Source: Aureibaculum luteum (GTDB taxonomy: Bacteria > Bacteroidota > Bacteroidia > Flavobacteriales > Flavobacteriaceae). From it: a stretch of 64,000 nt of DNA. How positions within the stretch are numbered: the first letter of the stretch is position 1; each line of letters begins with the position of its first letter. Shown piece after piece: positions 1-64,000 of this stretch. Made by a program: the position numbers and the translations under genes. A model generated the notes under the pieces. It had not been told where the DNA came from and ran no database searches. It was given only the letters and a program-made list of their open reading frames with translations. The DNA lies in assembly GCF_003449015.1 (NCBI RefSeq), contig NZ_QRGD01000001.1, positions 248,001 through 312,000 of the forward strand, written 5' to 3'.

Positions 1-1364
1 AAAAATTAGAAAAAAACTTTGAAAATTTTAACATTATAAAATCGGAGAAACCAACCACTATTAGTTATGAAATCAATAACTCACCTGCAATTAAATATGA
101 AGATTTAGCACCTTATTATTTTAACATTATGCCTTGGGTAATGGTATCATCTAATAAATATCATTTAGAAGGTGCAGATGGAAGTGCAAATAACTGGAAA
201 GATTTTGGAAAATGGAGATATGATTATTTATACAATGGTAAAGATAAAATAAATGAAGCCACCAAAATAAAAGTAAATAACCTGGTGAAAAATGCAACTA
301 GCGATATTGAGAAAGCTAAAATTATTTATGATTTTGTTCAAAAAAAAACAAGATATATTAGTATTCAAGAAGGAATTGGAGGTTGGAAACCGATGAAAGC
401 CGACGATGTTGACAGACTAAGCTACGGTGATTGTAAAGGCTTAACCAATTACACCAAAACATTACTCGACGCCGTTGGTGTAAAATCAAATTACTCAGTA
501 ATTTGGGCTGGTGAAGAAAAAAGAAACGTAGAGAAAGAAATTTTCTCTATGCAAGGTAATCATGTTATATTAAATATACCTACAGAAAATGGAGATGTTT
601 GGTTAGAATGTACTAGTCAAATTAAGCCATTTGGCTATAAAGGTACATTCACAGATGACAGAAATGTATTAGTAATTACACCAGAGGGTGGTGAAATTAA
701 AAATACTGGCACCTATAAAATTGAGGAAAGCCTTAAACACACTCTCTCAAATTATTCCATTAATATAGACGGTAATTTAGAAGCTAATGTTAAAATAGCC
801 TCAAGAGGAATACAATATAACAACCATTTTAGAATCGAAAAAAATAACCAAAGAGATATAGAAAAATATTACAAGTCTAACTATTGGTCATATATTAATA
901 ATATGACCATAAAAAAGTATGACTTCTCAAACAATAAAGATAGTGTAATATTTAATGAAAATATTGAGCTCACCGCCTCGAAATATGCATCTTTCAGTGG
1001 TGACCGAATGTTGTTTACTATAAATGCTTTTAATCGAGCATTAGAAGTACCTAAACGTTATCGAAACCGAAAACTTCCCTTTGAAATATCACGTGGTTTT
1101 ATTGATACGGACGAATTTAAAATAACATTACCTGAAAATTTCAATATTGAAGCCTTACCTAACAATATAAAAATTGATAATAAATTCGGGAGCTATGAAT
1201 TGAGCATTCAAAAAATTAACAAAAAAGAATTAAAATATAGTCGAATATTTAGGTTAAAGAGTGGCAACTATAAAGCTAAAGAATATAAAGCTTACAGAGA
1301 TTTCAGAAAGAGTATTGCCAAGCAAGACAAGTCAAAAGTTGTGCTTACAAAAGCAACTCCATAA
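1..1364 (+). CDS. DUF3857/transglutaminase-like protein, 5' end outside the window
   Basis: The reading frame is open from base 3, so the gene starts before the window and about 453 residues of its C-terminal part are visible. The core is a transglutaminase-like fold. A Y-G-D-C-K-G-L motif puts the nucleophilic Cys codon at 432-434, and G-N-H-V-I-L puts the catalytic His at 561-563, followed by an acidic stretch D-V-W-L-E. The C-terminal 200 residues look like the beta-rich domain that follows the transglutaminase core in DUF3857 proteins. The family is usually exported in Bacteroidota; substrates are unknown, and it may act as a protease or cross-linker. A homologous gene follows 33 bp downstream, probably in the same operon. 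An internal ATG at 129 is not taken as the start because the frame continues upstream with family-like sequence. Confidence 0.85.
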   Translation, partial: KLEKNFENFNIIKSEKPTTISYEINNSPAIKYEDLAPYYFNIMPWVMVSSNKYHLEGADGSANNWKDFGKWRYDYLYNGKDKINEATKIKVNNLVKNATSDIEKAKIIYDFVQKKTRYISIQEGIGGWKPMKADDVDRLSYGDCKGLTNYTKTLLDAVGVKSNYSVIWAGEEKRNVEKEIFSMQGNHVILNIPTENGDVWLECTSQIKPFGYKGTFTDDRNVLVITPEGGEIKNTGTYKIEESLKHTLSNYSINIDGNLEANVKIASRGIQYNNHFRIEKNNQRDIEKYYKSNYWSYINNMTIKKYDFSNNKDSVIFNENIELTASKYASFSGDRMLFTINAFNRALEVPKRYRNRKLPFEISRGFIDTDEFKITLPENFNIEALPNNIKIDNKFGSYELSIQKINKKELKYSRIFRLKSGNYKAKEYKAYRDFRKSIAKQDKSKVVLTKATP

Positions 1365-1397
1365 CATCATTAATAGGGATAATACAAAGATTAAATT

Positions 1398-3392
1398 ATG
1401 AAAAAATTAATTATTACCGCACTAGTAATGCTATTAAGTTTACCTATTATAGCACAAGACACTAAATTAGGAAAAGCAACTAAAGAAGAGTTAACTGAAA
1501 AACTTTACCCTTTAGATTCTTCTGCCAATGCCGCAATATTGTTTAAAAAAAGAAGGTCACATATTGAGTATTCTCAAGGAGAGGGTTTTTACTTAGTTAC
1601 AGACATTCATGAACGTATTAAAATATATAATAAGGATGGTTATGATTGGGCTACTAAAAGCATTTCTCTATACCAAGGTAGTGATGATGAAAAAGTTTCT
1701 ATTAAAGCCAACACCTTTAACTTAACAAATGGAAAAATTGAAAAAACGAAGCTTAGCAATAAAGATATTTTTGTTGAAAATGTAAATAAATATTGGAAAC
1801 GTTCAAAATTTACAATGCCCAATTTAACAGAAGGCTGCATTGTAGAATGGGACTATACAATTACTTCCCCTTATTATTCACGTATAGACGATATGGAACT
1901 ACAGTCTTTTATACCTATTAAATATATAGAATCAAAAGTTGAGACACCTGAGTATTTTGTTTTTAAAAATGTAATGAAAGGTTATTACCCCGTTGATTTA
2001 GTGCGTGATTCTAAACGATCTTCTATTACATTTAACAACAAAGAACGGAATGGTAACGGAGCGGCATCGTTCAGCCAAAGTAAAGTAGACTACCAAACGA
2101 ATATAATTGAATGTACATTAAAAAATGTACCCCCACTAAAAGAAGAACCTTATGTTAATAATATTAATAATTATATTACGGCATTAAAATTTGAATTAAC
2201 AAGTACTCAATTTCCAAATTCACAGATGAAATTCTATAACACGACTTGGGAAGATGTTACTAAAACCATTTATGAAAGCAGTAATTTTGGTGGACAGCTC
2301 GATAAAAAATCATATTTCAAAGACGATTTAGCAGCATTAATTAATCTAACTGCTCCTGAAAATGAAAAAATCAATAAGATCTTTGCATTTGTAAAATCAA
2401 AGATTAAATGGAATGATTTCACTTCTAAATACACCAATGATGGTGTGAGAAAAGCGTACAAAGAAGGCGTTGGTAATGTTGCAGAAATTAATTTAACTTT
2501 AGTAGCCATGTTGAGAGAAGCTAATTTAAAAGCGAACCCTGTATTAATAAGTACTCGTGATCATGGAATCCCTTTTTTCCCGACTCAAGAAGGATTTAAT
2601 TATGTAATTGCAGGTGTTGAAACGTCTAACGGGATTGTATTACTTGATGCTACTGAAAAATATAGCACACCTAACGTACTCCCTCTTAGAGATTTAAATT
2701 GGAACGGCCGTTTAGTAAGAGAAGATGGTAGTTCAAATGAAGTCAGTCTATTTCCTATTGAAGAAGCTAAAGAGATGGTATATGTTATGGCTGAAATAGA
2801 TGATGAAGGTATTTTAATAGGTACTGAAAGGTCTAGTTATAATAACTTACTTGCTCTAAAAACTAGAGCTAATCAGAATAACACAAGTGAAAATGATTTG
2901 ATAGCGAAGTTTGAAAAAGACAATGATAATATTGAAATTAGCGAATTTAAAGCCAACAATAAAAATGATATTTACAAACCAATCTCCTATCAATTTGATT
3001 TTGAAAGTGATAATCAAGTAGAAATTATTGGTGATAAAATCTATTTCACGCCTTTATTTTTTCACACAGAAAAAGAAAACCCATTCAAATTAGATGTGAG
3101 ACAATTTCCTATAGATTTTGGTACACCTTTTCAAGAAAAATTTAATATTACACTAAAACTACCTGAAGGGTATAAAGTAGAATCAATGCCAGAAAGTATA
3201 GCGTATTCGACACCAGAAGACAACGGTTCATATACATTTTTGTGTAAAATAACAGGTAATAATCTTCAAATATCGTCTGTATTACATATGAAAACATCTA
3301 TTATCGCATCTCAAAATTATGGAGCTATAAAAGAATTTTATAAACAAATGATAAGTAAACAATCAGAGAAAGTTGTGTTGTCAAAAATTTAA
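1398..3392 (+). CDS. DUF3857 protein with inactive transglutaminase-like domain
   Basis: 664 residues with an N-terminal signal peptide ending near A-Q-D (about residue 20), so exported. Residues 50-220 resemble the DUF3857 beta domain and residues 310-420 the transglutaminase-like core. Compared with the gene just upstream, the catalytic G-D-C position reads G-N-V (Val361), and the His of N-H-V-I reads N-Y-V-I (Tyr402), so the enzyme should lack cysteine-based activity. It follows the intact paralogue by 33 bp and probably shares its transcript. Its stop codon shares the bases TTAA with the convergent small gene on the other strand. A structural or binding role is inferred; the true function is unknown. 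Confidence 0.85.
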   Translation: MKKLIITALVMLLSLPIIAQDTKLGKATKEELTEKLYPLDSSANAAILFKKRRSHIEYSQGEGFYLVTDIHERIKIYNKDGYDWATKSISLYQGSDDEKVSIKANTFNLTNGKIEKTKLSNKDIFVENVNKYWKRSKFTMPNLTEGCIVEWDYTITSPYYSRIDDMELQSFIPIKYIESKVETPEYFVFKNVMKGYYPVDLVRDSKRSSITFNNKERNGNGAASFSQSKVDYQTNIIECTLKNVPPLKEEPYVNNINNYITALKFELTSTQFPNSQMKFYNTTWEDVTKTIYESSNFGGQLDKKSYFKDDLAALINLTAPENEKINKIFAFVKSKIKWNDFTSKYTNDGVRKAYKEGVGNVAEINLTLVAMLREANLKANPVLISTRDHGIPFFPTQEGFNYVIAGVETSNGIVLLDATEKYSTPNVLPLRDLNWNGRLVREDGSSNEVSLFPIEEAKEMVYVMAEIDDEGILIGTERSSYNNLLALKTRANQNNTSENDLIAKFEKDNDNIEISEFKANNKNDIYKPISYQFDFESDNQVEIIGDKIYFTPLFFHTEKENPFKLDVRQFPIDFGTPFQEKFNITLKLPEGYKVESMPESIAYSTPEDNGSYTFLCKITGNNLQISSVLHMKTSIIASQNYGAIKEFYKQMISKQSEKVVLSKI

Positions 3393-3505
3393 CAGCCACA
3401 ATCACTTTTACAGCCTGATTTCTTTTTTGATTTAAAAAAGTATTTTTTTATCAAAAAGGATATAGCTAAAGCAAGAAATATATATACTAAAACAGATTGA
3501 ATCAT
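3389..3505 (-). CDS. FeoB-associated Cys-rich membrane protein (38 aa)
   Basis: A 38-residue protein: one hydrophobic helix (residues 4-19), then a basic stretch (K-K-Y-F-F-K-S-K-K-K) and a C-terminal C-x3-C-x-C tail. This layout matches the FeoB-associated Cys-rich membrane protein family found next to feoB in many bacteria. It starts 5 bp after the feoB stop. A longer reading from 3595 would overlap the feoB coding region by 85 bp and add unrelated sequence, so the ATG at 3505 is chosen. The cysteine tail could handle Fe(II) or a thiol-redox step at the membrane, but this is not established. It is the last gene of feoA-feoB and ends within the stop codon of the convergent DUF3857 gene. Confidence 0.8.
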   Translation of the reverse strand: MIQSVLVYIFLALAISFLIKKYFFKSKKKSGCKSDCGC

Positions 3506-3510
3506 AATTT

Positions 3511-5619
3511 TTAACTTAATACAGTAAAGGTAATAAAAGAAGCCAAATAAGCCAAGGCCGTCATGCCGAAAAGCTGTAGCAATGGCCATTTCCAACTATT
3601 TGTTTCTCTTTTTACAATAGCCAAGGTACTTACACATTGCATGGCAAAAGCATAAAAAACCAATAACGACATTCCTACGGGGAAATTGAAACGTTTTTTT
3701 CCAGTATCCTGGTTTATTTCTGCCCCCATGCGTTCCTTAATCGTGTTGGTATTCTCATTATCTTCTACGCTGTAAATAGTTGCCAAAGTACTTACAAAAA
3801 CCTCTCTGGCAGCAAATGAGGTAATTAAGGCAATTCCAATTTTCCAATCGTAACCTAAGGGTTTTATAGCGGGTTCAATAGCCTTACCTGCAATACCTAT
3901 ATATGAATTTTCTAACTTATAGGTCGCAATATGCTTTTCTAATTCATCTTTATTCAATTGCTTGTTTTCCACTTTACTCTTAACAATTTCTTCAGCATTA
4001 TCAAAAGAAGCTGGACCATTAGAAGCTAAGAACCATAATATAATAGAAATTGCTAAAATGATTTTACCAGCACCAAACACAAATGCTTTTGTTTTTTCTA
4101 AAACAGTAAATACTATATTTTTTAATGAAGGTATTTTATAGGCAGGCATTTCAATTATAAAGAAACTTTTACCTTTTACTTTTAACGTTTTATTTAATAA
4201 CCATCCTGATGCAATAGCAGACGTAAAGCCCAATAGATACAATGACATTAATGCCAAACCTTGTAAGCTAAAAATACCCAAAATTCTTTGTTGTGGTATT
4301 ATTAAGGCAATTAAAATAGCATAAACAGGTAAACGAGCAGAGCATGTTGTAAATGGTGTAACCAAAATAGTTACTAAACGTTCTTTCCACCCTTCAATAT
4401 TTCGTGCAGCCATTATTGCCGGAATTGCACACGCAGTACCAGAAACTAATGGTACAACACTTTTACCACTCATACCAAAACGACGCATAATCTTATCCAT
4501 TAAAAAAACAACCCTACTCATATAGCCCGTTTCTTCAAGAATTGCAATGAATAAAAATAATATGGCTATCTGGGGTATAAAAATAACTATACCTCCAATA
4601 CCAGGAATAATACCTTCAACTAATAAATTACTAAATACACCTTCCGGTAATTGATTCTTCGTCCATTCACTTAAATTGGCAAAAGTGGAGTCTATTAAAT
4701 CCATCGGAACGGTAGCCCAATCAAAAATTGATTGAAAAATCAGTAATAATATAAAAGCAAAAATTAAATAACCAAAAATTTTATGGGTAAGTACTTTATC
4801 AATTTTATGACGCATACCCGTTGCTTTTTCAGCATCAGTTGTATATGTTTTTTTAAGTATGTGATTAATGTACTGATACCGCAGAATCGTTTCCTTATTC
4901 TGCATTTTATTGAATTTTACCTTGTCAGCTTTAAAACTCTCAATACGGTCTATAAATTTAGGAGGTACTGAAGTAAGGTTATGGCTTTGTGTTACTAAAA
5001 GCCAAGCTTTATATAAAGAAGTATCATTAAATTTTTCTTTTAATTCTTTAAAAAACTGTGCATCTATTCTATCAGCTATATCTGCAATTTTTAATGTATT
5101 CGCCTCTTTATAGTTGATTATTGCACGTTTTACTTTTCCAATTCCCAATCTTTTACGAGCACTAATTAGTACTACTTCTGATTTCAATTCCTTTTTAAGC
5201 AATTCAATATCAATGGAAATACCTCTCTTTTCCATGCGATCGGACATGTTGATAACCAAAATTGCAGGAATTTCTAAATCTTTAATTTGGCTGAACAAAA
5301 ACAAATTACGCTTCAAATTCTCAACATCAGCAACCACGACAACAACATCAGGATAATTTTTTTTATCAATACCTATAAATGTTTGTAAAACAATATTTTC
5401 ATCTAAACTTGAAGGGTTTATACTATAGGTACCAGGTAGGTCAGTAATCTTAGCAAAAACTTCTCCTTGCATCTTAGATGTTCCTGTTTTTTTTTCTACA
5501 GTTACACCCGGATAATTGCTTACCTTTTGATTTAAACCTGTTAACTGATTAAATAAAAGGGATTTACCAGTATTAGGATTCCCTACTAAAGCTACATTTA
5601 TGACTTCAGAATGTCGCAT
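3511..5619 (-). CDS. feoB: Ferrous iron transporter FeoB
   Basis: 702 residues. The N-terminal G domain carries the P-loop G-N-P-N-T-G-K-S (residues 13-20), a D-L-P-G-T-Y switch II and an N-M-S-D guanine-specificity motif. After a helical linker comes the polytopic membrane part from about residue 275, with the two Gate motifs recognisable around G-S/T-A-C-A-I-P-A-I and the later T-S-F-A-A-R-E-V-F. FeoB imports Fe(II) across the inner membrane in a GTPase-dependent way. Length fits bacterial FeoB. It overlaps feoA by 22 bp and is followed by the small Cys-rich partner, so the three form one operon. No Fur box was recognised by eye upstream of feoA. Confidence 0.97.
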   Translation of the reverse strand: MRHSEVINVALVGNPNTGKSLLFNQLTGLNQKVSNYPGVTVEKKTGTSKMQGEVFAKITDLPGTYSINPSSLDENIVLQTFIGIDKKNYPDVVVVVADVENLKRNLFLFSQIKDLEIPAILVINMSDRMEKRGISIDIELLKKELKSEVVLISARKRLGIGKVKRAIINYKEANTLKIADIADRIDAQFFKELKEKFNDTSLYKAWLLVTQSHNLTSVPPKFIDRIESFKADKVKFNKMQNKETILRYQYINHILKKTYTTDAEKATGMRHKIDKVLTHKIFGYLIFAFILLLIFQSIFDWATVPMDLIDSTFANLSEWTKNQLPEGVFSNLLVEGIIPGIGGIVIFIPQIAILFLFIAILEETGYMSRVVFLMDKIMRRFGMSGKSVVPLVSGTACAIPAIMAARNIEGWKERLVTILVTPFTTCSARLPVYAILIALIIPQQRILGIFSLQGLALMSLYLLGFTSAIASGWLLNKTLKVKGKSFFIIEMPAYKIPSLKNIVFTVLEKTKAFVFGAGKIILAISIILWFLASNGPASFDNAEEIVKSKVENKQLNKDELEKHIATYKLENSYIGIAGKAIEPAIKPLGYDWKIGIALITSFAAREVFVSTLATIYSVEDNENTNTIKERMGAEINQDTGKKRFNFPVGMSLLVFYAFAMQCVSTLAIVKRETNSWKWPLLQLFGMTALAYLASFITFTVLS

Positions 5620-5852
5620 AAATTTTTAATTTTGGTAACTTTTATAAGTGAAGCTGTTTCTTTTCTAATTGCCAAATGACTACCATTTACTTTAATATAT
5701 AAAGGATCTTTTAAAGGTGCAATTTGCATCAACTCCACCTGTTTACCTGGTAAGCAGCCCATTTCCAATAGCTTTAAAGGAACGCTATCAATTGGAATAT
5801 CATCAATAATTCCAATTTCTCCGACAATAAGATCTGCTAAAGTAGTACTCAA
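5598..5852 (-). CDS. feoA: Ferrous iron transport protein A
   Basis: 84 residues forming a single FeoA (SH3-like) domain: L-A-D-L-x-V-G-E at the start, then L-L-E-M-G-C-L-P-G and a final L-A-I-R-K-E-T-A. FeoA is a small cytoplasmic protein needed for FeoB function. The start is a TTG at 5852; the domain begins only a few residues later and no better start is available, so TTG use is likely. It overlaps the start of feoB by 22 bp, indicating translational coupling, and leads the feoA-feoB-Cys-rich operon. Confidence 0.93.
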   Translation of the reverse strand: MSTTLADLIVGEIGIIDDIPIDSVPLKLLEMGCLPGKQVELMQIAPLKDPLYIKVNGSHLAIRKETASLIKVTKIKNLCDILKS

Positions 5853-5951
5853 TTTTTATTTAGATTGATTATAAATACTGTGCGAAAATACACAATTTTT
5901 AATAAATCAATATGATAATTGTCATTAAAAACAAATGATCTTTTACATATG

Positions 5952-6623
5952 TCAATTATTTTTCTTTAATAATTGAATATCCTTTATAATTTGTTGAATT
6001 TCTTCTTTGTTGGTTCCATCATAGAAGCCCCTTATCTGTCTTTTTTTATCAATTAAGATAAATTGCTCCGTGTGAATAAAATCCTGTTCACCTCCATCGC
6101 CTTCATCTAGTACTGCAAAATATGACTTTCTTGCCAAATTATAAATTTGTTTTTTGTCTCCAGTAACCAGATTCCACTTACCATCAATCACTCCTTTTTT
6201 ATCCGCATAAGCTCTTAAAATTGGTATACTATCAATTATAGGTGTTACAGAATGTGACAAAAATTTCACTGTACTATCATTTTTAAAAAAGGTTTGAAGA
6301 TCTACCATATTTGTTGTCATTATAGGACAAATACTTTGGCATCTCGTAAAAAAGAAGTCAGCTACATAAATTTTATCTTTATAATCATGTTCTGTAATTG
6401 TTACTCCATTTTGATTTGTTAAATGGAAATTAGATATTTTATGATTGTATTTAATATGCTTTACAGAATCGTCAACTAATCGTGGATTTACATCGGCAGG
6501 ATTATAAACTGGTAATCTCTTTTTGGGAACCATTAAAAAGTACCCAATAATGACAAGTACTATAAATAAAACGCCAATTCTGAGAACTGATGGAAATGAT
6601 TTTTTAAAGAATGATAAATCCAT
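5952..6623 (-). CDS. Sco1/SenC-family copper chaperone
   Basis: 223 residues. One N-terminal membrane helix (residues 13-32) anchors a thioredoxin-like domain facing the periplasm. The copper ligands of the family are visible: C-x3-C at Cys95/Cys99 (F-F-T-R-C-Q-S-I-C-P) and a His at 184 (D-F-I-H-T-E-Q). Sco proteins deliver or reduce copper for the CuA centre of cytochrome c oxidase. No oxidase gene is nearby, so the link is by family only. The gene is divergent from the T9SS-tagged gene at 6688, and a TAACTTTG element (minus strand, 6674-6681) lies about 50 bp upstream of its start. Confidence 0.92.
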   Translation of the reverse strand: MDLSFFKKSFPSVLRIGVLFIVLVIIGYFLMVPKKRLPVYNPADVNPRLVDDSVKHIKYNHKISNFHLTNQNGVTITEHDYKDKIYVADFFFTRCQSICPIMTTNMVDLQTFFKNDSTVKFLSHSVTPIIDSIPILRAYADKKGVIDGKWNLVTGDKKQIYNLARKSYFAVLDEGDGGEQDFIHTEQFILIDKKRQIRGFYDGTNKEEIQQIIKDIQLLKKNN

Positions 6624-6636
6624 AGCATTTTTTTTA

Positions 6637-6644
6637 TATATTTG
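6637..6644 (+). promoter_or_regulatory. Candidate -7 element for the gene at 6688
   Basis: TATATTTG matches TAnnTTTG and lies 44 bp before the ATG at 6688. It sits inside the region transcribed from the divergent Sco1 promoter, so the two transcripts would overlap at their 5' ends. Confidence 0.45.
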
Positions 6645-6673
6645 GGGTGCCTTTGCATTTCCCCTATCCTATG

Positions 6674-6681
6674 CAAAGTTA
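6674..6681 (-). promoter_or_regulatory. Candidate -7 element of the Sco1 gene promoter
   Basis: On the minus strand the bases read TAACTTTG, an exact match to the Bacteroidota TAnnTTTG -7 element. The predicted transcript would have a leader of roughly 45 nt before the ATG at 6623. No clear -33 TTG was found. Confidence 0.5.
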
Positions 6682-6687
6682 TTGCTT

Positions 6688-7617
6688 ATGAAGAAAAAAT
6701 TACCCCTAATTCTATTAATTTTTTCATGTTTTTTATTCAGCCAAGAAAATTTGAATATACATGATGCGTATTTACAGGAACTGATTTCAATTCCTGAAGA
6801 TGACGTTGCTATAAATATAGAAACGAAAGATCCCAATTGGCGAAAAACAACTATTGAAAAAATTACATCAGAAAGTTATCGAGAACCAAGTTTTTTAAAA
6901 ACTGCCATGGTTTTGCATATGCTCAACTATAAGCTAGGTGATGAAAACTATATAAATGGTATTGACGCGTATTTATTAGAAATTAATGACAACAAATCAA
7001 CAGCTTCAATTAAAGATTTTCAACACTCTTTAGAAGGGCAAACAGGTGAAGATTTATCTGACTTCTTTAATGACTGGACTGTTGGTAAGGGCTATCCTTC
7101 CTACGAAATAAGTTGGTTTCAAAATGGAAAAACGAATGAAATAACTATCGTTGCATCTCAAATGCAATCAGACCCATCAGTGACATTTTTTGAAATGCCA
7201 ATTCCGATTAAAGTTAGTAATGATAATGGTGATTCTCAAATAATAAGACTTAAGCTGTCTGAAAACAAACAAAGTTTTACAGGTAAATTACCTTTTAAAA
7301 TTGATACCGTTGAAGTTGATCCGGAACACCATATAATTAGTAAAAACAATACTGTGAAAAACGGTGTAGATCAAGAAATTCTAAGTACTAACATTTCAAT
7401 ATACCCAAACCCTGCTAAGAACGCATTAAATATTCAAAATACTAGTGATGCAATTGTAGAGAAAGTATCTATCTACAATATGTTAGGTAAATTGGTATTA
7501 GAAGAAAGCAACCCTTTATTGGCAATTAATTTAAAGCCGCTTTCTTTCGGTATACATTTAGTTAAAATTGAAACCAATCAAGGTGTTTTACATAAGACCA
7601 TTTTAAAAGAGGAATAA
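6688..7617 (+). CDS. Secreted M1-peptidase C-terminal remnant with T9SS sorting domain
   Basis: 309 residues from the ATG at 6688, which begins a good signal peptide (M-K-K-K-L-P-L-I-L-L-I-F...S-Q); a longer reading from 6523 would run through the divergent Sco1 gene and is rejected. Residues 60-130 resemble the last part of M1 aminopeptidases (V-L-H-M-L-x-Y-K-L-G-D, then F-F-N-D-W-x3-G-K-G-Y-P-S-Y) and the following beta domain. The zinc motif H-E-x-x-H and the whole catalytic domain are absent. The last 75 residues form a Por/T9SS sorting domain (I-S-I-Y-P-N-P start, K-T-I-L-K-E-E end), so the protein should cross the outer membrane. It may be a decayed peptidase or a retained non-enzymatic domain. 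Confidence 0.75.
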   Translation: MKKKLPLILLIFSCFLFSQENLNIHDAYLQELISIPEDDVAINIETKDPNWRKTTIEKITSESYREPSFLKTAMVLHMLNYKLGDENYINGIDAYLLEINDNKSTASIKDFQHSLEGQTGEDLSDFFNDWTVGKGYPSYEISWFQNGKTNEITIVASQMQSDPSVTFFEMPIPIKVSNDNGDSQIIRLKLSENKQSFTGKLPFKIDTVEVDPEHHIISKNNTVKNGVDQEILSTNISIYPNPAKNALNIQNTSDAIVEKVSIYNMLGKLVLEESNPLLAINLKPLSFGIHLVKIETNQGVLHKTILKEE

Positions 7618-7766
7618 AATATCTACATTCTAAAATTTATAATTATATATTAAATTATCAGAATACTTTTTTTATATAATTATCATAGTCATCAAGTAAC
7701 AACGCCTCTACTTATTTTTAACAAACATTTTAAAATGCCCTTTTTATGTAATTGGTTATAAAACCT

Positions 7767-7774
7767 TACATTTG
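7767..7774 (+). promoter_or_regulatory. Candidate -7 element of rseP promoter
   Basis: TACATTTG matches TAnnTTTG and lies 31 bp before the rseP ATG. The 188-bp gap 7618-7805 holds nothing else recognisable. Confidence 0.55.
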
Positions 7775-7805
7775 CAAACTGATTTTTAAAACGATAATAT
7801 AGCAG

Positions 7806-9155
7806 ATGGAGATTTTTATTAAGGTATCACAATTTATTCTTAGTTTATCTATTTTAATAGTACTACACGAACTAGGGCACTATATACCGGCAAAAATATT
7901 TAAAACACGAGTCGAAAAATTCTATTTATTTTTTGATTATAAGTTCTCAATTTTTAAAAAGAAAATTGGTGAAACTGTCTATGGTATAGGATGGATACCT
8001 CTTGGTGGATATGTAAAAATATCTGGTATGATTGATGAAAGCATGGATACCGAACAAATGCAGGAAGAACCTAAACCATGGGAATTCCGTTCCAAACCAG
8101 CTTGGCAACGTTTAATTATTATGTTAGGTGGTGTTACGGTGAATTTTCTATTGGGAATCTTTATATACATTCTAATGATGAACATTTGGGGTGAGCAATA
8201 TTTACCTAATGAAAATTTAACAGATGGCGTTTGGGTACAAAACGAATTGGGTGAAGAATTAGGCGTTAAAACAGGAGATAAAGTACTTACTATTGATGGA
8301 GAGAAAGTTGAAAAATTTAGAGATCTTTTTATTGGTTTTATAAACGGTAATTCATATACAATAGAAAGAGATGGTGAAGTTATTGAAAAAGACATACCTG
8401 TTGATTTCATCTCTAAATTAGTTGATGGAGAAAAAGAAGATGCTAATTTCTTATCGCCGAGAATACCTTTTTTTATAGGTAAGGTAATTGACACCTTACA
8501 AAATGCAAATAGTGGATTAAAAGCGAAAGATATTGTTGTAGCTATTAATAAAAACCCTATCAAATACTTTGATGAAGTTGATGCTGAATTCAGTAAACAT
8601 AAAAATGAAAAAGTTACGCTAACTGTTAAACGAGACAACAGTACAGAAGATATTGATGTAACATTAGATAATGATGGAAAAATTGGTGTACAACTTGCGA
8701 TGATGCCTCAAAGTGATATGGAAAAATTAGGGTATTATCAATTTGAAACCAAAACGTACACTTTTGTTGAAGCTATACCCGCTGGTATGAATAAGGCTTG
8801 GACAACGTTTTCGAGCTATTTAAAACAACTTAAAAAAATCTTTAATCCAAGTACTGGTGCGTACAAAGGATTAGGTGGATTCATCTCTATTGGGAGTATT
8901 TTTCCATCAACTTGGGATTGGCAAACATTTTTAAGTATTACAGCCTTTTTATCTATAATGTTAGGAGTAATGAACTTATTACCAATACCTGCTTTAGATG
9001 GAGGTCATGTAGTCTTTACATTGTATGAAATGATTTCAGGAAGAAAGCCAAGTGATAAATTTTTAGAATATGCCCAAATTGCAGGATTTATCTTTCTAAT
9101 TGCACTGTTATTATTCGCTAATGGTAATGATATCTATAGGCATTTATTTAAGTAG
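7806..9155 (+). CDS. rseP: RIP metalloprotease RseP (site-2 protease)
   Basis: 449 residues. The zinc site H-E-L-G-H is at residues 21-25 in the first membrane helix, and the second conserved site N-L-L-P-I-P-A-L-D-G-G-H lies in a C-terminal helix near residue 395. Between them are two PDZ-like segments (about 125-215 and 215-285). RseP cleaves membrane-embedded anti-sigma factors and remnant signal peptides inside the inner membrane. Length is that of the family. The gene stands alone with its own promoter and a strong terminator directly after it. Confidence 0.96.
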   Translation: MEIFIKVSQFILSLSILIVLHELGHYIPAKIFKTRVEKFYLFFDYKFSIFKKKIGETVYGIGWIPLGGYVKISGMIDESMDTEQMQEEPKPWEFRSKPAWQRLIIMLGGVTVNFLLGIFIYILMMNIWGEQYLPNENLTDGVWVQNELGEELGVKTGDKVLTIDGEKVEKFRDLFIGFINGNSYTIERDGEVIEKDIPVDFISKLVDGEKEDANFLSPRIPFFIGKVIDTLQNANSGLKAKDIVVAINKNPIKYFDEVDAEFSKHKNEKVTLTVKRDNSTEDIDVTLDNDGKIGVQLAMMPQSDMEKLGYYQFETKTYTFVEAIPAGMNKAWTTFSSYLKQLKKIFNPSTGAYKGLGGFISIGSIFPSTWDWQTFLSITAFLSIMLGVMNLLPIPALDGGHVVFTLYEMISGRKPSDKFLEYAQIAGFIFLIALLLFANGNDIYRHLFK

Positions 9156-9180
9156 TGTTTAGACACAAAAATTTATAATA

Positions 9181-9215
9181 AAAAATGCCGCTCAAAATTC
9201 GAGCGGCATTTTTTA
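9181..9215. terminator. Bidirectional rho-independent terminator after rseP
   Basis: A perfect 13-bp inverted repeat: AAAAATGCCGCTC, a 7-nt loop, then GAGCGGCATTTTT, with A-tract and T-tract on the two sides. It lies 25 bp after the rseP stop. Confidence 0.9.
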
Positions 9216-9692
9216 TTATATCTAAACTATAAATTATTCTTTCTTAGAATCTTGTTTTTTCTGCCCATTCTTTAACTCTTTCTGCACGTTTAACATATCT
9301 TGAACAAGAAGATGTTAAAGAACCTTTACCTCTTCACATCTTCGCTCAAATTTGCTAACTTTTAAAAAACTCCATGTATTACGTGGTAATTCATTGCATG
9401 TTTTAACATAAACTGAAAGCTATACTCATCAGAAGCGGATTCATGCGTTTATAAAAACTGTATAATAATAGTAACCATAGAAAAAGTAATTAACACAAAC
9501 ATTATTTTTATGCTCCTTTTTAATTTACAAATTATAGTTATTAATAGCGGTTAACGTTCATAGAAATAATAAACCTCCTTTACTATTTTCAGTTTAATGA
9601 ATAAAAATTGAACAATAAACGTTTGGACTTTACATCTGCTGATAGTTAAAAAAAACTTGAATATTTAGAGGTATTGAGGGGTAGGCTAATAA
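9216..9692. other. Gene-free stretch between rseP and atpC
   Basis: About 480 bp without a supported gene. On the minus strand 9244-9333 there is an open stretch that reads like a protein C-terminus (ends W-A-E-K-T-R-F and stop), but an in-frame TGA at 9334-9336 directly follows the only ATG, so it looks like a decayed small gene. The rest, from 9340 to 9692, is AT-rich with stops in all frames, and I recognise nothing in it. Confidence 0.5.
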
Positions 9693-9723
9693 AAAACCTC
9701 AACGAATTAATCATTGAGGTTTT
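9693..9723 (-). terminator. Terminator of the atpD-atpC operon
   Basis: Inverted repeat AAAACCTCAA / TTGAGGTTTT with an 11-nt loop, about 40 bp past the atpC stop. On the minus strand it is followed by a T-tract. Confidence 0.85.
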
Positions 9724-9761
9724 AAAATTTTATTAGAATATTATAATTTTAGATAATTGAC

Positions 9762-10055
9762 TTAATCAGCTAAAATAATTACTTTGTTATCTTTCAATTC
9801 GATAGTTCCTGATTTAATAGGAAATACTAAAATTTTATCATCATCAGGATGCTTTGTTAATTTTCCTGATAAATCGCTAAACTCTTCATGATCTTGCGTA
9901 TGTGTATGTACTTTTACAACGCCTTCAATTAATAAAGAAACGATTGGTGCGTGATTCTCAAGCATTTGAAATTCACCATTAATTCCAGGTACAGATACCG
10001 AATCAACATTCGCATTAAATATAACTGCTTCTGGACTTACTATTTCTAATTTCAT
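9762..10055 (-). CDS. atpC: F1F0 ATP synthase epsilon subunit
   Basis: 97 residues matching the N-terminal beta-sandwich of the epsilon subunit (L-E-I-V-S-P-E start, G-x-N-G-E-F-Q-M-L-E-N-H-A-P motif). The usual C-terminal helical hairpin (to about 135 residues) is absent, as is common in Bacteroidota, so the inhibitory arm is missing. It forms part of the central stalk of ATP synthase. It begins 18 bp after atpD, and both genes share one transcript ending at the hairpin at 9693-9723. Confidence 0.95.
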   Translation of the reverse strand: MKLEIVSPEAVIFNANVDSVSVPGINGEFQMLENHAPIVSLLIEGVVKVHTHTQDHEEFSDLSGKLTKHPDDDKILVFPIKSGTIELKDNKVIILAD

Positions 10056-10073
10056 GATGTTTTGATCTTTAGT

Positions 10074-11588
<1,515 letters not shown>

Positions 11589-11680
11589 TTATAATTATTT
11601 TGGTTTCAATTTAATTCGAAATTATTGCAATTAATTAACCCAATATATGGAATGCAATATATTCTCGTTTTTACGAAGTG

Positions 11681-11688
11681 CAAAGGTA
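11681..11688 (-). promoter_or_regulatory. Candidate -7 element of the atpD-atpC promoter
   Basis: The minus strand reads TACCTTTG, an exact TAnnTTTG match, giving a leader of roughly 90 nt before atpD. No convincing -33 TTG was seen. Confidence 0.6.
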
Positions 11689-11775
11689 AATTATTTATAC
11701 TTATTCTAAAAGTGTTTTTTTAAATAATTTTTAAATCATAGCACTATGATTATCAGTACTTATTAGATACTAAAA

Positions 11776-11803
11776 AAAAACCTCACTAAAAAGTGAGGTT
11801 TTT
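11776..11803 (-). terminator. Terminator of the TonB-dependent receptor gene
   Basis: Perfect 12-bp inverted repeat AAAAACCTCACT / AGTGAGGTTTTT around AAAA, just past the receptor stop codon. The A/T tracts on both sides suit either direction. Confidence 0.9.
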
Positions 11804-11821
11804 AAAATTCTTTCTTAATTA

Positions 11822-14677
11822 TTACAAATTAATTACCCAAGAAACATAATACATAGAACCTAGTGATCCTGTACCAGGAGCAGCTCTAAATTCTTTTCCT
11901 CCAATATTAGTTCCACCTAATTTAAATGTTGATTTCATACGAGGAACAGAATAGTTAATTTGAGCATCTACAACGCTTCTAGCATCTATCATAGCATCTG
12001 CAAAAGATGATTCCCATAAATACTCATCACTCCATCTATAGTCAACTTTAAAACCAAAGTTTTTAAATAGACTTGTATTTCCAAAACCAACTTTCACCTT
12101 ATGCTCAGGAGTATTAAATCCAGCTTCATAATCAGGATCTGTATCTTGATCAAAATCAAATTTAGCAAACGTATAGTTAATACCAAAATCAAAAGTACTA
12201 AACACTTTAGTATTGATTCCTATAGTAGCACCATATGATGAAATATCTGCTTCTGAATTCGTATACACTTGAAATGGTTGGTAATCTCCGTTACCAATAG
12301 CTATTAAAGCAGTTGGAATCGGACCTCCTAATTCAGGTGGTAAATTGGTAATGTCTGAAGCTAAGTTCACACTTCCGTAATGAGGTGAAACTACTGTTTT
12401 ATTACCGATAAAGTCTTGATATATATTATAGTAAGCACTAGCATCTAACATTAACTTACCAAAACCAGCTCTATAACCTAATTCAAAAGCTTGAACTCTT
12501 TCTGGTTTTACATAAGCAAAATCAGCAACCTCTAATAAGGCTGGATTAGGTGTACCTTGAGCTGCACTTGCTCCAAAAGCTTGTAACGACGCCAATGTAA
12601 ATGCGTTTTCATATGCAGCCCTTCCTGATAATTCAACTGTTGCAGGAAAGCCTAAGAATTGAGCTGTTGGACTATTATCTAATGGTTTAGAAGTATATCT
12701 ATCTAGATTATCAGGAGCAGAACCAATTAAAATTGCCTGACCCGCATCTAAACCAATGTATTGATCTTGTGTAGTTGGGTTTCTAAATCCTGTTTGATAT
12801 GAAAATCTTAAATTCCTCGTTTTACCCTCACCTAATGAGTAAGAAATAGAAATTCTTGGAGAAATATTTCCATCAAAATTTTGTGCTTTGTCATATCTAA
12901 CTGATCCTGTAAGTTTCAGCCTATCATCAATTAACTTTTTCTGTACTTGCATATAAGCTCCATATTCGTCATAATGAATTGGACCATCATAATCAGTAAA
13001 TATAGTACCATTAGAATTCAAAACATATTGCCTGTATGAACCACCAATTTGTATTTCAGCAAAATCAATTGCTTTATGAAAATTATAATTTCCATCTGCA
13101 TGATACAATTTTGTTTGATCTTGAAATCTGGCTCCAGTATTTAAATCTGGATCTGAAGTAATAGCATCTAATTGAGCTTTAAACTCAGGAGTTCCAGGTT
13201 GCAAAGTAACATTGGCATCAGCAAACTGTCTAGCACCTGCATGTGCAGCATCTTGTGTTGACCCCTGTGCAATAGCACCTAAAAACGTTTGAGCATAAGC
13301 ACCAAACCATTGGTTTGCATTTGCTTTGTTCATATTAATACCCGCAAACCTCATATCATAAGAATCTCCAGCATCTTCATCAGTAACGTAACCTCTAATA
13401 AAAAAGTTATCATTTCTAATTTCAATTTTATGTTGTTGCATAAAGAAATTATTGATATTGTATCTGTTCGCACCTTGATAGATAGTGTTTCCTATTCCGA
13501 ATTTTGCATTATAGATCATTTCTAAATCATTTGCAAAAGGCCTGTAATGGAAAGCAAAACTAGCCTTAATACTTTCCGCTTCGTAATCGGTTAAGTCTGA
13601 TTCTTTATAACCAGTTCTAGAGATAGTTTGCTGACCTAAAGCAGACGCAACTGAAGCAGGAAAACCTGCCCCCAAAGCAGCAGCTTCAAAATCAATTGGT
13701 ACAGCAACTTCATCACCATAAATATTTGCTTGATCAAATGATGTAGCATTCCCAACATTTGAAATTATATCATCCGGATTACCAGCTCCGGCATCAATAT
13801 ATTGATTATAATCAGTAGCATACCATTCAGTACCTTGTAAATAAGATAATGTTGCCTTAGCAGCAAACTTTTCACTAAATTTATATGCGGCTCTAATTCC
13901 AAGATCATAATACGGATTATCTCCGGCAGCATCTTGCATGGTAAGTCCCGTTTTAAAATAAGTACTTATACCAGCATCATCAAAAGGACTTTTACTAGTC
14001 ATAAAAAGTACACCATTAAAAGCATTTGCACCGTATAATGCAGAAGATGCTCCTGGTAATAACTCAACAGTATTAATGTCTAATTCAGACATACCAAGTA
14101 AATTACCCAATGCAAAATTTAAAGCAGGTGAAGAGTTATCCATTCCATCTACCAGCTGCATAAAACGAGTATTAGCGAATGTAGCAAAACCTCTAGTATT
14201 AATAGACTTAAAAGTTAAACTACTCGTACTAACATCTACACCTTTCATATTTTCTAATCCATTATAAAAACTTTCTGAAGATGTGTTTTTAATATCTCTA
14301 GCATCCATACGTTCAATAGTAACTGGAGATTCAAGAATACGCTCTGGTGTTCTAGAGGCAGAAATCACAACTTCATCAAGTTGATTACTTTCATTAAGCA
14401 TAAAATCCAACGTCTGAGTTGCCATAGTGACTTCAGCAGTAACTAACTCTAAACCTAAAAAACTAGCTTGAATAGAAAATGGTGGTGATTGATCTACTTT
14501 TAAATTGTAGAGACCATCAAAATCAGTAGCTGTACCAATAGTGGTACCTACTACAATAATACTAGCACCCGGAACCGGATCGCCATTCGAATCTGTTACT
14601 TTTCCTGAAACCACAGTTTGGGCCCCAATTAAAGTGACAAACAATAAAGTAAATGCAAGAGCAAAATATTTGTTCAT
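11822..14677 (-). CDS. TonB-dependent outer-membrane receptor with carboxypeptidase-regulatory-like N-domain
   Basis: 951 residues from the ATG at 14677, which opens a signal peptide (M-N-K-Y-F-A-L...I-G-A-Q). An upstream ATG at 14767 adds 30 residues that mask the signal and is rejected. Residues 24-110 form a carboxypeptidase-D-regulatory-like domain (V-S-G-K-V-T-D ... G-T-A-T-D-F-D-G-L-Y). A plug domain follows (about 125-235, with V-E-L-L-P-G-A-S-S-A-L-Y-G), then a 22-strand-type barrel ending in ...M-Y-Y-V-S-W-V-I-N-L. It takes up a ligand across the outer membrane with TonB energy. No SusD partner is adjacent, so a glycan PUL is unlikely; the substrate cannot be told. It ends at a strong terminator and seems to be a single-gene unit. 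Confidence 0.93.
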   Translation of the reverse strand: MNKYFALAFTLLFVTLIGAQTVVSGKVTDSNGDPVPGASIIVVGTTIGTATDFDGLYNLKVDQSPPFSIQASFLGLELVTAEVTMATQTLDFMLNESNQLDEVVISASRTPERILESPVTIERMDARDIKNTSSESFYNGLENMKGVDVSTSSLTFKSINTRGFATFANTRFMQLVDGMDNSSPALNFALGNLLGMSELDINTVELLPGASSALYGANAFNGVLFMTSKSPFDDAGISTYFKTGLTMQDAAGDNPYYDLGIRAAYKFSEKFAAKATLSYLQGTEWYATDYNQYIDAGAGNPDDIISNVGNATSFDQANIYGDEVAVPIDFEAAALGAGFPASVASALGQQTISRTGYKESDLTDYEAESIKASFAFHYRPFANDLEMIYNAKFGIGNTIYQGANRYNINNFFMQQHKIEIRNDNFFIRGYVTDEDAGDSYDMRFAGINMNKANANQWFGAYAQTFLGAIAQGSTQDAAHAGARQFADANVTLQPGTPEFKAQLDAITSDPDLNTGARFQDQTKLYHADGNYNFHKAIDFAEIQIGGSYRQYVLNSNGTIFTDYDGPIHYDEYGAYMQVQKKLIDDRLKLTGSVRYDKAQNFDGNISPRISISYSLGEGKTRNLRFSYQTGFRNPTTQDQYIGLDAGQAILIGSAPDNLDRYTSKPLDNSPTAQFLGFPATVELSGRAAYENAFTLASLQAFGASAAQGTPNPALLEVADFAYVKPERVQAFELGYRAGFGKLMLDASAYYNIYQDFIGNKTVVSPHYGSVNLASDITNLPPELGGPIPTALIAIGNGDYQPFQVYTNSEADISSYGATIGINTKVFSTFDFGINYTFAKFDFDQDTDPDYEAGFNTPEHKVKVGFGNTSLFKNFGFKVDYRWSDEYLWESSFADAMIDARSVVDAQINYSVPRMKSTFKLGGTNIGGKEFRAAPGTGSLGSMYYVSWVINL

Positions 14678-14805
14678 AATACAATCAATTTGAGTTAATA
14701 TTGTCGCAAAATACAATATTTTTCGAATAAATTTACAATGCACGCATAATAAATCCATGAAAAGCATTACGAAATTCAGATTATTTCGTGTTAATTATTA
14801 TTAAA

Positions 14806-17532
14806 TCAATATTTTATAATCTTTTTTGAAGTTCCAAATTTTCCTTTTTGTATTTTTAATATATATACCCCTGAAGATATATCATTGAATTTTAATGACT
14901 TATTAAAAGAGGAAGCTTGACTTGTATATTTCTTTGTTAAAATTCGCCTACCCGTAACATCAAATAATGAAATTAACACGTCTTCAAAAGAATCAGTTTG
15001 AAACGATAATTGGATTTGATTATTAAAAGGATTTGGATAAATATTAAGATCATTAAATTCATAATCATCAACACTAACCGTTTGATTTGTTTGACATAAT
15101 TCTATAGACCAGTCATTTAGCACACCAACATCTCCATGAGAATTATCTACAACTTTTAACTGCCATGTTCCTATTGATGATATTCCATTAAAGGCAGATA
15201 ATAAATTTTCAGACTTCGTAATTCCAGAAATTGCTGGTGAAGCATTATTACACGCAAATGAAATTGCCTCATCATCAAAAGTAGCATTAATACTCTGTCT
15301 TTGCTGCCCTGAAGAACCGCAAGTTCTATCATAAATCAAAATCTCTGTTCCATTAGGTGCTTTTAAAAAAATCTGTAAATCCCACAACCATGAATGCGAA
15401 ATATTTAAGGATACATTGACATCGGAAACCAAAAAATTACTAGGTACATTTATTGTAGAAACCACTCCCGCTGTATTTGCATCAGGAATCGTCTTTGGAA
15501 TATTAGTCGATTGAAATGTTGTACAAGAAGTTTGAAAAGACCCAATAGAAATATTTTCATTATTAATCGCAAAGAAAATATTAGCTACGGCCTGCACCAT
15601 TATTCTAACATTAGGTGATGGTGTGTTTGGAACAATAATACTTTCACTACCATCATTAGGAGTATTGGCAACCAACACTGTTGGAAAGGTGAGGCCACCA
15701 TCTAAGGATAATAAAATACTAACATGACTTTCATTTATTCCATTACCATCTGTACCAGCAACATCCCAAGTAATAATTTCACTATCATTTTCAGTCCATG
15801 AAACCCCTGTTGTATTTTGTGAAGTGACAAGAAATGGGCCGGCAACATCATTTACAGTAATTGTAGTATTATCTGAAACGGCCTTACCTTCTCCAACAAC
15901 ATTATCTCTAACCGTTAATGCAAATTCCATAGTTCTTGAAACACTTGGTAAAACTTCCCAAGTAGAAGTGCTAGCAGATGCTATAGTTTGTATATTCGGG
16001 AAATACCTGTCTTCCTCTAGAGTTGGTGGAAACGAACGAAATATTGCTCCAACGGTTTGTGTAGAGGTTGGCGGAATTGAAATTCCACTAACTTCGTTAT
16101 CAATCTGCTCCCAATCATAAGTCAAAGCATCACCATCTAAATCTGCTCCTTGACCTCTTAAAACAAAAGGTGTAGATTTTGGAATAACATAATCACTTCC
16201 TGCATTTACAGTTGGTACATTCAAATTAAACACAAAATTAGAAACAGCCGCACATTGTGACACCCCGTTAATTAAGTTATCATATATTTCATTAATACTC
16301 ACAATATTAAAGTAACTATCACTATTGCTTTGAATATTTTGTTGAGGACCGCATATACCAGCATACCCCATTAAAGTAGATCCACTTCCTGGCTCTACGG
16401 CAGTGGCATTATTTCTATTTCCATTTGCACAATTACCTGCAGTACCATTAAAAGTATGGTTTGCACCAAATTGATGCCCCATTTCATGAGCTACATAATC
16501 AATATCAAAACTATTACCCACAGGGAGACTAGAACCCGTTACGCCTTTCGCTTTATCAGTATCACAAACCGAAGCGAGATTGGCAACACCACCACCCCCC
16601 GTGCTAAAAACATGCCCTATATCATAATTAGCAGAACCGATACTACTATTTAAGTTATTTTGGTTTTGAATTAACATGGCTGAACCATTATCATTGGTAT
16701 ATGGATCAGTTCCTGGATCGGTCTCTAAATAAATAATCTGATCATTATTAGCCACTAACTGCATGGTTAAAGCCACATCACGTTCAAAAATTGGGTTTAC
16801 TCTATTCATGGTTACTACTATGGCAGAAAGCACAGCACTAATAGAATCCATCCTTGTACTTCCAGTACCAACTCCAGCAGCATCAACATGAAAAGTCGAA
16901 TATTCTTCAGTGGCTGCAATTGCTAATCTAAAAGTTCGTAGTTTTAAATCAGATGATGAACTTTTTTTAGCAACACTCTTAACTTTAGTAATTTCGTCTT
17001 CAATTGCTGAACACTCAAATGACTTATCGTTGATAACATCCTTTTTATAGTATACACTATATTTCTTTCTATTTTTAGTATATGGATCAATATACATTGT
17101 TCCTTTTTCCGGTGACAAGATCATAGCATACATACCTAATGAACTCGTTGTAAAGTGTACACTTGTAGATTTATCATCAACTGCATGTCCACGATATGAC
17201 TTTATAGCTGGAAATTTCTTAGCTAGTTCGGCATCTAAGATTGAACTTTCTTTAACGTTAAATTTAATAAGATTTCCTTCTGCATCTGGAAACGTAACAG
17301 TTTGAGTTGCTTTATTAGATTTTGTATTAAATTGAAGTGTCTCTTTCAACTTTTCAAGATCTAAGGAAAAAAGTTCGAATTTCGTTGATTCAGTTTTGGC
17401 ATCAATGAATTGTTCCGTTTTATCTATTGCTGAAACTTTTGACCAAAACTCCTTTTCTTGAGAGAATCCATCAACGCAAACCAGCAATATAATTGCTACA
17501 GAAAGGAAATAATCGAAATTTTTCTTAGACAT
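14806..17532 (-). CDS. T9SS-secreted reprolysin-like zinc metalloprotease
   Basis: 908 residues. A signal peptide comes first, then a propeptide-like region to about residue 200. The metalloprotease domain follows, with H-E-M-G-H-Q-F-G-A-N-H at residues 349-359 (three His ligands and Glu, the M12B/reprolysin pattern). After this is an Ig-like region, then a proprotein-convertase P-type beta domain (about 690-820, L-N-I-S-H-S-W-L-W-D-L and W-x-L-x-V-x-D). The last 80 residues are a T9SS sorting domain (I-Y-P-N-P-F-N-N ... K-K-I-I-K-Y). It is predicted to be a secreted or cell-surface protease. The gene appears to have its own promoter 20 bp upstream. Confidence 0.93.
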   Translation of the reverse strand: MSKKNFDYFLSVAIILLVCVDGFSQEKEFWSKVSAIDKTEQFIDAKTESTKFELFSLDLEKLKETLQFNTKSNKATQTVTFPDAEGNLIKFNVKESSILDAELAKKFPAIKSYRGHAVDDKSTSVHFTTSSLGMYAMILSPEKGTMYIDPYTKNRKKYSVYYKKDVINDKSFECSAIEDEITKVKSVAKKSSSSDLKLRTFRLAIAATEEYSTFHVDAAGVGTGSTRMDSISAVLSAIVVTMNRVNPIFERDVALTMQLVANNDQIIYLETDPGTDPYTNDNGSAMLIQNQNNLNSSIGSANYDIGHVFSTGGGGVANLASVCDTDKAKGVTGSSLPVGNSFDIDYVAHEMGHQFGANHTFNGTAGNCANGNRNNATAVEPGSGSTLMGYAGICGPQQNIQSNSDSYFNIVSINEIYDNLINGVSQCAAVSNFVFNLNVPTVNAGSDYVIPKSTPFVLRGQGADLDGDALTYDWEQIDNEVSGISIPPTSTQTVGAIFRSFPPTLEEDRYFPNIQTIASASTSTWEVLPSVSRTMEFALTVRDNVVGEGKAVSDNTTITVNDVAGPFLVTSQNTTGVSWTENDSEIITWDVAGTDGNGINESHVSILLSLDGGLTFPTVLVANTPNDGSESIIVPNTPSPNVRIMVQAVANIFFAINNENISIGSFQTSCTTFQSTNIPKTIPDANTAGVVSTINVPSNFLVSDVNVSLNISHSWLWDLQIFLKAPNGTEILIYDRTCGSSGQQRQSINATFDDEAISFACNNASPAISGITKSENLLSAFNGISSIGTWQLKVVDNSHGDVGVLNDWSIELCQTNQTVSVDDYEFNDLNIYPNPFNNQIQLSFQTDSFEDVLISLFDVTGRRILTKKYTSQASSFNKSLKFNDISSGVYILKIQKGKFGTSKKIIKY

Positions 17533-17551
17533 AAATAATGTAATCCTATAA

Positions 17552-17559
17552 CAAATATA
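17552..17559 (-). promoter_or_regulatory. Candidate -7 element of the reprolysin-like gene
   Basis: The minus strand reads TATATTTG (TAnnTTTG), 19 bp before the ATG at 17532, leaving only a short leader. Confidence 0.5.
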
Positions 17560-17606
17560 AAAGAAGTTTTTAAATGAGATTTAATATCTTTACCCAAATT
17601 GATTCT

Positions 17607-18149
17607 ATGAGGCTTCTAATTATTTGTATTTTGATGATTTCCTTTGTGAACTGTAAAAGTAAATCAAATACAATACCAACTTTAAAAACACATCAAAAAC
17701 AAGCATTTGAATTAGAAAAATGTGCTATAGACTCAGAGTGTTCCATTGAAATAATACCTAATTCAAGCCTATTAATAAAACAAGATGAATTACAAAATAC
17801 TTACATTAAATTAGAACACGGAAACAATACAATTGTTAAATACGAATTCAAAAGAAAAGAGATACCGGACATAGCTGATGGCAACTATAGTGAATTGATC
17901 TATTTTGAAATTGACGAAAACAACAAACAATTATTTTTAACTAATGGAGCCCTACAAAATGTAAAAATGATTTATGGAAGGTTTTGTTATTGTAAAGATG
18001 GCACTTCAGGTTACTTTAAGGTAACTGAAGGAAGGCTTAAACTAATTAAAAATGATAAAGAATTAAGTATTGACTTAAACTTTAAAGTGGGTAAAATCCC
18101 ACAATTACTTACCGAAATTAAAGAAACCATAACACTTAAAGAAATTTAA
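17607..18149 (+). CDS. Putative lipoprotein of unknown function
   Basis: 180 residues from the ATG at 17607, which starts a lipoprotein signal (M-R-L-L-I-I-C-I-L-M-I-S-F-V-N-C); the upstream ATG at 17574 adds residues in front of the signal and is not preferred. The mature part has Cys pairs (E-K-C-A-I-D-S-E-C near the start and F-C-Y-C-K-D-G-T in the middle) and a beta-rich composition. I do not recognise a family. It lies divergent from the reprolysin-like gene and 15 bp before the CHAP-domain gene, so the two may be co-transcribed. Confidence 0.75.
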   Translation: MRLLIICILMISFVNCKSKSNTIPTLKTHQKQAFELEKCAIDSECSIEIIPNSSLLIKQDELQNTYIKLEHGNNTIVKYEFKRKEIPDIADGNYSELIYFEIDENNKQLFLTNGALQNVKMIYGRFCYCKDGTSGYFKVTEGRLKLIKNDKELSIDLNFKVGKIPQLLTEIKETITLKEI

Positions 18150-18164
18150 CATTCTATAGTTTAA

Positions 18165-18749
18165 ATGACAAAAAAAGTACTACTTGCTATCATAATTTTA
18201 ATAGCCTCTTATTTAATATTCAATCAAGTAAAAAAGCTAAACTTTAGTAATAAATATGAGGTTGGTCAACCGATAGATAGTTTAAACAATGTTATCGTTT
18301 TCTTTAACGGTGGGGTTGGTAATGTCGTTCAAAGAAACACAAGAGATGGCTACAACCTCGGATTAGAATATCAATGTGTAGAATTTGTTAAACGATATTA
18401 TTATGAACACTACAAACATAAAATGCCCGATAGCTATGGACATGCCATTAGTTTTTATGACAATAACCTAACTGACAACAAAATAAACAAACAACGAAAC
18501 TTAACACAATTTAGTAACCCGAGTCAATTCAAGCCCCAAATAGGGGATTTAATTGTTATGAGAGGCACACTCTTTAACAAATACGGACATGTTGCTATAG
18601 TATCAAATCTATTTATGGATAAACTAGAAATTATTCAACAAAATGCAGGTCCGTTTTCCTCGTCAAGAGAAAATTTTGAATTGACTAAAAACAATGACAA
18701 ACAATGGGAAATAAAAAACGAAAGCATATTGGGCTGGTTAAGAAAATAA
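18165..18749 (+). CDS. CHAP-domain amidase, membrane-anchored
   Basis: 194 residues. An N-terminal hydrophobic helix (residues 5-22) exports or anchors it. The rest is a CHAP domain: catalytic Cys in L-E-Y-Q-C-V-E-F-V-K-R-Y, then I-G-D-L-I-V-M, and the catalytic His in Y-G-H-V-A-I-V. CHAP enzymes cut peptidoglycan cross-links or related amide bonds such as glutathionylspermidine. Its probable operon partner is the lipoprotein 15 bp upstream. The substrate is inferred as cell wall from the export signal only. Confidence 0.85.
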   Translation: MTKKVLLAIIILIASYLIFNQVKKLNFSNKYEVGQPIDSLNNVIVFFNGGVGNVVQRNTRDGYNLGLEYQCVEFVKRYYYEHYKHKMPDSYGHAISFYDNNLTDNKINKQRNLTQFSNPSQFKPQIGDLIVMRGTLFNKYGHVAIVSNLFMDKLEIIQQNAGPFSSSRENFELTKNNDKQWEIKNESILGWLRK

Positions 18750-18837
18750 AAATCCATTAGTTTTAATTATTTTTGCCTGACAATGGTTTTAACTATTTAC
18801 AATAAAAGTATAAATCAGCACCTTTTAAAACAACTTT

Positions 18838-19797
18838 GTGAAAATATATCATTCCATTAAAGAATTTACCGGAAAAGAAAACAGCTCAATTATAACTATT
18901 GGGACATTTGACGGTGTTCATATTGGACATCAAGAGATTATCAAAAAACTGGTTAAACAAAGTTTAGAAAATGAGAATAACTCTATTATTCTTACTTTTT
19001 TTCCACATCCTAGAATGGTATTGCAACAAGGCACTGATTTAAAACTATTAACTACTTTACCTGAAAAAATAGCCTTATTAGAAAAAACAGGATTAAACAA
19101 TTTAGTTATTGAGCCTTTTACAAAAGAATTTTCCAGATTAACGGCAATAGACTTTGTGAAAAATATCTTAATTAAACGGTTAAAGCTTAAAAAATTAGTG
19201 ATAGGCTACGATCATCATTTTGGAAGGAACAGGGAAGGGAATTTTAAACAGTTAGAAGAGTACGGTTCTCTTTATGGGTTTAAAGTAGAAGAAATTCCAG
19301 CACAGGACATAAAAAATATATCCGTTAGCTCAACTAAAATTCGCCAAGCATTATTAGATGGCGATATTCAAAAAGCTAATAATTTCTTAGGCTATGAATA
19401 TTTACTCACAGGAAAAGTTGTTCATGGTAAAGGTTTAGGCAATAAACACAACTACCCAACCATTAACATACATATAGAAGAGTCTTACAAATTAATACCC
19501 AAACCTGGTGTTTACATTGTAAAAACAACAATAAATAATCAACATTTATTTGGAATTATGAATATTGGCTTTCGCCCAACAGTTAATGGAAAGCATGAAA
19601 CCATTGAAGTACATTTACTAGATTTTAATGCTGATTTGTATGGTGAAACCATTTCAATTTCAATTGCACATCGTTTACGAGACGAACAGAAATTTGATTC
19701 TTTAGAAGATTTATTTACACAAATTAAACAAGATGAAAAATCAGCAAGAACATTGATTGAAAGTAGTGAGATTTCATTTAGTGAAAAGAAGTTTTAA
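18838..19797 (+). CDS. ribF: Bifunctional riboflavin kinase/FAD synthetase
   Basis: 319 residues starting at GTG (18838). The N-terminal nucleotidyltransferase half (to about 185) has T-I-G-T-F-D-G-V-H-I-G-H, F-F-P-H-P-R-M-V-L and I-S-V-S-S-T-K-I-R. The C-terminal flavokinase half has H-G-K-G-L-G-N-K-H-N-Y-P-T-I-N and N-I-G-F-R-P-T-V-N-G. The enzyme phosphorylates riboflavin to FMN and adenylates it to FAD in the cytoplasm. It is 36 bp upstream of serS, which seems to have its own promoter. Confidence 0.97.
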   Translation: MKIYHSIKEFTGKENSSIITIGTFDGVHIGHQEIIKKLVKQSLENENNSIILTFFPHPRMVLQQGTDLKLLTTLPEKIALLEKTGLNNLVIEPFTKEFSRLTAIDFVKNILIKRLKLKKLVIGYDHHFGRNREGNFKQLEEYGSLYGFKVEEIPAQDIKNISVSSTKIRQALLDGDIQKANNFLGYEYLLTGKVVHGKGLGNKHNYPTINIHIEESYKLIPKPGVYIVKTTINNQHLFGIMNIGFRPTVNGKHETIEVHLLDFNADLYGETISISIAHRLRDEQKFDSLEDLFTQIKQDEKSARTLIESSEISFSEKKF

Positions 19798-19801
19798 TCC
19801 T

Positions 19802-19809
19802 TATCTTTG
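19802..19809 (+). promoter_or_regulatory. Candidate -7 element of serS promoter
   Basis: TATCTTTG matches TAnnTTTG and lies 24 bp before the serS ATG, right after the ribF stop. Confidence 0.55.
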
Positions 19810-19833
19810 TCCGCTTAATATCAAAAAATAAAC

Positions 19834-21108
19834 ATGTTACAAGTAGCTTTTATTAGAGAAAATAAAGATCACGTACTAAAAGGATTGGCAAAAAGAAATT
19901 TTACCGATGCTAGTAAAAAGATCGAAGAAGTTTTAACTACCGATGAGAACCGAAAAACTATCCAAACTGAATTGGAAAACATTTTGGCAGAATCTAATAA
20001 ACTTTCAAAAGAAATTGGCCTCCTTTTCAAATCTGGAGAGCAACAAAAAGCCACTTTATTAAAAGAAAAAACAGGTCAATTAAAGGAAAGTTCAAAGCAA
20101 TTAAACGAACAATTAGCAACCGCTCAAAATGACTTGGATAATTTACTTTATCAAATCCCAAACATTCCAAACACTCTTGTTCCAGAAGGAAAAGGAGAAG
20201 AAGATAATGAAGAAATTTTTAGCGAAGGTGATATTCCTGAATTACATGATAAAGCCTTGCCACATTGGGAATTGGCAAAGAAATATGACATTATTGATTT
20301 TGAGCTAGGTAATAAAATTACTGGAGCTGGTTTCCCTGTATATAAAGGTAAAGGTGCTAAATTACAACGTGCCTTAATTAATTATTTTTTAGATAAAAAC
20401 ACTGACGCAGGTTATCAAGAAGTTCAAGTTCCTTTAATGGTAAATGAGGCATCTGGCTTTGGCACTGGACAACTTCCAGACAAAGAGGGACAAATGTATC
20501 ATGTAACTGGAGATAATTTGTATTTAATTCCTACAGCAGAAGTCCCTGTTACCAACATGTACAGAGATGTTTTACTAAAAGAAAGTGATTTCCCTATTCT
20601 TCATACAGGATATACACCTTGTTTTAGACGCGAAGCGGGTTCATATGGAGCCCATGTAAGAGGTTTAAACAGATTACATCAATTTGATAAAGTTGAAATA
20701 GTAAGAATTGAGCATCCAAATAAATCTTATGATGCCCTTGACGGGATGGTTAATCACGTAAAAGAAATTTTACAAGAGCTAAAGTTACCTTATCGTATTT
20801 TAAGATTATGTGGTGCGGATATAGGATTTACGTCTGCCCTAACTTATGATTTTGAAGTGTTTTCAACAGCTCAAGACAGATGGCTAGAAATCAGTTCTGT
20901 TTCAAATTTTGAAACGTTTCAAGCAAATCGATTAAAATTACGTTTTAAAAATGAAGATGGGAAAAGTGAATTGGCACATACGCTAAACGGAAGTTCATTA
21001 GCATTACCAAGAGTTTTAGCTGGAATTTTAGAAAATTATCAAACCGAAAATGGAATTGAAATTCCAGAGGTTTTACAAAAATATACAGGTTTCAACACCA
21101 TAGACTGA
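19834..21108 (+). CDS. serS: Seryl-tRNA synthetase
   Basis: 424 residues. The first 110 form the long antiparallel coiled coil that grips tRNA-Ser. The class II catalytic core follows: V-P-L-M-V-N in motif 1, G-Y-T-P-C-F-R-R-E-A-G-S motif 2 (class II Arg), and N-G-S-S-L-A-L-P-R motif 3. It charges tRNA-Ser (and tRNA-Sec where present). Length is standard. A perfect 13-bp inverted repeat follows about 50 bp downstream. Confidence 0.98.
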   Translation: MLQVAFIRENKDHVLKGLAKRNFTDASKKIEEVLTTDENRKTIQTELENILAESNKLSKEIGLLFKSGEQQKATLLKEKTGQLKESSKQLNEQLATAQNDLDNLLYQIPNIPNTLVPEGKGEEDNEEIFSEGDIPELHDKALPHWELAKKYDIIDFELGNKITGAGFPVYKGKGAKLQRALINYFLDKNTDAGYQEVQVPLMVNEASGFGTGQLPDKEGQMYHVTGDNLYLIPTAEVPVTNMYRDVLLKESDFPILHTGYTPCFRREAGSYGAHVRGLNRLHQFDKVEIVRIEHPNKSYDALDGMVNHVKEILQELKLPYRILRLCGADIGFTSALTYDFEVFSTAQDRWLEISSVSNFETFQANRLKLRFKNEDGKSELAHTLNGSSLALPRVLAGILENYQTENGIEIPEVLQKYTGFNTID

Positions 21109-21159
21109 AATATTTCCGATAAATAACATTCAATTATATTATTAAAAAAAAGGAGCAAT

Positions 21160-21191
21160 TGTCGATTCGAAACTAAATTCGAATCGACAAG
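21160..21191. repeat. Perfect 13-bp inverted repeat after serS
   Basis: TTGTCGATTCGAA and TTCGAATCGACAA flank a 6-nt loop. There is no T-tract directly after it (GACGGTC follows), so a normal rho-independent terminator is not certain; it could be an RNA 3'-end structure or a protein-binding site. Confidence 0.6.
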
Positions 21192-21334
21192 ACGGTCTTT
21201 CTAAATCAATTTTGTATCATGATTGAAGGCAATTAGCTTCTAAAACTATAAGCTTATGTTTTTAAACGAAAAAAATATTATCACAGAGAGCTACATAGAA
21301 AAATTCTAATAAAAAAAATTAGAACTTTTAATGA

Positions 21335-21478
21335 CTAATTAGCGACAATAGCCACCATTAATCTTTTATAACGATTTATTTCTAGTAACGCTTTAAAATA
21401 GTCATTGATCTGACCATTTTTCATAAAAAAAGTAGCTTGTTCTTTTGCGTTTTGATGTTGTTGTTTTAACTCGTTCAT
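21335..21478 (-). CDS. Small conserved-looking protein (47 aa)
   Basis: 47 residues from the ATG at 21478: an amphipathic, helix-forming sequence rich in Gln, Lys and Glu (M-N-E-L-K-Q-Q-H-Q-N-A-K-E-Q-A) ending K-R-L-M-V-A-I-V-A-N. A reading from 21532 would add a different, poorly placed N-terminus. It has no signal peptide or membrane segment, so it is probably cytoplasmic. The function is unknown. It lies alone between serS and the divergent TPR gene; my belief that it is real rests on the codon pattern and protein-like composition. Confidence 0.55.
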   Translation of the reverse strand: MNELKQQHQNAKEQATFFMKNGQINDYFKALLEINRYKRLMVAIVAN

Positions 21479-21593
21479 GGTAAAAAAATTAGTTGATTTT
21501 AACTTTAAGGCAATCATTATGCCAAAATGCAAATTGGGTTAAGTAATTTTTTTATCTCACGTATTATTTTTAATTAGTTAAAACTTCTTTTAT

Positions 21594-21601
21594 TACCTTT
21601 G
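21594..21601 (+). promoter_or_regulatory. Candidate -7 element for the TPR gene
   Basis: TACCTTTG matches TAnnTTTG, 40 bp before the ATG at 21642. Confidence 0.55.
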
Positions 21602-21641
21602 AAGCTTATGTCAAATTAATTTCGACACAAGCTATAACGAC

Positions 21642-23426
21642 ATGCCATCTAAAATTATTGTACTGTTTTTTTTAATTTCATCATTTTGTAGTGCACAAAA
21701 TGCTAATTTGGCTAACATGTACTTTGAGCGTGGCGATTATATACTCGCCAAATCACTTTACGAGCAGCTCTATAAAAAAAATGATGTAAGACGCGATTAT
21801 TTTAAACGGTTACTCTCTTGCTACCAGGCACTTGAAAACTACGAAGAAGCTACCTCGCTACTAATTAAACATCAAAAAAAGTTCAGAGATCAAACTAATT
21901 TATGGGTCGAAATAGGTTATAATTTCCAATTACAAGGTAAAACAGAAGAGGCTGTAATAAATTATGAAAAAGCCCTACAATATATTGAAAACGACCCCTA
22001 TCAAGGTAATGTGATGGGCCGTGCTTTTGAGGAAAATCATTTAACTGATTACGCCTTACGATCCTACAAAAGAGCAATGGAGTTGAATCCTAAATTAAAT
22101 TTGGACCTCAACGTTGCCTATCTTTATGGTGAAAAAGCAGATATTGAAAATATGTTTGACAGCTATTTAAACTTAGTTGAAAAAAACGAAAAGTATTATG
22201 CTACGGTACAGCGATATGCTGGAAGATTTATAACTGAAGATAGTGAATACCCTAATAATGTTCTCTTCAGAAAGTTAGTTTTAAAAAGACTACAGAAGAA
22301 TCCGAACAACTCATGGAACAAATTATTGAGTTGGCTATTTACACAACAAAAAGAGTACAACAAAGCTCTAGTTCAAGAAAAAGCTCTTTTCAAAAGAAAT
22401 TCAGAAAATCTGTTCAGAATAGAAGAACTGGGTGACATTGCCTTTTATAACAATGATAACGCTACCGCAAAAGAAGCCTTTAGCTATGTTTTGGTAAATA
22501 CCAAAGATCAAAATTCAATATTAAATGCTCATTACTACTTATTAAATGTGGCTATTAAAACTGCGGTGACAAAGAAAGAAATACAAACTGTTGAAAAACA
22601 GTTTCAAGAATTATTCACTGAATATGGACGTACTTTTACCACTTTAGATTTACAAATGGCTTATGCCGATTTTTTAACTTTCACAAAAAACGAACCTGAA
22701 AAAGCGATTGCTATTTTAAAGGATGCACTAAAAGAAACCACTTCTGATTATCAACATGGTAATTTTAAGTTAAAATTAGGAGATGTATTGGTGTATACAA
22801 ATAGATTTAACGAAGCATTAATCAATTATTCACAAGTACAAACAGATTTAAAAAACAGCTCACTTGCACAAACGGCTCGCTTTAAAGTAGCTCAAACTTC
22901 TTATTTCAAAGGCGATTTTAAATGGGCGTTATCACAATTAAAAGTATTAAAAAAGTCAACATCACAATTAATTGCCAATGATGCCTTAGAACTTCATTTA
23001 TTAATTTCTGATAATATTATAGGTGACACTTTACACACCTCATTAAAAATGTATGCCAAAGCAGATGTATTAGCATATCAAAATAAAACACAAGCAGCTA
23101 TCGATACATTAAACGCTGTTTTAAAAAAATTTAAAGGTGGTGCTATTGAAGATGAAACCATATATAAGCAAGCAGAGCTCTATACTAAAATCAAAAAATA
23201 CAACTTAGCTGAAGGCAATTATTTACAACTAATAGAATTAGATAAAACAGGCATTCTAGTAGATAATTCTTATTTTAAATTGGCCGAATTATACCAAAAC
23301 AACTTAAATAATAGAGATAAGGCAAAAGAAATGTATCAAAAGATTATTTTTGAATTTCCAAATAGTATATATTTAGTTGAGGCAAGAAAACAATTCAGGA
23401 AACTGAGAGGTGATGTGCTTAACTAA
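21642..23426 (+). CDS. Exported TPR-repeat protein
   Basis: 594 residues with a signal peptide (ends about S-A-Q-N, residue 20). The whole mature protein is helical with tetratricopeptide repeats: A-N-M-Y-F-E-R-G-D-Y-I-L-A-K-S-L-Y near the start, further repeats throughout, and L-A-E-L-Y-Q-N-N-L-N-N-R-D-K-A-K near the end. TPR proteins act as scaffolds, here probably in the periplasm. No enzymatic motif is seen. It is followed at 109 bp by DUF4286, rsmA and mgtE. Confidence 0.85.
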   Translation: MPSKIIVLFFLISSFCSAQNANLANMYFERGDYILAKSLYEQLYKKNDVRRDYFKRLLSCYQALENYEEATSLLIKHQKKFRDQTNLWVEIGYNFQLQGKTEEAVINYEKALQYIENDPYQGNVMGRAFEENHLTDYALRSYKRAMELNPKLNLDLNVAYLYGEKADIENMFDSYLNLVEKNEKYYATVQRYAGRFITEDSEYPNNVLFRKLVLKRLQKNPNNSWNKLLSWLFTQQKEYNKALVQEKALFKRNSENLFRIEELGDIAFYNNDNATAKEAFSYVLVNTKDQNSILNAHYYLLNVAIKTAVTKKEIQTVEKQFQELFTEYGRTFTTLDLQMAYADFLTFTKNEPEKAIAILKDALKETTSDYQHGNFKLKLGDVLVYTNRFNEALINYSQVQTDLKNSSLAQTARFKVAQTSYFKGDFKWALSQLKVLKKSTSQLIANDALELHLLISDNIIGDTLHTSLKMYAKADVLAYQNKTQAAIDTLNAVLKKFKGGAIEDETIYKQAELYTKIKKYNLAEGNYLQLIELDKTGILVDNSYFKLAELYQNNLNNRDKAKEMYQKIIFEFPNSIYLVEARKQFRKLRGDVLN

Positions 23427-23535
23427 TAATACTATTACTAAATTATATTTAGGAATAATCAAAACTAATTCAAATTTATAACAAGTAACAAAACTTGATG
23501 CTCTGCATCTATTTATTAAAATAATTAAATAATAA

Positions 23536-23862
23536 ATGTATATCTATAATGTAACTATAAACATAGACAGTTCTATTGAGCAAGAATGGCTTAAATGGAT
23601 GCAAAAAGAACACATACCTCAAATGTTAGAAACAGGTAAGTTTTTTGAAGCTAAAATGTGTCAAGTAATGGTTCAAGAAGAAACGGGCGTTACCTATTCT
23701 ATTCAGTATACTGCTGAAGACAAAGAAGCAGTAGAAAGGTATTATAAAGAAGATGCAGACGAGCTTAGGCAAGAAACTACAAAATTATTTGGCAGTAAAT
23801 TTGTAGCATTTAGAACAGAATTAAAGGTAGTAAATCACGTTAAGAATTTTATAAAATCATAA
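23536..23862 (+). CDS. DUF4286 family protein
   Basis: 108 residues matching the small DUF4286 family of Bacteroidota: [10 protein letters not shown] at the start, then W-x2-W-M-x2-E-H-I-P-x-M, and Q-Y-T-A-E-D-K-E-A in the middle. It has the look of a dimeric alpha-beta barrel (ferredoxin-like) fold. The function is not known. It is 8 bp upstream of rsmA and probably co-transcribed with rsmA and mgtE. Confidence 0.85.
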
Positions 23863-23870
23863 ATGATTCA

Positions 23871-24647
23871 ATGTCAGTAAGAGCAAAAAAACACTTAGGT
23901 CAACACTTCTTAAAAGATGAAAATATAGCGAAAAAAATCGCTGATACACTTACTGAAAACAATTACGATACGGTTCTTGAAATAGGTCCTGGTATGGGCG
24001 TATTGACTAAATATTTATTGCAAAAAAAACTAACTACACACGTAATAGAAATTGATACAGAATCTGTAGAATACCTAAAAGCCCACTATCTCAATTTAGC
24101 AGATAGAATTATTTCAAAAGATTTTTTAAAGTTAGATATTAGCACCATTTTCGACAATGAACAATTTGCTATTATAGGCAATTTTCCATATAATATATCT
24201 ACCCAAATCGTTTTTAAAACTATTGAAAACAGAAATCTCATTCCTGAATTATGTGGAATGTTTCAAAAGGAAGTTGCCAAACGTATTGCTGAAAAACCAG
24301 GTAGTAAAGCTTACGGTATTCTATCCGTTTTAACTCAAGCATTTTATGATGCTGAATATTTATTTACTGTTCCCCCAACTGTTTTTAACCCACCACCAAA
24401 GGTAGATTCAGGTGTTATTCGTTTAATCCGTAAAGAAAATTATAACCTTCCAGTAGACGAAAAGCTTTTCTTTAAAGTTGTAAAAACTGCATTTAACCAA
24501 CGAAGAAAAACAATGCGGAACAGCTTAAAATCATTCAATTTATCAGATAAATTAAGAGAAGATACTATATTTGCCCAACGCCCAGAACAATTATCTGTTG
24601 AGGAGTTTATAAACCTTACTAAAAGTATAGCAAACGATGCCATTTGA
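23871..24647 (+). CDS. rsmA: 16S rRNA (A1518/A1519) dimethyltransferase
   Basis: 258 residues. Signature stretches are K-K-H-L-G-Q-H-F-L near the N-terminus, the SAM-binding [10 protein letters not shown] (residues 37-46), and the catalytic N-F-P-Y-N-I-S motif. It dimethylates two adenines in helix 45 of 16S rRNA during 30S maturation. The 3' end overlaps mgtE by 11 bp, so translation is probably coupled. Confidence 0.97.
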
Positions 24648-25986
24648 AATTACAGATGAACTGATTAAACAAATTGAAGAGCTTATCTTAAAACAAGATA
24701 ATGAAACACTCTTAGGTTTGCTGGCAGAGGAGCATCATGCAGATATTGCAGAACTACTAGAGGACTTAAATCTAGAAGAGGCTACTTATATCATAAAATT
24801 ATTAGATAGTGAAATAACATCAGACATTTTAATGGAAATGGATGAAGACGATCGTGAGAAAGTCTTAAAGAACCTATCGTCCAAAGAAATTGCAAAAGAG
24901 CTTGATGAATTAGACACCGATGATGCGGCGGATATGATTGCCGAACTTCCTGAAGAACGTCAGGAAAAAGTAATTTCAAAAATTGAAGATGAGGAGCATA
25001 AAGCTGATATAAAAGAGTTACTAAAATATGACGAAAATACGGCAGGTGGTTTAATGGCGAAAGAGCTGGTTAAAGTATATGAAAACTGGAATGTATTAAA
25101 ATGTGTGCGAGAAATGAGAGCACAGGCAGAATTTGTTACACGTGTACATTCTATTTATGTGGTTGATGAAAATGACAAATTAAAAGGAAGACTTTCTTTA
25201 AAAGATTTATTAGTAACCTCAACAAAAACACATATTTCTGAAATTTATATTCCAAAAGTTGATTCAGCAAATGTTCATGACAAGGCAGAAGATGTAGCTA
25301 GGGTAATGCAAAAATATGACTTGGAAGCGATACCAGTGGTTGACGATAAAAATCATTTACTAGGTAGAATTACCATTGATGATATTGTTGATGTAATTAA
25401 AGACGAAGCTGATAAAGATTATCAAATGGCAGCCGGTCTATCACAGGATGTAGAAGCAGATGATACACTATGGCAGCACACTAGAGCTCGATTACCTTGG
25501 TTATTTTTGGGACTATTGGGAGGAATTGGGGCTGCTTCCATTATGGGCGGATTTGAAGACCTCATTAGTAAACATGCAGTACTTTTCTTTTTTACCCCAT
25601 TAATTGCAGCTACTGCTGGAAATGTTGGAGTGCAATCTTCAGCTATTATTGTTCAAGGTTTGGCCAATAACGACCTAAAAGGTAGTATTGGAGAAAGACT
25701 ATTTAAAGAATTCTCTCTATCGCTAATAAACGGTTTAGCACTATCATTATTTTTACTTCTCTTTACATGGATTTGGAAAGGAAATATGCTCACTTCCATA
25801 GCAATTTCTATATCTTTATTCTCGGTAATAGTTGTAGCGGGTATAATAGGAACTTTTATTCCGTTATTTTTAAACAAACGAGATATAGACCCAGCCTTAG
25901 CTACGGGACCATTTATAACTACAAGTAATGATATTTTTGGTATCCTAATTTACTTTTGGATTGCCAAAATGGTGTTGGGTATTTAA
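24637..25986 (+). CDS. mgtE: Magnesium transporter MgtE
   Basis: 449 residues. The acidic N domain ([25 protein letters not shown]) is followed by two CBS repeats (about 130-255) and a five-helix membrane domain with [12 protein letters not shown] at the pore. Mg2+-sensing by the N and CBS domains gates the channel. It overlaps rsmA by 11 bp. Its stop codon shares the bases TTAA with the convergent zinc-ribbon gene. Confidence 0.96.
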
Positions 25987-26192
25987 TTTGTAAACAAATC
26001 AAATATATTACTTAAAGCACTTGTCTTCGCTTTATAAAATTCAGTATAAGAACATTTTTCACAAGTTACCGAAGTATATTTTTGACTTTGAACATCAAAA
26101 ATTTTACTGAGCGTTCCTCCAGTTCCTCTCATCTGCCCTACTTTATAAGTTCTGTTATTACATTTTGGACAGCTATAATTTAATTTTCCCAT
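25983..26192 (-). CDS. Small zinc-ribbon protein
   Basis: 69 residues with two CxxC pairs (C-P-K-C near the N-terminus and C-E-K-C about 30 residues later), together a zinc ribbon, plus the conserved G-Q-M-R-G-T-G-G stretch between them. Such proteins are common in Bacteroidota and are annotated only as zinc-ribbon or nucleic-acid-binding proteins. No partner is indicated: it is transcribed towards mgtE, and its last four bases overlap the mgtE stop. Confidence 0.85.
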   Translation of the reverse strand: MGKLNYSCPKCNNRTYKVGQMRGTGGTLSKIFDVQSQKYTSVTCEKCSYTEFYKAKTSALSNIFDLFTN

Positions 26193-26281
26193 TTTTATGA
26201 TTGTTTTATGTTACAACTATAAGTAGTGAAAATTAGTAAAACGTTACAGTAATCAAGGTACTTCACTATTATTATTTTCCC

Positions 26282-26289
26282 TACTTTTG
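26282..26289 (+). promoter_or_regulatory. Candidate -7 element of glnS promoter
   Basis: TACTTTTG matches TAnnTTTG, 24 bp before the glnS ATG. Confidence 0.55.
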
Positions 26290-26313
26290 TAGCCTATTTC
26301 AAATTAATATTGG

Positions 26314-28434
26314 ATGTCTGAAGAAAAAAAATCGCTCAATTTTTTAGAGCAAATCATTGAAGAAGATTTGGCTAACGGGCTTACTAAAGATAAATTACAC
26401 TTCCGTTTTCCACCAGAACCAAATGGGTACCTCCATATTGGACACGCTGCATCAATTTGCTTAAATTTCGGATTAGGAATAAAGTATAATGCACCCGTAA
26501 ATTTACGTTTTGACGATACCAATCCTGCCAAAGAAGAACAGGAATATGTAGATGCCATAAAAAAAGACATACAATGGTTAGGCTTTAAATGGGCTAACGA
26601 ATTCTATTCGTCAGATTATTTTCAACAGCTATATGACTGGAGCATACAACTTATTAATGATGGATTGGCTTATGTTGATGATCAATCATCTGAAGAAATG
26701 GCCATCCAAAAAGGCACACCTACTGAAGTTGGAACTAATAGTCCAAATAGAGATAGAAGTATTGAAGAGAACCTAGAATTATTCATGAAAATGAAAAATG
26801 GTGAATTTCAAGAAGGATCTCATGTATTACGTGCAAAAATTGACATGGAGCATGTAAATATGCATATGCGTGACCCAATTATGTACCGTATTTTGAAGAA
26901 ACATCATCACAGAACTGGAGATGATTGGTGTATTTATCCAATGTATGACTGGACCCATGGTGAATCTGATTATATTGAACAAATTTCTCATTCAATTTGC
27001 ACCTTAGAGTTTAAAAGCCATAGAGAGTTGTATGATTGGTATGTTGATCAAGTATATTCTGGTGATAACCTAAGACCTAAACAACGTGAATTTGCTCGTC
27101 GTAATTTGAGTTATACGGTAATGAGTAAACGTAAATTACTCCAATTAGTACAAGAAGGACATGTAAATGGGTGGGATGACCCTAGAATGCCTACCATTTC
27201 AGGATTACGTAGAAGAGGTTACACGCCAAACTCAATTAAAAAATTTAGTGAAATTGCAGGTATTTCAAAACGTGATAATGTGACCGATGTGGCATTACTA
27301 GAGTTTTGTATTAAAGATGATTTAAACAAAACTGCCCCAAGAGTTATGGCCGTTTTAAATCCTGTAAAAGTGATCATTACAAATTATCTAGAAGGTAAAG
27401 AAGAATGGTTAACTGCAGAAAACAATCCTGAAGATGATAATGCAGGTAACAGAGAAGTTCCTTTTTCTAGAGAACTTTATATTGAGAAAGAGGATTTTAG
27501 AGAAGAAGCTAATAAAAAATTCTTTAGATTAAAATTAGGTAAAGAAGTACGTTTAAAAAACGCATATATTATTAAAGCGGAATCCGTAGTAAAAGATGAG
27601 CATGGAGAAATTATGGAGATACATTGTACTTACGACCCTCTATCTAGAAGTGGTAGTGGTACGGAAGAAAGCCAACGTAGAGTAAAAGGCACATTGCATT
27701 GGGTATCTATTGCTCATGCAATTAAAACGGAAGTTAGATTATATGACCGATTGTTTATTGATGAAGCACCGGACAGCCATAAAGACAAAGATTTTAAAGA
27801 ATTTATAAATCCGAATTCTTTAGAATTAAATACAAATGCTTTTGTGGAACCTAGTCTAAAAGAAGCATCTATCGGTGATAGGTTTCAGTTTCAACGTTTA
27901 GGCTACTTTTGTGTAGATGATAACAATACCGCAGAACATTTAGTCTTTAATAGAACCGTACCCTTAAACGACAGTTGGGCTAAAATAGAAAAAAAAGGGG
28001 AACAGAAAAAACCCGTTAACAATAACTCTATCAATGAATTATTAGCTATTTCTGGTAAATATTTAAAGTCAAAAGATAATGATGATCGATTGAGTTTATT
28101 AGATAAAATGTCTGATTTAAGCAAAAAAATTGAATTTAAAAACTTGCCTGACTTATTAAAAACGGCGGCTAGCAATAAAGAATATTTCACTTATTTAGTT
28201 GTTTTTAATAACTCAAATGCGTTAGAAAACCTAGTTAAAGATTATTCTAATATAGTGACAGAATTTATTAGTTCTGCATTACAAATGAAAAACTCTTATG
28301 TACGTTACCAGGCAGTGGACTTTATATATATCAATAATAGTTTGAAAGATAATTTTATCACGATACTAAAAGGTATGGAAGCTGAGGAGCGGAATTCTAT
28401 GATTGCTGATCGTTTGAAACTAATTTTAAACTAA
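26314..28434 (+). CDS. glnS: Glutaminyl-tRNA synthetase with C-terminal extension
   Basis: 706 residues. The class I core shows P-N-G-Y-L-H-I-G-H (HIGH motif), Y-D-W-T-H-G-E-S-D-Y, and V-M-S-K-R-K-L (KMSKS equivalent). The anticodon-binding beta barrels end near F-N-R-T-V-P-L-N-D-S-W at about residue 555. It charges tRNA-Gln. Bacterial GlnRS is usually about 550-560 residues; here some 140 further residues (about 566-706) form an unassigned, mainly helical domain. It does not look like the YqeY domain known as a C-terminal fusion in some GlnRS. No frameshift or stop separates the two parts. Confidence 0.96.
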   Translation: MSEEKKSLNFLEQIIEEDLANGLTKDKLHFRFPPEPNGYLHIGHAASICLNFGLGIKYNAPVNLRFDDTNPAKEEQEYVDAIKKDIQWLGFKWANEFYSSDYFQQLYDWSIQLINDGLAYVDDQSSEEMAIQKGTPTEVGTNSPNRDRSIEENLELFMKMKNGEFQEGSHVLRAKIDMEHVNMHMRDPIMYRILKKHHHRTGDDWCIYPMYDWTHGESDYIEQISHSICTLEFKSHRELYDWYVDQVYSGDNLRPKQREFARRNLSYTVMSKRKLLQLVQEGHVNGWDDPRMPTISGLRRRGYTPNSIKKFSEIAGISKRDNVTDVALLEFCIKDDLNKTAPRVMAVLNPVKVIITNYLEGKEEWLTAENNPEDDNAGNREVPFSRELYIEKEDFREEANKKFFRLKLGKEVRLKNAYIIKAESVVKDEHGEIMEIHCTYDPLSRSGSGTEESQRRVKGTLHWVSIAHAIKTEVRLYDRLFIDEAPDSHKDKDFKEFINPNSLELNTNAFVEPSLKEASIGDRFQFQRLGYFCVDDNNTAEHLVFNRTVPLNDSWAKIEKKGEQKKPVNNNSINELLAISGKYLKSKDNDDRLSLLDKMSDLSKKIEFKNLPDLLKTAASNKEYFTYLVVFNNSNALENLVKDYSNIVTEFISSALQMKNSYVRYQAVDFIYINNSLKDNFITILKGMEAEERNSMIADRLKLILN

Positions 28435-28640
28435 AAATATTAAACTGAGGTGTTGTTCCTTTGGAATCCTTAATTTGTATTATTATCACACAAGATTGCA
28501 ACTCCATAGAACTGATTTAATTTAATTATATTTATTCAAGCGAATCAACGGCTTTGTTACAGTATTATTTTATAGATTAGTTATGCCCATTTGGTGCTTA
28601 ATTATAAATCGTTATTCATATAAAATCGTAGAGACCACAT

Positions 28641-29618
28641 TTGAAAATCATAGAGCAAATAAAACTTCCTATTAAAGAGGAAATGGATTTTTTTGAAGAC
28701 AAATTCAAAGCTTCAATGATTTCTAATGTGCCATTGTTAAATAAAATAACGCATTTTATTATTCGTAGAAAAGGCAAACAAATGCGACCTATGTTCGTTT
28801 TTTTGGTTGCTAAAATGGTTTCTGGTGGTAAGGTAAATGACCGTACCTATAGAGGAGCGTCTTGTATTGAATTGATACATACAGCCACCTTAGTACATGA
28901 TGATGTAGTTGATGATAGTAACCGTAGACGCGGTTTCTTTTCTATTAATGCGTTATGGAAAAATAAAATTGCTGTGTTAGTAGGCGATTTTTTATTATCT
29001 AAAGGCGTTTTGTTATCCATTGACCATAGTGATTTTGATATTTTAAAACTGATCTCGGTTGCTGTACGAGAAATGAGTGAAGGCGAATTACTTCAGATTG
29101 AAAAAGCGAGAAAACTAGACATTACTGAAGATATCTATTTTGAAATTATCCGACAAAAAACCGCTACTTTAATTGCTGCTTGTTGTGGTATTGGAGCTTC
29201 ATCTGTAAATGCCACTCAAGAAGAAGTTGAAAAAATGCGAAAATTTGGTGAAATTATAGGAATTGCTTTTCAAATTAAAGATGATCTTTTCGACTATTCA
29301 GAAGCTAATATAGGCAAACCAACGGGTATTGATATTAAAGAGCAAAAAATGACATTGCCTTTAATTTATACTTTAAATAATTGTTCTGAAAAAAATAAAA
29401 AATGGATAATCAACTCTGTAAAAAATCATAATAAAAATAAGAAACGTGTTAAGGAAGTTATTGACTTTGTAAAAGACAATGGAGGTATCGATTATACCAT
29501 TAAAAAAATGAACACCTACCATTTAGAAGCTTTGGCTATTTTAGATTCTTATCCCGATTCACAGTATAAAAAATCATTGACAGAAATGGTTAATTATGTA
29601 ATTGAGCGAAAAATTTAG
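28641..29618 (+). CDS. Polyprenyl diphosphate synthase
   Basis: 325 residues starting at TTG (28641); family members commonly start with the same M-K-I-x-E-Q-I-K sequence, which supports this start over the ATG 14 codons later. The two aspartate-rich motifs are H-D-D-V-V-D-D (first) and F-Q-I-K-D-D-L-F-D-Y (second), with R-K-G-K-Q-M-R-P upstream. It extends allylic diphosphates with IPP, probably for the menaquinone side chain or undecaprenyl-like carriers; chain length cannot be read. The upstream 206 bp (28435-28640) show no gene. Confidence 0.95.
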   Translation: MKIIEQIKLPIKEEMDFFEDKFKASMISNVPLLNKITHFIIRRKGKQMRPMFVFLVAKMVSGGKVNDRTYRGASCIELIHTATLVHDDVVDDSNRRRGFFSINALWKNKIAVLVGDFLLSKGVLLSIDHSDFDILKLISVAVREMSEGELLQIEKARKLDITEDIYFEIIRQKTATLIAACCGIGASSVNATQEEVEKMRKFGEIIGIAFQIKDDLFDYSEANIGKPTGIDIKEQKMTLPLIYTLNNCSEKNKKWIINSVKNHNKNKKRVKEVIDFVKDNGGIDYTIKKMNTYHLEALAILDSYPDSQYKKSLTEMVNYVIERKI

Positions 29619-29658
29619 CAATCTAAAATACAATACCGTTTTTATTAGACTCCAAACT

Positions 29659-29676
29659 TAATTCACAAGTGAATTA
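29659..29676. repeat. Short palindrome upstream of the papain-like lipoprotein gene
   Basis: TAATTCAC and GTGAATTA, 8-bp arms around AA, followed by a partial copy of the half-site (TTTCACAAATTAAAT). Position and symmetry suggest a possible operator, but no T-tract or promoter is clearly tied to it. Confidence 0.35.
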
Positions 29677-29790
29677 CCATTTTCACAAATTAAATTCTAA
29701 TATTATAATAATTTGGAACGAAATTTGATGAATTCTTATCAATCATCGCTAAGAAAAGAAATATTACTATTAATTTTAAAATGGTTTCAC

Positions 29791-30708
29791 ATGAGAAAAA
29801 TTGTATTTCTTTCATTTATATTTTTATTGTTATTAAGTTGTGATGATCTTGAATTAACTATTAAAGACAAAATCATCAAAAATGATGTATTTGTAATTGA
29901 CCCTGATAATCAAAATTTCGGAGCGGAAGGTTCTTTTTGTTACGGATTTTCTGAACCCACTACCAGTAATAAAGCCAATATTGATATTCCATTAGAATTT
30001 CCAAATTCAGTAGATATCTCCACTTTATTACCACCAATTGGAAATCAAGGCAAACAAGGTTCTTGCGTGGCATGGGCCGCAGGATATTACCTAAAAGGAT
30101 TTCAAGAAAATCTTGAAGACAAAAACAACAGCATTCAAAGTCCTAACAACTTATTAAGTCCTGCTTTTATTTACAATCAAATTAAGGTTACTGACTGTGC
30201 CAGTGGTTCGCAAATACCTAGTGCCTTAGAACTAATTTCTAATACTGGTATAGTGTCACTAAATGAAATGCCTTATAATGAAAATGAATGTGACAAACAG
30301 CCTTCTGAAGAACAAATCAATCTAGCAGAAGAGAATAAAATTCTTTCATTTTCTTATTTGGATGGCAATGAACTTTTTGATCAGGCTAAGGCTTTCTTAA
30401 ATAACAATCAACCTATTGTTATTGCTATTTCTATTGACAGAAATCATTTTGGAAAAATAGATATCAACGGAGATTCCGTTTACCGAGAATTTGAGAATAC
30501 TGATGGAGCACATGCAATGTTAGTCGTTGGCTATAATGACGATAAAAGTGCCTTTAGAGCTGTAAACTCCTGGGGAGAAAACTGGGGAAACAGTGGCTTT
30601 GTTTGGATAGATTATAAAGCATTTAAAGATGTATTGAATACAGACTCAGAATTCAAAATATTATGCGAAGCTTGGGTTACTGAAGACAAAATAATACCTG
30701 CTATTTAA
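29791..30708 (+). CDS. Papain-like (C1A) cysteine protease lipoprotein
   Basis: 305 residues from the ATG at 29791, which opens a lipoprotein signal (M-R-K-I-V-F-L-S ... L-L-L-L-S-C-D-D). The C1A active site is complete: Q-G-S-C-V-A-W-A with Cys92, D-G-A-H-A-M-L with His241 and N-S-W-G-x2-W-G with Asn259, plus an upstream Gln (G-N-Q-G-K-Q-G). It is probably an active protease tethered to the outer or inner membrane. An earlier TTG at 29713 would put 26 residues before the signal and is rejected. The gene runs towards sigZ, sharing the bases TTAA of the stop codons. Confidence 0.9.
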   Translation: MRKIVFLSFIFLLLLSCDDLELTIKDKIIKNDVFVIDPDNQNFGAEGSFCYGFSEPTTSNKANIDIPLEFPNSVDISTLLPPIGNQGKQGSCVAWAAGYYLKGFQENLEDKNNSIQSPNNLLSPAFIYNQIKVTDCASGSQIPSALELISNTGIVSLNEMPYNENECDKQPSEEQINLAEENKILSFSYLDGNELFDQAKAFLNNNQPIVIAISIDRNHFGKIDINGDSVYREFENTDGAHAMLVVGYNDDKSAFRAVNSWGENWGNSGFVWIDYKAFKDVLNTDSEFKILCEAWVTEDKIIPAI

Positions 30709-31274
30709 CTACATACCTTGCAGTCTTCTTTACTTTTAAGTTCACCTACCAATTTCCCTTTTTCATTCAATTCGTAACCGCAGCAATCCATAAAACCCTG
30801 AGCAATCAATTTTCTGCCTCGCTGAATTTGTGACTTGACGGTTGGTAATGGTAAATCTAAAATTTCGGCTATTTCTTGATGTTTAATCCCCTTTATATCA
30901 GCCATAAACAAAGGGTCTCTATATTTCTTTTCTAAGCTTCTAATAATTCCGTATAAACAATCATGTTCTGTATGCTCAAAGAAATCTGCTGTATGATCAT
31001 CTAAATCCACAATATCCATCTCCATTTTTTCAGCAGCTGAAATACTATATTTTCTTTTAGAAGACCTAAAATAATCCATTATGGTATTATTAGCCACTGT
31101 AAAAAGCCAAGATTTTAGTTTATGCACATCTTGTACACTAGATATTTTAGTATGTACTTTTACAAATACCTCTTGTAGTAAATCATCCGTTATATTTTCG
31201 TCTTTTGTTTTAGACAAAATAAAGTGTTTTACATCTTCAGAATAAGTATTCCATATAATTTTTGTGTCGGTCAT
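30705..31274 (-). CDS. sigZ: RNA polymerase sigma factor SigZ
   Basis: 189 residues, an ECF-type sigma factor: region 2 (D-D-L-L-Q-E-V-F-V-K-V, W-L-F-T-V-A-N-N) and region 4 (H-Q-E-I-A-E-I-L-D-L-P-x-P-T-V-K-S-Q-I-Q-R-G). The C-terminal tail carries Cys-Cys, 19 residues and then C-x2-C, which could bind a metal or form disulfides. No anti-sigma gene is adjacent. It lies 147 bp downstream of the Cys-rich miniprotein gene, with an inverted-repeat element between them. It ends in the shared TTAA stop with the papain-like gene. Confidence 0.9.
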   Translation of the reverse strand: MTDTKIIWNTYSEDVKHFILSKTKDENITDDLLQEVFVKVHTKISSVQDVHKLKSWLFTVANNTIMDYFRSSKRKYSISAAEKMEMDIVDLDDHTADFFEHTEHDCLYGIIRSLEKKYRDPLFMADIKGIKHQEIAEILDLPLPTVKSQIQRGRKLIAQGFMDCCGYELNEKGKLVGELKSKEDCKVCS

Positions 31275-31310
31275 AAAAAATAATTCTTAAATTCAATAGT
31301 TGCAAAAGGC

Positions 31311-31379
31311 TGTCAGGTTGAGCCGAGTTTAAACCTCTTTATCATTAGATGAAAAGTTCTCAACTATACTCAACCGACA
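31311..31379. repeat. Degenerate REP/MITE-like inverted repeat
   Basis: TGTCAGGTTGAG at the left and CTCAACCGACA at the right face each other, with further imperfect pairing inside (GAGTTTAAACCT against AAGTTCTCAACT). The sequence resembles the short non-coding repeats scattered in flavobacterial intergenic DNA. It sits between the miniprotein gene and sigZ. Confidence 0.5.
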
Positions 31380-31421
31380 ACATTAAACTTTATTTCTTAA
31401 ATATATTCAAGAAAGCAGTTT

Positions 31422-31523
31422 TTAACAATTACACCCTGAACAATTACAATTATCGCAAGTGCAATTTGCACAGGTTCCGTTTTTACACCCATCACAATCA
31501 CAGGTACATGTTGTATCTTTCAT
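31422..31523 (-). CDS. Metallothionein-like Cys-rich miniprotein (33 aa)
   Basis: 33 residues with 11 cysteines and no His: C-x-C-x-C-x2-C-x4-C-x2-C-x-C-x2-C-x-C-x2-C-x-C from Cys6 to Cys33. The ATG at 31523 and the TAA at 31422-31424 are clear. Repeated C-x-C and C-x2-C spacing is the pattern of metallothioneins, which bind Zn, Cd, Cu or other soft metals through thiolates. It has no signal peptide, so it is presumably cytoplasmic. It lies upstream of sigZ in the same direction, between sigZ and the GH3-family gene. A metal-buffering or metal-delivery role is inferred; no homologue was identified by name. Confidence 0.75.
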   Translation of the reverse strand: MKDTTCTCDCDGCKNGTCANCTCDNCNCSGCNC

Positions 31524-31590
31524 AATATTAAGTTTAAATTATACTTCTTTTCTATCAATAAGACGAAGAAGTTTTAAAAAAGATGCACTT

Positions 31591-33117
31591 TTAAACCACT
31601 TTTTCTGAAGTAGACATTTCTAACAACTCATCCATAAAACCTCTACTATTAGATAGTCTTGGTACTTTGTGTTGTCCGCCTAGTTTATTTTTAAACTTTA
31701 ACCAATCGTAGAACAGACCTGTTTCGGCTTGATGGACTTTAGGCATGGTTAAGGTCATATCATTATAGCGTTTGGCTTCATAATCTGAATTAATAGACTT
31801 TAAAGCATTGTCCAATAATTCTGTAAAGTAATTTAAATTCTTGGGAGCTTTTGTAAATTCAATCATCCATTCATGAGAACCTTGTATTTTACCGTCCATA
31901 AATATAGGTGCCACAGTATAATCAGTAATTAACGTTTTTGTTTTTTCGCAGACTTGTCTTAAAGCCTCCTCTGCGTTTTCGATGATTAATTCTTCACCAA
32001 ATACATTAATAAAATGTTTAGTTCTACCCGTAATTCTAATCCGAAAGGGATCTAAAGAAACAAACTTAACGGTATCTCCAATTAAATACCTCCACAATCC
32101 AGCATTGGTTGTAATTACGATTGCATAATTAATGTCTAATTTTACCTCATCTAACGGAATAGCTATTGAATTTTCTCCATTAAATTCTGACATCGGAATA
32201 AATTCGTAGAAAATACCATAATCTAACATTAATAATAAATCTGTAGAATCATTGGTATCCTGCAACGCAAAAAAACCTTCAGATGCATTATAGGTTTCGT
32301 AATATCTAAAGTCTTTTTTAGGAATTAATTTCTTGTATTGCTCTCGATAGGGATTAAAGTTTACTCCACCATGAAAATACACTTCCAAGTTGGGCCAAAC
32401 TTCTAAAATATTATCCTTGCCTGTTTTTTTCAAAACAGCATTTAATAAAACGAGCATCCATGAAGGTACACCAACTAAACTGGTAATATTTTCATTAATA
32501 GTTTCATTAACAATGGCATCCATTTTAGTCTCCCATTCGCTCATTAAAGCCACCTCTGTTTTGGGAGAAGAACTAAAATCTGCCCAAAATGGCATGTTTT
32601 CAATAATTATAGCCGATAAATCGCCAAAATAAGTATTATTATCTTCATAAATAGCACTACTTCCTCCTAAACGCAATCCACGTCCGTTAAACAAACCAGC
32701 ATCTTCATTATTGTTTATGTAGAGAGCAAGCATGTCCTTTCCTGCCTTTAAATGGCAATTTTCTAAAGCCTCGTTACTTACCGGAATAAACTTACTTTTT
32801 GCATTTGTGGTACCACTAGATTTAGCAAACCATTGTATTTGCGTAGGCCAAAATAAGTTTTGCTCCCCTTTTCTAGCCCGCTCAATTAAAGGTTCAAAAG
32901 TTTCATATTGCTGAATAGGAACTTTATTTCTAAACGTTTCATAATTGTATATGGAAGCGAAATGATACTGTTTACCAAACTCCGTATTTTTAGCCATTTC
33001 AACTAAGCGTATCATGAGCTCATGTTGAACATCAATAGGGTATTTAAGAAAAAGCTCCATTTGATGCTTTCTCTTTTTTAAAAACCAAGAAACTACGGTG
33101 TTAAATAAAGGCAACAT
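31591..33117 (-). CDS. GH3 auxin-responsive-promoter family protein (ANL-type enzyme)
   Basis: 508 residues matching bacterial GH3-family proteins over the full length. The ATP-binding motif K-S-S-G-T-T-N-A-K-S-K-F-I-P-V-S is followed by Y-x-A-S-E-G-F-F (motif 2 equivalent) and R-I-T-G-R-T-K-H-F-I-N-V-F-G-E-E near residue 360. GH3 enzymes adenylate carboxylic acids and join them to amino acids; in bacteria the substrates are largely unknown. It is a single gene, divergent from purE and 67 bp upstream of the Cys-rich miniprotein. Confidence 0.9.
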   Translation of the reverse strand: MLPLFNTVVSWFLKKRKHQMELFLKYPIDVQHELMIRLVEMAKNTEFGKQYHFASIYNYETFRNKVPIQQYETFEPLIERARKGEQNLFWPTQIQWFAKSSGTTNAKSKFIPVSNEALENCHLKAGKDMLALYINNNEDAGLFNGRGLRLGGSSAIYEDNNTYFGDLSAIIIENMPFWADFSSSPKTEVALMSEWETKMDAIVNETINENITSLVGVPSWMLVLLNAVLKKTGKDNILEVWPNLEVYFHGGVNFNPYREQYKKLIPKKDFRYYETYNASEGFFALQDTNDSTDLLLMLDYGIFYEFIPMSEFNGENSIAIPLDEVKLDINYAIVITTNAGLWRYLIGDTVKFVSLDPFRIRITGRTKHFINVFGEELIIENAEEALRQVCEKTKTLITDYTVAPIFMDGKIQGSHEWMIEFTKAPKNLNYFTELLDNALKSINSDYEAKRYNDMTLTMPKVHQAETGLFYDWLKFKNKLGGQHKVPRLSNSRGFMDELLEMSTSEKVV

Positions 33118-33143
33118 TTTCTAAATTTCTATTTGATGTTTTA

Positions 33144-33151
33144 TATCTTTG
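33144..33151 (+). promoter_or_regulatory. Candidate -7 element of purE promoter
   Basis: TATCTTTG matches TAnnTTTG, 50 bp before the purE ATG and inside the gap shared with the divergent GH3 gene. Confidence 0.55.
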
Positions 33152-33201
33152 AACAATAAAAATACGATTTTTCTTAGTATAAAATTAAATATAATCAAAT
33201 T

Positions 33202-33693
33202 ATGGCTAAAGTAGGTATAATTATGGGTAGCAATTCTGATATGCCCGTGATGCAAGAAGCAATTACAATACTACAAGATTTTAATATTGAAACTGAAATT
33301 GATATTGTTTCGGCTCATAGAACCCCTGAAAAATTATATGATTATGCTAAGAATGCTCACTTGCGTGGAATTCAAGTTATTATTGCTGGTGCTGGTGGTG
33401 CCGCACATTTACCAGGCATGGTAGCTTCAATGAGCCCTCTACCTATAATTGGTGTACCCGTAAAATCTAGCAATTCTATTGATGGCTGGGATTCTATATT
33501 ATCTATACTTCAAATGCCCGGTGGCGTTCCAGTAGCTACTGTAGCCCTAAATGGAGCTAAAAACGCTGGAATATTAGCGGCTCAAATATTGGGAAGTAGT
33601 GACAAAAAAGTACAGCAAACAATTATAGATTATAAGGAGGAATTGAAAGTAAAGGTGGAGAAAGCGTCTGAAGATTTAAATTCCAAAAAATAA
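33202..33693 (+). CDS. purE: N5-carboxyaminoimidazole ribonucleotide mutase
   Basis: 163 residues of the PurE fold: G-I-I-M-G-S-N-S-D-M-P-V-M at the N-terminus, S-A-H-R-T-P-E with the catalytic His, and the glycine-rich A-G-A-G-G-A-A-H-L-P-G-M. It converts N5-CAIR to CAIR in purine synthesis. purK, often its neighbour, is not in this window beside it. A REP-like repeat separates it from the M3 peptidase gene. Confidence 0.97.
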   Translation: MAKVGIIMGSNSDMPVMQEAITILQDFNIETEIDIVSAHRTPEKLYDYAKNAHLRGIQVIIAGAGGAAHLPGMVASMSPLPIIGVPVKSSNSIDGWDSILSILQMPGGVPVATVALNGAKNAGILAAQILGSSDKKVQQTIIDYKEELKVKVEKASEDLNSKK

Positions 33694-33708
33694 TTTACTA
33701 ATCCCCTG

Positions 33709-33794
33709 GTCATTCCCAGGCACGAGGAATCTCATAAATATTCCCTTTAAGCTTTAGCAGATTCTTCGTTGCACTTCGTTACGCTCTGAATGAC
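33709..33794. repeat. REP/MITE-like inverted repeat, copy 1
   Basis: An 86-bp element bounded by GTCATTC and GAATGAC. The left arm has ACGAGGAATCT and the right arm, read in reverse, has AACGAAGAATCT. It lies between purE and the M3 peptidase gene. A second copy is at 45300-45400. Such fold-back elements may end transcription in both directions. Confidence 0.7.
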
Positions 33795-33815
33795 AGCTCT
33801 AATAAATAAAAAATT

Positions 33816-35852
33816 ATGAAAAATCCATTATTACAATCATTCAATACGCCATATACAACCGCTCCATTTTCACAAATTAAAAACGAGCATTTTAAACCTG
33901 CCTTTGAAGAAGCTATTAAAATAGCGAAAGCTGAAATTGATGAAATTACAAGTAACTCAGAAATTCCTTCTTTTAAAAACACCATAGAAACGTTAGATTT
34001 TTCTGGATATACGTTAGATAGACTATCCTCTATTTTCTTTAATTTGAATTCTGCAGAGACCAATGATGAAATTCAAAAAATAGCCCAAGAAGTTTCACCA
34101 TTATTGTCCGAGTTCTCGAATGATATTCGATTGAATGAAAAACTATTTGAACGTGTAAAATCAATTTATGATGACAGAAAAAAATTAAACTTAACAGTTG
34201 AACAAGCTACCCTTTTAGATAAAAAATATAAAAACTTTGCCAGAAATGGTGCCAACTTAAACGACAATGCTAAAGCCAAATTAAGAGAAATTGATATGAA
34301 ATTATCAAAACTCTCACTACAATTCGGAGAGAATGTGTTGGCAGAAACCAATGCTTTTGAAATGCTATTAACCGATGAAAATCAATTAAAAGGATTACCT
34401 GATGGTGCAAAAGAAGCTGCAAAAATGGCCGCTAAAGAAAAAAATTTAGAAGGATGGCTAATTACCTTAGATTATCCTAGTTATGTGCCTTTTATGACTT
34501 ATGCTGACGATCGGAGCTTACGTAAAAAATTAGCTATCGCTTTTGGAGCAAGAGCTTTTAAAAATAATGAATATGACAATCAAAAAGTTGTATTAGATAT
34601 TGTAAATCTCCGCCACGAAAGAGCCAACTTATTAGGCTATAAAACACATGCTCATTTTGTGTTGGAAGAACGCATGGCAGAAACACCTGAAAAAGTATTA
34701 TCATTTTCAAATGATTTATTAGAAAAGGCAAAACCGGCTGCTGAAAAAGAATTTAAACAATTATCAGATTTTGCTAAAAAAGACGGTATTGAGCAATTAC
34801 AAAAATGGGATGGGGCTTACTATTCTGAAAAACTAAAAAAACAAAACTTTGACTTAGATCAAGAAGCCTTAAAACCGTATTTTAAATTAGAAAATGTGAT
34901 TGACGGTGCATTTACAGTTGCCCATAAATTATTTGGGTTACAGTTTAAAGAAGTTGAAACTATAGACAAATACCATAAAGACGTAAAAACTTATGAAGTT
35001 ACAACTACAAATGGTGACTTTATAGCCGTTTTTTATGCCGATTTCTTCCCAAGAAAAGGGAAACGTAATGGAGCATGGATGACTTCTTATAAAAGTCAAT
35101 GGAAAAAAGACAATGAAAATTCGAGACCACATATTTCTATAGTATGTAACTTTACGAAACCTACAGAAACGAAGCCTTCGTTATTAACGTTTAATGAAGT
35201 AACCACCTTGTTTCATGAATTTGGACATGCGTTACATGGAATGTTAGCAGATACCGTTTACCCTAGCCTATCGGGAACTAGTGTGTATTGGGATTTTGTA
35301 GAGCTTCCTAGTCAATTGCTAGAAAACTGGTGTTACGAAAAAGAGGCCTTAGATCTATTTGCAAAACACTATGAAACTAATGAACCTATTCCTATGGAAT
35401 TGGTTCAGAAAATTAAAGACTCTTCTAACTTTTTAGAAGGTATGCAAACGATGCGTCAATTAAGTTTTGGTCTTCTAGATATGCAATGGCATGGAGCAGA
35501 CCCGACAAATATTAAAAACGTAAAAGAATTTGAAAACCAAGCTTTTGCAGATACACAACTCTATCCCGATGTTGCCGAAAATTGTATGAGCACTGCTTTT
35601 TCTCATATATTTCAAGGTGGGTACTCTAGTGGGTATTACAGTTATAAATGGGCTGAAGTTTTAGATGCTGATGCTTTTGAATATTTTAAAGAAACGGGGA
35701 TTTTCAATAAAGAAACTGCTAAAAAATTATTAGATAACGTATTATCACAAGGAGGTACAGATAAACCGATGGATTTATACAAACGCTTTAGAGGATCTGC
35801 TCCAAGTAATAAAGCCCTGCTAAAAAGAGCGGGACTAATTGGTAAAGATTGA
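33816..35852 (+). CDS. M3-family metallopeptidase (Dcp/oligopeptidase A type)
   Basis: 678 residues with the zinc motif H-E-F-G-H (T-L-F-H-E-F-G-H-A-L-H-G) and the downstream Glu in the W-D-F-V-E-L-P-S-Q segment, typical of the M3 family. Length and the F-A-D-x-Q-L-Y-P, S-T-A-F-S-H-I-F motifs fit peptidyl-dipeptidase Dcp of Bacteroidota better than oligopeptidase F. It has no signal peptide, so it probably degrades peptides in the cytoplasm. It follows the purE-side repeat, and the next gene starts on its stop codon (TTGA). Confidence 0.93.
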   Translation: MKNPLLQSFNTPYTTAPFSQIKNEHFKPAFEEAIKIAKAEIDEITSNSEIPSFKNTIETLDFSGYTLDRLSSIFFNLNSAETNDEIQKIAQEVSPLLSEFSNDIRLNEKLFERVKSIYDDRKKLNLTVEQATLLDKKYKNFARNGANLNDNAKAKLREIDMKLSKLSLQFGENVLAETNAFEMLLTDENQLKGLPDGAKEAAKMAAKEKNLEGWLITLDYPSYVPFMTYADDRSLRKKLAIAFGARAFKNNEYDNQKVVLDIVNLRHERANLLGYKTHAHFVLEERMAETPEKVLSFSNDLLEKAKPAAEKEFKQLSDFAKKDGIEQLQKWDGAYYSEKLKKQNFDLDQEALKPYFKLENVIDGAFTVAHKLFGLQFKEVETIDKYHKDVKTYEVTTTNGDFIAVFYADFFPRKGKRNGAWMTSYKSQWKKDNENSRPHISIVCNFTKPTETKPSLLTFNEVTTLFHEFGHALHGMLADTVYPSLSGTSVYWDFVELPSQLLENWCYEKEALDLFAKHYETNEPIPMELVQKIKDSSNFLEGMQTMRQLSFGLLDMQWHGADPTNIKNVKEFENQAFADTQLYPDVAENCMSTAFSHIFQGGYSSGYYSYKWAEVLDADAFEYFKETGIFNKETAKKLLDNVLSQGGTDKPMDLYKRFRGSAPSNKALLKRAGLIGKD

Positions 35853-36622
35853 AATTTATAATCCATATTATATTCATAATTCTCCTAACCATATTTACAC
35901 AAGTTGGGGGAATTATTTGGATTGCTACATTAATCATATCAAACAAATTAAAATATAAAAAAAAATATCTTTTTATTGGATTGTATTTCCTATTCAACTT
36001 GTTGATTATTCCTCCAATTGCAAATTATTTTGGTAGAGTTCCATTGCCTTATTTTAGTGAAAATCTAAAACCAAAAAATATAATTTACCCATTGCTATTT
36101 AGAAATTATGTAAGGCCTGAGCTAAAAGTACTATTAGAAAATTCTGCAAAAACCATTAAGACTCTACATAAATTTCAATTAAACTATCTCGATGCCAACT
36201 TCCCTTTTTATAATGGCTTTCCGCTGTTACCACATCTAAGCCATAACGATGGAAAAAAGGTAGACATCTCATTTATGTACAAAACTAAAGGTGGAGAAAG
36301 CACCAATAAGAAGCCCTCTTTATCTGGTTATGGAGCTTTTGTCAGTACCAAAAACCCTACATGTTCAGATTGTCTAGACAAAGGGTATTGGCAATATGAT
36401 TACACCAAGTATTTCACTTTAGGTACTTTTAATGATTTGGATTTTGATGAAAATAAAACTAAAATTATAGTAAAAGAATTACTAAGCCAGCCAAAAATTC
36501 AAAAGCTATTTATTGAACCTTATCTAAAAACCCAAATGGGCTTAAGTGATTTTGATAAAATACGGTTTCAAGGTTGCAGAGCAGTTAGGCATGACGACCA
36601 TATCCATTTGCAAATAAAATAA
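35849..36622 (+). CDS. Membrane-anchored LAS-type peptidase candidate
   Basis: 257 residues starting at a TTG that overlaps the upstream stop. Two N-terminal hydrophobic helices (residues 3-32 and 40-58) anchor it. The soluble part contains L-P-H-L-S-H-N-D-G-K-K-V-D-I-S-F (His132, Asp139) and, at the very end, V-R-H-D-D-H-I-H-L (His248, His251, His253). This pairing, H-x6-D followed by H-x-H, resembles the zinc site of LAS/M15/M74 peptidoglycan peptidases such as MepA. A Cys pair (C-S-D-C) lies in between. A zinc-dependent cell-wall hydrolase is inferred; no name can be given. Confidence 0.6.
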   Translation: MKFIIHIIFIILLTIFTQVGGIIWIATLIISNKLKYKKKYLFIGLYFLFNLLIIPPIANYFGRVPLPYFSENLKPKNIIYPLLFRNYVRPELKVLLENSAKTIKTLHKFQLNYLDANFPFYNGFPLLPHLSHNDGKKVDISFMYKTKGGESTNKKPSLSGYGAFVSTKNPTCSDCLDKGYWQYDYTKYFTLGTFNDLDFDENKTKIIVKELLSQPKIQKLFIEPYLKTQMGLSDFDKIRFQGCRAVRHDDHIHLQIK

Positions 36623-36685
36623 GCGTACCTTTTATATTTAGTAAGTAAAATTAAACCTTAACCATTTCTTTATGTCTAATCAATC

Positions 36686-38062
36686 ATGAAGGCAAAACAC
36701 ATACAACATTTATTTTGGCGTGCAGGATTTGGAATAAAACCTGAAGCTTTAGAAATACACTCTAAAAAGAATAGAAAAAAAGTTGTTGCTGAACTTTTTG
36801 AGGATTCCTTTAACTCCAATCCGTTACTAATAGATACTTCTGAATTGGTAAGTGCTTATTTAAATATGGACAAGTCAGATAAATTAGCCAAACAAAAACT
36901 TGCTAAAGAAAATAGAAAAAAACAATTAGAATTTAATTCCGCGTGGTTAAAGCGGTTAATGACTTCTAAAGAAATGTTGCGTGAAAAAATGACCTTGTTT
37001 TGGGCTAATCACTTTGTTTGTCAAGACAATAATATCGTTTACATACAAAAGTATAACAACACTTTACGGAAACATGCCCTTGGTAATTTAAATGATTTTG
37101 TAAAAGCCATTTCGAAAGAAACAGCAATGATACGCTACTTGAACACAAAACAAAATAGAAAATCAAAACCCAATGAGAATTTTGCCCGAGAATTATTAGA
37201 ATTGTTTACGCTTGGCACAGGCAATTATACTGAAACTGATATTAAAGAAGCTGCCAGAGCCTTTACAGGATACAACCACAATTTAAAAGGGGCATTTAAT
37301 TTTAATAAAAAACAACATGATTTTAAATCAAAAACATTTTTAGGAGAAACAGGAAATTTTGATGGTGATGCTGTTATAGATATTGTCTTGAAGCAAAAAG
37401 CCTGTGCAACATTTATCTGTGAGAAAATTTATCGAAATTTTGTAAATGAAATCCCGAACAGTGAGCATATTAACCAGATGGCTCAAGTATTTTATCCAAG
37501 GTATGATATTGAGAACCTGATGCAATTTGTTTTTAACTCGGATTGGTTTTATGAAGAGATCAACATAGGATGTTTGATAAAATCGCCAGTTGAATTAATG
37601 GTTGGAATGCACAACGTTGTTCCTTTTGAATTTCAAAATCCTAAAAACGCTTATTATATTCAAAAATTATTAAATCAAGTATTGTTGCGACCTCCAAATG
37701 TGGCAGGTTGGAAAGGTGGCAGAACATGGATAGATAGTAACACCATTTTAATTCGATTAAAGCTACCTTCCATCCTATTGAACAATGCCATTATTGCTTT
37801 AGAGGAAAAGGGTGAATTTGAAGATTCTTACCAGAAGTATTATGCTAAAATGAACACGAGAAAAAAGACAATTAAAACTACCGTTGATTGGAATACGTTC
37901 GATAAATATTTTAAAACGATAAATATTTCAGATATGAAAGATCTTTTATTAGTGAGCCCTATAAATAAAGGAACAGAAGATTTACTTCATCAACTTACAA
38001 TGGACAACAAGCAAGAAGTTTGTATACAATTAATGTCATTACCTGAATATCAACTTTGTTAA
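36686..38062 (+). CDS. DUF1800 family protein
   Basis: 458 residues. The family signature is clear: H-L-F-W-R-A-G-F-G near the N-terminus, F-W-A-N-H-F-V, N-E-N-F-A-R-E-L-L-E-L-F-T-L-G and R-P-P-N-V-A-G-W-K-G-G. DUF1800 genes regularly stand next to DUF1501 genes, as here (10 bp apart). The function is unknown, but the pair is widespread in Bacteroidota and thought to act in the cell envelope. This copy shows no obvious signal peptide. Confidence 0.92.
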   Translation: MKAKHIQHLFWRAGFGIKPEALEIHSKKNRKKVVAELFEDSFNSNPLLIDTSELVSAYLNMDKSDKLAKQKLAKENRKKQLEFNSAWLKRLMTSKEMLREKMTLFWANHFVCQDNNIVYIQKYNNTLRKHALGNLNDFVKAISKETAMIRYLNTKQNRKSKPNENFARELLELFTLGTGNYTETDIKEAARAFTGYNHNLKGAFNFNKKQHDFKSKTFLGETGNFDGDAVIDIVLKQKACATFICEKIYRNFVNEIPNSEHINQMAQVFYPRYDIENLMQFVFNSDWFYEEINIGCLIKSPVELMVGMHNVVPFEFQNPKNAYYIQKLLNQVLLRPPNVAGWKGGRTWIDSNTILIRLKLPSILLNNAIIALEEKGEFEDSYQKYYAKMNTRKKTIKTTVDWNTFDKYFKTINISDMKDLLLVSPINKGTEDLLHQLTMDNKQEVCIQLMSLPEYQLC

Positions 38063-38072
38063 ATCCTAGCTT

Positions 38073-39266
38073 ATGAAACGTAGAGATTTTTTAAAAAACA
38101 CAGGTTTAGCGAGTAGTTTATTTTTAGTACCTAGTTTTGTAAAAGCATTTGAAAAAATAGCCACAGAACAATTGGGCTTTAAAAGACTTGTAATTATACA
38201 GCTTTCTGGTGGTAACGATGGCTTAAACACCGTAATTCCTTTTAGGAATGATATTTATTATAAAAAAAGACAAGACATTGCCATTCCCAAAAGCAAGATA
38301 ATTTCTTTAACTGACGACCTTGGTTTTCATGAAAGTTTATTACCACTAAAACAGTTGTATGACCAAGGTTATGTTTCAATTATTAATAACGTAGGCTACC
38401 CTAACCCAGATCGATCACATTTCAGATCGACTGACATTTGGCACACAGCAACTGACGCAGACAAATATGCCACTTCAGGATGGTTAGGTAGATATTTAGA
38501 TCAATATGGTCAGCATCCATTTAATGCTATAGAAGTTGATGATAGTTTGTCATTAGCTTTAAAAGGAGAAATTAACAACGGAATTGCTACAAAAAACGCG
38601 GCTCTTCTTTTTAATTCAGCACGGGAACCTTATTTCAAAAAAATACTAGCCAACCAACAAGACGCTCATTTGAGTGAGCATAATTTGGGTTATTTATACA
38701 AAACGTTAATTGCGGCTGAATCATCAGCAAAGTACATTTACGAAACTTCAAAAACTTTTAAATCTAAACAAGAATATCCGCAAAGTCCATTTGCAAAACA
38801 ATTAAAAACTACCGCTGAGTTTATCAATAGTGGCTTAGACACCAAAGTGTTTTACACTTCATTAGGTGGATTTGATACACATGCCAATCAACTTAACAAA
38901 CAAAAACAGTTATTAAAAGTTTATGCTGAAGGTATAGAAAGTTTTGTAAAAGATTTAAAGGAAAATGACACATTTAAAGACACATTAATACTTACCTTTT
39001 CTGAATTTGGACGACGTGTTCAACAAAATGCCGCTAATGGCACCGACCATGGCACTGCCAATAATGTCTTTATTATTGGTGAAAATTTAAAACAAAAGGG
39101 CATTTACAATGGTGCTCCAAATCTTTTAAAATTAGACACTAACGGAGATTTAATCTATGAGATTGATTTTAGACAAATCTACGCGACCGTTTTAGAAAAT
39201 TGGTTAGGTGTTGATGCTAAAGCTATATTATTTGAGAAATCTTTTAAAAAGTTACATTTTATTTAG
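38073..39266 (+). CDS. DUF1501 family protein with Tat-like signal
   Basis: 397 residues. The N-terminus M-K-R-R-D-F-L-K-N-T-G-L-A-S-S-L-F-L resembles a twin-arginine signal. The body has the sulfatase/phosphatase-like features of DUF1501: I-Q-L-S-G-G-N-D-G-L-N-T, D-R-S-H-F-R-S-T-D-I-W, L-G-G-F-D-T-H and F-G-R-R-V-x-x-N. It probably works with the DUF1800 protein in the envelope; the activity is unproven. Its 3' end overlaps the convergent glycosyltransferase gene by 8 bp. Confidence 0.92.
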   Translation: MKRRDFLKNTGLASSLFLVPSFVKAFEKIATEQLGFKRLVIIQLSGGNDGLNTVIPFRNDIYYKKRQDIAIPKSKIISLTDDLGFHESLLPLKQLYDQGYVSIINNVGYPNPDRSHFRSTDIWHTATDADKYATSGWLGRYLDQYGQHPFNAIEVDDSLSLALKGEINNGIATKNAALLFNSAREPYFKKILANQQDAHLSEHNLGYLYKTLIAAESSAKYIYETSKTFKSKQEYPQSPFAKQLKTTAEFINSGLDTKVFYTSLGGFDTHANQLNKQKQLLKVYAEGIESFVKDLKENDTFKDTLILTFSEFGRRVQQNAANGTDHGTANNVFIIGENLKQKGIYNGAPNLLKLDTNGDLIYEIDFRQIYATVLENWLGVDAKAILFEKSFKKLHFI

Positions 39267-40497
39267 TGCTATTTTTCTCTTGAATCCACTTAGAGAGATA
39301 CTTTGTACTTTGTAAAGAATGATGCTGTAACATGCTACCCATAAAATTTTGATTTCTATGAGAATTCAAATCACTTTGAATTTCATGGATTTTAGTATTC
39401 AGTTTCTTCGAGAGTTCTTCTTTATGGTAAATAGTAGTAATTATTTCAATTCCATTTTGTTGTGATTGCTCCCAAATATCTTTATCCGTATAAAGTTCAA
39501 CTGCCTTATTGGCAAATGTTTTTGAATTATCATTTACAAAGCCATTCCATGGTAAATTATTATGCATTCCTTCTGCTCCAATAGTTGTGGTTACCGACGG
39601 GGTTCCGTTTAACATGGCATCTATAAGTTTCCCTTTGAGTCCTGCCCCAATTTGAAGTGGAGCTAATAGTACTCGAGCATTAGAGACAACCTTATGAGCA
39701 TCTTCTGCCCTGCCCTTTACAATAAATCCTTCCTTTTCATTATGTAAATCGGTTACTTTTTGGGAAGGATACGATCCGTAAATCAATAGTTTTGCTTTGG
39801 GTAATTGTTTTCTTATAAATGGCCAAATGGTTTTCTTTAAATACAATACCGATTGCCAATTGGGCTCATGTCTAAAGTTCCCTATACTAATAAAATCATG
39901 TCGCTCTTCAAAAGTTGGTTTTTCTAATAACGTATCTTTTGAAAGACCATCAAGCATGAAAGGCAATTCAATTAAAATAGTTTCAGGAATTTTAAAGTGA
40001 TTTAGTAAAAGTTGATACTCGTATGGAGAAATAATTAATGATAAATCACATCTATAAATACTGGCAATTTCTCTCTTCGTAATATCTAATCTATTCAGCT
40101 GTTCTAACTTGAAACTTTCTTCTTTTTTAAAAGCTTCACCTCTTGCTTGCCGCAAACAATGTAAATCTTCGGTATCTAAAACTCGTATTGCATTTGGGCA
40201 ATTTTCGACAACACGCCAACCAAACTGCTCTTCACTTATAAAGCGATCAAAAACGACAATGTCAGGCTGTAACCTTTTAATAAAATTATCGAAACTGGTA
40301 TTGTTTAACTCAATAGTAACACTGGCAATTCCTAAACTTTCAAGATTATCAACATATGGTGTTGTCTGTGCTGCACTAGAAAATGTAATGTGATAATTTT
40401 CCTCTAAAAAAAAGTGAAGTAATTGCAGCATCCTACTTCCGGCAGCTGTAGAAGTTGATTCAGGAAAAACCAATCCGATAAATAGGACTTTTTTCAT
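39259..40497 (-). CDS. Glycosyltransferase (GT4-like)
   Basis: 412 residues with a GT-B layout. The N-terminal half begins K-K-V-L-F-I-G-L-V-F-P-E-S and contains P-D-I-V-V-F-D-R. The C-terminal half has L-L-I-Y-G-S-Y-P, V-K-G-R-A-E-D-A-H-K-V-V-S, and A-P-L-Q-I-G-A-G-L-K-G-K-L-I-D-A-M, the nucleotide-sugar binding region of GT4 enzymes. Acceptor and donor are unknown. No polysaccharide gene cluster surrounds it; a lipoprotein gene lies 18 bp upstream. Confidence 0.8.
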   Translation of the reverse strand: MKKVLFIGLVFPESTSTAAGSRMLQLLHFFLEENYHITFSSAAQTTPYVDNLESLGIASVTIELNNTSFDNFIKRLQPDIVVFDRFISEEQFGWRVVENCPNAIRVLDTEDLHCLRQARGEAFKKEESFKLEQLNRLDITKREIASIYRCDLSLIISPYEYQLLLNHFKIPETILIELPFMLDGLSKDTLLEKPTFEERHDFISIGNFRHEPNWQSVLYLKKTIWPFIRKQLPKAKLLIYGSYPSQKVTDLHNEKEGFIVKGRAEDAHKVVSNARVLLAPLQIGAGLKGKLIDAMLNGTPSVTTTIGAEGMHNNLPWNGFVNDNSKTFANKAVELYTDKDIWEQSQQNGIEIITTIYHKEELSKKLNTKIHEIQSDLNSHRNQNFMGSMLQHHSLQSTKYLSKWIQEKNSTK

Positions 40498-40515
40498 TAT
40501 GTATATTGGATAATT

Positions 40516-41016
40516 TTAATTTAATTTATATGGTCCATTTATTCCCAAATTAAAATACTCTTCTTTGTCGATATTAATATTAATTCGCCAATAACAAGGG
40601 CCACCATCATCTACTTTGTAAAATTCTTTTTTCCAATCCATCAGTTTACTTTCATGCTTTCCGTTTATCTCTTCAAAATGCTCCTCTGGGGGTAAACAAA
40701 ATGTATTTAAAAGAATTATTCTACTACCATTATTATCTATGTAAGGCACGTATTGTTTATATAAATTCTTATGAATGTTTTCTAATACGTGCTCTTTAAT
40801 AAATTTAAATTCATTATTATCAATTGCCTTTTGTAAAACTACATCTACAACATCAATATCTTTCTCTTTGGGTTTCCAAACTGAATAACCATAAGTTGTA
40901 TTTAGCCAATTATTGTATTTTGAGTCCAATAAAATTGTAGATTTCTTATCAATTGTCTTTGAACATGAAGTCAAAACTAGAAAAAATGAAACTGCGAACA
41001 TCAGTTTATACTTCAT
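40516..41016 (-). CDS. Putative lipoprotein of unknown function
   Basis: 166 residues. The lipoprotein signal M-K-Y-K-L-M-F-A-V-S-F-F-L-V-L-T-S-C is clear, with the lipobox L-T-S-C. The mature part has no recognised domain. It has a few aromatic-rich stretches (W-L-N-T-T-Y-G-Y-S-V-W) and two Cys residues. It may be co-transcribed with the glycosyltransferase 18 bp downstream. A TAACTTTG promoter element lies 38 bp upstream. Confidence 0.7.
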   Translation of the reverse strand: MKYKLMFAVSFFLVLTSCSKTIDKKSTILLDSKYNNWLNTTYGYSVWKPKEKDIDVVDVVLQKAIDNNEFKFIKEHVLENIHKNLYKQYVPYIDNNGSRIILLNTFCLPPEEHFEEINGKHESKLMDWKKEFYKVDDGGPCYWRININIDKEEYFNLGINGPYKLN

Positions 41017-41053
41017 AAGTAATATAATTGATATGATAATAACTTGAACTAAA

Positions 41054-41061
41054 CAAAGTTA
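41054..41061 (-). promoter_or_regulatory. Candidate -7 element of the lipoprotein/glycosyltransferase unit
   Basis: The minus strand reads TAACTTTG (TAnnTTTG), 37 bp before the ATG at 41016. Confidence 0.5.
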
Positions 41062-41113
41062 ATTATTCTTTAATTAATAACTAACCATAAATATAATTTC
41101 ATAAACACTAAAC

Positions 41114-41139
41114 AAACTTTCAATAATTATTGAAAGTTT
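41114..41139. promoter_or_regulatory. 26-bp perfect palindrome: likely operator of the GbsR/MarR-type gene
   Basis: A perfect palindrome with half-sites ACTTTCA and TGAAAGT separated by 8 bp (ATAATTAT). The right half-site covers the -33 TTG of the promoter (41130-41132), so a bound repressor would block it. The same ACTTTCA-N8-TGAAAGT arrangement recurs at 41681-41702, after the regulator gene. Confidence 0.75.
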
Positions 41140-41158
41140 AAAAATAATTGTATATTTG
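41130..41158 (+). promoter_or_regulatory. Promoter of the regulator gene (-33 TTG, -7 TATATTTG)
   Basis: TTG at 41130-41132 and TATATTTG at 41151-41158 with an 18-bp spacer fit the Bacteroidota promoter. The ATG at 41162 lies only 4 bp beyond the -7 element, so the transcript may start at or next to the start codon. Confidence 0.7.
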
Positions 41159-41161
41159 CAT

Positions 41162-41665
41162 ATGGAATATCAAGAAGCAAAAGAAAAATTTATTAGCACT
41201 TGGGGTAGTTTAGGTACGATGTGGGGTATTAATAAAGCCATGGCAATGATTCAAGCCTTACTTTTTGTTTCTACCAAACCATTGTCTATGGAAGACATTA
41301 TGGAAGAATTGCAAATATCTAGAGGTAACACCAGTATGAATTTACGTCAATTGATGGATTGGGGTATTGTAACTAAAGAAATAATTCCTGGAGAACGCAA
41401 AGAGTTTTTTACTACGGAAAAAGATGTACAAGAATTGGCAAGACAAATTGCTAAAGAAAGAAGCAGAAGAGAAATTCAGCCGGTAATTAAAGTCTTAAAA
41501 GAAGTCTCAAGTATAAAAGATGATAAAACAGACAAAACGAAAGAACTGATAAAACAAACCAAAGCTTTGCACGAATTAACCGAAAATGCAGACAAAATGT
41601 TAAACAAATTGATTAATCAAGAACAAAATTGGTTGACAAAGTCTTTGTTCAAACTTATTAAATAA
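41162..41665 (+). CDS. GbsR/MarR-family transcriptional regulator
   Basis: 167 residues from the ATG at 41162. The winged-helix domain (residues 20-90) reads L-S-M-E-D-I-M-E-E-L-Q-I-S-R-G-N-T-S-M-N for the HTH helices and I-P-G-E-R-K-E-F-F for the wing. The C-terminal half is a long helix typical of GbsR-type dimerisation. The N-terminal W-G-S-L-G-T-M-W-G-I-N-K-A motif is the hallmark of the flavobacterial GbsR-like group. A palindrome overlapping its promoter indicates autoregulation. It leads an operon with the DCC protein, a membrane protein and a TIGR01777 epimerase. Confidence 0.9.
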   Translation: MEYQEAKEKFISTWGSLGTMWGINKAMAMIQALLFVSTKPLSMEDIMEELQISRGNTSMNLRQLMDWGIVTKEIIPGERKEFFTTEKDVQELARQIAKERSRREIQPVIKVLKEVSSIKDDKTDKTKELIKQTKALHELTENADKMLNKLINQEQNWLTKSLFKLIK

Positions 41666-41680
41666 AAAAATTTAAACCAT

Positions 41681-41702
41681 ACTTTCAATATTTTCTGAAA
41701 GT
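41681..41702. promoter_or_regulatory. Second operator-like site in front of the DCC-family gene
   Basis: ACTTTCA (41681-41687) and TGAAAGT (41696-41702) with an 8-bp spacer, the same half-sites and spacing as the palindrome at 41114-41139. It lies 17 bp before the ATG at 41720. No TAnnTTTG element was seen beside it. Confidence 0.6.
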
Positions 41703-41719
41703 TTTAAAATAACAAAATT

Positions 41720-42541
41720 ATGGCAACACTTAAAAATTATACCTTACTCTATGATGATGATTGCCCGCTATGCAAAACCTATACTTCCGCATTTATAAAA
41801 ACAAAAATGTTAGATAAAAAGGGGAGACAGGCGTATAGTAGCATATCACAAATGGAATACGATTATATAGATTTGGAAAAAGCTAAGAATCAAATTGCCC
41901 TAATAAACCATGACGATAAAACGGTTTTTTACGGAATTGATAGCTTATTAAAAGTTATCGGATACTCGTTCCCTTTTGTTGAAAAAATTGGACAAATTAG
42001 TCCAATCAAATGGTTCTTAAAAAAGCTATATTCTTTTATCTCTTACAATCGAAAAGTGATAATTCCGATTAAGAAACAGGACTTTCAATGTATGAGTTGT
42101 GAGCCTGAATTCAATATCAAATACCGTATTATTTATATTCTCTTTGCTACCTTAATTACCAGCTTGGTACTTTATCAATATTCAGAACAATTATCCTTTT
42201 TACCTGATTCTACGATAGGAAGAGAAACAGTATTAGCCATAGGACAAATTGTATTTCAAAGTGTTTTCTTATTAAAAATAAACCGTAATGATTTACTAAA
42301 CTATATTGGTAATTTAATGACCGTTTCTTTAATGGGCTCTCTTCTATTAATGCCAATTATTATCATCAACCATTTTATCATGTTACCTACATTGATCCTA
42401 CTTAGTTGGTTTGGTCTTACGGCACTATTAATGTTTATGGAACATTATCGTAGAGTTAACTTACTAAGCCTACCTACTTATTTATCGTACACATGGGTGT
42501 TGTTTCGCGTTATCGCGTTACTATTAATTTTAAACTTATAA
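41720..42541 (+). CDS. DCC-family (DUF393) thiol protein with membrane helices
   Basis: 273 residues. The N-terminal DCC domain has Y-D-D-D-C-P-L-C (Cys pair) and the later F-Y-G-I-D-S-L-L-K-V-I-G stretch, as in thioredoxin-like DUF393 proteins. A second C-x2-C (C-M-S-C-E) follows at about residue 125, and the C-terminal half has four predicted membrane helices. A thiol-disulfide role near the membrane is inferred. Its start is preceded by a palindrome matching the regulator's operator. The membrane protein gene follows directly (2-bp gap). Confidence 0.85.
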   Translation: MATLKNYTLLYDDDCPLCKTYTSAFIKTKMLDKKGRQAYSSISQMEYDYIDLEKAKNQIALINHDDKTVFYGIDSLLKVIGYSFPFVEKIGQISPIKWFLKKLYSFISYNRKVIIPIKKQDFQCMSCEPEFNIKYRIIYILFATLITSLVLYQYSEQLSFLPDSTIGRETVLAIGQIVFQSVFLLKINRNDLLNYIGNLMTVSLMGSLLLMPIIIINHFIMLPTLILLSWFGLTALLMFMEHYRRVNLLSLPTYLSYTWVLFRVIALLLILNL

Positions 42542-42543
42542 TT

Positions 42544-42900
42544 ATGAAAACATTGCATTATATAAATCTAACAGCTTTCCTCATAACATTTGGTCTATAT
42601 GCAAGTATTCATTTCGTAATATATGGTATGATTGCTTCTTTATGTCTGGGTGTAATCCAACTTTTCCTTGGAATTGTCTTGGTCGTTTATTCAAAAGAAT
42701 TTAGCAAAAAGCATCAAAATTATCTTAAAATATATTGGATTCTAGCGATACTAAATATAATGGCTCTTATAATTATCTCTGAAACCCGACTTAGCATAAA
42801 TAGTTATTATGCTGCAACGCTTACCTTTATAATTCCAATGTTTATTGCATCATATTTTGTCTATTTAACATATCAAATTCAAAAACCCATCCAATTATGA
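42544..42900 (+). CDS. Four-helix membrane protein of unknown function
   Basis: 118 residues from the ATG at 42544; an earlier start at 42493 would overlap the upstream gene and is rejected. Four hydrophobic segments (about 8-28, 30-50, 62-80, 90-110) make up nearly all of it, so it is a small integral membrane protein. No family is recognised. It overlaps the TIGR01777 gene by 4 bp (ATGA), which ties it to this operon. Confidence 0.75.
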   Translation: MKTLHYINLTAFLITFGLYASIHFVIYGMIASLCLGVIQLFLGIVLVVYSKEFSKKHQNYLKIYWILAILNIMALIIISETRLSINSYYAATLTFIIPMFIASYFVYLTYQIQKPIQL

Positions 42901-43796
42901 AAACAATTGTAATAGCTGGAGGCAGTGGCTTCCTTGGTCAAGTTTTAGAAAATCAATTAACTAAAAATGGATATACAGTTAAACTATTAACGCGTTTCCC
43001 GAAAAAAGAAAACGATGTGTATTGGGATGCCAACACATTAGGCAAATGGACCATTGCATTAGAAAATTCTGAAGCACTAATCAACTTAACTGGAAAATCA
43101 GTGGATTGCCGTTATACGGATAAAAACAAAAAGGAAATTTATGAGTCCCGAATCAACGCAACTCAAATTTTAGGAAAAGCCATTCTGCAATGTAAGCAAC
43201 CTCCAAAAATTTGGATGAACGCTTCCACAGCTACAATATATCGTCATTCAATAGATAAAGAAATGACCGAGCAAAACGGCGAAATTGGTAACGATTTTTC
43301 AATGAATATTGCTAAATCTTGGGAAAAAGAATTTAACCAATTTGATACCCATAAAACGAGAAAGGTTATTCTTAGAACATCTATTGTATTGGGTAAAAAC
43401 GGTGGAGCATTCATCCCGCTAAAAGCTTTAGCAAAATTTGGTTTGGGCGGTAATCAAGGAAAGGGAAATCAAAAGGTTAGTTTTATTCATGAAAAAGATT
43501 TTGTGAGAGCCGTTGAATTTATCATAAACCGTCCCAACCTCAATGGTGTTTTCAATGTGACCGTTCCAAACCCAACTAACAATATGATATTAATGAAAAC
43601 CATCCGTAAAAAAATAGGAATGCCTTTTGGTATTTCACACCCCGAATGGTTATTGAAAATTGGTGCCAAAATAATTGGAACAGAAACAGAATTGGTTTTA
43701 AAAAGCAGGAATGTTATTCCTGAACGTTTATTACAGCATGGCTTCAGTTTTAAGTATCCAACCATAGAAACTACCATATCTAATTTATTAAATTAA
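42897..43796 (+). CDS. TIGR01777-family NAD(P)-dependent epimerase-like protein
   Basis: 299 residues. The Rossmann start I-A-G-G-S-G-F-L-G is followed by the typical A-L-I-N-L-T-G-K-S-V-D-C-R-Y segment, the M-N-A-S-T-A-T-I-Y region, and the C-terminal DUF1731-like E-W-L-L-K-I-G-A segment. The TIGR01777/SulA-type enzymes are SDR-fold proteins of uncertain substrate. It is the last gene of the regulator-DCC-membrane protein operon and ends 61 bp before lpd, which has its own promoter. Confidence 0.92.
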   Translation: MKTIVIAGGSGFLGQVLENQLTKNGYTVKLLTRFPKKENDVYWDANTLGKWTIALENSEALINLTGKSVDCRYTDKNKKEIYESRINATQILGKAILQCKQPPKIWMNASTATIYRHSIDKEMTEQNGEIGNDFSMNIAKSWEKEFNQFDTHKTRKVILRTSIVLGKNGGAFIPLKALAKFGLGGNQGKGNQKVSFIHEKDFVRAVEFIINRPNLNGVFNVTVPNPTNNMILMKTIRKKIGMPFGISHPEWLLKIGAKIIGTETELVLKSRNVIPERLLQHGFSFKYPTIETTISNLLN

Positions 43797-43826
43797 TACA
43801 GGTTATTCAATTACACATATTATCCC

Positions 43827-43834
43827 TATTTTTG
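43827..43834 (+). promoter_or_regulatory. Candidate -7 element of lpd promoter
   Basis: TATTTTTG matches TAnnTTTG, 23 bp before the lpd ATG. Confidence 0.5.
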
Positions 43835-43857
43835 TGTTATAAAAATATTTTTTACTT

Positions 43858-45276
43858 ATGAGTACATATGATGTAGCCATTATTGGTTCTGGTCCTGGAG
43901 GATACGTTGCAGCCATTCGCTGTGCACAATTAGGCATGAAAACTGCCATTATCGAAAAATATGATACCCTAGGTGGTACATGTTTAAATGTTGGTTGTAT
44001 TCCTTCAAAAGCATTATTAGATTCTTCGCATCATTATCATGATGCCATTGCACATTTTGAAGAGCACGGTATTGAGATTTCAGGCGATATAAAAGCCAAT
44101 CTTAAAAAAATGATTGACCGTAAACAAAACGTGGTAGACACCAATACAAGTGGAATTAAATACTTGATGGATAAGAACAAGATTACTATCTACCATGGTA
44201 TTGGTTCTTTTATTGATGCCACTCATATTAATATTACTAATCCCGATGCTTCGGGAGATGGTAAATCGGAAGAAATTGAAGCTAAAAATATCATTATAGC
44301 AACAGGTTCTAAACCTTCAACGTTACCATTTATTAAATTAGATAAAAAACGAGTAATCACCTCAACTGAAGCGTTGAGCTTAAAAGAAATTCCAAAACAT
44401 TTAGTCGTTATTGGTGGTGGTGTTATCGGATTAGAACTCGGTCAAGTATATAAAAGATTAGGTGCAGAAGTTTCTGTAATTGAATATATGGATAGAATCA
44501 TTCCTACGATGGATGCTTCTTTATCTAAAGAATTGCAAAAAGTACTTAAAAAACAAGGTGTAAAATTCTATACTAAACATAAAGTAACAGCAGTTAAAGC
44601 TGGAGCTAAAGAAGTAACTATTACTGCAGATGATAAAAAAGGTAACCCCGTTGAATTTAAGGGAGATTACTGTTTAGTTTCTGTAGGTAGAAAACCATAT
44701 ACTGATGGTTTAAATCTTGATAAAGCAGGTGTAAAAGCCAATGAAAAAGGGCAAATTGATGTAAATGATCATTTACAAACAAATGCTTCCAATATTTACG
44801 CCATTGGTGATGTTATTAAAGGAGCTATGTTAGCTCATAAAGCGGAAGAAGATGGTGTTTTTGTTGCAGAAACAATCGCTGGTCAAAAACCACATATTGA
44901 TTATAATTTAATTCCTGGTGTTGTATACACATGGCCAGAAGTTGCTGCTGTTGGTAAAACAGAAGAACAACTTAAAGAAGCCGGGGTTGATTATAAATCA
45001 GGACAATTTGCAATGCGTGCCTTAGGACGTTCTAGAGCAAGTGGCGACATTGATGGGTTTGTAAAAATATTAGCAGATGCAAAAACAGATGAAGTACTAG
45101 GCGTACACATGTGTGGAGCCAGAGTAGCTGACTTAATTGCAGAAGCTGTAGTAGCAATGGAATTTAGAGCATCAGCAGAAGATATTGCAAGAATGAGTCA
45201 TGCTCATCCAACATATGCTGAAGCTGTTAAAGAAGCTGCATTAGATGCTACCGGTAAAAGAGCGTTACATAGTTAG
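43858..45276 (+). CDS. lpd: Dihydrolipoyl dehydrogenase
   Basis: 472 residues. FAD-binding G-S-G-P-G-G-Y is near the N-terminus, the redox-active pair is in G-G-T-C-L-N-V-G-C-I-P-S-K, the NAD-binding motif is G-G-G-V-I-G-L-E-L-G, and the C-terminal H-A-H-P-T-Y-A-E-A carries the catalytic His-Glu. This is the E3 component of the pyruvate, 2-oxoglutarate or glycine-cleavage complexes. It is a single gene, followed by a REP-like repeat that may end its transcript. Confidence 0.97.
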   Translation: MSTYDVAIIGSGPGGYVAAIRCAQLGMKTAIIEKYDTLGGTCLNVGCIPSKALLDSSHHYHDAIAHFEEHGIEISGDIKANLKKMIDRKQNVVDTNTSGIKYLMDKNKITIYHGIGSFIDATHINITNPDASGDGKSEEIEAKNIIIATGSKPSTLPFIKLDKKRVITSTEALSLKEIPKHLVVIGGGVIGLELGQVYKRLGAEVSVIEYMDRIIPTMDASLSKELQKVLKKQGVKFYTKHKVTAVKAGAKEVTITADDKKGNPVEFKGDYCLVSVGRKPYTDGLNLDKAGVKANEKGQIDVNDHLQTNASNIYAIGDVIKGAMLAHKAEEDGVFVAETIAGQKPHIDYNLIPGVVYTWPEVAAVGKTEEQLKEAGVDYKSGQFAMRALGRSRASGDIDGFVKILADAKTDEVLGVHMCGARVADLIAEAVVAMEFRASAEDIARMSHAHPTYAEAVKEAALDATGKRALHS

Positions 45277-45299
45277 ACAAACTAGGAATCCGCTAATTT

Positions 45300-45400
45300 G
45301 TCATTCCGAAGGAGCGACCAAAGGAGCAACGAGGAATCTTTTAAATTTAGGCTATGCATTTAAAAGATTCTTCGCTTAACTATGTTTCGCTCTGAATGAC
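45300..45400. repeat. REP/MITE-like inverted repeat, copy 2
   Basis: A 101-bp element with the same ends as copy 1 (GTCATTC ... GAATGAC). Its inner arms ACGAGGAATCTTTTAAAT and, read in reverse, GCGAAGAATCTTTTAAAT pair almost perfectly. It lies just after lpd. Confidence 0.75.
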
Positions 45401-45418
45401 AACTAATAATTAGCTTAC

Positions 45419-45871
45419 ATGAAAATTTACAAATTATTATTCAATTTAGTGATAGTATTGCTATTTACTGCATGCAACACACAAAAAGCAACCACTGCAA
45501 ATTACCAAATAAGTACACAAGAAATTACTGCCATGATGATGCAACAAGCAAAAGATTGGTCAAATGGCGATTTAGTAGCTTTTATGCAGGGGTATATAAA
45601 ATCGGATAGTCTAAAATTTGTGGATAGTAGAGGCATAACGTACGGATGGGAGCAAACCTTAGCAAACTATAAAAAAGGCTATCCAACAAAAGAGCATACC
45701 GGAACCTTAACGTTTAAATTACGTGATTTTGACCAATTGGCAAATGATGTGTTTTTGGTTATTGGTGAATTTCATTTAAAGAGACAAGTTGGCGATGCCG
45801 ATGGAATGTTTTCCATCATCCTAAAGCGAATTAAGGGGGAATGGAAAATCATTGCCGATCATTCTTCTTAA
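45419..45871 (+). CDS. DUF4440/SnoaL-like lipoprotein
   Basis: 150 residues. The signal M-K-I-Y-K-L-L-F-N-L-V-I-V-L-L-F-T-A-C is a clear lipobox. The mature part has the NTF2-like pattern of DUF4440: D-W-S-N-G-D-L-V-A-F-M near the start and G-E-W-K-I-I-A-D-H-S-S at the end. Ligand and function are unknown. It is 9 bp upstream of pabB, so the two may be co-transcribed, though a link in function is not obvious. Confidence 0.88.
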   Translation: MKIYKLLFNLVIVLLFTACNTQKATTANYQISTQEITAMMMQQAKDWSNGDLVAFMQGYIKSDSLKFVDSRGITYGWEQTLANYKKGYPTKEHTGTLTFKLRDFDQLANDVFLVIGEFHLKRQVGDADGMFSIILKRIKGEWKIIADHSS

Positions 45872-45880
45872 AATAACTGT

Positions 45881-47197
45881 TTGCGATCTTCAAAAAAAAT
45901 AACACTAGAAAATTCAGCTGGATTCAAGCACAAATTGCTGATTTGGGCTCAACAGTATCATGAATTTGTGTGGCTAGACAGTAATGATTATCCACAATTC
46001 TATTCTAACTATGATGCCGTCTTAGCGGTTGAGGCCCATTCGGTACTACAGAGTAATTACCTCAACGCATTTACTAAATTAAAGAACTACAAAAACGAGG
46101 TCAACGATTTTATTTTTGGGTATTTAAGCTACGATTTAAAGAATGATACCGAACTCTTAAGTTCCAAAAATGATGACGGATTACATTTTCCTGATTTGCA
46201 CTTTTTTCAACCCAAAAAACTATTCCTTTTTAAGGATAATGTGTTGGAGATTCAGTATTTGGTGGAGAATAAGAATGATATCAATGGTGATTTAAAAAGC
46301 ATTGAACAGATTACTTCGTCCCAAAAAGGGACTCGCAATGACAGTAATTCGACTTTGGAACAGCATAACGTCAAAATAAAAAAACGTATCACTAAAAATG
46401 AATACCTTAATCAATTAGATAAAGTTTTAGAACACATTCAAAGAGGTGACATTTATGAAGTAAATTTTTGTCAGGAATTTTATGCAGAGAACGCATCTAT
46501 CAATCCACTCAATGTTTATCATCATTTGAATGAAATTTCTAATCCGCCCTTTGCGAGCTTCATTAAACTCAATGACAAGTATGTGATTTCCGCATCTCCC
46601 GAAAGATTTGTAAAAAAAGAGGGAAATAAAATCATTTCTCAACCTATAAAAGGCACGGCAAAACGACTGGTAGATAAAATTGCTGATAAGCAACTCGCCA
46701 ACGCTTTAGCTAGCGATCAAAAAGAGCGTTCAGAAAATATAATGATTGTAGATTTAGTACGTAACGATTTATCTAAAACAGCCCTAAAAGGTTCTGTAAA
46801 GGTTGAAGAGCTCTGCAAGGTTTATTCGTTTGATCAAGTGCATCAAATGATTTCCACCATAAGTTCGACCGTAGAAGATACTACTGATTCCATAGATATT
46901 ATTAAGAGTCTATTTCCTATGGGAAGCATGACTGGTGCACCTAAACTATCCGCTATGCAGATAATTGAAGAATTAGAAGCCTCGAAACGCGGAATATACT
47001 CAGGAGCTATTGGTTATTTTACACCTACGGGTGATTTTGATTTTAGCGTCATCATTCGAAGTATATTATATAATCAAACGAAAAACTATGTATCTTATTC
47101 AGTAGGTGGAGCAATAACTTCAAAATCTGAACCAGAAAAGGAATATGAAGAATGTTTATTAAAAGCTATTGCAATGAAAAAGGCGTTAATTAATTAA
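45881..47197 (+). CDS. pabB: Aminodeoxychorismate synthase component I
   Basis: 438 residues of the chorismate-binding family. The P-I-K-G-T-A-K-R motif (TrpE has P-I-A-G-T instead), D-L-V-R-N-D-L and G-S-M-T-G-A-P-K are present. The Lys of P-I-K-G-T is the PabB-specific residue, so p-aminobenzoate synthesis for folate is indicated. The start is a TTG at 45881; it is the only usable start, as the same frame is closed by the upstream stop 9 bp before. pabA and pabC are not adjacent. It ends 4 bp before the convergent lipoprotein gene. Confidence 0.9.
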   Translation: MRSSKKITLENSAGFKHKLLIWAQQYHEFVWLDSNDYPQFYSNYDAVLAVEAHSVLQSNYLNAFTKLKNYKNEVNDFIFGYLSYDLKNDTELLSSKNDDGLHFPDLHFFQPKKLFLFKDNVLEIQYLVENKNDINGDLKSIEQITSSQKGTRNDSNSTLEQHNVKIKKRITKNEYLNQLDKVLEHIQRGDIYEVNFCQEFYAENASINPLNVYHHLNEISNPPFASFIKLNDKYVISASPERFVKKEGNKIISQPIKGTAKRLVDKIADKQLANALASDQKERSENIMIVDLVRNDLSKTALKGSVKVEELCKVYSFDQVHQMISTISSTVEDTTDSIDIIKSLFPMGSMTGAPKLSAMQIIEELEASKRGIYSGAIGYFTPTGDFDFSVIIRSILYNQTKNYVSYSVGGAITSKSEPEKEYEECLLKAIAMKKALIN

Positions 47198-47201
47198 TCT
47201 C

Positions 47202-47576
47202 TTAAAAAGCACATTGATAACCTTCAGTTTTCCAAATTACAATTCCTTCCTGCAATAATTCAACAGGAAATTTATCATCACCAAGATACCCTATATTTTC
47301 TCCACTACAGTTATAAACCGTAATTACAGAATTTGTAAGAGGATTACAATCTCCATAAATAAAAATATCTTGCTTTTCAAAAAAAGTTTGCATTATATAA
47401 GAATATTGATAGTCAACTACCTCATCCTGTTCTCTCTGCTCAATCGCACTTTTTAACCAAGCCAAATTTTCAATCGGATTTTCTAATCCACAAGCTGATT
47501 TCTCGTTAGATTCATCATTATTGTTACAACTATACGTTAAACAACAAAAAAATAGAATAAAAGCTACATTTTTCAT
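47202..47576 (-). CDS. Small Cys-containing lipoprotein, tandem paralogue A
   Basis: 124 residues with a lipoprotein signal (L-T-Y-S-C-N-N-N). Shared with the next gene are S-A-C-x3-N-P-I-E-x-L-x-W-L-K near the mature N-terminus and the C-terminal N-C-x-G-E-x-I-G-Y ... F-P-x-x-L-L-x-x-G-I-x-I-W-K ... C. At least four Cys are conserved between the two copies. I know no named family. It is the second copy in the direction of transcription and ends 4 bp before the convergent pabB stop. Confidence 0.75.
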   Translation of the reverse strand: MKNVAFILFFCCLTYSCNNNDESNEKSACGLENPIENLAWLKSAIEQREQDEVVDYQYSYIMQTFFEKQDIFIYGDCNPLTNSVITVYNCSGENIGYLGDDKFPVELLQEGIVIWKTEGYQCAF

Positions 47577-47671
47577 AATTTATTGATTTATTGAAAGACG
47601 TAGATTATTACAAAAGGTTGCGTTTACCTTTTATAAACGTGCATCAATAAGCTCAAGAAAAAAACTTTATC

Positions 47672-48043
47672 TTACTTATCACATTCATTATCTTTACTTT
47701 TCCAAATTAAAATCCCATTTGCAAGTAAATCTGACGGAAATTCAGGATCATCAATATAACCAATTTCTTCTCCTTTACAATTGAATACTACATTTCCAGA
47801 ATTACAAGTGGGACAACAATTGGCTACAATAAACAAAGTTTCGTTATTACTATCTGATTGGACTATGTAATTATATTTAGAAAATTCTTCATCTTCTCCT
47901 AATGCTGTGGATAATTTTTTTAACCAAACCAAATCTTCTATAGGATTATCTACCGAGCAAGCCGATTTAACACTTGATTTTTCATTATTGTTACATCCTA
48001 AGAATAAGAAACTAGTCAATAAAACGAAAACTAATTTTTTCAT
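47672..48043 (-). CDS. Small Cys-containing lipoprotein, tandem paralogue B
   Basis: 123 residues, signal M-K-K-L-V-F-V-L-L-T-S-F-L-F-L-G-C. It aligns over its full length with the gene 95 bp downstream and shares the W-L-K and I-W-K motifs and the C-terminal Cys. It has extra cysteines in N-C-C-P-T-C-N, absent from paralogue A. Diverged tandem duplicates are likely. The function is unknown; a periplasmic or outer-membrane location is inferred from the lipobox. Confidence 0.75.
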   Translation of the reverse strand: MKKLVFVLLTSFLFLGCNNNEKSSVKSACSVDNPIEDLVWLKKLSTALGEDEEFSKYNYIVQSDSNNETLFIVANCCPTCNSGNVVFNCKGEEIGYIDDPEFPSDLLANGILIWKSKDNECDK

Positions 48044-48087
48044 GATTTATTTTTATTTAAAGTTAAGAATTACAAAATAACGATGTC

Positions 48088-48576
48088 TTAATTTTCTATT
48101 TTTTTTACGGTATCTTTTCGCAACAAAAGTAGTGGTAAAGATACGCCAATAGATAATGAAATTAAGATGAACAACATGGTAAAACCATTTGAAAATATAG
48201 CATCCATAAATACTAATCTTTTTGCATCATCTTTTTCTAGAAAAGTAAAAGACATGATTGACAACACCGTCTCATAGGCATAAAACCCAGGAATCATTGG
48301 AATTACGGCAGGTATAGAAAATACTACAGGAGGCTGATGAATACTATGAGCTAAAGGTATACTTAACAGACCCACAAATGAAGCTGAAACCAAGCTAGCT
48401 AAAACAATATTAATTTGAAAATGCAATAAAAAAGTCTTGATAAACCCAGCCCCAAAACCTAATAAGAAAACGGTAAGAATGGCTTTTTTAGGTATATTAA
48501 ATAATATACCAAAGCCAACGGCAGCGATACCTGCCCAAATGGAAATTTCTAAAATGTTTAATATAGTTTCTATCAT
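48088..48576 (-). CDS. Threonine/serine exporter, small DUF3815 subunit
   Basis: 162 residues, nearly all membrane helices (five predicted). It contains I-P-M-I-P-G-F-Y-A-Y-E-T, the conserved ThrE C-terminal-domain motif. ThrE of actinobacteria is one protein made of DUF1212 and DUF3815 parts; here the parts are separate genes. It overlaps the DUF1212 gene by 4 bp (ATGA), so the two are translationally coupled. The export substrate, threonine/serine, is by family. Confidence 0.88.
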   Translation of the reverse strand: MIETILNILEISIWAGIAAVGFGILFNIPKKAILTVFLLGFGAGFIKTFLLHFQINIVLASLVSASFVGLLSIPLAHSIHQPPVVFSIPAVIPMIPGFYAYETVLSIMSFTFLEKDDAKRLVFMDAIFSNGFTMLFILISLSIGVSLPLLLLRKDTVKKIEN

Positions 48577-49340
48577 TTTAATTCAAAAATTAACATGGCT
48601 ATAAAAAGTCCAAGTGCCATTGCTAAAACGGTCATGACTCCGTTGGCAAATCTTACCATTCCATTCAAAACATTTTTATCTAATAAATCCGAAAAAGAGT
48701 TAATTAAAGCAACTCCCGGAACTAAAAATAGTATAGAAGTAGCCAAAGCTGCCTCAGGTTGTGTACCTAAATTAAAATAAACACCCAAAGAGGCTATTGT
48801 AGAAGCTGTTAGTGATGCTAAAAATACATTTATATAAACATTAAATAATCTTCTATGTGTTTCTTGAAGCATCAGTAAACCAAAAAATGTACTTATAAAT
48901 GCAACTAGCAAATTTAAATAATCACCTCCAAATATTTTACAAAAACCTGCACCCGCAAAACTTACCGCTATGAGCACAACGATTCTTGGATATCTTTTTT
49001 GATCTTTTAAGCTTTTAATTTCGTTTCTAATTCGAGACAATGACCAATCTTGATCAATTGCATTCCAACTGGCTTTACTAATTAAAGAAAGTATTGTAAA
49101 ATCTATTTTATGGGAAGGTAAATTTTTAACTTTAGTGTAATTTTCACCCGTTTTAATATCTACAACCGTTAATATAATAGTCTTCTGACTGATTAAACTA
49201 AAAGATTCACAATTTAAAACAGATGCAAAACGGTCAATATTTAAGTCCACTCTATTCGTATTTGCTCCAGAAACCATCAATAGTGATGATATTTCTAATA
49301 ACAAATCCGCTACTTGTTTTAACCGATTGGTAGTATCCAT
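48573..49340 (-). CDS. Threonine/serine exporter, DUF1212 subunit
   Basis: 255 residues. The cytoplasmic N-terminal part has S-G-A-N-T-N-R-V and the DUF1212 core, followed by five membrane helices with F-L-V-P-G-V-A-L-I-N-S-F. This is the N-terminal half of ThrE as a separate protein. It starts 104 bp downstream of the argH stop, in a gap with a short CCTGTAAA/TTTACAGG inverted repeat (49357-49381). Amino-acid export next to the arginine operon may or may not be related. Confidence 0.9.
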   Translation of the reverse strand: MDTTNRLKQVADLLLEISSLLMVSGANTNRVDLNIDRFASVLNCESFSLISQKTIILTVVDIKTGENYTKVKNLPSHKIDFTILSLISKASWNAIDQDWSLSRIRNEIKSLKDQKRYPRIVVLIAVSFAGAGFCKIFGGDYLNLLVAFISTFFGLLMLQETHRRLFNVYINVFLASLTASTIASLGVYFNLGTQPEAALATSILFLVPGVALINSFSDLLDKNVLNGMVRFANGVMTVLAMALGLFIAMLIFELK

Positions 49341-49444
49341 TTTTATGAATTAATACCCTGTAAATTTAACATTTTTACAGGTGTTTTCCTTAGAAAACTA
49401 ATAGTAATTTTGACGATTTTCAAAAGGTGATTATTCAATAATAA

Positions 49445-50728
49445 TTATTTTAACGCCGTAATCATTTTTTCAGTAATCTCTTTCAAACATAAATTACCTA
49501 TACTTCCTAAATGCGTATGATTAACATTTTTATCAGGTTTAAACTCCCCTTTTTCTACCTTAGCCCCTACTATTTTATAAGCATCTCTAAAAGCAACACC
49601 TTCTTGTACCAATTTATTAACCTCTTCAACTGTAAACAAATAATCATATTTCGGGTCTTCCAAAATTTTAGTATTTACACGTACATTTTCAATAGAAAAG
49701 GTCATCATCTCTAAACAAGATTTCAACGTTTGAATTGCTGGTAAAACAGCCTCTTTTAACAATTGCAAATCACGCTGATAACCACTTGGCAAATTGTTAG
49801 ATATTAAAGTCAGCTCATAAGGCAGAGCTTGTAGTGCATTACATTTACCACGTATCAATTCAAAAACATCAGGGTTCTTTTTATGAGGCATTATACTAGA
49901 ACCTGTAGTCAACTCATCTGGAAAGGACACAAAATTAAAATTCTGACTCATGTATAAACAAATGTCCATGGCAAATTTTGAAAGCGTCCCCGCTACAGTA
50001 CTCAGTGCAGAAGCCAATGCTTTTTCTGTTTTACCTCTACTCATTTGAGCAGCGACTACATTATATTTTAAGGTTTCAAACCCAAGTAACTCTGTTGTCA
50101 TTTGACGATCAATATCGAAGGAACTTCCATAACCAGCACCAGAACCTAACGGGTTTTGATCTGCTATTTTAAAAGCGGCATTCAACATATAAACATCATC
50201 AATTAAACTTTCGGCATACGCAGAAAACCACAAGCCAAATGAAGAAGGCATGGCAACTTGTAAATGGGTATATCCTGGTATTAACACCTCTTTATGCTCT
50301 TCTGCTTTTGACATTAACTCGTCAAATAATGATTTTACTAAATTTTTAATCTCTGAAATTTCATCTTTAAAATACAAGTGCAAATCAACTAAAACTTGAT
50401 CGTTCCTTGACCTTGCCGTATGTATTTTTTTACCAGTATCGCCCAACATTTCAGTAAGCATGAATTCCACTTTAGAATGAACATCTTCAAAGGTATCTTC
50501 AATAACAAAATTTCCTTTTTCTATATTTTGTAAAATACTGTTAAGCTTTGCCTCGATTATAACAATTTCTCGATCTTGTAAAATTTCTATTTTATGCAAC
50601 ATTTTGGCATGGGCAATTGAACCCAACACGTCATATTTAGCAATGATCAAATCTAATTGACGATCATTTCCGACAGTAAACATGTCAATTTTTTTATCAG
50701 TACTAAAGCCTTTATCCCAGAGTTTCAT
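49445..50728 (-). CDS. argH: Argininosuccinate lyase
   Basis: 427 residues of the fumarase/ASL superfamily with the signature G-S-S-I-M-P-H-K-K-N-P-D and the S-R-N-D-Q-V substrate segment. It splits argininosuccinate into arginine and fumarate. It is the last gene of the arg-pro operon, 66 bp after the M20 gene. Length is slightly shorter than the E. coli enzyme (457) but complete. Confidence 0.96.
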   Translation of the reverse strand: MKLWDKGFSTDKKIDMFTVGNDRQLDLIIAKYDVLGSIAHAKMLHKIEILQDREIVIIEAKLNSILQNIEKGNFVIEDTFEDVHSKVEFMLTEMLGDTGKKIHTARSRNDQVLVDLHLYFKDEISEIKNLVKSLFDELMSKAEEHKEVLIPGYTHLQVAMPSSFGLWFSAYAESLIDDVYMLNAAFKIADQNPLGSGAGYGSSFDIDRQMTTELLGFETLKYNVVAAQMSRGKTEKALASALSTVAGTLSKFAMDICLYMSQNFNFVSFPDELTTGSSIMPHKKNPDVFELIRGKCNALQALPYELTLISNNLPSGYQRDLQLLKEAVLPAIQTLKSCLEMMTFSIENVRVNTKILEDPKYDYLFTVEEVNKLVQEGVAFRDAYKIVGAKVEKGEFKPDKNVNHTHLGSIGNLCLKEITEKMITALK

Positions 50729-50794
50729 AATTTTTAATGTTTAAGTATTTTTAATCTGTTTAATTGGTCTACAAATTACAACTAACGGAACTGA

Positions 50795-51856
50795 TTATAC
50801 AATAACGTCTGTTAACAAATCAATATAAATTTTTATTCCTTCTTCAATTTCATTCACATAAATAAATTCATCTGCGGTATGTGAGCGTAATGAATCACCA
50901 GGACCTAATTTTAAGGACGAACAAGTTAATACTGCTTGATCTGATAAGGTTGGAGAACCATACGTTTCTCTACCTAAAGCAATACCAGCTTTGACTAAAG
51001 CATGTTCTTTGGGTATAGATGATGAATTTAATCGTAAAGATCGTTCTTTTACTTCAACCTCAACATGACTCTTAATAATTTCCAACACTTCTTTATTACT
51101 ATAAGCATCAGTAATACGAACATCTACTACAAAATGACATTCGGCAGGTATCACATTATGCTGACTACCCGCATTAATTTGCGTAACTGTCATTTTAATC
51201 TCCCCTAACGTTTCTGAGATTTTCGGAAACTTATAGGTTCTAAACCATTCTATGGCCTCCATGGCTTTATAAATTGAATTATCACCCAACCCATGTGCGG
51301 CATGACCTGCCTTTCCGTGAGCAATACAATCTATAACTAACAATCCTTTTTCCGCCACTGCCAATTGCATTAAAGTGGGCTCACCCACAATAGCAACATC
51401 AATTTTTGGAAGTATTGGCAGCATACTATTCAATCCATTTTGACCAGAACTTTCTTCTTCGGCAGAAGCTACAATAATCAGATTGTATTTTAAATCCTTG
51501 TGAGTATAAAAATATGTAAATAACGCTATCAACGAAACCAAACAACCGCCAGCATCGTTACTTCCAAGACCAAATAATTTCCCTTCAATAATTTCAGGCT
51601 TTAAAGGATCTCTTGTATACGCCGAATTTGGTTTTACAGTATCGTGATGCGAATTCAATAATAAAGTAGGCTTTTCTGCATCAAAATATTTATTAAAGGC
51701 GTAGACATTATGATTACTACGTTTAAATTTAATATCATGTGTAATAAACCAATCTGCTATCAAAAGAGCCGTTTCAGCTTCCTCACTTGAAAACGATTGG
51801 GTTGCGATAAGCCTTTGTAATAGAGCAATGGCCTCTTTGGTTAGTTTTTCAATCAT
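50795..51856 (-). CDS. M20-family deacylase, probable ArgE-type
   Basis: 353 residues of the ArgE/DapE/CPG2 metal-dependent family. Visible are L-L-N-S-H-H-D-T-V (His-Asp ligands), N-D-A-G-G-C, and A-S-A-E-E-E-S-S-G (catalytic Glu and ligand). In this operon it should deacylate N-acyl-citrulline (or N-acyl-ornithine) made by the argF' enzyme. Whether the acyl group is acetyl or succinyl cannot be read from the sequence. It overlaps argB by 4 bp. Confidence 0.88.
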   Translation of the reverse strand: MIEKLTKEAIALLQRLIATQSFSSEEAETALLIADWFITHDIKFKRSNHNVYAFNKYFDAEKPTLLLNSHHDTVKPNSAYTRDPLKPEIIEGKLFGLGSNDAGGCLVSLIALFTYFYTHKDLKYNLIIVASAEEESSGQNGLNSMLPILPKIDVAIVGEPTLMQLAVAEKGLLVIDCIAHGKAGHAAHGLGDNSIYKAMEAIEWFRTYKFPKISETLGEIKMTVTQINAGSQHNVIPAECHFVVDVRITDAYSNKEVLEIIKSHVEVEVKERSLRLNSSSIPKEHALVKAGIALGRETYGSPTLSDQAVLTCSSLKLGPGDSLRSHTADEFIYVNEIEEGIKIYIDLLTDVIV

Positions 51857-52635
51857 AAACTTAATGTTGTGTGTTGAGTGTTTTTATTCGTTATAAAATC
51901 AGGATTAGCAATATGAATTTCTGCAACACCTTTACCTAATGCATAAAAACAATTTTCTAATTTTGGTAGCATACCTGCGGCAATTATATTATTATTTTTA
52001 AGGGTTTTATAAATGTCAGAATCTATACTTTCTATTACAGAATCTTCATCATCTATACTTTCTAAAACTCCCTTTTTTTCAAAAATATACGTCAAACTAA
52101 CCTCATATTTTTCTGCCAAGCCAGATGCTAATTCTGAAGCAATGGTGTCGGCGTTGGTATTGAGTAACTGACCTTCTTTATTATGCGTAATTGCACAAAA
52201 AACGGGAATTAAATTATTCTCTAATAATACAGTAATAGTATTCGTATCAACCTCATCTACATCACCAGCAAAACCATAATCAATTTCTTTTACTATACGT
52301 TTATGAGCCTTTATAGCATTACCATCTGCTCCAGAAAGTCCTATCGCATTACAATTATTTTTTTGCAAATTTGCAACAATATTTTTATTTAGCAAACCTG
52401 CATACACCATCGTTACTACTTCTAAATTATCAACATCAGTTATCCGTCTTCCGCCAATCATTTTAGGTTCTAATTGTAGTTTCTTAGCAATCTCCGTTGC
52501 TTTTTTTCCACCACCATGGACTAAGATATTTAACCCCTCTAACTTTGAAAAAGCCACTAAAAAAGAAGATAAATTTTCCTCATGGTCAATAACATTACCT
52601 CCAATTTTTATGATATGTAGTTTTGGTTTACTCAT
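51853..52635 (-). CDS. argB: N-acetylglutamate kinase
   Basis: 260 residues, amino-acid kinase fold: K-I-G-G-N-V-I at the N-terminus, the glycine-rich V-H-G-G-G-K-K-A-T and the later N-A-D-T-I-A-S-E-L-A. It phosphorylates the N-acyl-glutamate made at the start of the pathway. It is positioned between the argF' gene (8-bp overlap) and the ArgE-type gene (4-bp overlap). Confidence 0.95.
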   Translation of the reverse strand: MSKPKLHIIKIGGNVIDHEENLSSFLVAFSKLEGLNILVHGGGKKATEIAKKLQLEPKMIGGRRITDVDNLEVVTMVYAGLLNKNIVANLQKNNCNAIGLSGADGNAIKAHKRIVKEIDYGFAGDVDEVDTNTITVLLENNLIPVFCAITHNKEGQLLNTNADTIASELASGLAEKYEVSLTYIFEKKGVLESIDDEDSVIESIDSDIYKTLKNNNIIAAGMLPKLENCFYALGKGVAEIHIANPDFITNKNTQHTTLSL

Positions 52636-53572
52636 TTTTCAAAATCTTTTTTAATACCAACTGTGCGGCATAGGTTCTATTATTGGCTTGCTCTATAACC
52701 AAGGAATTTTCTCCATCTAACACTTCATCAGTAACAATAACATTTCTTCGTACTGGTAAGCAATGCATAAATTTTGCATTGTTGGTCAAATTCATTTTTG
52801 GTTGATCAATCATCCAATTTTTATCTTTTGAAATTACTTGTCCATAATCGGAAAAAGAACTCCAATTTTTAACATAAATAAAGTCTGCATTTTTAAATGC
52901 TTCCTCTTGGTTATATTCAATTTTTGAATTTTTTGTAATTTCTGGATCTAACTCATATCCTTCAGGATGTGTAATCACAAATTCTGCATCTTGCAATTGC
53001 ATCATTTGCACAAAAGAATTGGCAACGGCATGAGGCAATGCTTTTGGATGCGGAGCCCATGACAACACTACTTTTGGCGATTTCTTTTGATTATATTCTG
53101 CCAACGTAATAGCATCAGCCAAAGCTTGCAATGGATGCCCTACCGAACTTTCCATATTTACAATAGGAACCGAAGCGTATTTTTTAAAATTTAAAAGCAC
53201 CTCTTCCGCTTGATCTTTTTCTTTATCCTCTAACAACGCAAATGCTCTAATTGCAATAATATCACAATATTGAGAAATTACTTGAGCAGCTTCTTTTATA
53301 TGTTCCGATTTACCCTGATCCATAATAGTTCCATCCTCAAATTCTAACGCCCATCCTTCATTAGAAAAATTCATCACAATCGGATTTAACCCCAAATTTA
53401 AGGCTGCTTTTTGCGTACTTAATCGCGTACGTAAACTAGAGTTAAAAAACAATAGCCCAATAGATTTATCTTTTCCAAGCGTATGATATTTTAAAGGATC
53501 TTTTTTTATACTTATCGCTTCTTGCACCCAATCATGCAAAGAGTTAATATCATTAATAGAGAGGTAATTCAT
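52628..53572 (-). CDS. argF': N-acetyl/N-succinyl-ornithine carbamoyltransferase
   Basis: 314 residues of the aspartate/ornithine carbamoyltransferase fold. The carbamoyl-phosphate loop is S-S-L-R-T-R (normal S-x-R-T-R), and the later M-H-C-L-P-V-R-R-N-V segment replaces the H-C-L-P of OTCases. The stretch W-A-L-E-F-E-D-G is like the N-acyl-ornithine enzymes of Bacteroides and Xanthomonas rather than classic ornithine transcarbamylase. It makes N-acyl-citrulline. One base is shared with proB. Confidence 0.88.
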   Translation of the reverse strand: MNYLSINDINSLHDWVQEAISIKKDPLKYHTLGKDKSIGLLFFNSSLRTRLSTQKAALNLGLNPIVMNFSNEGWALEFEDGTIMDQGKSEHIKEAAQVISQYCDIIAIRAFALLEDKEKDQAEEVLLNFKKYASVPIVNMESSVGHPLQALADAITLAEYNQKKSPKVVLSWAPHPKALPHAVANSFVQMMQLQDAEFVITHPEGYELDPEITKNSKIEYNQEEAFKNADFIYVKNWSSFSDYGQVISKDKNWMIDQPKMNLTNNAKFMHCLPVRRNVIVTDEVLDGENSLVIEQANNRTYAAQLVLKKILKNE

Positions 53573-54351
53573 TAGTTTTTGTTTAATATTTTGGTAAATG
53601 TAATTTCATTGTTGATTGCTTTTTGTATAAATCCATCAACTATTCCATTAACTATCCAAGTTTCAATATTGTTATTTTTTAAAATTCGAGCGGCATCAAT
53701 TTTAGATTGCATACCTCCTGTACCTCGAGAGGATTTATCAGTTGAAATTTCACTTTGCAATTTATCTATATCTTCAACAAGCTGAATGGTCTTTTGTTCA
53801 TTTTCATTCATAGATACTTTCGTATAGATACCATCGGTATTTGTGGCAATTATTACTAAATCTACATTTAACAAACTACCGGTTAATGCCGCCAACTTAT
53901 CATTATCTCCGAATTTAATTTCATCTGTCGCAACAGTGTCATTTTCATTAATGATAGGTATATAATTATTTTCCAACAACACATTAATGGTATTCATAAT
54001 ATTTTGCCTCGAAATTTCTCTTTCAAAATCTGCATAAGACAATAAACATTGAGATGTTAAAAGCCCAAGTTCCCAAAAATTATCATGAAATATCCGCATT
54101 AAATGCGGCTGACCAATTGCCGCTAAGGCCTGTTTCACATTAATTTCTTTACCATTACCTTCTAATTTCACAAACTGTTTTGCAACGGCAATAGCCCCAG
54201 AACTGACAATGATAAATTCGTAATCATCCTTTAATGCTGATATTTGTCTACCAATATCTTCAATTTTACCTCTTGAAATCTGATCAGTTTCTTTAGTAAG
54301 TGCATTGGTTCCTATTTTTAATAGTACTCTTTTTTTACCTAATTTGCCCAT
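53572..54351 (-). CDS. proB: Glutamate 5-kinase
   Basis: 259 residues from the ATG at 54351; a TTG at 54357 would add two residues. The amino-acid kinase core shows K-I-G-T-N-A-L-T, S-S-G-A-I-A-V, N-E-N-D-T-V-A and G-T-G-G-M-Q-S-K-I-D-A-A. The C-terminal PUA domain present in many ProB proteins (about 370 residues) is absent, as in the short form. It feeds proA. It overlaps the 3' end of proA by 17 bp. Confidence 0.95.
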   Translation of the reverse strand: MGKLGKKRVLLKIGTNALTKETDQISRGKIEDIGRQISALKDDYEFIIVSSGAIAVAKQFVKLEGNGKEINVKQALAAIGQPHLMRIFHDNFWELGLLTSQCLLSYADFEREISRQNIMNTINVLLENNYIPIINENDTVATDEIKFGDNDKLAALTGSLLNVDLVIIATNTDGIYTKVSMNENEQKTIQLVEDIDKLQSEISTDKSSRGTGGMQSKIDAARILKNNNIETWIVNGIVDGFIQKAINNEITFTKILNKN

Positions 54352-55531
54352 CTCCAAAAATATACCATTTATTAGTTACTAAATGTTGAAGACCAATTGG
54401 TCCTCTCTGGTGTAATTTATCTGTACTAATAGCGAGTTCACCACCTAAGCCAAATTGAAATCCGTCTGTAAAACGTGTAGATGCATTTTGATATACAGCA
54501 GCAGCATCAACAGACTCCATAAAAAGTTTAGCTTCAGTATCATCGCTGGTTATAATTGACGCCGAATGACCACCACAGTACTTATTTATTTTAGCAATTG
54601 CAGCCTCTGAATTGTCTACAAGTCCAATTACTATTTTATAATCCAAAAATTCTTCAAACCAAATCTCTTCATTTGGTATTAGATTGACATTCGCCAACCC
54701 CTCCAATGATGCATCTACTAAAACGGTTACATTACTCGATGATAGTTTTGTAATTAGCTCTTCTAAAAAACCATGATAATTTGGCAATTCTGAATCTATC
54801 AACACTTTATCTAAAGCGTTACACGCAGAAATTTTTGCCACTTTTGCATTCATAATTATATCAAAAGCTTTTTGCTTATCTGCTTCCTTGGACACATAAA
54901 CAAAATTATTACCTCTACCACTTACAATCACGGGACAGGTTGCGTTTTCTTTCACAAAAGCAATTAACTTCTCACCGCCACGAGGTATAATTAAATCAAT
55001 TTTTTGAGTTGGATTTTTCAAAAAAACCTGTGTTTCATTTCGATTATAATTCAAATACTCAACCCAATTTTTATCAATTTCATTTTCTTCTAAAGCACGA
55101 TGCCAAAGGTTAACAATTGCTAAATTTGAATTCAACGATTCCTTACCACCTTTTAATAAAATTTTATTACCAGATTTAAATGCTATTCCACCTGCTTCTA
55201 CCGTAACATCTGGTCGTGATTCATAAATAATCATTACTGTACCAAAAGATGCTGTTTTATTTGAAATTTTCAATCCATTCTCATGGGTAAAATTAAACCG
55301 CTCTTGACCTACAGGATCTTCTAGACTTGCCAATTGCTCTAAAGACAAAATCATACCTTGAATTTTATCTTCGTCTACTTTTAACCTGTCAAACATTGCC
55401 AAATCATTTACCGCAAAAGTTGCAATATCCTCTTTATTAGCATTCATTATAGCTTCAGTTTCCTGAGCCACTAACTTTGCCATACTAAGCAATACGGCAT
55501 TTCTTTGCGATATAGATAAAATTGTATTCAT
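54335..55531 (-). CDS. proA: Glutamate-5-semialdehyde dehydrogenase
   Basis: 398 residues from the ATG at 55531; a TTG at 55546 would add five residues and overlap argD. The aldehyde-dehydrogenase fold shows P-R-G-G-E-K-L-I and the catalytic Cys in S-A-C-N-A-L-D-K-V-L. It reduces glutamyl-5-phosphate to the semialdehyde for proline. It begins 4 bp after argD. Confidence 0.95.
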   Translation of the reverse strand: MNTILSISQRNAVLLSMAKLVAQETEAIMNANKEDIATFAVNDLAMFDRLKVDEDKIQGMILSLEQLASLEDPVGQERFNFTHENGLKISNKTASFGTVMIIYESRPDVTVEAGGIAFKSGNKILLKGGKESLNSNLAIVNLWHRALEENEIDKNWVEYLNYNRNETQVFLKNPTQKIDLIIPRGGEKLIAFVKENATCPVIVSGRGNNFVYVSKEADKQKAFDIIMNAKVAKISACNALDKVLIDSELPNYHGFLEELITKLSSSNVTVLVDASLEGLANVNLIPNEEIWFEEFLDYKIVIGLVDNSEAAIAKINKYCGGHSASIITSDDTEAKLFMESVDAAAVYQNASTRFTDGFQFGLGGELAISTDKLHQRGPIGLQHLVTNKWYIFGDGQIR

Positions 55532-55535
55532 TTTT

Positions 55536-56666
55536 TTATTCGTCAAGTAAAACTTTTAAAGCTTCAAAAAATTGATCAATATGATCTTTTTGTATTGTTA
55601 ATGGCGGTAAAATTCTTAGTAGCTTTTTATTACTAGCACCACCAGTAAATATGTGCTTATCATAGATTAATTTTTTTCTTAATTCACCCACTTCAAAATC
55701 AAATTCAAGACCAAGCATTAAGCCCTTTCCTTTTATCTTTTTTACTTGTGGCATCTCCTTCGCGATTTCTATAAAATAAGCCGACATTTTTGCCGCATGG
55801 CTAATCAACTGTTCTTTTTCAAGAACTTCTAACACTGCTATTGAAGCTGCACAAGCTAAATGATTTCCTCCAAAAGTGGTTCCTAGAAGTCCATAACTAG
55901 CTTTTAGTTTTGGTGCAATTAGAATTCCACCAACGGGAAATCCATTACCCATACCTTTTGCAACCGAAATAATATCCGGTTCTATATTATGATGTTGAAA
56001 GGCAAAGAATTTACCACTTCTACCATAACCCGATTGAATTTCATCGGATATTAAAATAACATCATATGTATCGCATAATTTTCTTAAATCCTGAAAAAAA
56101 GCTGTTGTTCCTTCATCTAAACCCCCAACACCTTGAATACCCTCAATAATTACGGCACAAACATCCCCTTTTAACAATTCGCCTTCCAGTAATTCACTAT
56201 TGTTTAAAGGTAAAATTGTAACAGGGTTACAGGCATTTATGGGTGCAATTATTTTTGGATTATCGGTTACAGAAACGGCTCCAGACGTACGTCCGTGAAA
56301 AGAATTTTTAAAAGCAATCACACGCCTTTTACCGGTATGAAATGATGCCAATTTCAAAGCATTCTCATTTGCTTCTGCCCCAGAGTTACATAAAAATAGA
56401 CTAAAATCTGGGCATTGAGAAATGGCACCTAATTTCTGAGCTAATTCTACTTGTAGCGGGTTTTGAACAGCATTAGAATAAAAACCAAGAGCCTCTAATT
56501 GCTCTTTAATTTTTGCAACATAATGTGGATGTGCATGGCCTATAGAAATGACTCCATGCCCTCCATAAAGATCTAAATATTCTACTCCATGATCATCAGT
56601 AACAAAGATGTCTTTACCTTTTACAGGGGTAACAGAATACAATGGATAAACGTCAAATAAATTCAT
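55536..56666 (-). CDS. argD: Acetylornithine (class III) aminotransferase
   Basis: 376 residues. Class III PLP-fold features: N-S-G-A-E-A-N-E-N-A-L-K, S-F-H-G-R-T-S-G-A, and the PLP-Lys in S-V-A-K-G-M-G-N-G-F-P-V-G. It transaminates N-acyl-glutamate semialdehyde to N-acyl-ornithine. It overlaps proC by 4 bp and is followed by proA. Confidence 0.93.
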   Translation of the reverse strand: MNLFDVYPLYSVTPVKGKDIFVTDDHGVEYLDLYGGHGVISIGHAHPHYVAKIKEQLEALGFYSNAVQNPLQVELAQKLGAISQCPDFSLFLCNSGAEANENALKLASFHTGKRRVIAFKNSFHGRTSGAVSVTDNPKIIAPINACNPVTILPLNNSELLEGELLKGDVCAVIIEGIQGVGGLDEGTTAFFQDLRKLCDTYDVILISDEIQSGYGRSGKFFAFQHHNIEPDIISVAKGMGNGFPVGGILIAPKLKASYGLLGTTFGGNHLACAASIAVLEVLEKEQLISHAAKMSAYFIEIAKEMPQVKKIKGKGLMLGLEFDFEVGELRKKLIYDKHIFTGGASNKKLLRILPPLTIQKDHIDQFFEALKVLLDE

Positions 56667-57463
56667 GTGTTTGCTTCGGTTATTTGGTTAATTTTATTAA
56701 AAGAAGAGACAATCCCTTTTATTAGAGAAGAACTTAAACCACTGTGCTCCATCTGGTTTAACCCTTCAATTGTACAACCTCCTGGGGTAGTAACTCTATC
56801 TATTTCCTCTTCGGGATGGTTCCCTGATTCTACCAACAGCGTGGCCGCTCCTAAACAGGTTTGCATCGCCATTTCTTGAGCTATGTCAGCTTCAAAACCC
56901 AACTGAATTGCTCCTTGCGTTGTTGCTCTTATCAATCGCATCCAAAAAGCAATACCACTTGCACAAATAACAGTTGCAGCACGCATTTGCTCTTCAGGAA
57001 TTTCAACAGATGTACCTAACCTATTAAAAATAGACTTGGCAATATCAATACGCTTTTTCCCTTTCTCATTACTACATAAGCAGGTTATTGATTTGCCTAC
57101 TGAAATAGCCGTATTCGGCATGGACCGGATTATAAAATTATCTGAACCAATAACGGCTTCAATACTAGAAATTTTGAACCCAGTTATTGTAGAAATTAAG
57201 ACGTGATTTTCGGTTAGAATATCAGAAATATCATTAAGAATACCGTCAAAATGTTTCGGTTGTATTGCAAAAATAATAATATCTGAATTTTTAACTGCCT
57301 CTCTGTTATCGGTCGTTATTTTAACATTGTCATATTCCGACCACTCTTCAATACTAAGTGTATGTCTTTTTGTTAAGTACAAATGGGTATATGCATTGTT
57401 TACAATAAGCCCTTTTGCAATTGACAACCCTAAATTTCCCGCTCCTATTATTGCTATTTTCAT
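56663..57463 (-). CDS. proC: Pyrroline-5-carboxylate reductase
   Basis: 266 residues: Rossmann G-A-G-N-L-G-L-S-I-A-K-G at the start, A-I-Q-P-K-H, M-P-N-T-A-I-S-V-G, and the C-terminal signature T-P-G-G-C-T-I-E-G-L. It reduces P5C to proline. It lies between argC (23 bp) and argD (4-bp overlap), so the last step of proline synthesis is embedded among arginine genes. Confidence 0.95.
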   Translation of the reverse strand: MKIAIIGAGNLGLSIAKGLIVNNAYTHLYLTKRHTLSIEEWSEYDNVKITTDNREAVKNSDIIIFAIQPKHFDGILNDISDILTENHVLISTITGFKISSIEAVIGSDNFIIRSMPNTAISVGKSITCLCSNEKGKKRIDIAKSIFNRLGTSVEIPEEQMRAATVICASGIAFWMRLIRATTQGAIQLGFEADIAQEMAMQTCLGAATLLVESGNHPEEEIDRVTTPGGCTIEGLNQMEHSGLSSSLIKGIVSSFNKINQITEANT

Positions 57464-57486
57464 TGTTTTATTTTTTAATACGCCTA

Positions 57487-58464
57487 TTAGAAGTAAGTTG
57501 CTTTTAAATTTAAACCCTCACTTTCTTCAAATCCAAGCATTAAATTCATATTATGAATTGCTTGACCAGAAGCTCCTTTTAATAAATTATCTGTAATACT
57601 ACTGATTAACAATTTATCATTGTGCTTGTGTAAATGCACTAAACATTTATTTGTATTTACCACTTGTTTTAAATGCAATTCAACATCACTTAGAAAAGTA
57701 AATTTTGCGTCCTTGTAAAAATCTAAATATATTTGTTTAGCCTCTTGTAAAGTACCTTCAAATTTTGAATAGGCAGTGGCAAAAATCCCTCTACTGAAGT
57801 TACCTCTATTTGGCATAAAGTTCACTTCATTACTAAATGAAGTTTGCAATTGCGTTAGACTTTGATTTATTTCACCTAAATGTTGATGGGTAAAGGGTTT
57901 GTAATACGAAAAATTATTATCACGCCAAGTATAATGTGTTGTTTTAGATAATGATGTTCCCGCACCTGTTGCCCCAGTTACCGCATTTACATGGATGTCA
58001 CTTTGTAATAAATCATGTTTTGCTAGTGGCAATAACGCCAACTGAATAGTTGTAGCAAAACATCCAGGATTTGCAATATAATTAGCTGATTTAATAGCTT
58101 CTAAATTAAGTTCTGGAAGGCCATAAACAAATTCTTTGCCTTGAAAAACACGATCGTTCAGCAACCTAAAATCATTACTCAAATCGATAATTTTTGTAGC
58201 ATTAGAAAAGTGATTATTTTCTAAGAACGCTTTGGAGTTTCCATGACCTAAACAAAGAAAAAGTACATCAACCTCAGTATTAATTTTATCAGAAAATTTT
58301 TGATCTATTTCACCAATAAGATCTTGATGAATATCACTAATTTTATTGCCCGCATTTGAAGTACTATAAACAAAATCAATTTTAACTTCTCTATGATGAA
58401 TCAGTAATCTAATTAATTCGCCTGCCGTATACCCTGCCCCACCAATAATTCCAACTTGTATCAT
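57487..58464 (-). CDS. argC: N-acetyl-gamma-glutamyl-phosphate reductase
   Basis: 325 residues. G-I-I-G-G-A-G-Y-T-A-G-E-L-I-R is the NADP site and N-P-G-C-F-A-T-T has the catalytic Cys. It reduces N-acyl-glutamyl phosphate to the semialdehyde. It overlaps argG by 4 bp. Confidence 0.95.
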   Translation of the reverse strand: MIQVGIIGGAGYTAGELIRLLIHHREVKIDFVYSTSNAGNKISDIHQDLIGEIDQKFSDKINTEVDVLFLCLGHGNSKAFLENNHFSNATKIIDLSNDFRLLNDRVFQGKEFVYGLPELNLEAIKSANYIANPGCFATTIQLALLPLAKHDLLQSDIHVNAVTGATGAGTSLSKTTHYTWRDNNFSYYKPFTHQHLGEINQSLTQLQTSFSNEVNFMPNRGNFSRGIFATAYSKFEGTLQEAKQIYLDFYKDAKFTFLSDVELHLKQVVNTNKCLVHLHKHNDKLLISSITDNLLKGASGQAIHNMNLMLGFEESEGLNLKATYF

Positions 58465-59648
58465 TCGTTGTTATTTACTTGATTAAAAATCTTATTTTGA
58501 TTGGATAGAATCTTAATAAAGCCTTTTGCATCATCAGCAGTCCAACCTTCATTCATTTCTCCATATGCAGCAACTTTAGAATTCATCAAATCGTGACGCG
58601 ACTGAACTCCATCAAGGCTAAACCTATATGGATTTAAGGTGACGATAACATCTCCATTTACATTTGCCTGAGAATCTTCCAAAAACGCTTCAATATTTCG
58701 CATAACAGCATCTAAAAACTGCCCTTCATGTAACATTGTGCCATACCAATTTGATAAATACTCTTTATGGTGCTGTTGCCATTTTGTCAACACATGTTTT
58801 TCTAATAAGTGATGTGCTTTAATAATAATAAGTGGTGCTGCAGCTTCAAAACCAACTCTACCTTTTATCCCAATAATTGTATCTCCAACATGAGTATCAC
58901 GGCCTATGGCATATTTAGAAGCTAATTCATTAAGAATTCTAATATTTTCTATTGGACTATTTTTTACATAATCAATGGCTACCAATTCACCTTTATCAAA
59001 ACTCAACTTCACTTTTTCAGAACCTTCTTTTTCTAACTGGCTTGGGTACGCCGATTCTGGTAACGGTTCATTTGAGGTTAGTGTTTCTTTACCACCTACA
59101 CTAGTACCCCACAACCCTTTATTAATAGAATATTGAGCTTTTGCCCATGACATTTCAACGCCATGCCCTTTTAAAAACTCTATTTCATCCATTCTTGAGA
59201 GCTTTAAATCTCGAATAGGTGTTATAATTTGTATTTCTGGAGCTAATATTTGAAAAATCATATCAAATCGAATTTGATCGTTCCCTGCACCAGTGCTTCC
59301 ATGAGCGATGAATTTAGCTCCTATATTCTTTGCGTACATTACTATTTCAATCGCTTGAATTATACGTTCTGAACTAACAGATAAAGGATAGGTATTATTC
59401 TTTAATACATTTCCAAAAATAAGATACTTCACCACCTTTTCATAAAAGGTTGAAATTGCATTAATATTTTTATAAGATTTAACGCCTAAAGCATATGCTT
59501 TTTTTTCAATATCATTGATTTCTTCATCTGTAAACCCACCTGTATTTACACTTACAGCATGAACTTCGTGACCTTTTTCAGCAGACAAATATTTTGCACA
59601 ATAAGATGTATCTAATCCGCCACTATATGCTAAAACTAATTTATTCAT
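58461..59648 (-). CDS. argG: Argininosuccinate synthase
   Basis: 395 residues. The PP-loop motif A-Y-S-G-G-L-D-T-S is near the N-terminus. Family motifs A-H-G-S-T-G-A-G-N-D-Q-I-R-F and S-V-G-G-K-E-T-L-T-S are also seen. It joins citrulline and aspartate with ATP. It overlaps the acetyltransferase gene upstream and argC downstream by 4 bp each. Confidence 0.95.
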   Translation of the reverse strand: MNKLVLAYSGGLDTSYCAKYLSAEKGHEVHAVSVNTGGFTDEEINDIEKKAYALGVKSYKNINAISTFYEKVVKYLIFGNVLKNNTYPLSVSSERIIQAIEIVMYAKNIGAKFIAHGSTGAGNDQIRFDMIFQILAPEIQIITPIRDLKLSRMDEIEFLKGHGVEMSWAKAQYSINKGLWGTSVGGKETLTSNEPLPESAYPSQLEKEGSEKVKLSFDKGELVAIDYVKNSPIENIRILNELASKYAIGRDTHVGDTIIGIKGRVGFEAAAPLIIIKAHHLLEKHVLTKWQQHHKEYLSNWYGTMLHEGQFLDAVMRNIEAFLEDSQANVNGDVIVTLNPYRFSLDGVQSRHDLMNSKVAAYGEMNEGWTADDAKGFIKILSNQNKIFNQVNNNE

Positions 59649-60274
59649 TTGTTTTTATTTTTTAAGAATACTGTTTCTTTAATGTTTTTTAATCTTTGTA
59701 AAACTCTTTTATTATAAGGGTGCTTTTGCTCACTTTCCTCTTTTACTTTTTTATCATTGGGGTCATAAAGCATCCCTGTACATAAGCACATTTTTCGTTC
59801 TGTACGCGTTAATATATCGTAATTTTTACACGTTTGACAACCTTTCCAAAAAGCATCATCAGTTGTTAACTCAGAAAAAGTAACGGGTTTATACCCCAAT
59901 TCATAGTTAATCTTCAATACGGCTAAACCAGTAGTTATGCCAAACATTTTAGCATCTGGGAATTTCTTTTTCGAATAATCAAAAATTACTTTTTTGATTT
60001 TTTTTGCCAAACCTAGGCTTCTGTAATCAGGATGCACAATCAGTCCTGAATTAGCCACAAACCTTCCATGGTCCCAAGCTTCGATATAACAAAACCCTGC
60101 AAATTTATCACCATCTAAGGCAATTACAGCATTCTGATTTTCAAGTTTAGTCATGATATACTCTGGAGTACGCTTGGCTATTCCAGTCCCTCGGACTTTT
60201 GCTGATTCCGCAATGGTATCGCAAATAATGGCAGCATACTTATTATGCTTTTTTGTAGCAATAACAATATCCAT
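59645..60274 (-). CDS. GNAT acetyltransferase heading the arg-pro operon
   Basis: 209 residues, a GNAT fold with V-A-N-S-G-L-I-V-H-P-D-Y-R-S-L-G-L-A-K-K-I as the acetyl-CoA pyrophosphate loop. The C-terminal part has two Cys pairs, C-Q-T-C and C-L-C, about 14 residues apart, a possible zinc site unusual in GNATs. Its position as first gene of the operon, with argA and argJ absent, suggests it is the N-acyl-glutamate synthase. That role is inferred from context. Confidence 0.8.
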   Translation of the reverse strand: MDIVIATKKHNKYAAIICDTIAESAKVRGTGIAKRTPEYIMTKLENQNAVIALDGDKFAGFCYIEAWDHGRFVANSGLIVHPDYRSLGLAKKIKKVIFDYSKKKFPDAKMFGITTGLAVLKINYELGYKPVTFSELTTDDAFWKGCQTCKNYDILTRTERKMCLCTGMLYDPNDKKVKEESEQKHPYNKRVLQRLKNIKETVFLKNKNK

Positions 60275-60686
60275 ACTATGATAATAGTTTAATTAAAATG
60301 TGTTTGTAAAATTGTATGTTTGAAAAAAGAACCGGACTCACCTAAGTTCATTAAAATATAAGATACCCTTACGGGCGACGAATCCCAGATGGGCGACTAA
60401 AATATGTAGAAACTATATGTATTTGTAACACTTTCACATAGCAATATTACAACTTTTTATTAAAGGCATAAAAAAATTTATATTATTTATTTTAGAATTG
60501 TAAATTATTTTGACTTAAACAATTTAAAGACCATCTAATTACATTTTTGTTAATCAAAACAGAGATTAACTAACTATTTTTCAATATGCTCAATGGAGAT
60601 TTACGCAACATCTTCTATTAGAGATTATTACATCTAAAGTTTTTAGCATTAATTAACAATTTTGCTATTACCCTGTGATGCTTTGC
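60275..60686. promoter_or_regulatory. Divergent control region of the arg-pro operon and the transglycosylase gene
   Basis: 412 bp with no gene. Near the operon end lies a GC-rich island, 60366-60397, where CCC-N4-GGGCGAC occurs twice with an 18-bp period, each able to form a tiny hairpin. On the minus strand this is the leader side of the arg operon. No TAnnTTTG element for that operon was found; an ArgR-type box was not recognised. The right part is AT-rich with no structure seen. Confidence 0.5.
60366..60397. repeat. Two tandem CCC-N4-GGGCGAC units
   Basis: CCCTTACGGGCGAC at 60366-60379 and CCCAGATGGGCGAC at 60384-60397, 18-bp period, in otherwise AT-rich DNA about 90 bp upstream of the GNAT gene. 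Confidence 0.6.
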
Positions 60687-60694
60687 TACTTTTG
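60687..60694 (+). promoter_or_regulatory. Candidate -7 element of the first lytic transglycosylase gene
   Basis: TACTTTTG matches TAnnTTTG, 26 bp before the ATG at 60721. A TTTG at 60661 is 22 bp upstream, a little far for a -33 element. Confidence 0.5.
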
Positions 60695-60720
60695 ATTTGT
60701 TACAAAATCTATCAACCGCA

Positions 60721-62139
60721 ATGAAGAAGCTTTTTACTTTTATTTTATTCTGTAATTTTTTAATAGCTGTTGCTCAGAATCCTTTGGCAGATAGTTATGA
60801 ATATACAACAAACACTACTGAGGCGAATGTTGATAACACCATTCCCTACAACACAGCAGATACTAAAATAAAACATAACATACTTGAGAATTTCTCAAGT
60901 ATGTTATTAAAGGACAGGTTGGCAATTCTAAATGACAAAACTCCTTTTGACGTACCTTATAACGCCACTGTTGAACGTTTTATTCGCTTGTATATAAAGG
61001 ATAAAAAAGAGGCCATTTCAAATTTAATGGACAGAGCTGAATATTACTTTCCCATTTTTGAAGAATATTTAGACAAATATGATATCCCCCTTGAAATTAA
61101 ATACCTCGCTGTAGTAGAATCTGCTTTACTACCAACAGCAACATCACATGCAGGGGCAAAAGGTATTTGGCAATTTATGTATCATACAGGTAAAGAATAT
61201 GGTTTAGATGTGACTTCATATATTGATGAACGCACTGACCCTATAAAAGCTACTGAAGCAGCTTGTAAGTATTTAAAAAAATTGCACGATACTTTTAATG
61301 ACTGGGACTTAGCTTTGGCCGCATATAATTCTGGACCAGGCAATGTAAACAAAGCTATTAGACGTTCTGGAGGAAAAAGAAACTATTGGAACATTAGACA
61401 ATTCTTACCACAAGAAACAAGTAGTTATGTCCCTGCTTTTTATGCCATGTTTTATCTTTTTGAATATGGAGAAGCACATCAAATTTATCCCAACAATATT
61501 GAAATTGATTATTTTGATACAGACACGCTACATATTAATCAAAGACTAAGTTTTTCAGAAATTGAAAAAAGAACTGGTGTCCCCAATAAATTCTTAACCT
61601 CATTAAACCCTCAATATAAGTTAGAGATTGTTCCGTTTAACAAAAACAAAACCCATGTATTAACATTACCAAAGAGTGCCATTGCAAAGTTTTTAAGTAC
61701 AAATTATGAAGAAGACAACACCCTAGACAATAAAGAAAAACCACATAATATTATTCCGAATACTGAAAACAGCTATGTTGTAGAAAAATTAGACAACTTG
61801 CCTAAAATTGCGAGAAAATTTGGAATAACATTACAGCAATTAAAAGATTGGAATGGCTTACAAACAAACTTTCTTATTGAAGGACAGCGTTTGGTGATAA
61901 CGAACAAGAAAAACGAAGTTGCGATAAAATCATCAACAGAACCTATAAAAACCAATGAAGTTTCTGTAAAACCTGATGTTTTTAAAGTCTACACCGTAAA
62001 AAAAGGTGACTCTCTTTTTATTATTTCCAGAAAATTTCAAAATGTTTCAATAAATCAACTTCGTAATTGGAACAATATTTGGGGTGTACCTCACATTAAA
62101 CCTGGTACTGAACTGAAAGTTTTAACAAGTACTGAATAA
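60721..62139 (+). CDS. Lytic transglycosylase with LysM repeats (MltD-like), copy 1
   Basis: 472 residues from the ATG at 60721, which starts a signal peptide (ends about V-A-Q-N). The SLT domain (about 110-260) has the catalytic Glu133 in V-V-E-S-A-L, then G-A-K-G-I-W-Q-F-M and A-A-Y-N-S-G-P-G-N-V. Two LysM repeats lie at the C-terminus (about 345-390 and 420-465). It cuts glycan strands of peptidoglycan in the periplasm. A paralogue follows at 62329. A TTG at 60697 is not used, as it would sit before the signal. Confidence 0.93.
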   Translation: MKKLFTFILFCNFLIAVAQNPLADSYEYTTNTTEANVDNTIPYNTADTKIKHNILENFSSMLLKDRLAILNDKTPFDVPYNATVERFIRLYIKDKKEAISNLMDRAEYYFPIFEEYLDKYDIPLEIKYLAVVESALLPTATSHAGAKGIWQFMYHTGKEYGLDVTSYIDERTDPIKATEAACKYLKKLHDTFNDWDLALAAYNSGPGNVNKAIRRSGGKRNYWNIRQFLPQETSSYVPAFYAMFYLFEYGEAHQIYPNNIEIDYFDTDTLHINQRLSFSEIEKRTGVPNKFLTSLNPQYKLEIVPFNKNKTHVLTLPKSAIAKFLSTNYEEDNTLDNKEKPHNIIPNTENSYVVEKLDNLPKIARKFGITLQQLKDWNGLQTNFLIEGQRLVITNKKNEVAIKSSTEPIKTNEVSVKPDVFKVYTVKKGDSLFIISRKFQNVSINQLRNWNNIWGVPHIKPGTELKVLTSTE

Positions 62140-62192
62140 TTTGTAAAGGTATTTTACGTTATGCTAACAGTTTAATATCACAAACTAATTTC

Positions 62193-62226
62193 AACCACTT
62201 GTTTATCAGGTGGCTAAGTTTTATTT
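62193..62226 (+). terminator. Probable terminator after the first transglycosylase gene
   Basis: CCACTTG, a 5-nt loop, then CAGGTGG (one G-U pair) followed by a T-rich run. It lies in the 189-bp gap before the second copy. Confidence 0.5.
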
Positions 62227-62250
62227 TGAATAGGAATTGGGTTTGTAGGA

Positions 62251-62279
62251 TTGACTTAAAAATAATTTTTCTATTTTTG
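62251..62279 (+). promoter_or_regulatory. Promoter of the second transglycosylase gene
   Basis: TTG at 62251-62253 and TATTTTTG at 62272-62279 with an 18-bp spacer, the full Bacteroidota pattern, 49 bp before the ATG. Confidence 0.65.
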
Positions 62280-62328
62280 TTTTCTTCTAACCCTAATTTA
62301 CAGCAGTCAATATTTCTAAATATTTAAC

Positions 62329-63867
62329 ATGATGAGATTCGTTTATATATTCATTTTAGTATTATCCCCTAGTCTTTTGTTTGCTCAAAAAACAGCGATT
62401 GAACTTAAAGATAATACGACTACAAAGGCATTGAAAATAAATGGAGATAGCCTAAAAATAAACCCTCCTGAATTAATTGACCATAGTGATGCTAATTTAA
62501 TTGATAGTTTATGGGTGGCTAGGTTAAGAGCGTCATCACTAGATAATGATTTTCAATATGTTGACCCTGATGAAGAGATTTCTGATACATTAAATAGTGA
62601 ACTTAGCACTGAACTTTTAAAAGAAAGGCTGGCTCACCTGAACAGCACAACGCCATTTAATGTTGAGTACAACTCCTCTCTAGAACGATTAATAAAGCAT
62701 TATTTAAAAACACGTAAAAAATCACTTGGTATTTTAATGGGAAGGGCAGAATACTACTTTCCTATGTTTGAAGAACACTTAGATAAATACAATATCCCTT
62801 TAGAAATTAAATATTTAGCTATTGTAGAATCAGCACTACGACCAACAGCAAGGTCTAGAGTCGGAGCATCTGGTTTATGGCAGTTTATGTATTATACTGG
62901 CAAGCAATTTGATTTAGAGGTAAATTCTTATGTAGACGAAAGACATGACCCAATTAGGGCTACGGAAGCAGCCTGTAAATTTTTATCTCAACTATATAAT
63001 ACATTTAACGATTGGGATCTTGCATTAGCCGCATACAACTCTGGTCCTGGAAATGTTTCAAAAGCGATAAGACGCTCAGGTGGTAGCCGAAATTATTGGA
63101 ATATTAGACACAATTTACCTCGAGAAACAGCTGGTTATTTGCCTGCATTTTACGCAACACTGTATTTAATGGAATATGCCGATGAACACAGCATTAGGCC
63201 TCAAAAATTTATAACCAAAAGATTTGAAACCGACACCATTGTAGTTAAACATCAAATTACATTTGACGAAATTAATAAGGTTTTAAATACAGATAATGAA
63301 TTGTTAGAACATTTAAATCCGCAATACAAGTTAAAAATAATTCCTTTTGTAAAGGAAAAGAAATACACCTTACGCTTACCTGTTAATTTGATTGGAAAAT
63401 TCGTCTCTAATGAGGAGCAAATTTATGCGTATGCAAAAGCAGATCTTGCTAAACGCGAAAAACAACTACCAAAATTTCAAACAGCTTCTGATAAAATCAG
63501 ATATCGCGTTAGAAATGGCGATTATTTAGGTAAAATAGCTAAACGTTATGGCGTTGGAGTTTCTCAAATAAAAAGATGGAATGGTTTACGTTCAAATAAT
63601 CTAAAAATTGGACAACGATTAACTATTTATCCTAAAAATTATAAAACTGCTTCTTCTAAAAGTAAAACAACAACTACAAAAAAAACGGCTACCAAATCTA
63701 CTCCAACAGGTAAGTATACTACCTATACAGTTAAAAAAGGAGACTCTTTATGGATCATATCAAAAAAATTTCCTCAAGTTTCTGTTGAACAAATCAAAAA
63801 TTGGAACAATATTTGGAGTGTTAAAAGTTTAAAACCAGGTACAAAACTTAAAATTTATAAAAGTTAA
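62329..63867 (+). CDS. Lytic transglycosylase with LysM repeats (MltD-like), copy 2
   Basis: 512 residues, signal peptide ending about L-F-A-Q. It aligns with the preceding gene through the SLT domain (Glu167 in I-V-E-S-A-L; G-A-S-G-L-W-Q-F-M) and the two C-terminal LysM repeats (Y-R-V-R-N-G-D-Y and Y-T-V-K-K-G-D-S). Between the LysM repeats is a Lys/Thr/Ser-rich linker. It carries a longer N-terminal spacer (residues 20-100) than copy 1. It has its own promoter, so the duplicates can be expressed separately. Confidence 0.93.
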   Translation: MMRFVYIFILVLSPSLLFAQKTAIELKDNTTTKALKINGDSLKINPPELIDHSDANLIDSLWVARLRASSLDNDFQYVDPDEEISDTLNSELSTELLKERLAHLNSTTPFNVEYNSSLERLIKHYLKTRKKSLGILMGRAEYYFPMFEEHLDKYNIPLEIKYLAIVESALRPTARSRVGASGLWQFMYYTGKQFDLEVNSYVDERHDPIRATEAACKFLSQLYNTFNDWDLALAAYNSGPGNVSKAIRRSGGSRNYWNIRHNLPRETAGYLPAFYATLYLMEYADEHSIRPQKFITKRFETDTIVVKHQITFDEINKVLNTDNELLEHLNPQYKLKIIPFVKEKKYTLRLPVNLIGKFVSNEEQIYAYAKADLAKREKQLPKFQTASDKIRYRVRNGDYLGKIAKRYGVGVSQIKRWNGLRSNNLKIGQRLTIYPKNYKTASSKSKTTTTKKTATKSTPTGKYTTYTVKKGDSLWIISKKFPQVSVEQIKNWNNIWSVKSLKPGTKLKIYKS

Positions 63868-63885
63868 ACCAATCGATATTGGTTT
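63866..63885 (+). terminator. Possible terminator after the second transglycosylase gene
   Basis: AAACCAAT, CGAT loop, ATTGGTTT, starting on the stop codon, with only a weak T-run 15 bp later. Confidence 0.35.
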
Positions 63886-63958
63886 GATATTGTATAATTT
63901 TTAAGTATTATGCTTGGCTAAAAGAATAAACATCTAACATTAAAACCAATTCAAACCC

Positions 63959-64000
63959 ATGAAAAACCTATTAGCAGTAGCTTTACTTAGCGTTTTTTTT
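63959..64000 (+). CDS. Start of an exported protein, cut by the window edge
   Basis: ATG at 63959 followed by M-K-N-L-L-A-V-A-L-L-S-V-F-F, which looks like the beginning of a signal peptide. Only 14 codons are visible, so nothing can be said of the mature protein. Confidence 0.5.
   Translation, partial: MKNLLAVALLSVFF

Follow-up and report, generated by a model that had tools for sequence, protein, structure and literature searches.

The window analysed here is a stretch of 64,000 nucleotides from Aureibaculum luteum, and its minus strand holds at 31422-31523 a gene running from ATG to TAA for a 33-residue peptide, with 11 cysteines in CxC/CxxC spacing all along its length and neither histidine nor aromatic residues. 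A sequence-only reading had described a minus-strand protein of 33 residues and 11 cysteines with a metallothionein-like C-x-C/C-x2-C pattern, and the frame was found at exactly that place and strand with the spacing as described. Metallothioneins in the broad sense are proteins of less than 10 kDa with about 30% cysteine in CxC/CxxC clusters and few aromatic residues. The composition of the window peptide agrees with this definition, and all 11 cysteines are invariant in 32 aligned rows. In 60 first-order Markov versions of the window, no ORF combined an ATG start, at least 25 aa, at least 8 cysteines and at least 25% cysteine, the top cysteine fraction being 0.21. The real window holds two such ORFs, the peptide gene and a 26-aa ORF at 13230-13310 on the minus strand, which has 8 cysteines in an arrangement unlike that of the peptide and is probably spurious.

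The gene that adjoins the peptide gene downstream, on the same strand and after a gap of 147 nt, encodes a sigma factor of 189 aa with regions 2 and 4 (30705-31274, minus strand). The same reading had called it the ECF sigma factor SigZ. The ECF assignment stands, with PF04542, PF08281 and TIGR02937 (sigma70-ECF) all above their cut-offs, whereas the name SigZ was loose: the SigZ equivalogs TIGR02959 and NF007215 are the two best NCBIfam matches and score 151.7 bits against a cut-off of 168.65 and 167.3 bits against a cut-off of 212, and the protein is therefore termed SigZ-like. Five of its cysteines are invariant, namely Cys106 at the start of region 4 (codon at 30957-30959, minus strand; 30 of 30 proteins) and, in all 29 proteins uncut by a contig end, the pairs CC 164-165 and CxxC 185-188; this five-cysteine signature recurred in 35 of 35 rows of the sigma profile alignment. 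The C-terminus reads DCC...DCKVC, in agreement with the Cys-Cys and C-x2-C noted before, and the whole tail, CC(164-165)-x19-C185-x2-C188 (30711-30785, minus strand), is the proposed sensor. An AlphaFold2 model of the protein has a mean pLDDT of 81 and a pTM of 0.45, the blocks at 161-180 reaching 80-83 and the last nine residues 65. We know of no clear job for SigZ, and none was given in the titles and abstract openings of the literature searched.

An RNA hairpin is predicted in the gap between the two genes (31309-31381, minus strand; z -4.1 in the fold of the 147-nt gap), and it is possibly a leaky terminator that would keep sigma mRNA scarcer than peptide mRNA. At 47 of 54 sigZ loci, the first 90 nt past the peptide gene fold with z < -2, in sequences that differ and over a stretch that can reach into sigZ; in the window, this stretch gives z -0.7 and the long hairpin is set further towards sigZ. 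The segment 31309-31381 is a long imperfect inverted repeat that may be an intergenic repeat, and its 15-base arm motif has no second copy in the window. A riboswitch or other known RNA at the locus was ruled out by an Rfam search that gave no match up to E 1 across 30600-31800. Upstream of the pair lies a GH3-family gene (31591-33117, minus strand), for which the best NCBIfam match is OlsH (lyso-ornithine lipid synthetase) at 430.7 bits against a cut-off of 620. Beyond sigZ, a papain-family protease gene is found on the other strand.

Conservation of the peptide and its pairing with the sigma factor

The peptide is a real, conserved gene under purifying selection. Within the genus, a protein search at E<=0.1 detected it in 6 of 17 genomes; across the family, matches were obtained in 68 of 397 genomes (E<=0.01), or 65 after removal of three that matched only via 17-residue stretches inside ORFs of 429-449 aa. 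Among 33 fetched loci, 32 keep all 11 cysteines in register with their spacing, and cysteines are the sole invariant columns in the alignment of these 32 peptides. The exception, L033, has 8 of the 11 cysteines and comes from a genome that is 87% complete and has no match to the sigma clade. Among loci added later, L143 has 10 cysteines and L150 is disrupted, so that over both sets the pattern is held by 71 of 73 loci (all except L033 and L150), which collapse to 58 sequence-distinct loci, 54 of them with sigZ downstream. The regular expressions used for the two sets together and for the type-B set described below demand most of the cysteines; the first set of 33 and the scan of paralogue loci are less conditioned. 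Pairwise dN/dS within the genus is 0.03-0.27 for 14 of 15 pairs, dS being saturated in the fifteenth. Cysteine codons switch between TGT (447) and TGC (190), and in these loci, preselected by their cysteine pattern, 1 of 638 is not a cysteine codon. In a draw across the phylum, the peptide of the window's type (type A) was present in 5 of 395 genomes, all from the window's family, and a scan of named records gave 37 loci titled Flavobacteriia or unclassified Bacteroidetes plus one Saprospiraceae MAG. Mobile spread on plasmids was set aside after tblastn with one peptide of each type gave no plasmid match at E<=1, in a search whose low-complexity filter may hide such sequences.

The peptide is short and repetitive, and the curated families of Pfam and NCBIfam gave no match at E<=10, either for the window peptide or for the type-B peptides sent, though HMMER filters can lose weak matches of proteins this short; a PDB profile search gave a best E of 5.2. 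These features would fit a spurious ORF or the precursor of a modified natural product. Such an origin is nonetheless very improbable given the dN/dS values, the fixed cysteine register, the lack of a leader region and the fact that, besides the sigma gene, no immediate neighbour is common to more than 6 of 35 loci.

The pairing with the sigma factor was already plain in the first set, where 30 of 32 peptide genes have the sigma gene downstream of them in the same orientation. When a profile built from 35 sigma proteins was searched against the 397 family genomes, it gave 109 matches in 101 genomes; 52 genomes score at least 188 bits and the next match 161 bits, and the cut that defines the sigma clade was chosen post hoc at this gap. 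A peptide gene lies within 1.5 kb of the sigma gene in all 52 sigma-clade genomes, and the peptide occurs without the clade in 13 of the other 345; related genomes among the 397 are not independent draws, and a Fisher test on these counts takes no account of kinship. In one of the 52 pairs, that of G203, the sigma frame is interrupted by two stops and the peptide match is partial. Within the genus, the identical 6 of 17 genomes hold both genes and the remaining 11 neither (sigma orthologue taken at E<1e-60). Named flavobacteria in which the pair is present include Aureibaculum marinum, Winogradskyella thalassocola and Polaribacter aquimarinus. The sequence-only reading, which had drawn the link between peptide and sigma factor from position and composition, had proposed two checks: retention of the frame and cysteine pattern beside sigZ in relatives, and protein-level selection. 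Both came out in its favour, by the 32 of 33 loci in full register and the 52 of 52 genomes in one case and by the dN/dS range within the genus in the other, and the comparison across loci, together with one conserved ECF-type promoter before the pair, bears the link out. In L150, a Urechidicola croceus MAG, peptide and sigma genes are both disrupted from about position 4001, which suggests that the two lost function together.

Neighbouring genes were clustered at the 37 named loci, using ORFs of 80 aa or longer, and 35 of these loci contained the sigma gene. Except for the peptide gene, no immediate neighbour is common to more than 6 of these 35. The gene found most often directly downstream, on the opposite strand in 6 loci, gave no match in Pfam. 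Other genes recur in the vicinity, among them one of methylmalonyl-CoA mutase type on the upstream side in 19 loci and one on the opposite strand on the downstream side in 11. A larger operon was considered and rejected because none of the recurring genes directly adjoins the pair in more than 6 of the 35 loci, and they are taken for inherited neighbourhood.

Genomes that carry the peptide without the sigma clade bear on what the peptide does. In G151 (84% complete, no sigma clade), a same-strand run consists of a cation-efflux (CDF) gene, a gene for an MBL-fold protein and, last, the peptide gene; the CDF protein is 49% identical to that of the window's genome, and this arrangement connects the peptide with metal handling without recourse to sigZ. 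In G347, the peptide lies downstream of an MBL-fold gene; in G287 and G068, a carbonic anhydrase gene is found close by. It is conceivable that the peptide mainly regulates SigZ, passing metal to or from its tail or binding it in the manner of an anti-sigma factor, with detoxification of minor importance. A sigma clade never found without the peptide (52 of 52) would fit such a role, as would the joint disruption in L150. We consider it rather unlikely, as 13 genomes have retained the peptide though they lack the sigma clade, in one case next to CDF and MBL-fold genes, so that the peptide seems to act in its own right.

Two further arrangements were seen among loci where sigZ is absent. At L014 (1304-2550) and L211 (1987-3138), the peptide gene stands, by eye, beside what seem to be the opposite-strand and Lrp-like genes that elsewhere come after sigZ, and both loci look as if sigZ had dropped out. 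At L140, from Frigoriflavimonas asaccharolytica, two peptide copies (1908-2018 and 4001-4111) lie 2 kb apart; no sigZ was found in the 8-kb locus, and the peptide copy that was scanned has no promoter box.

A conserved promoter ahead of the pair and of a CDF exporter gene

The pair is preceded by a conserved promoter of ECF type with the consensus TGCATCTTTTT-N11-CGTCTWWT at fixed spacing, which the window matches exactly at 31558-31587 on the minus strand, with the -35 element TGCATCTTTTT at 31577-31587 and the -10 element CGTCTTAT at 31558-31565, the latter also placed by comparison of loci. A loose two-box pattern was found in 29 of 32 loci, with identical spacing in all 29; the misses are L014 and L018, where sigZ is absent, and L028, which has a weak -35. 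Among the 54 sequence-distinct sigZ loci, 51 have the promoter with at most two mismatches (50 in the main scan and L124, which has an exact site further upstream), and the remaining ones have three (L126) or four (L139 and L149). Of 15 peptide loci without sigZ, 14 show nothing better than six mismatches, two of these loci holding only 127 and 225 nt of upstream sequence, and L033, with its decayed peptide, has a three-mismatch box at -55. In the 397 family genomes, all 26 exact copies of the promoter lie at a peptide-sigZ pair, and of the 32 sites with one mismatch, 22 are no more than 1.5 kb from sigZ and 10 are elsewhere. Because the motif was derived from the very loci at which it was counted, its frequency at these loci is descriptive, and the genome-wide count and the tests on CDF genes and sigma-negative genomes are more independent. 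CGTC is the classic ECF -10 core, and a -35 element with CGTC at such spacing is the classic form of an ECF promoter, which makes autoregulation the natural, if putative, reading.

Two of the sites outside the usual position deserve mention. A DUF3703 gene directly upstream of a peptide-sigZ pair (G325; L225, 972-1353) has its own promoter box, which is counted among the 22 one-mismatch sites near sigZ. A SigZ-like paralogue without the CC/CxxC tail (G392; L221, 1143-3500) precedes two PhzF-like genes, with boxes of one and three mismatches.

The genome of the window holds five sites with at most two mismatches, against two for the backwards control, and one of the four weaker sites is 17 bp before the ATG of a CDF gene. 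The CDF protein matches Pfam Cation_efflux and ZT_dimer, and its closest equivalog is ZitB, with a score below the cut-off of that model. Its visible HxxxD motifs, HDLGD and HLLED, are presumably of the zinc/cadmium type. In the genus, all five sigma-positive genomes with a CDF 77-100% identical to it have a box at -44 to -48, with two mismatches in G000, three in each of G001, G002 and G003, and five (of 19) in G013. The sixth sigma-positive genome, G005 (68% complete), gave no CDF match. The sigma-negative G004 and G011, with CDFs 74-75% identical, have no box, the best site showing eight mismatches, and none was found at loci L065-L068 of sigma-negative congeners, with CDFs 35-37% identical; L069 was left out of the comparison. 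A position weight matrix trained on sites from outside the genus scores the boxes of G000, G001, G002, G013 and G003 at 22.6, 18.8, 18.8, 4.0 and 7.8, and the best sites of the sigma-negative pair at -16.1 and -15.1. Over 749,559 background positions, these five scores are reached by 1, 3, 3, 41 and 15 positions, or 1.3e-6 to 5.5e-5 per position; as G000-G002 are closely related, the five boxes do not count as independent.

Outside the genus, 20 CDF loci were obtained from 19 of 24 sigma-positive genomes, and four of the 20 have a box with at most three mismatches, before the CDF gene in G146 and G099 and before an rpiB-CDF pair in G379 and G215. The other 16 loci have no box within three mismatches, but 17 of the 20 CDFs are just 31-36% identical to that of the window's genome and may not be orthologues. 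The box is also absent at the closer CDFs of G397 (53%) and G157 (43%). In G382, a one-mismatch box precedes rpiB-CDF though the sigma clade is absent. That box, like the 10 of 32 one-mismatch sites found elsewhere, is what one would expect if some other sigma factor read the conserved promoter and SigZ were a passenger in the operon. This we hold to be quite unlikely, as 26 of 26 exact sites lie at sigZ and the CDF boxes of the genus track the presence of sigZ.

The sequence-only reading had spoken of a soft-metal or thiol-stress unit, and the weaker promoter copy ahead of a CDF metal-efflux gene favours the soft-metal half over the other. As a thiol or redox stress unit, SigZ would sense disulfide or electrophile stress through its cysteines and the peptide would serve as a thiol buffer. 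The invariant candidate sensor residues are indeed cysteines, and an ECF relative on an Arenibacter plasmid adjoins thioredoxin, permease and oxidoreductase genes. Against this, a metal exporter gene follows one of the promoter copies in the genome of the window, the peptide stands in one same-strand run with a CDF gene in G151, where the sigma clade is absent, and CxC/CxxC spacing kept at 32 of 33 loci suggests clusters rather than bulk thiol. Thiol stress is thus an unlikely signal for the pair.

Known systems and a proposed metal-response module

Taken as a whole, the peptide and the SigZ-like sigma factor are best read as an autoregulated, self-activating metal-response module, to which we assign a probability of about 0.72. 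The metal is probably zinc/cadmium, which is preferred to copper mainly because of the CDF link.

The excerpted sources on CorE of Myxococcus xanthus offer a precedent, in that a cysteine-rich tail can render an ECF sigma factor metal-dependent (PMC3107203); CorE2 is described in the same partial way as responding to Cd and Zn (PMC10141476). According to these excerpts, CorE and CorE2 are ECF factors with a C-terminal cysteine extension, as is the window sigma factor, and they have metal-efflux targets and no linked anti-sigma factor (PMC3107203, PMC8999054, PMC10141476). The CorE targets named in the excerpt are a multicopper oxidase, P1B ATPases and a heavy-metal-associated-domain gene (PMC3107203). 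No metallothionein is among the targets described there (PMC3107203), whereas the window sigma factor pairs with a metallothionein-like peptide. The cysteines also differ: the tail CC-x19-C-x2-C of the window sigma factor stands against four invariant cysteines, 181, 184, 192 and 194, given for the CRD of CorE (PMC3107203, in part), and near region 4 the single Cys106 stands against a CxC in CorE (PMC3107203, PMC8999054, both in part). The window sigma factor has neither the CxC between regions 2 and 4 nor the CRD spacing that mark CorE-like factors (ECF44/ECF238), and with its different spacing it would at most work like CorE and is not a CorE member.

The sigma tail itself appears to be of wider occurrence. 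Two Vibrio SigZ proteins share with the window sigma factor both the CC/CxxC tail and the cysteine before region 4, and a Priestia SigZ shares the CC and the cysteine before region 4 and differs in the absence of CxxC. No such peptide gene was found in the 1.5-2.5 kb flanks of Bacillus/Vibrio-type SigZ genes, where the one cysteine-rich ORF (L163; 29 aa, 7 cysteines) lies on the other strand and more than 1 kb away. The tail is thus probably older than the pairing, being present in Vibrio and in part in Priestia, and, as the Vibrio SigZ has the tail without an adjacent peptide gene, it need not serve the pairing.

On the peptide side, the bacterial metallothioneins SmtA/BmtA (PF02069) and MymT are likewise small, with about one third cysteine in CxC/CxxC spacing. 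The window peptide departs from all of these in giving no profile match (E<=10), in having no histidine or aromatic residue and in having a sigma factor as its partner. MymT is linked to a metal regulator via the RicR regulon, as stated in the excerpted source (PMC10141476).

In the proposed mechanism, the activity of SigZ would be set by metal, or by a metal-dependent thiol state, at C106 and the CC/CxxC tail, without an anti-sigma factor. A rise in cytoplasmic zinc, cadmium or a similar soft metal would lead SigZ to guide RNA polymerase to promoters of the TGCATCTTTTT-N11-CGTCTWWT type. SigZ would then turn on its own operon, giving much peptide and, past the hairpin, some SigZ, and in some lineages it may also turn on the CDF exporter. 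The feedback would close as the putative metallothionein binds up metal and the exporter takes it out, upon which SigZ would return to rest. The 11 cysteines of the peptide could accommodate three or four divalent ions. A partial search of the literature found no description of a peptide-SigZ pairing.

The type-B peptide and its sigma factors

Paralogues of the sigma factor were sampled at 20 loci (L231-L250) of 57 weaker matches, mostly from the top of the list, and 15 of the 20 carry just upstream, on the same strand, another peptide of 37-38 aa with 14 cysteines (e.g., L231, 859-972). In this type-B peptide, all 14 cysteines are invariant in an alignment of 15 rows, and the 23-base register of its promoter is kept in 15 of 15 sites. 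As for the -35, all 15 type-B sites carry T at its third base, against C in 50 of 53 type-A sites. Such a shift with the sigma clade speaks against the promoter being read by another sigma factor with SigZ as a passenger. Across the 20 paralogue loci, the CxxC of the sigma tail and the peptide occur together in 14 and are both missing in four, an association that would also suit a peptide acting mainly on its sigma factor; two loci are discordant, L235 with the peptide and no CxxC and L239 with CxxC and no peptide.

A tree of the sigma factors, rooted as chosen, unites the 35 type-A rows in a single weakly supported group (0.39). The type-A and type-B peptide profiles align with an hhalign probability of 90, a match driven by cysteines on which no homology is claimed. 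The 15 type-B genomes seen and the 52 type-A genomes do not overlap, and nothing is drawn from this, as only about two shared genomes would be expected by chance.

A broader reading, which we hold tentatively and at somewhat less than even odds, is that self-contained switches, each made up of a sigma factor and a metallothionein with an insulated promoter of its own, occur as a family in flavobacteria, and that the metallothionein would be both the output and the ligand buffer that resets the switch. On this view, sigma factor, promoter and metallothionein would have diverged together along two or more insulated lineages, among them, with the same reserve, type A, with 33 aa, 11 cysteines and the -35 TGCATC, and type B, with 37 aa, 14 cysteines and the -35 TGTATC. 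The two peptide families have no Pfam or NCBIfam match and are short enough to escape gene finders. With promoter, partner and target class in hand, the function of this SigZ clade becomes directly testable, and if the metal-response reading is true, sigma factors with built-in cysteine tails would join the known regulators of metallothioneins.
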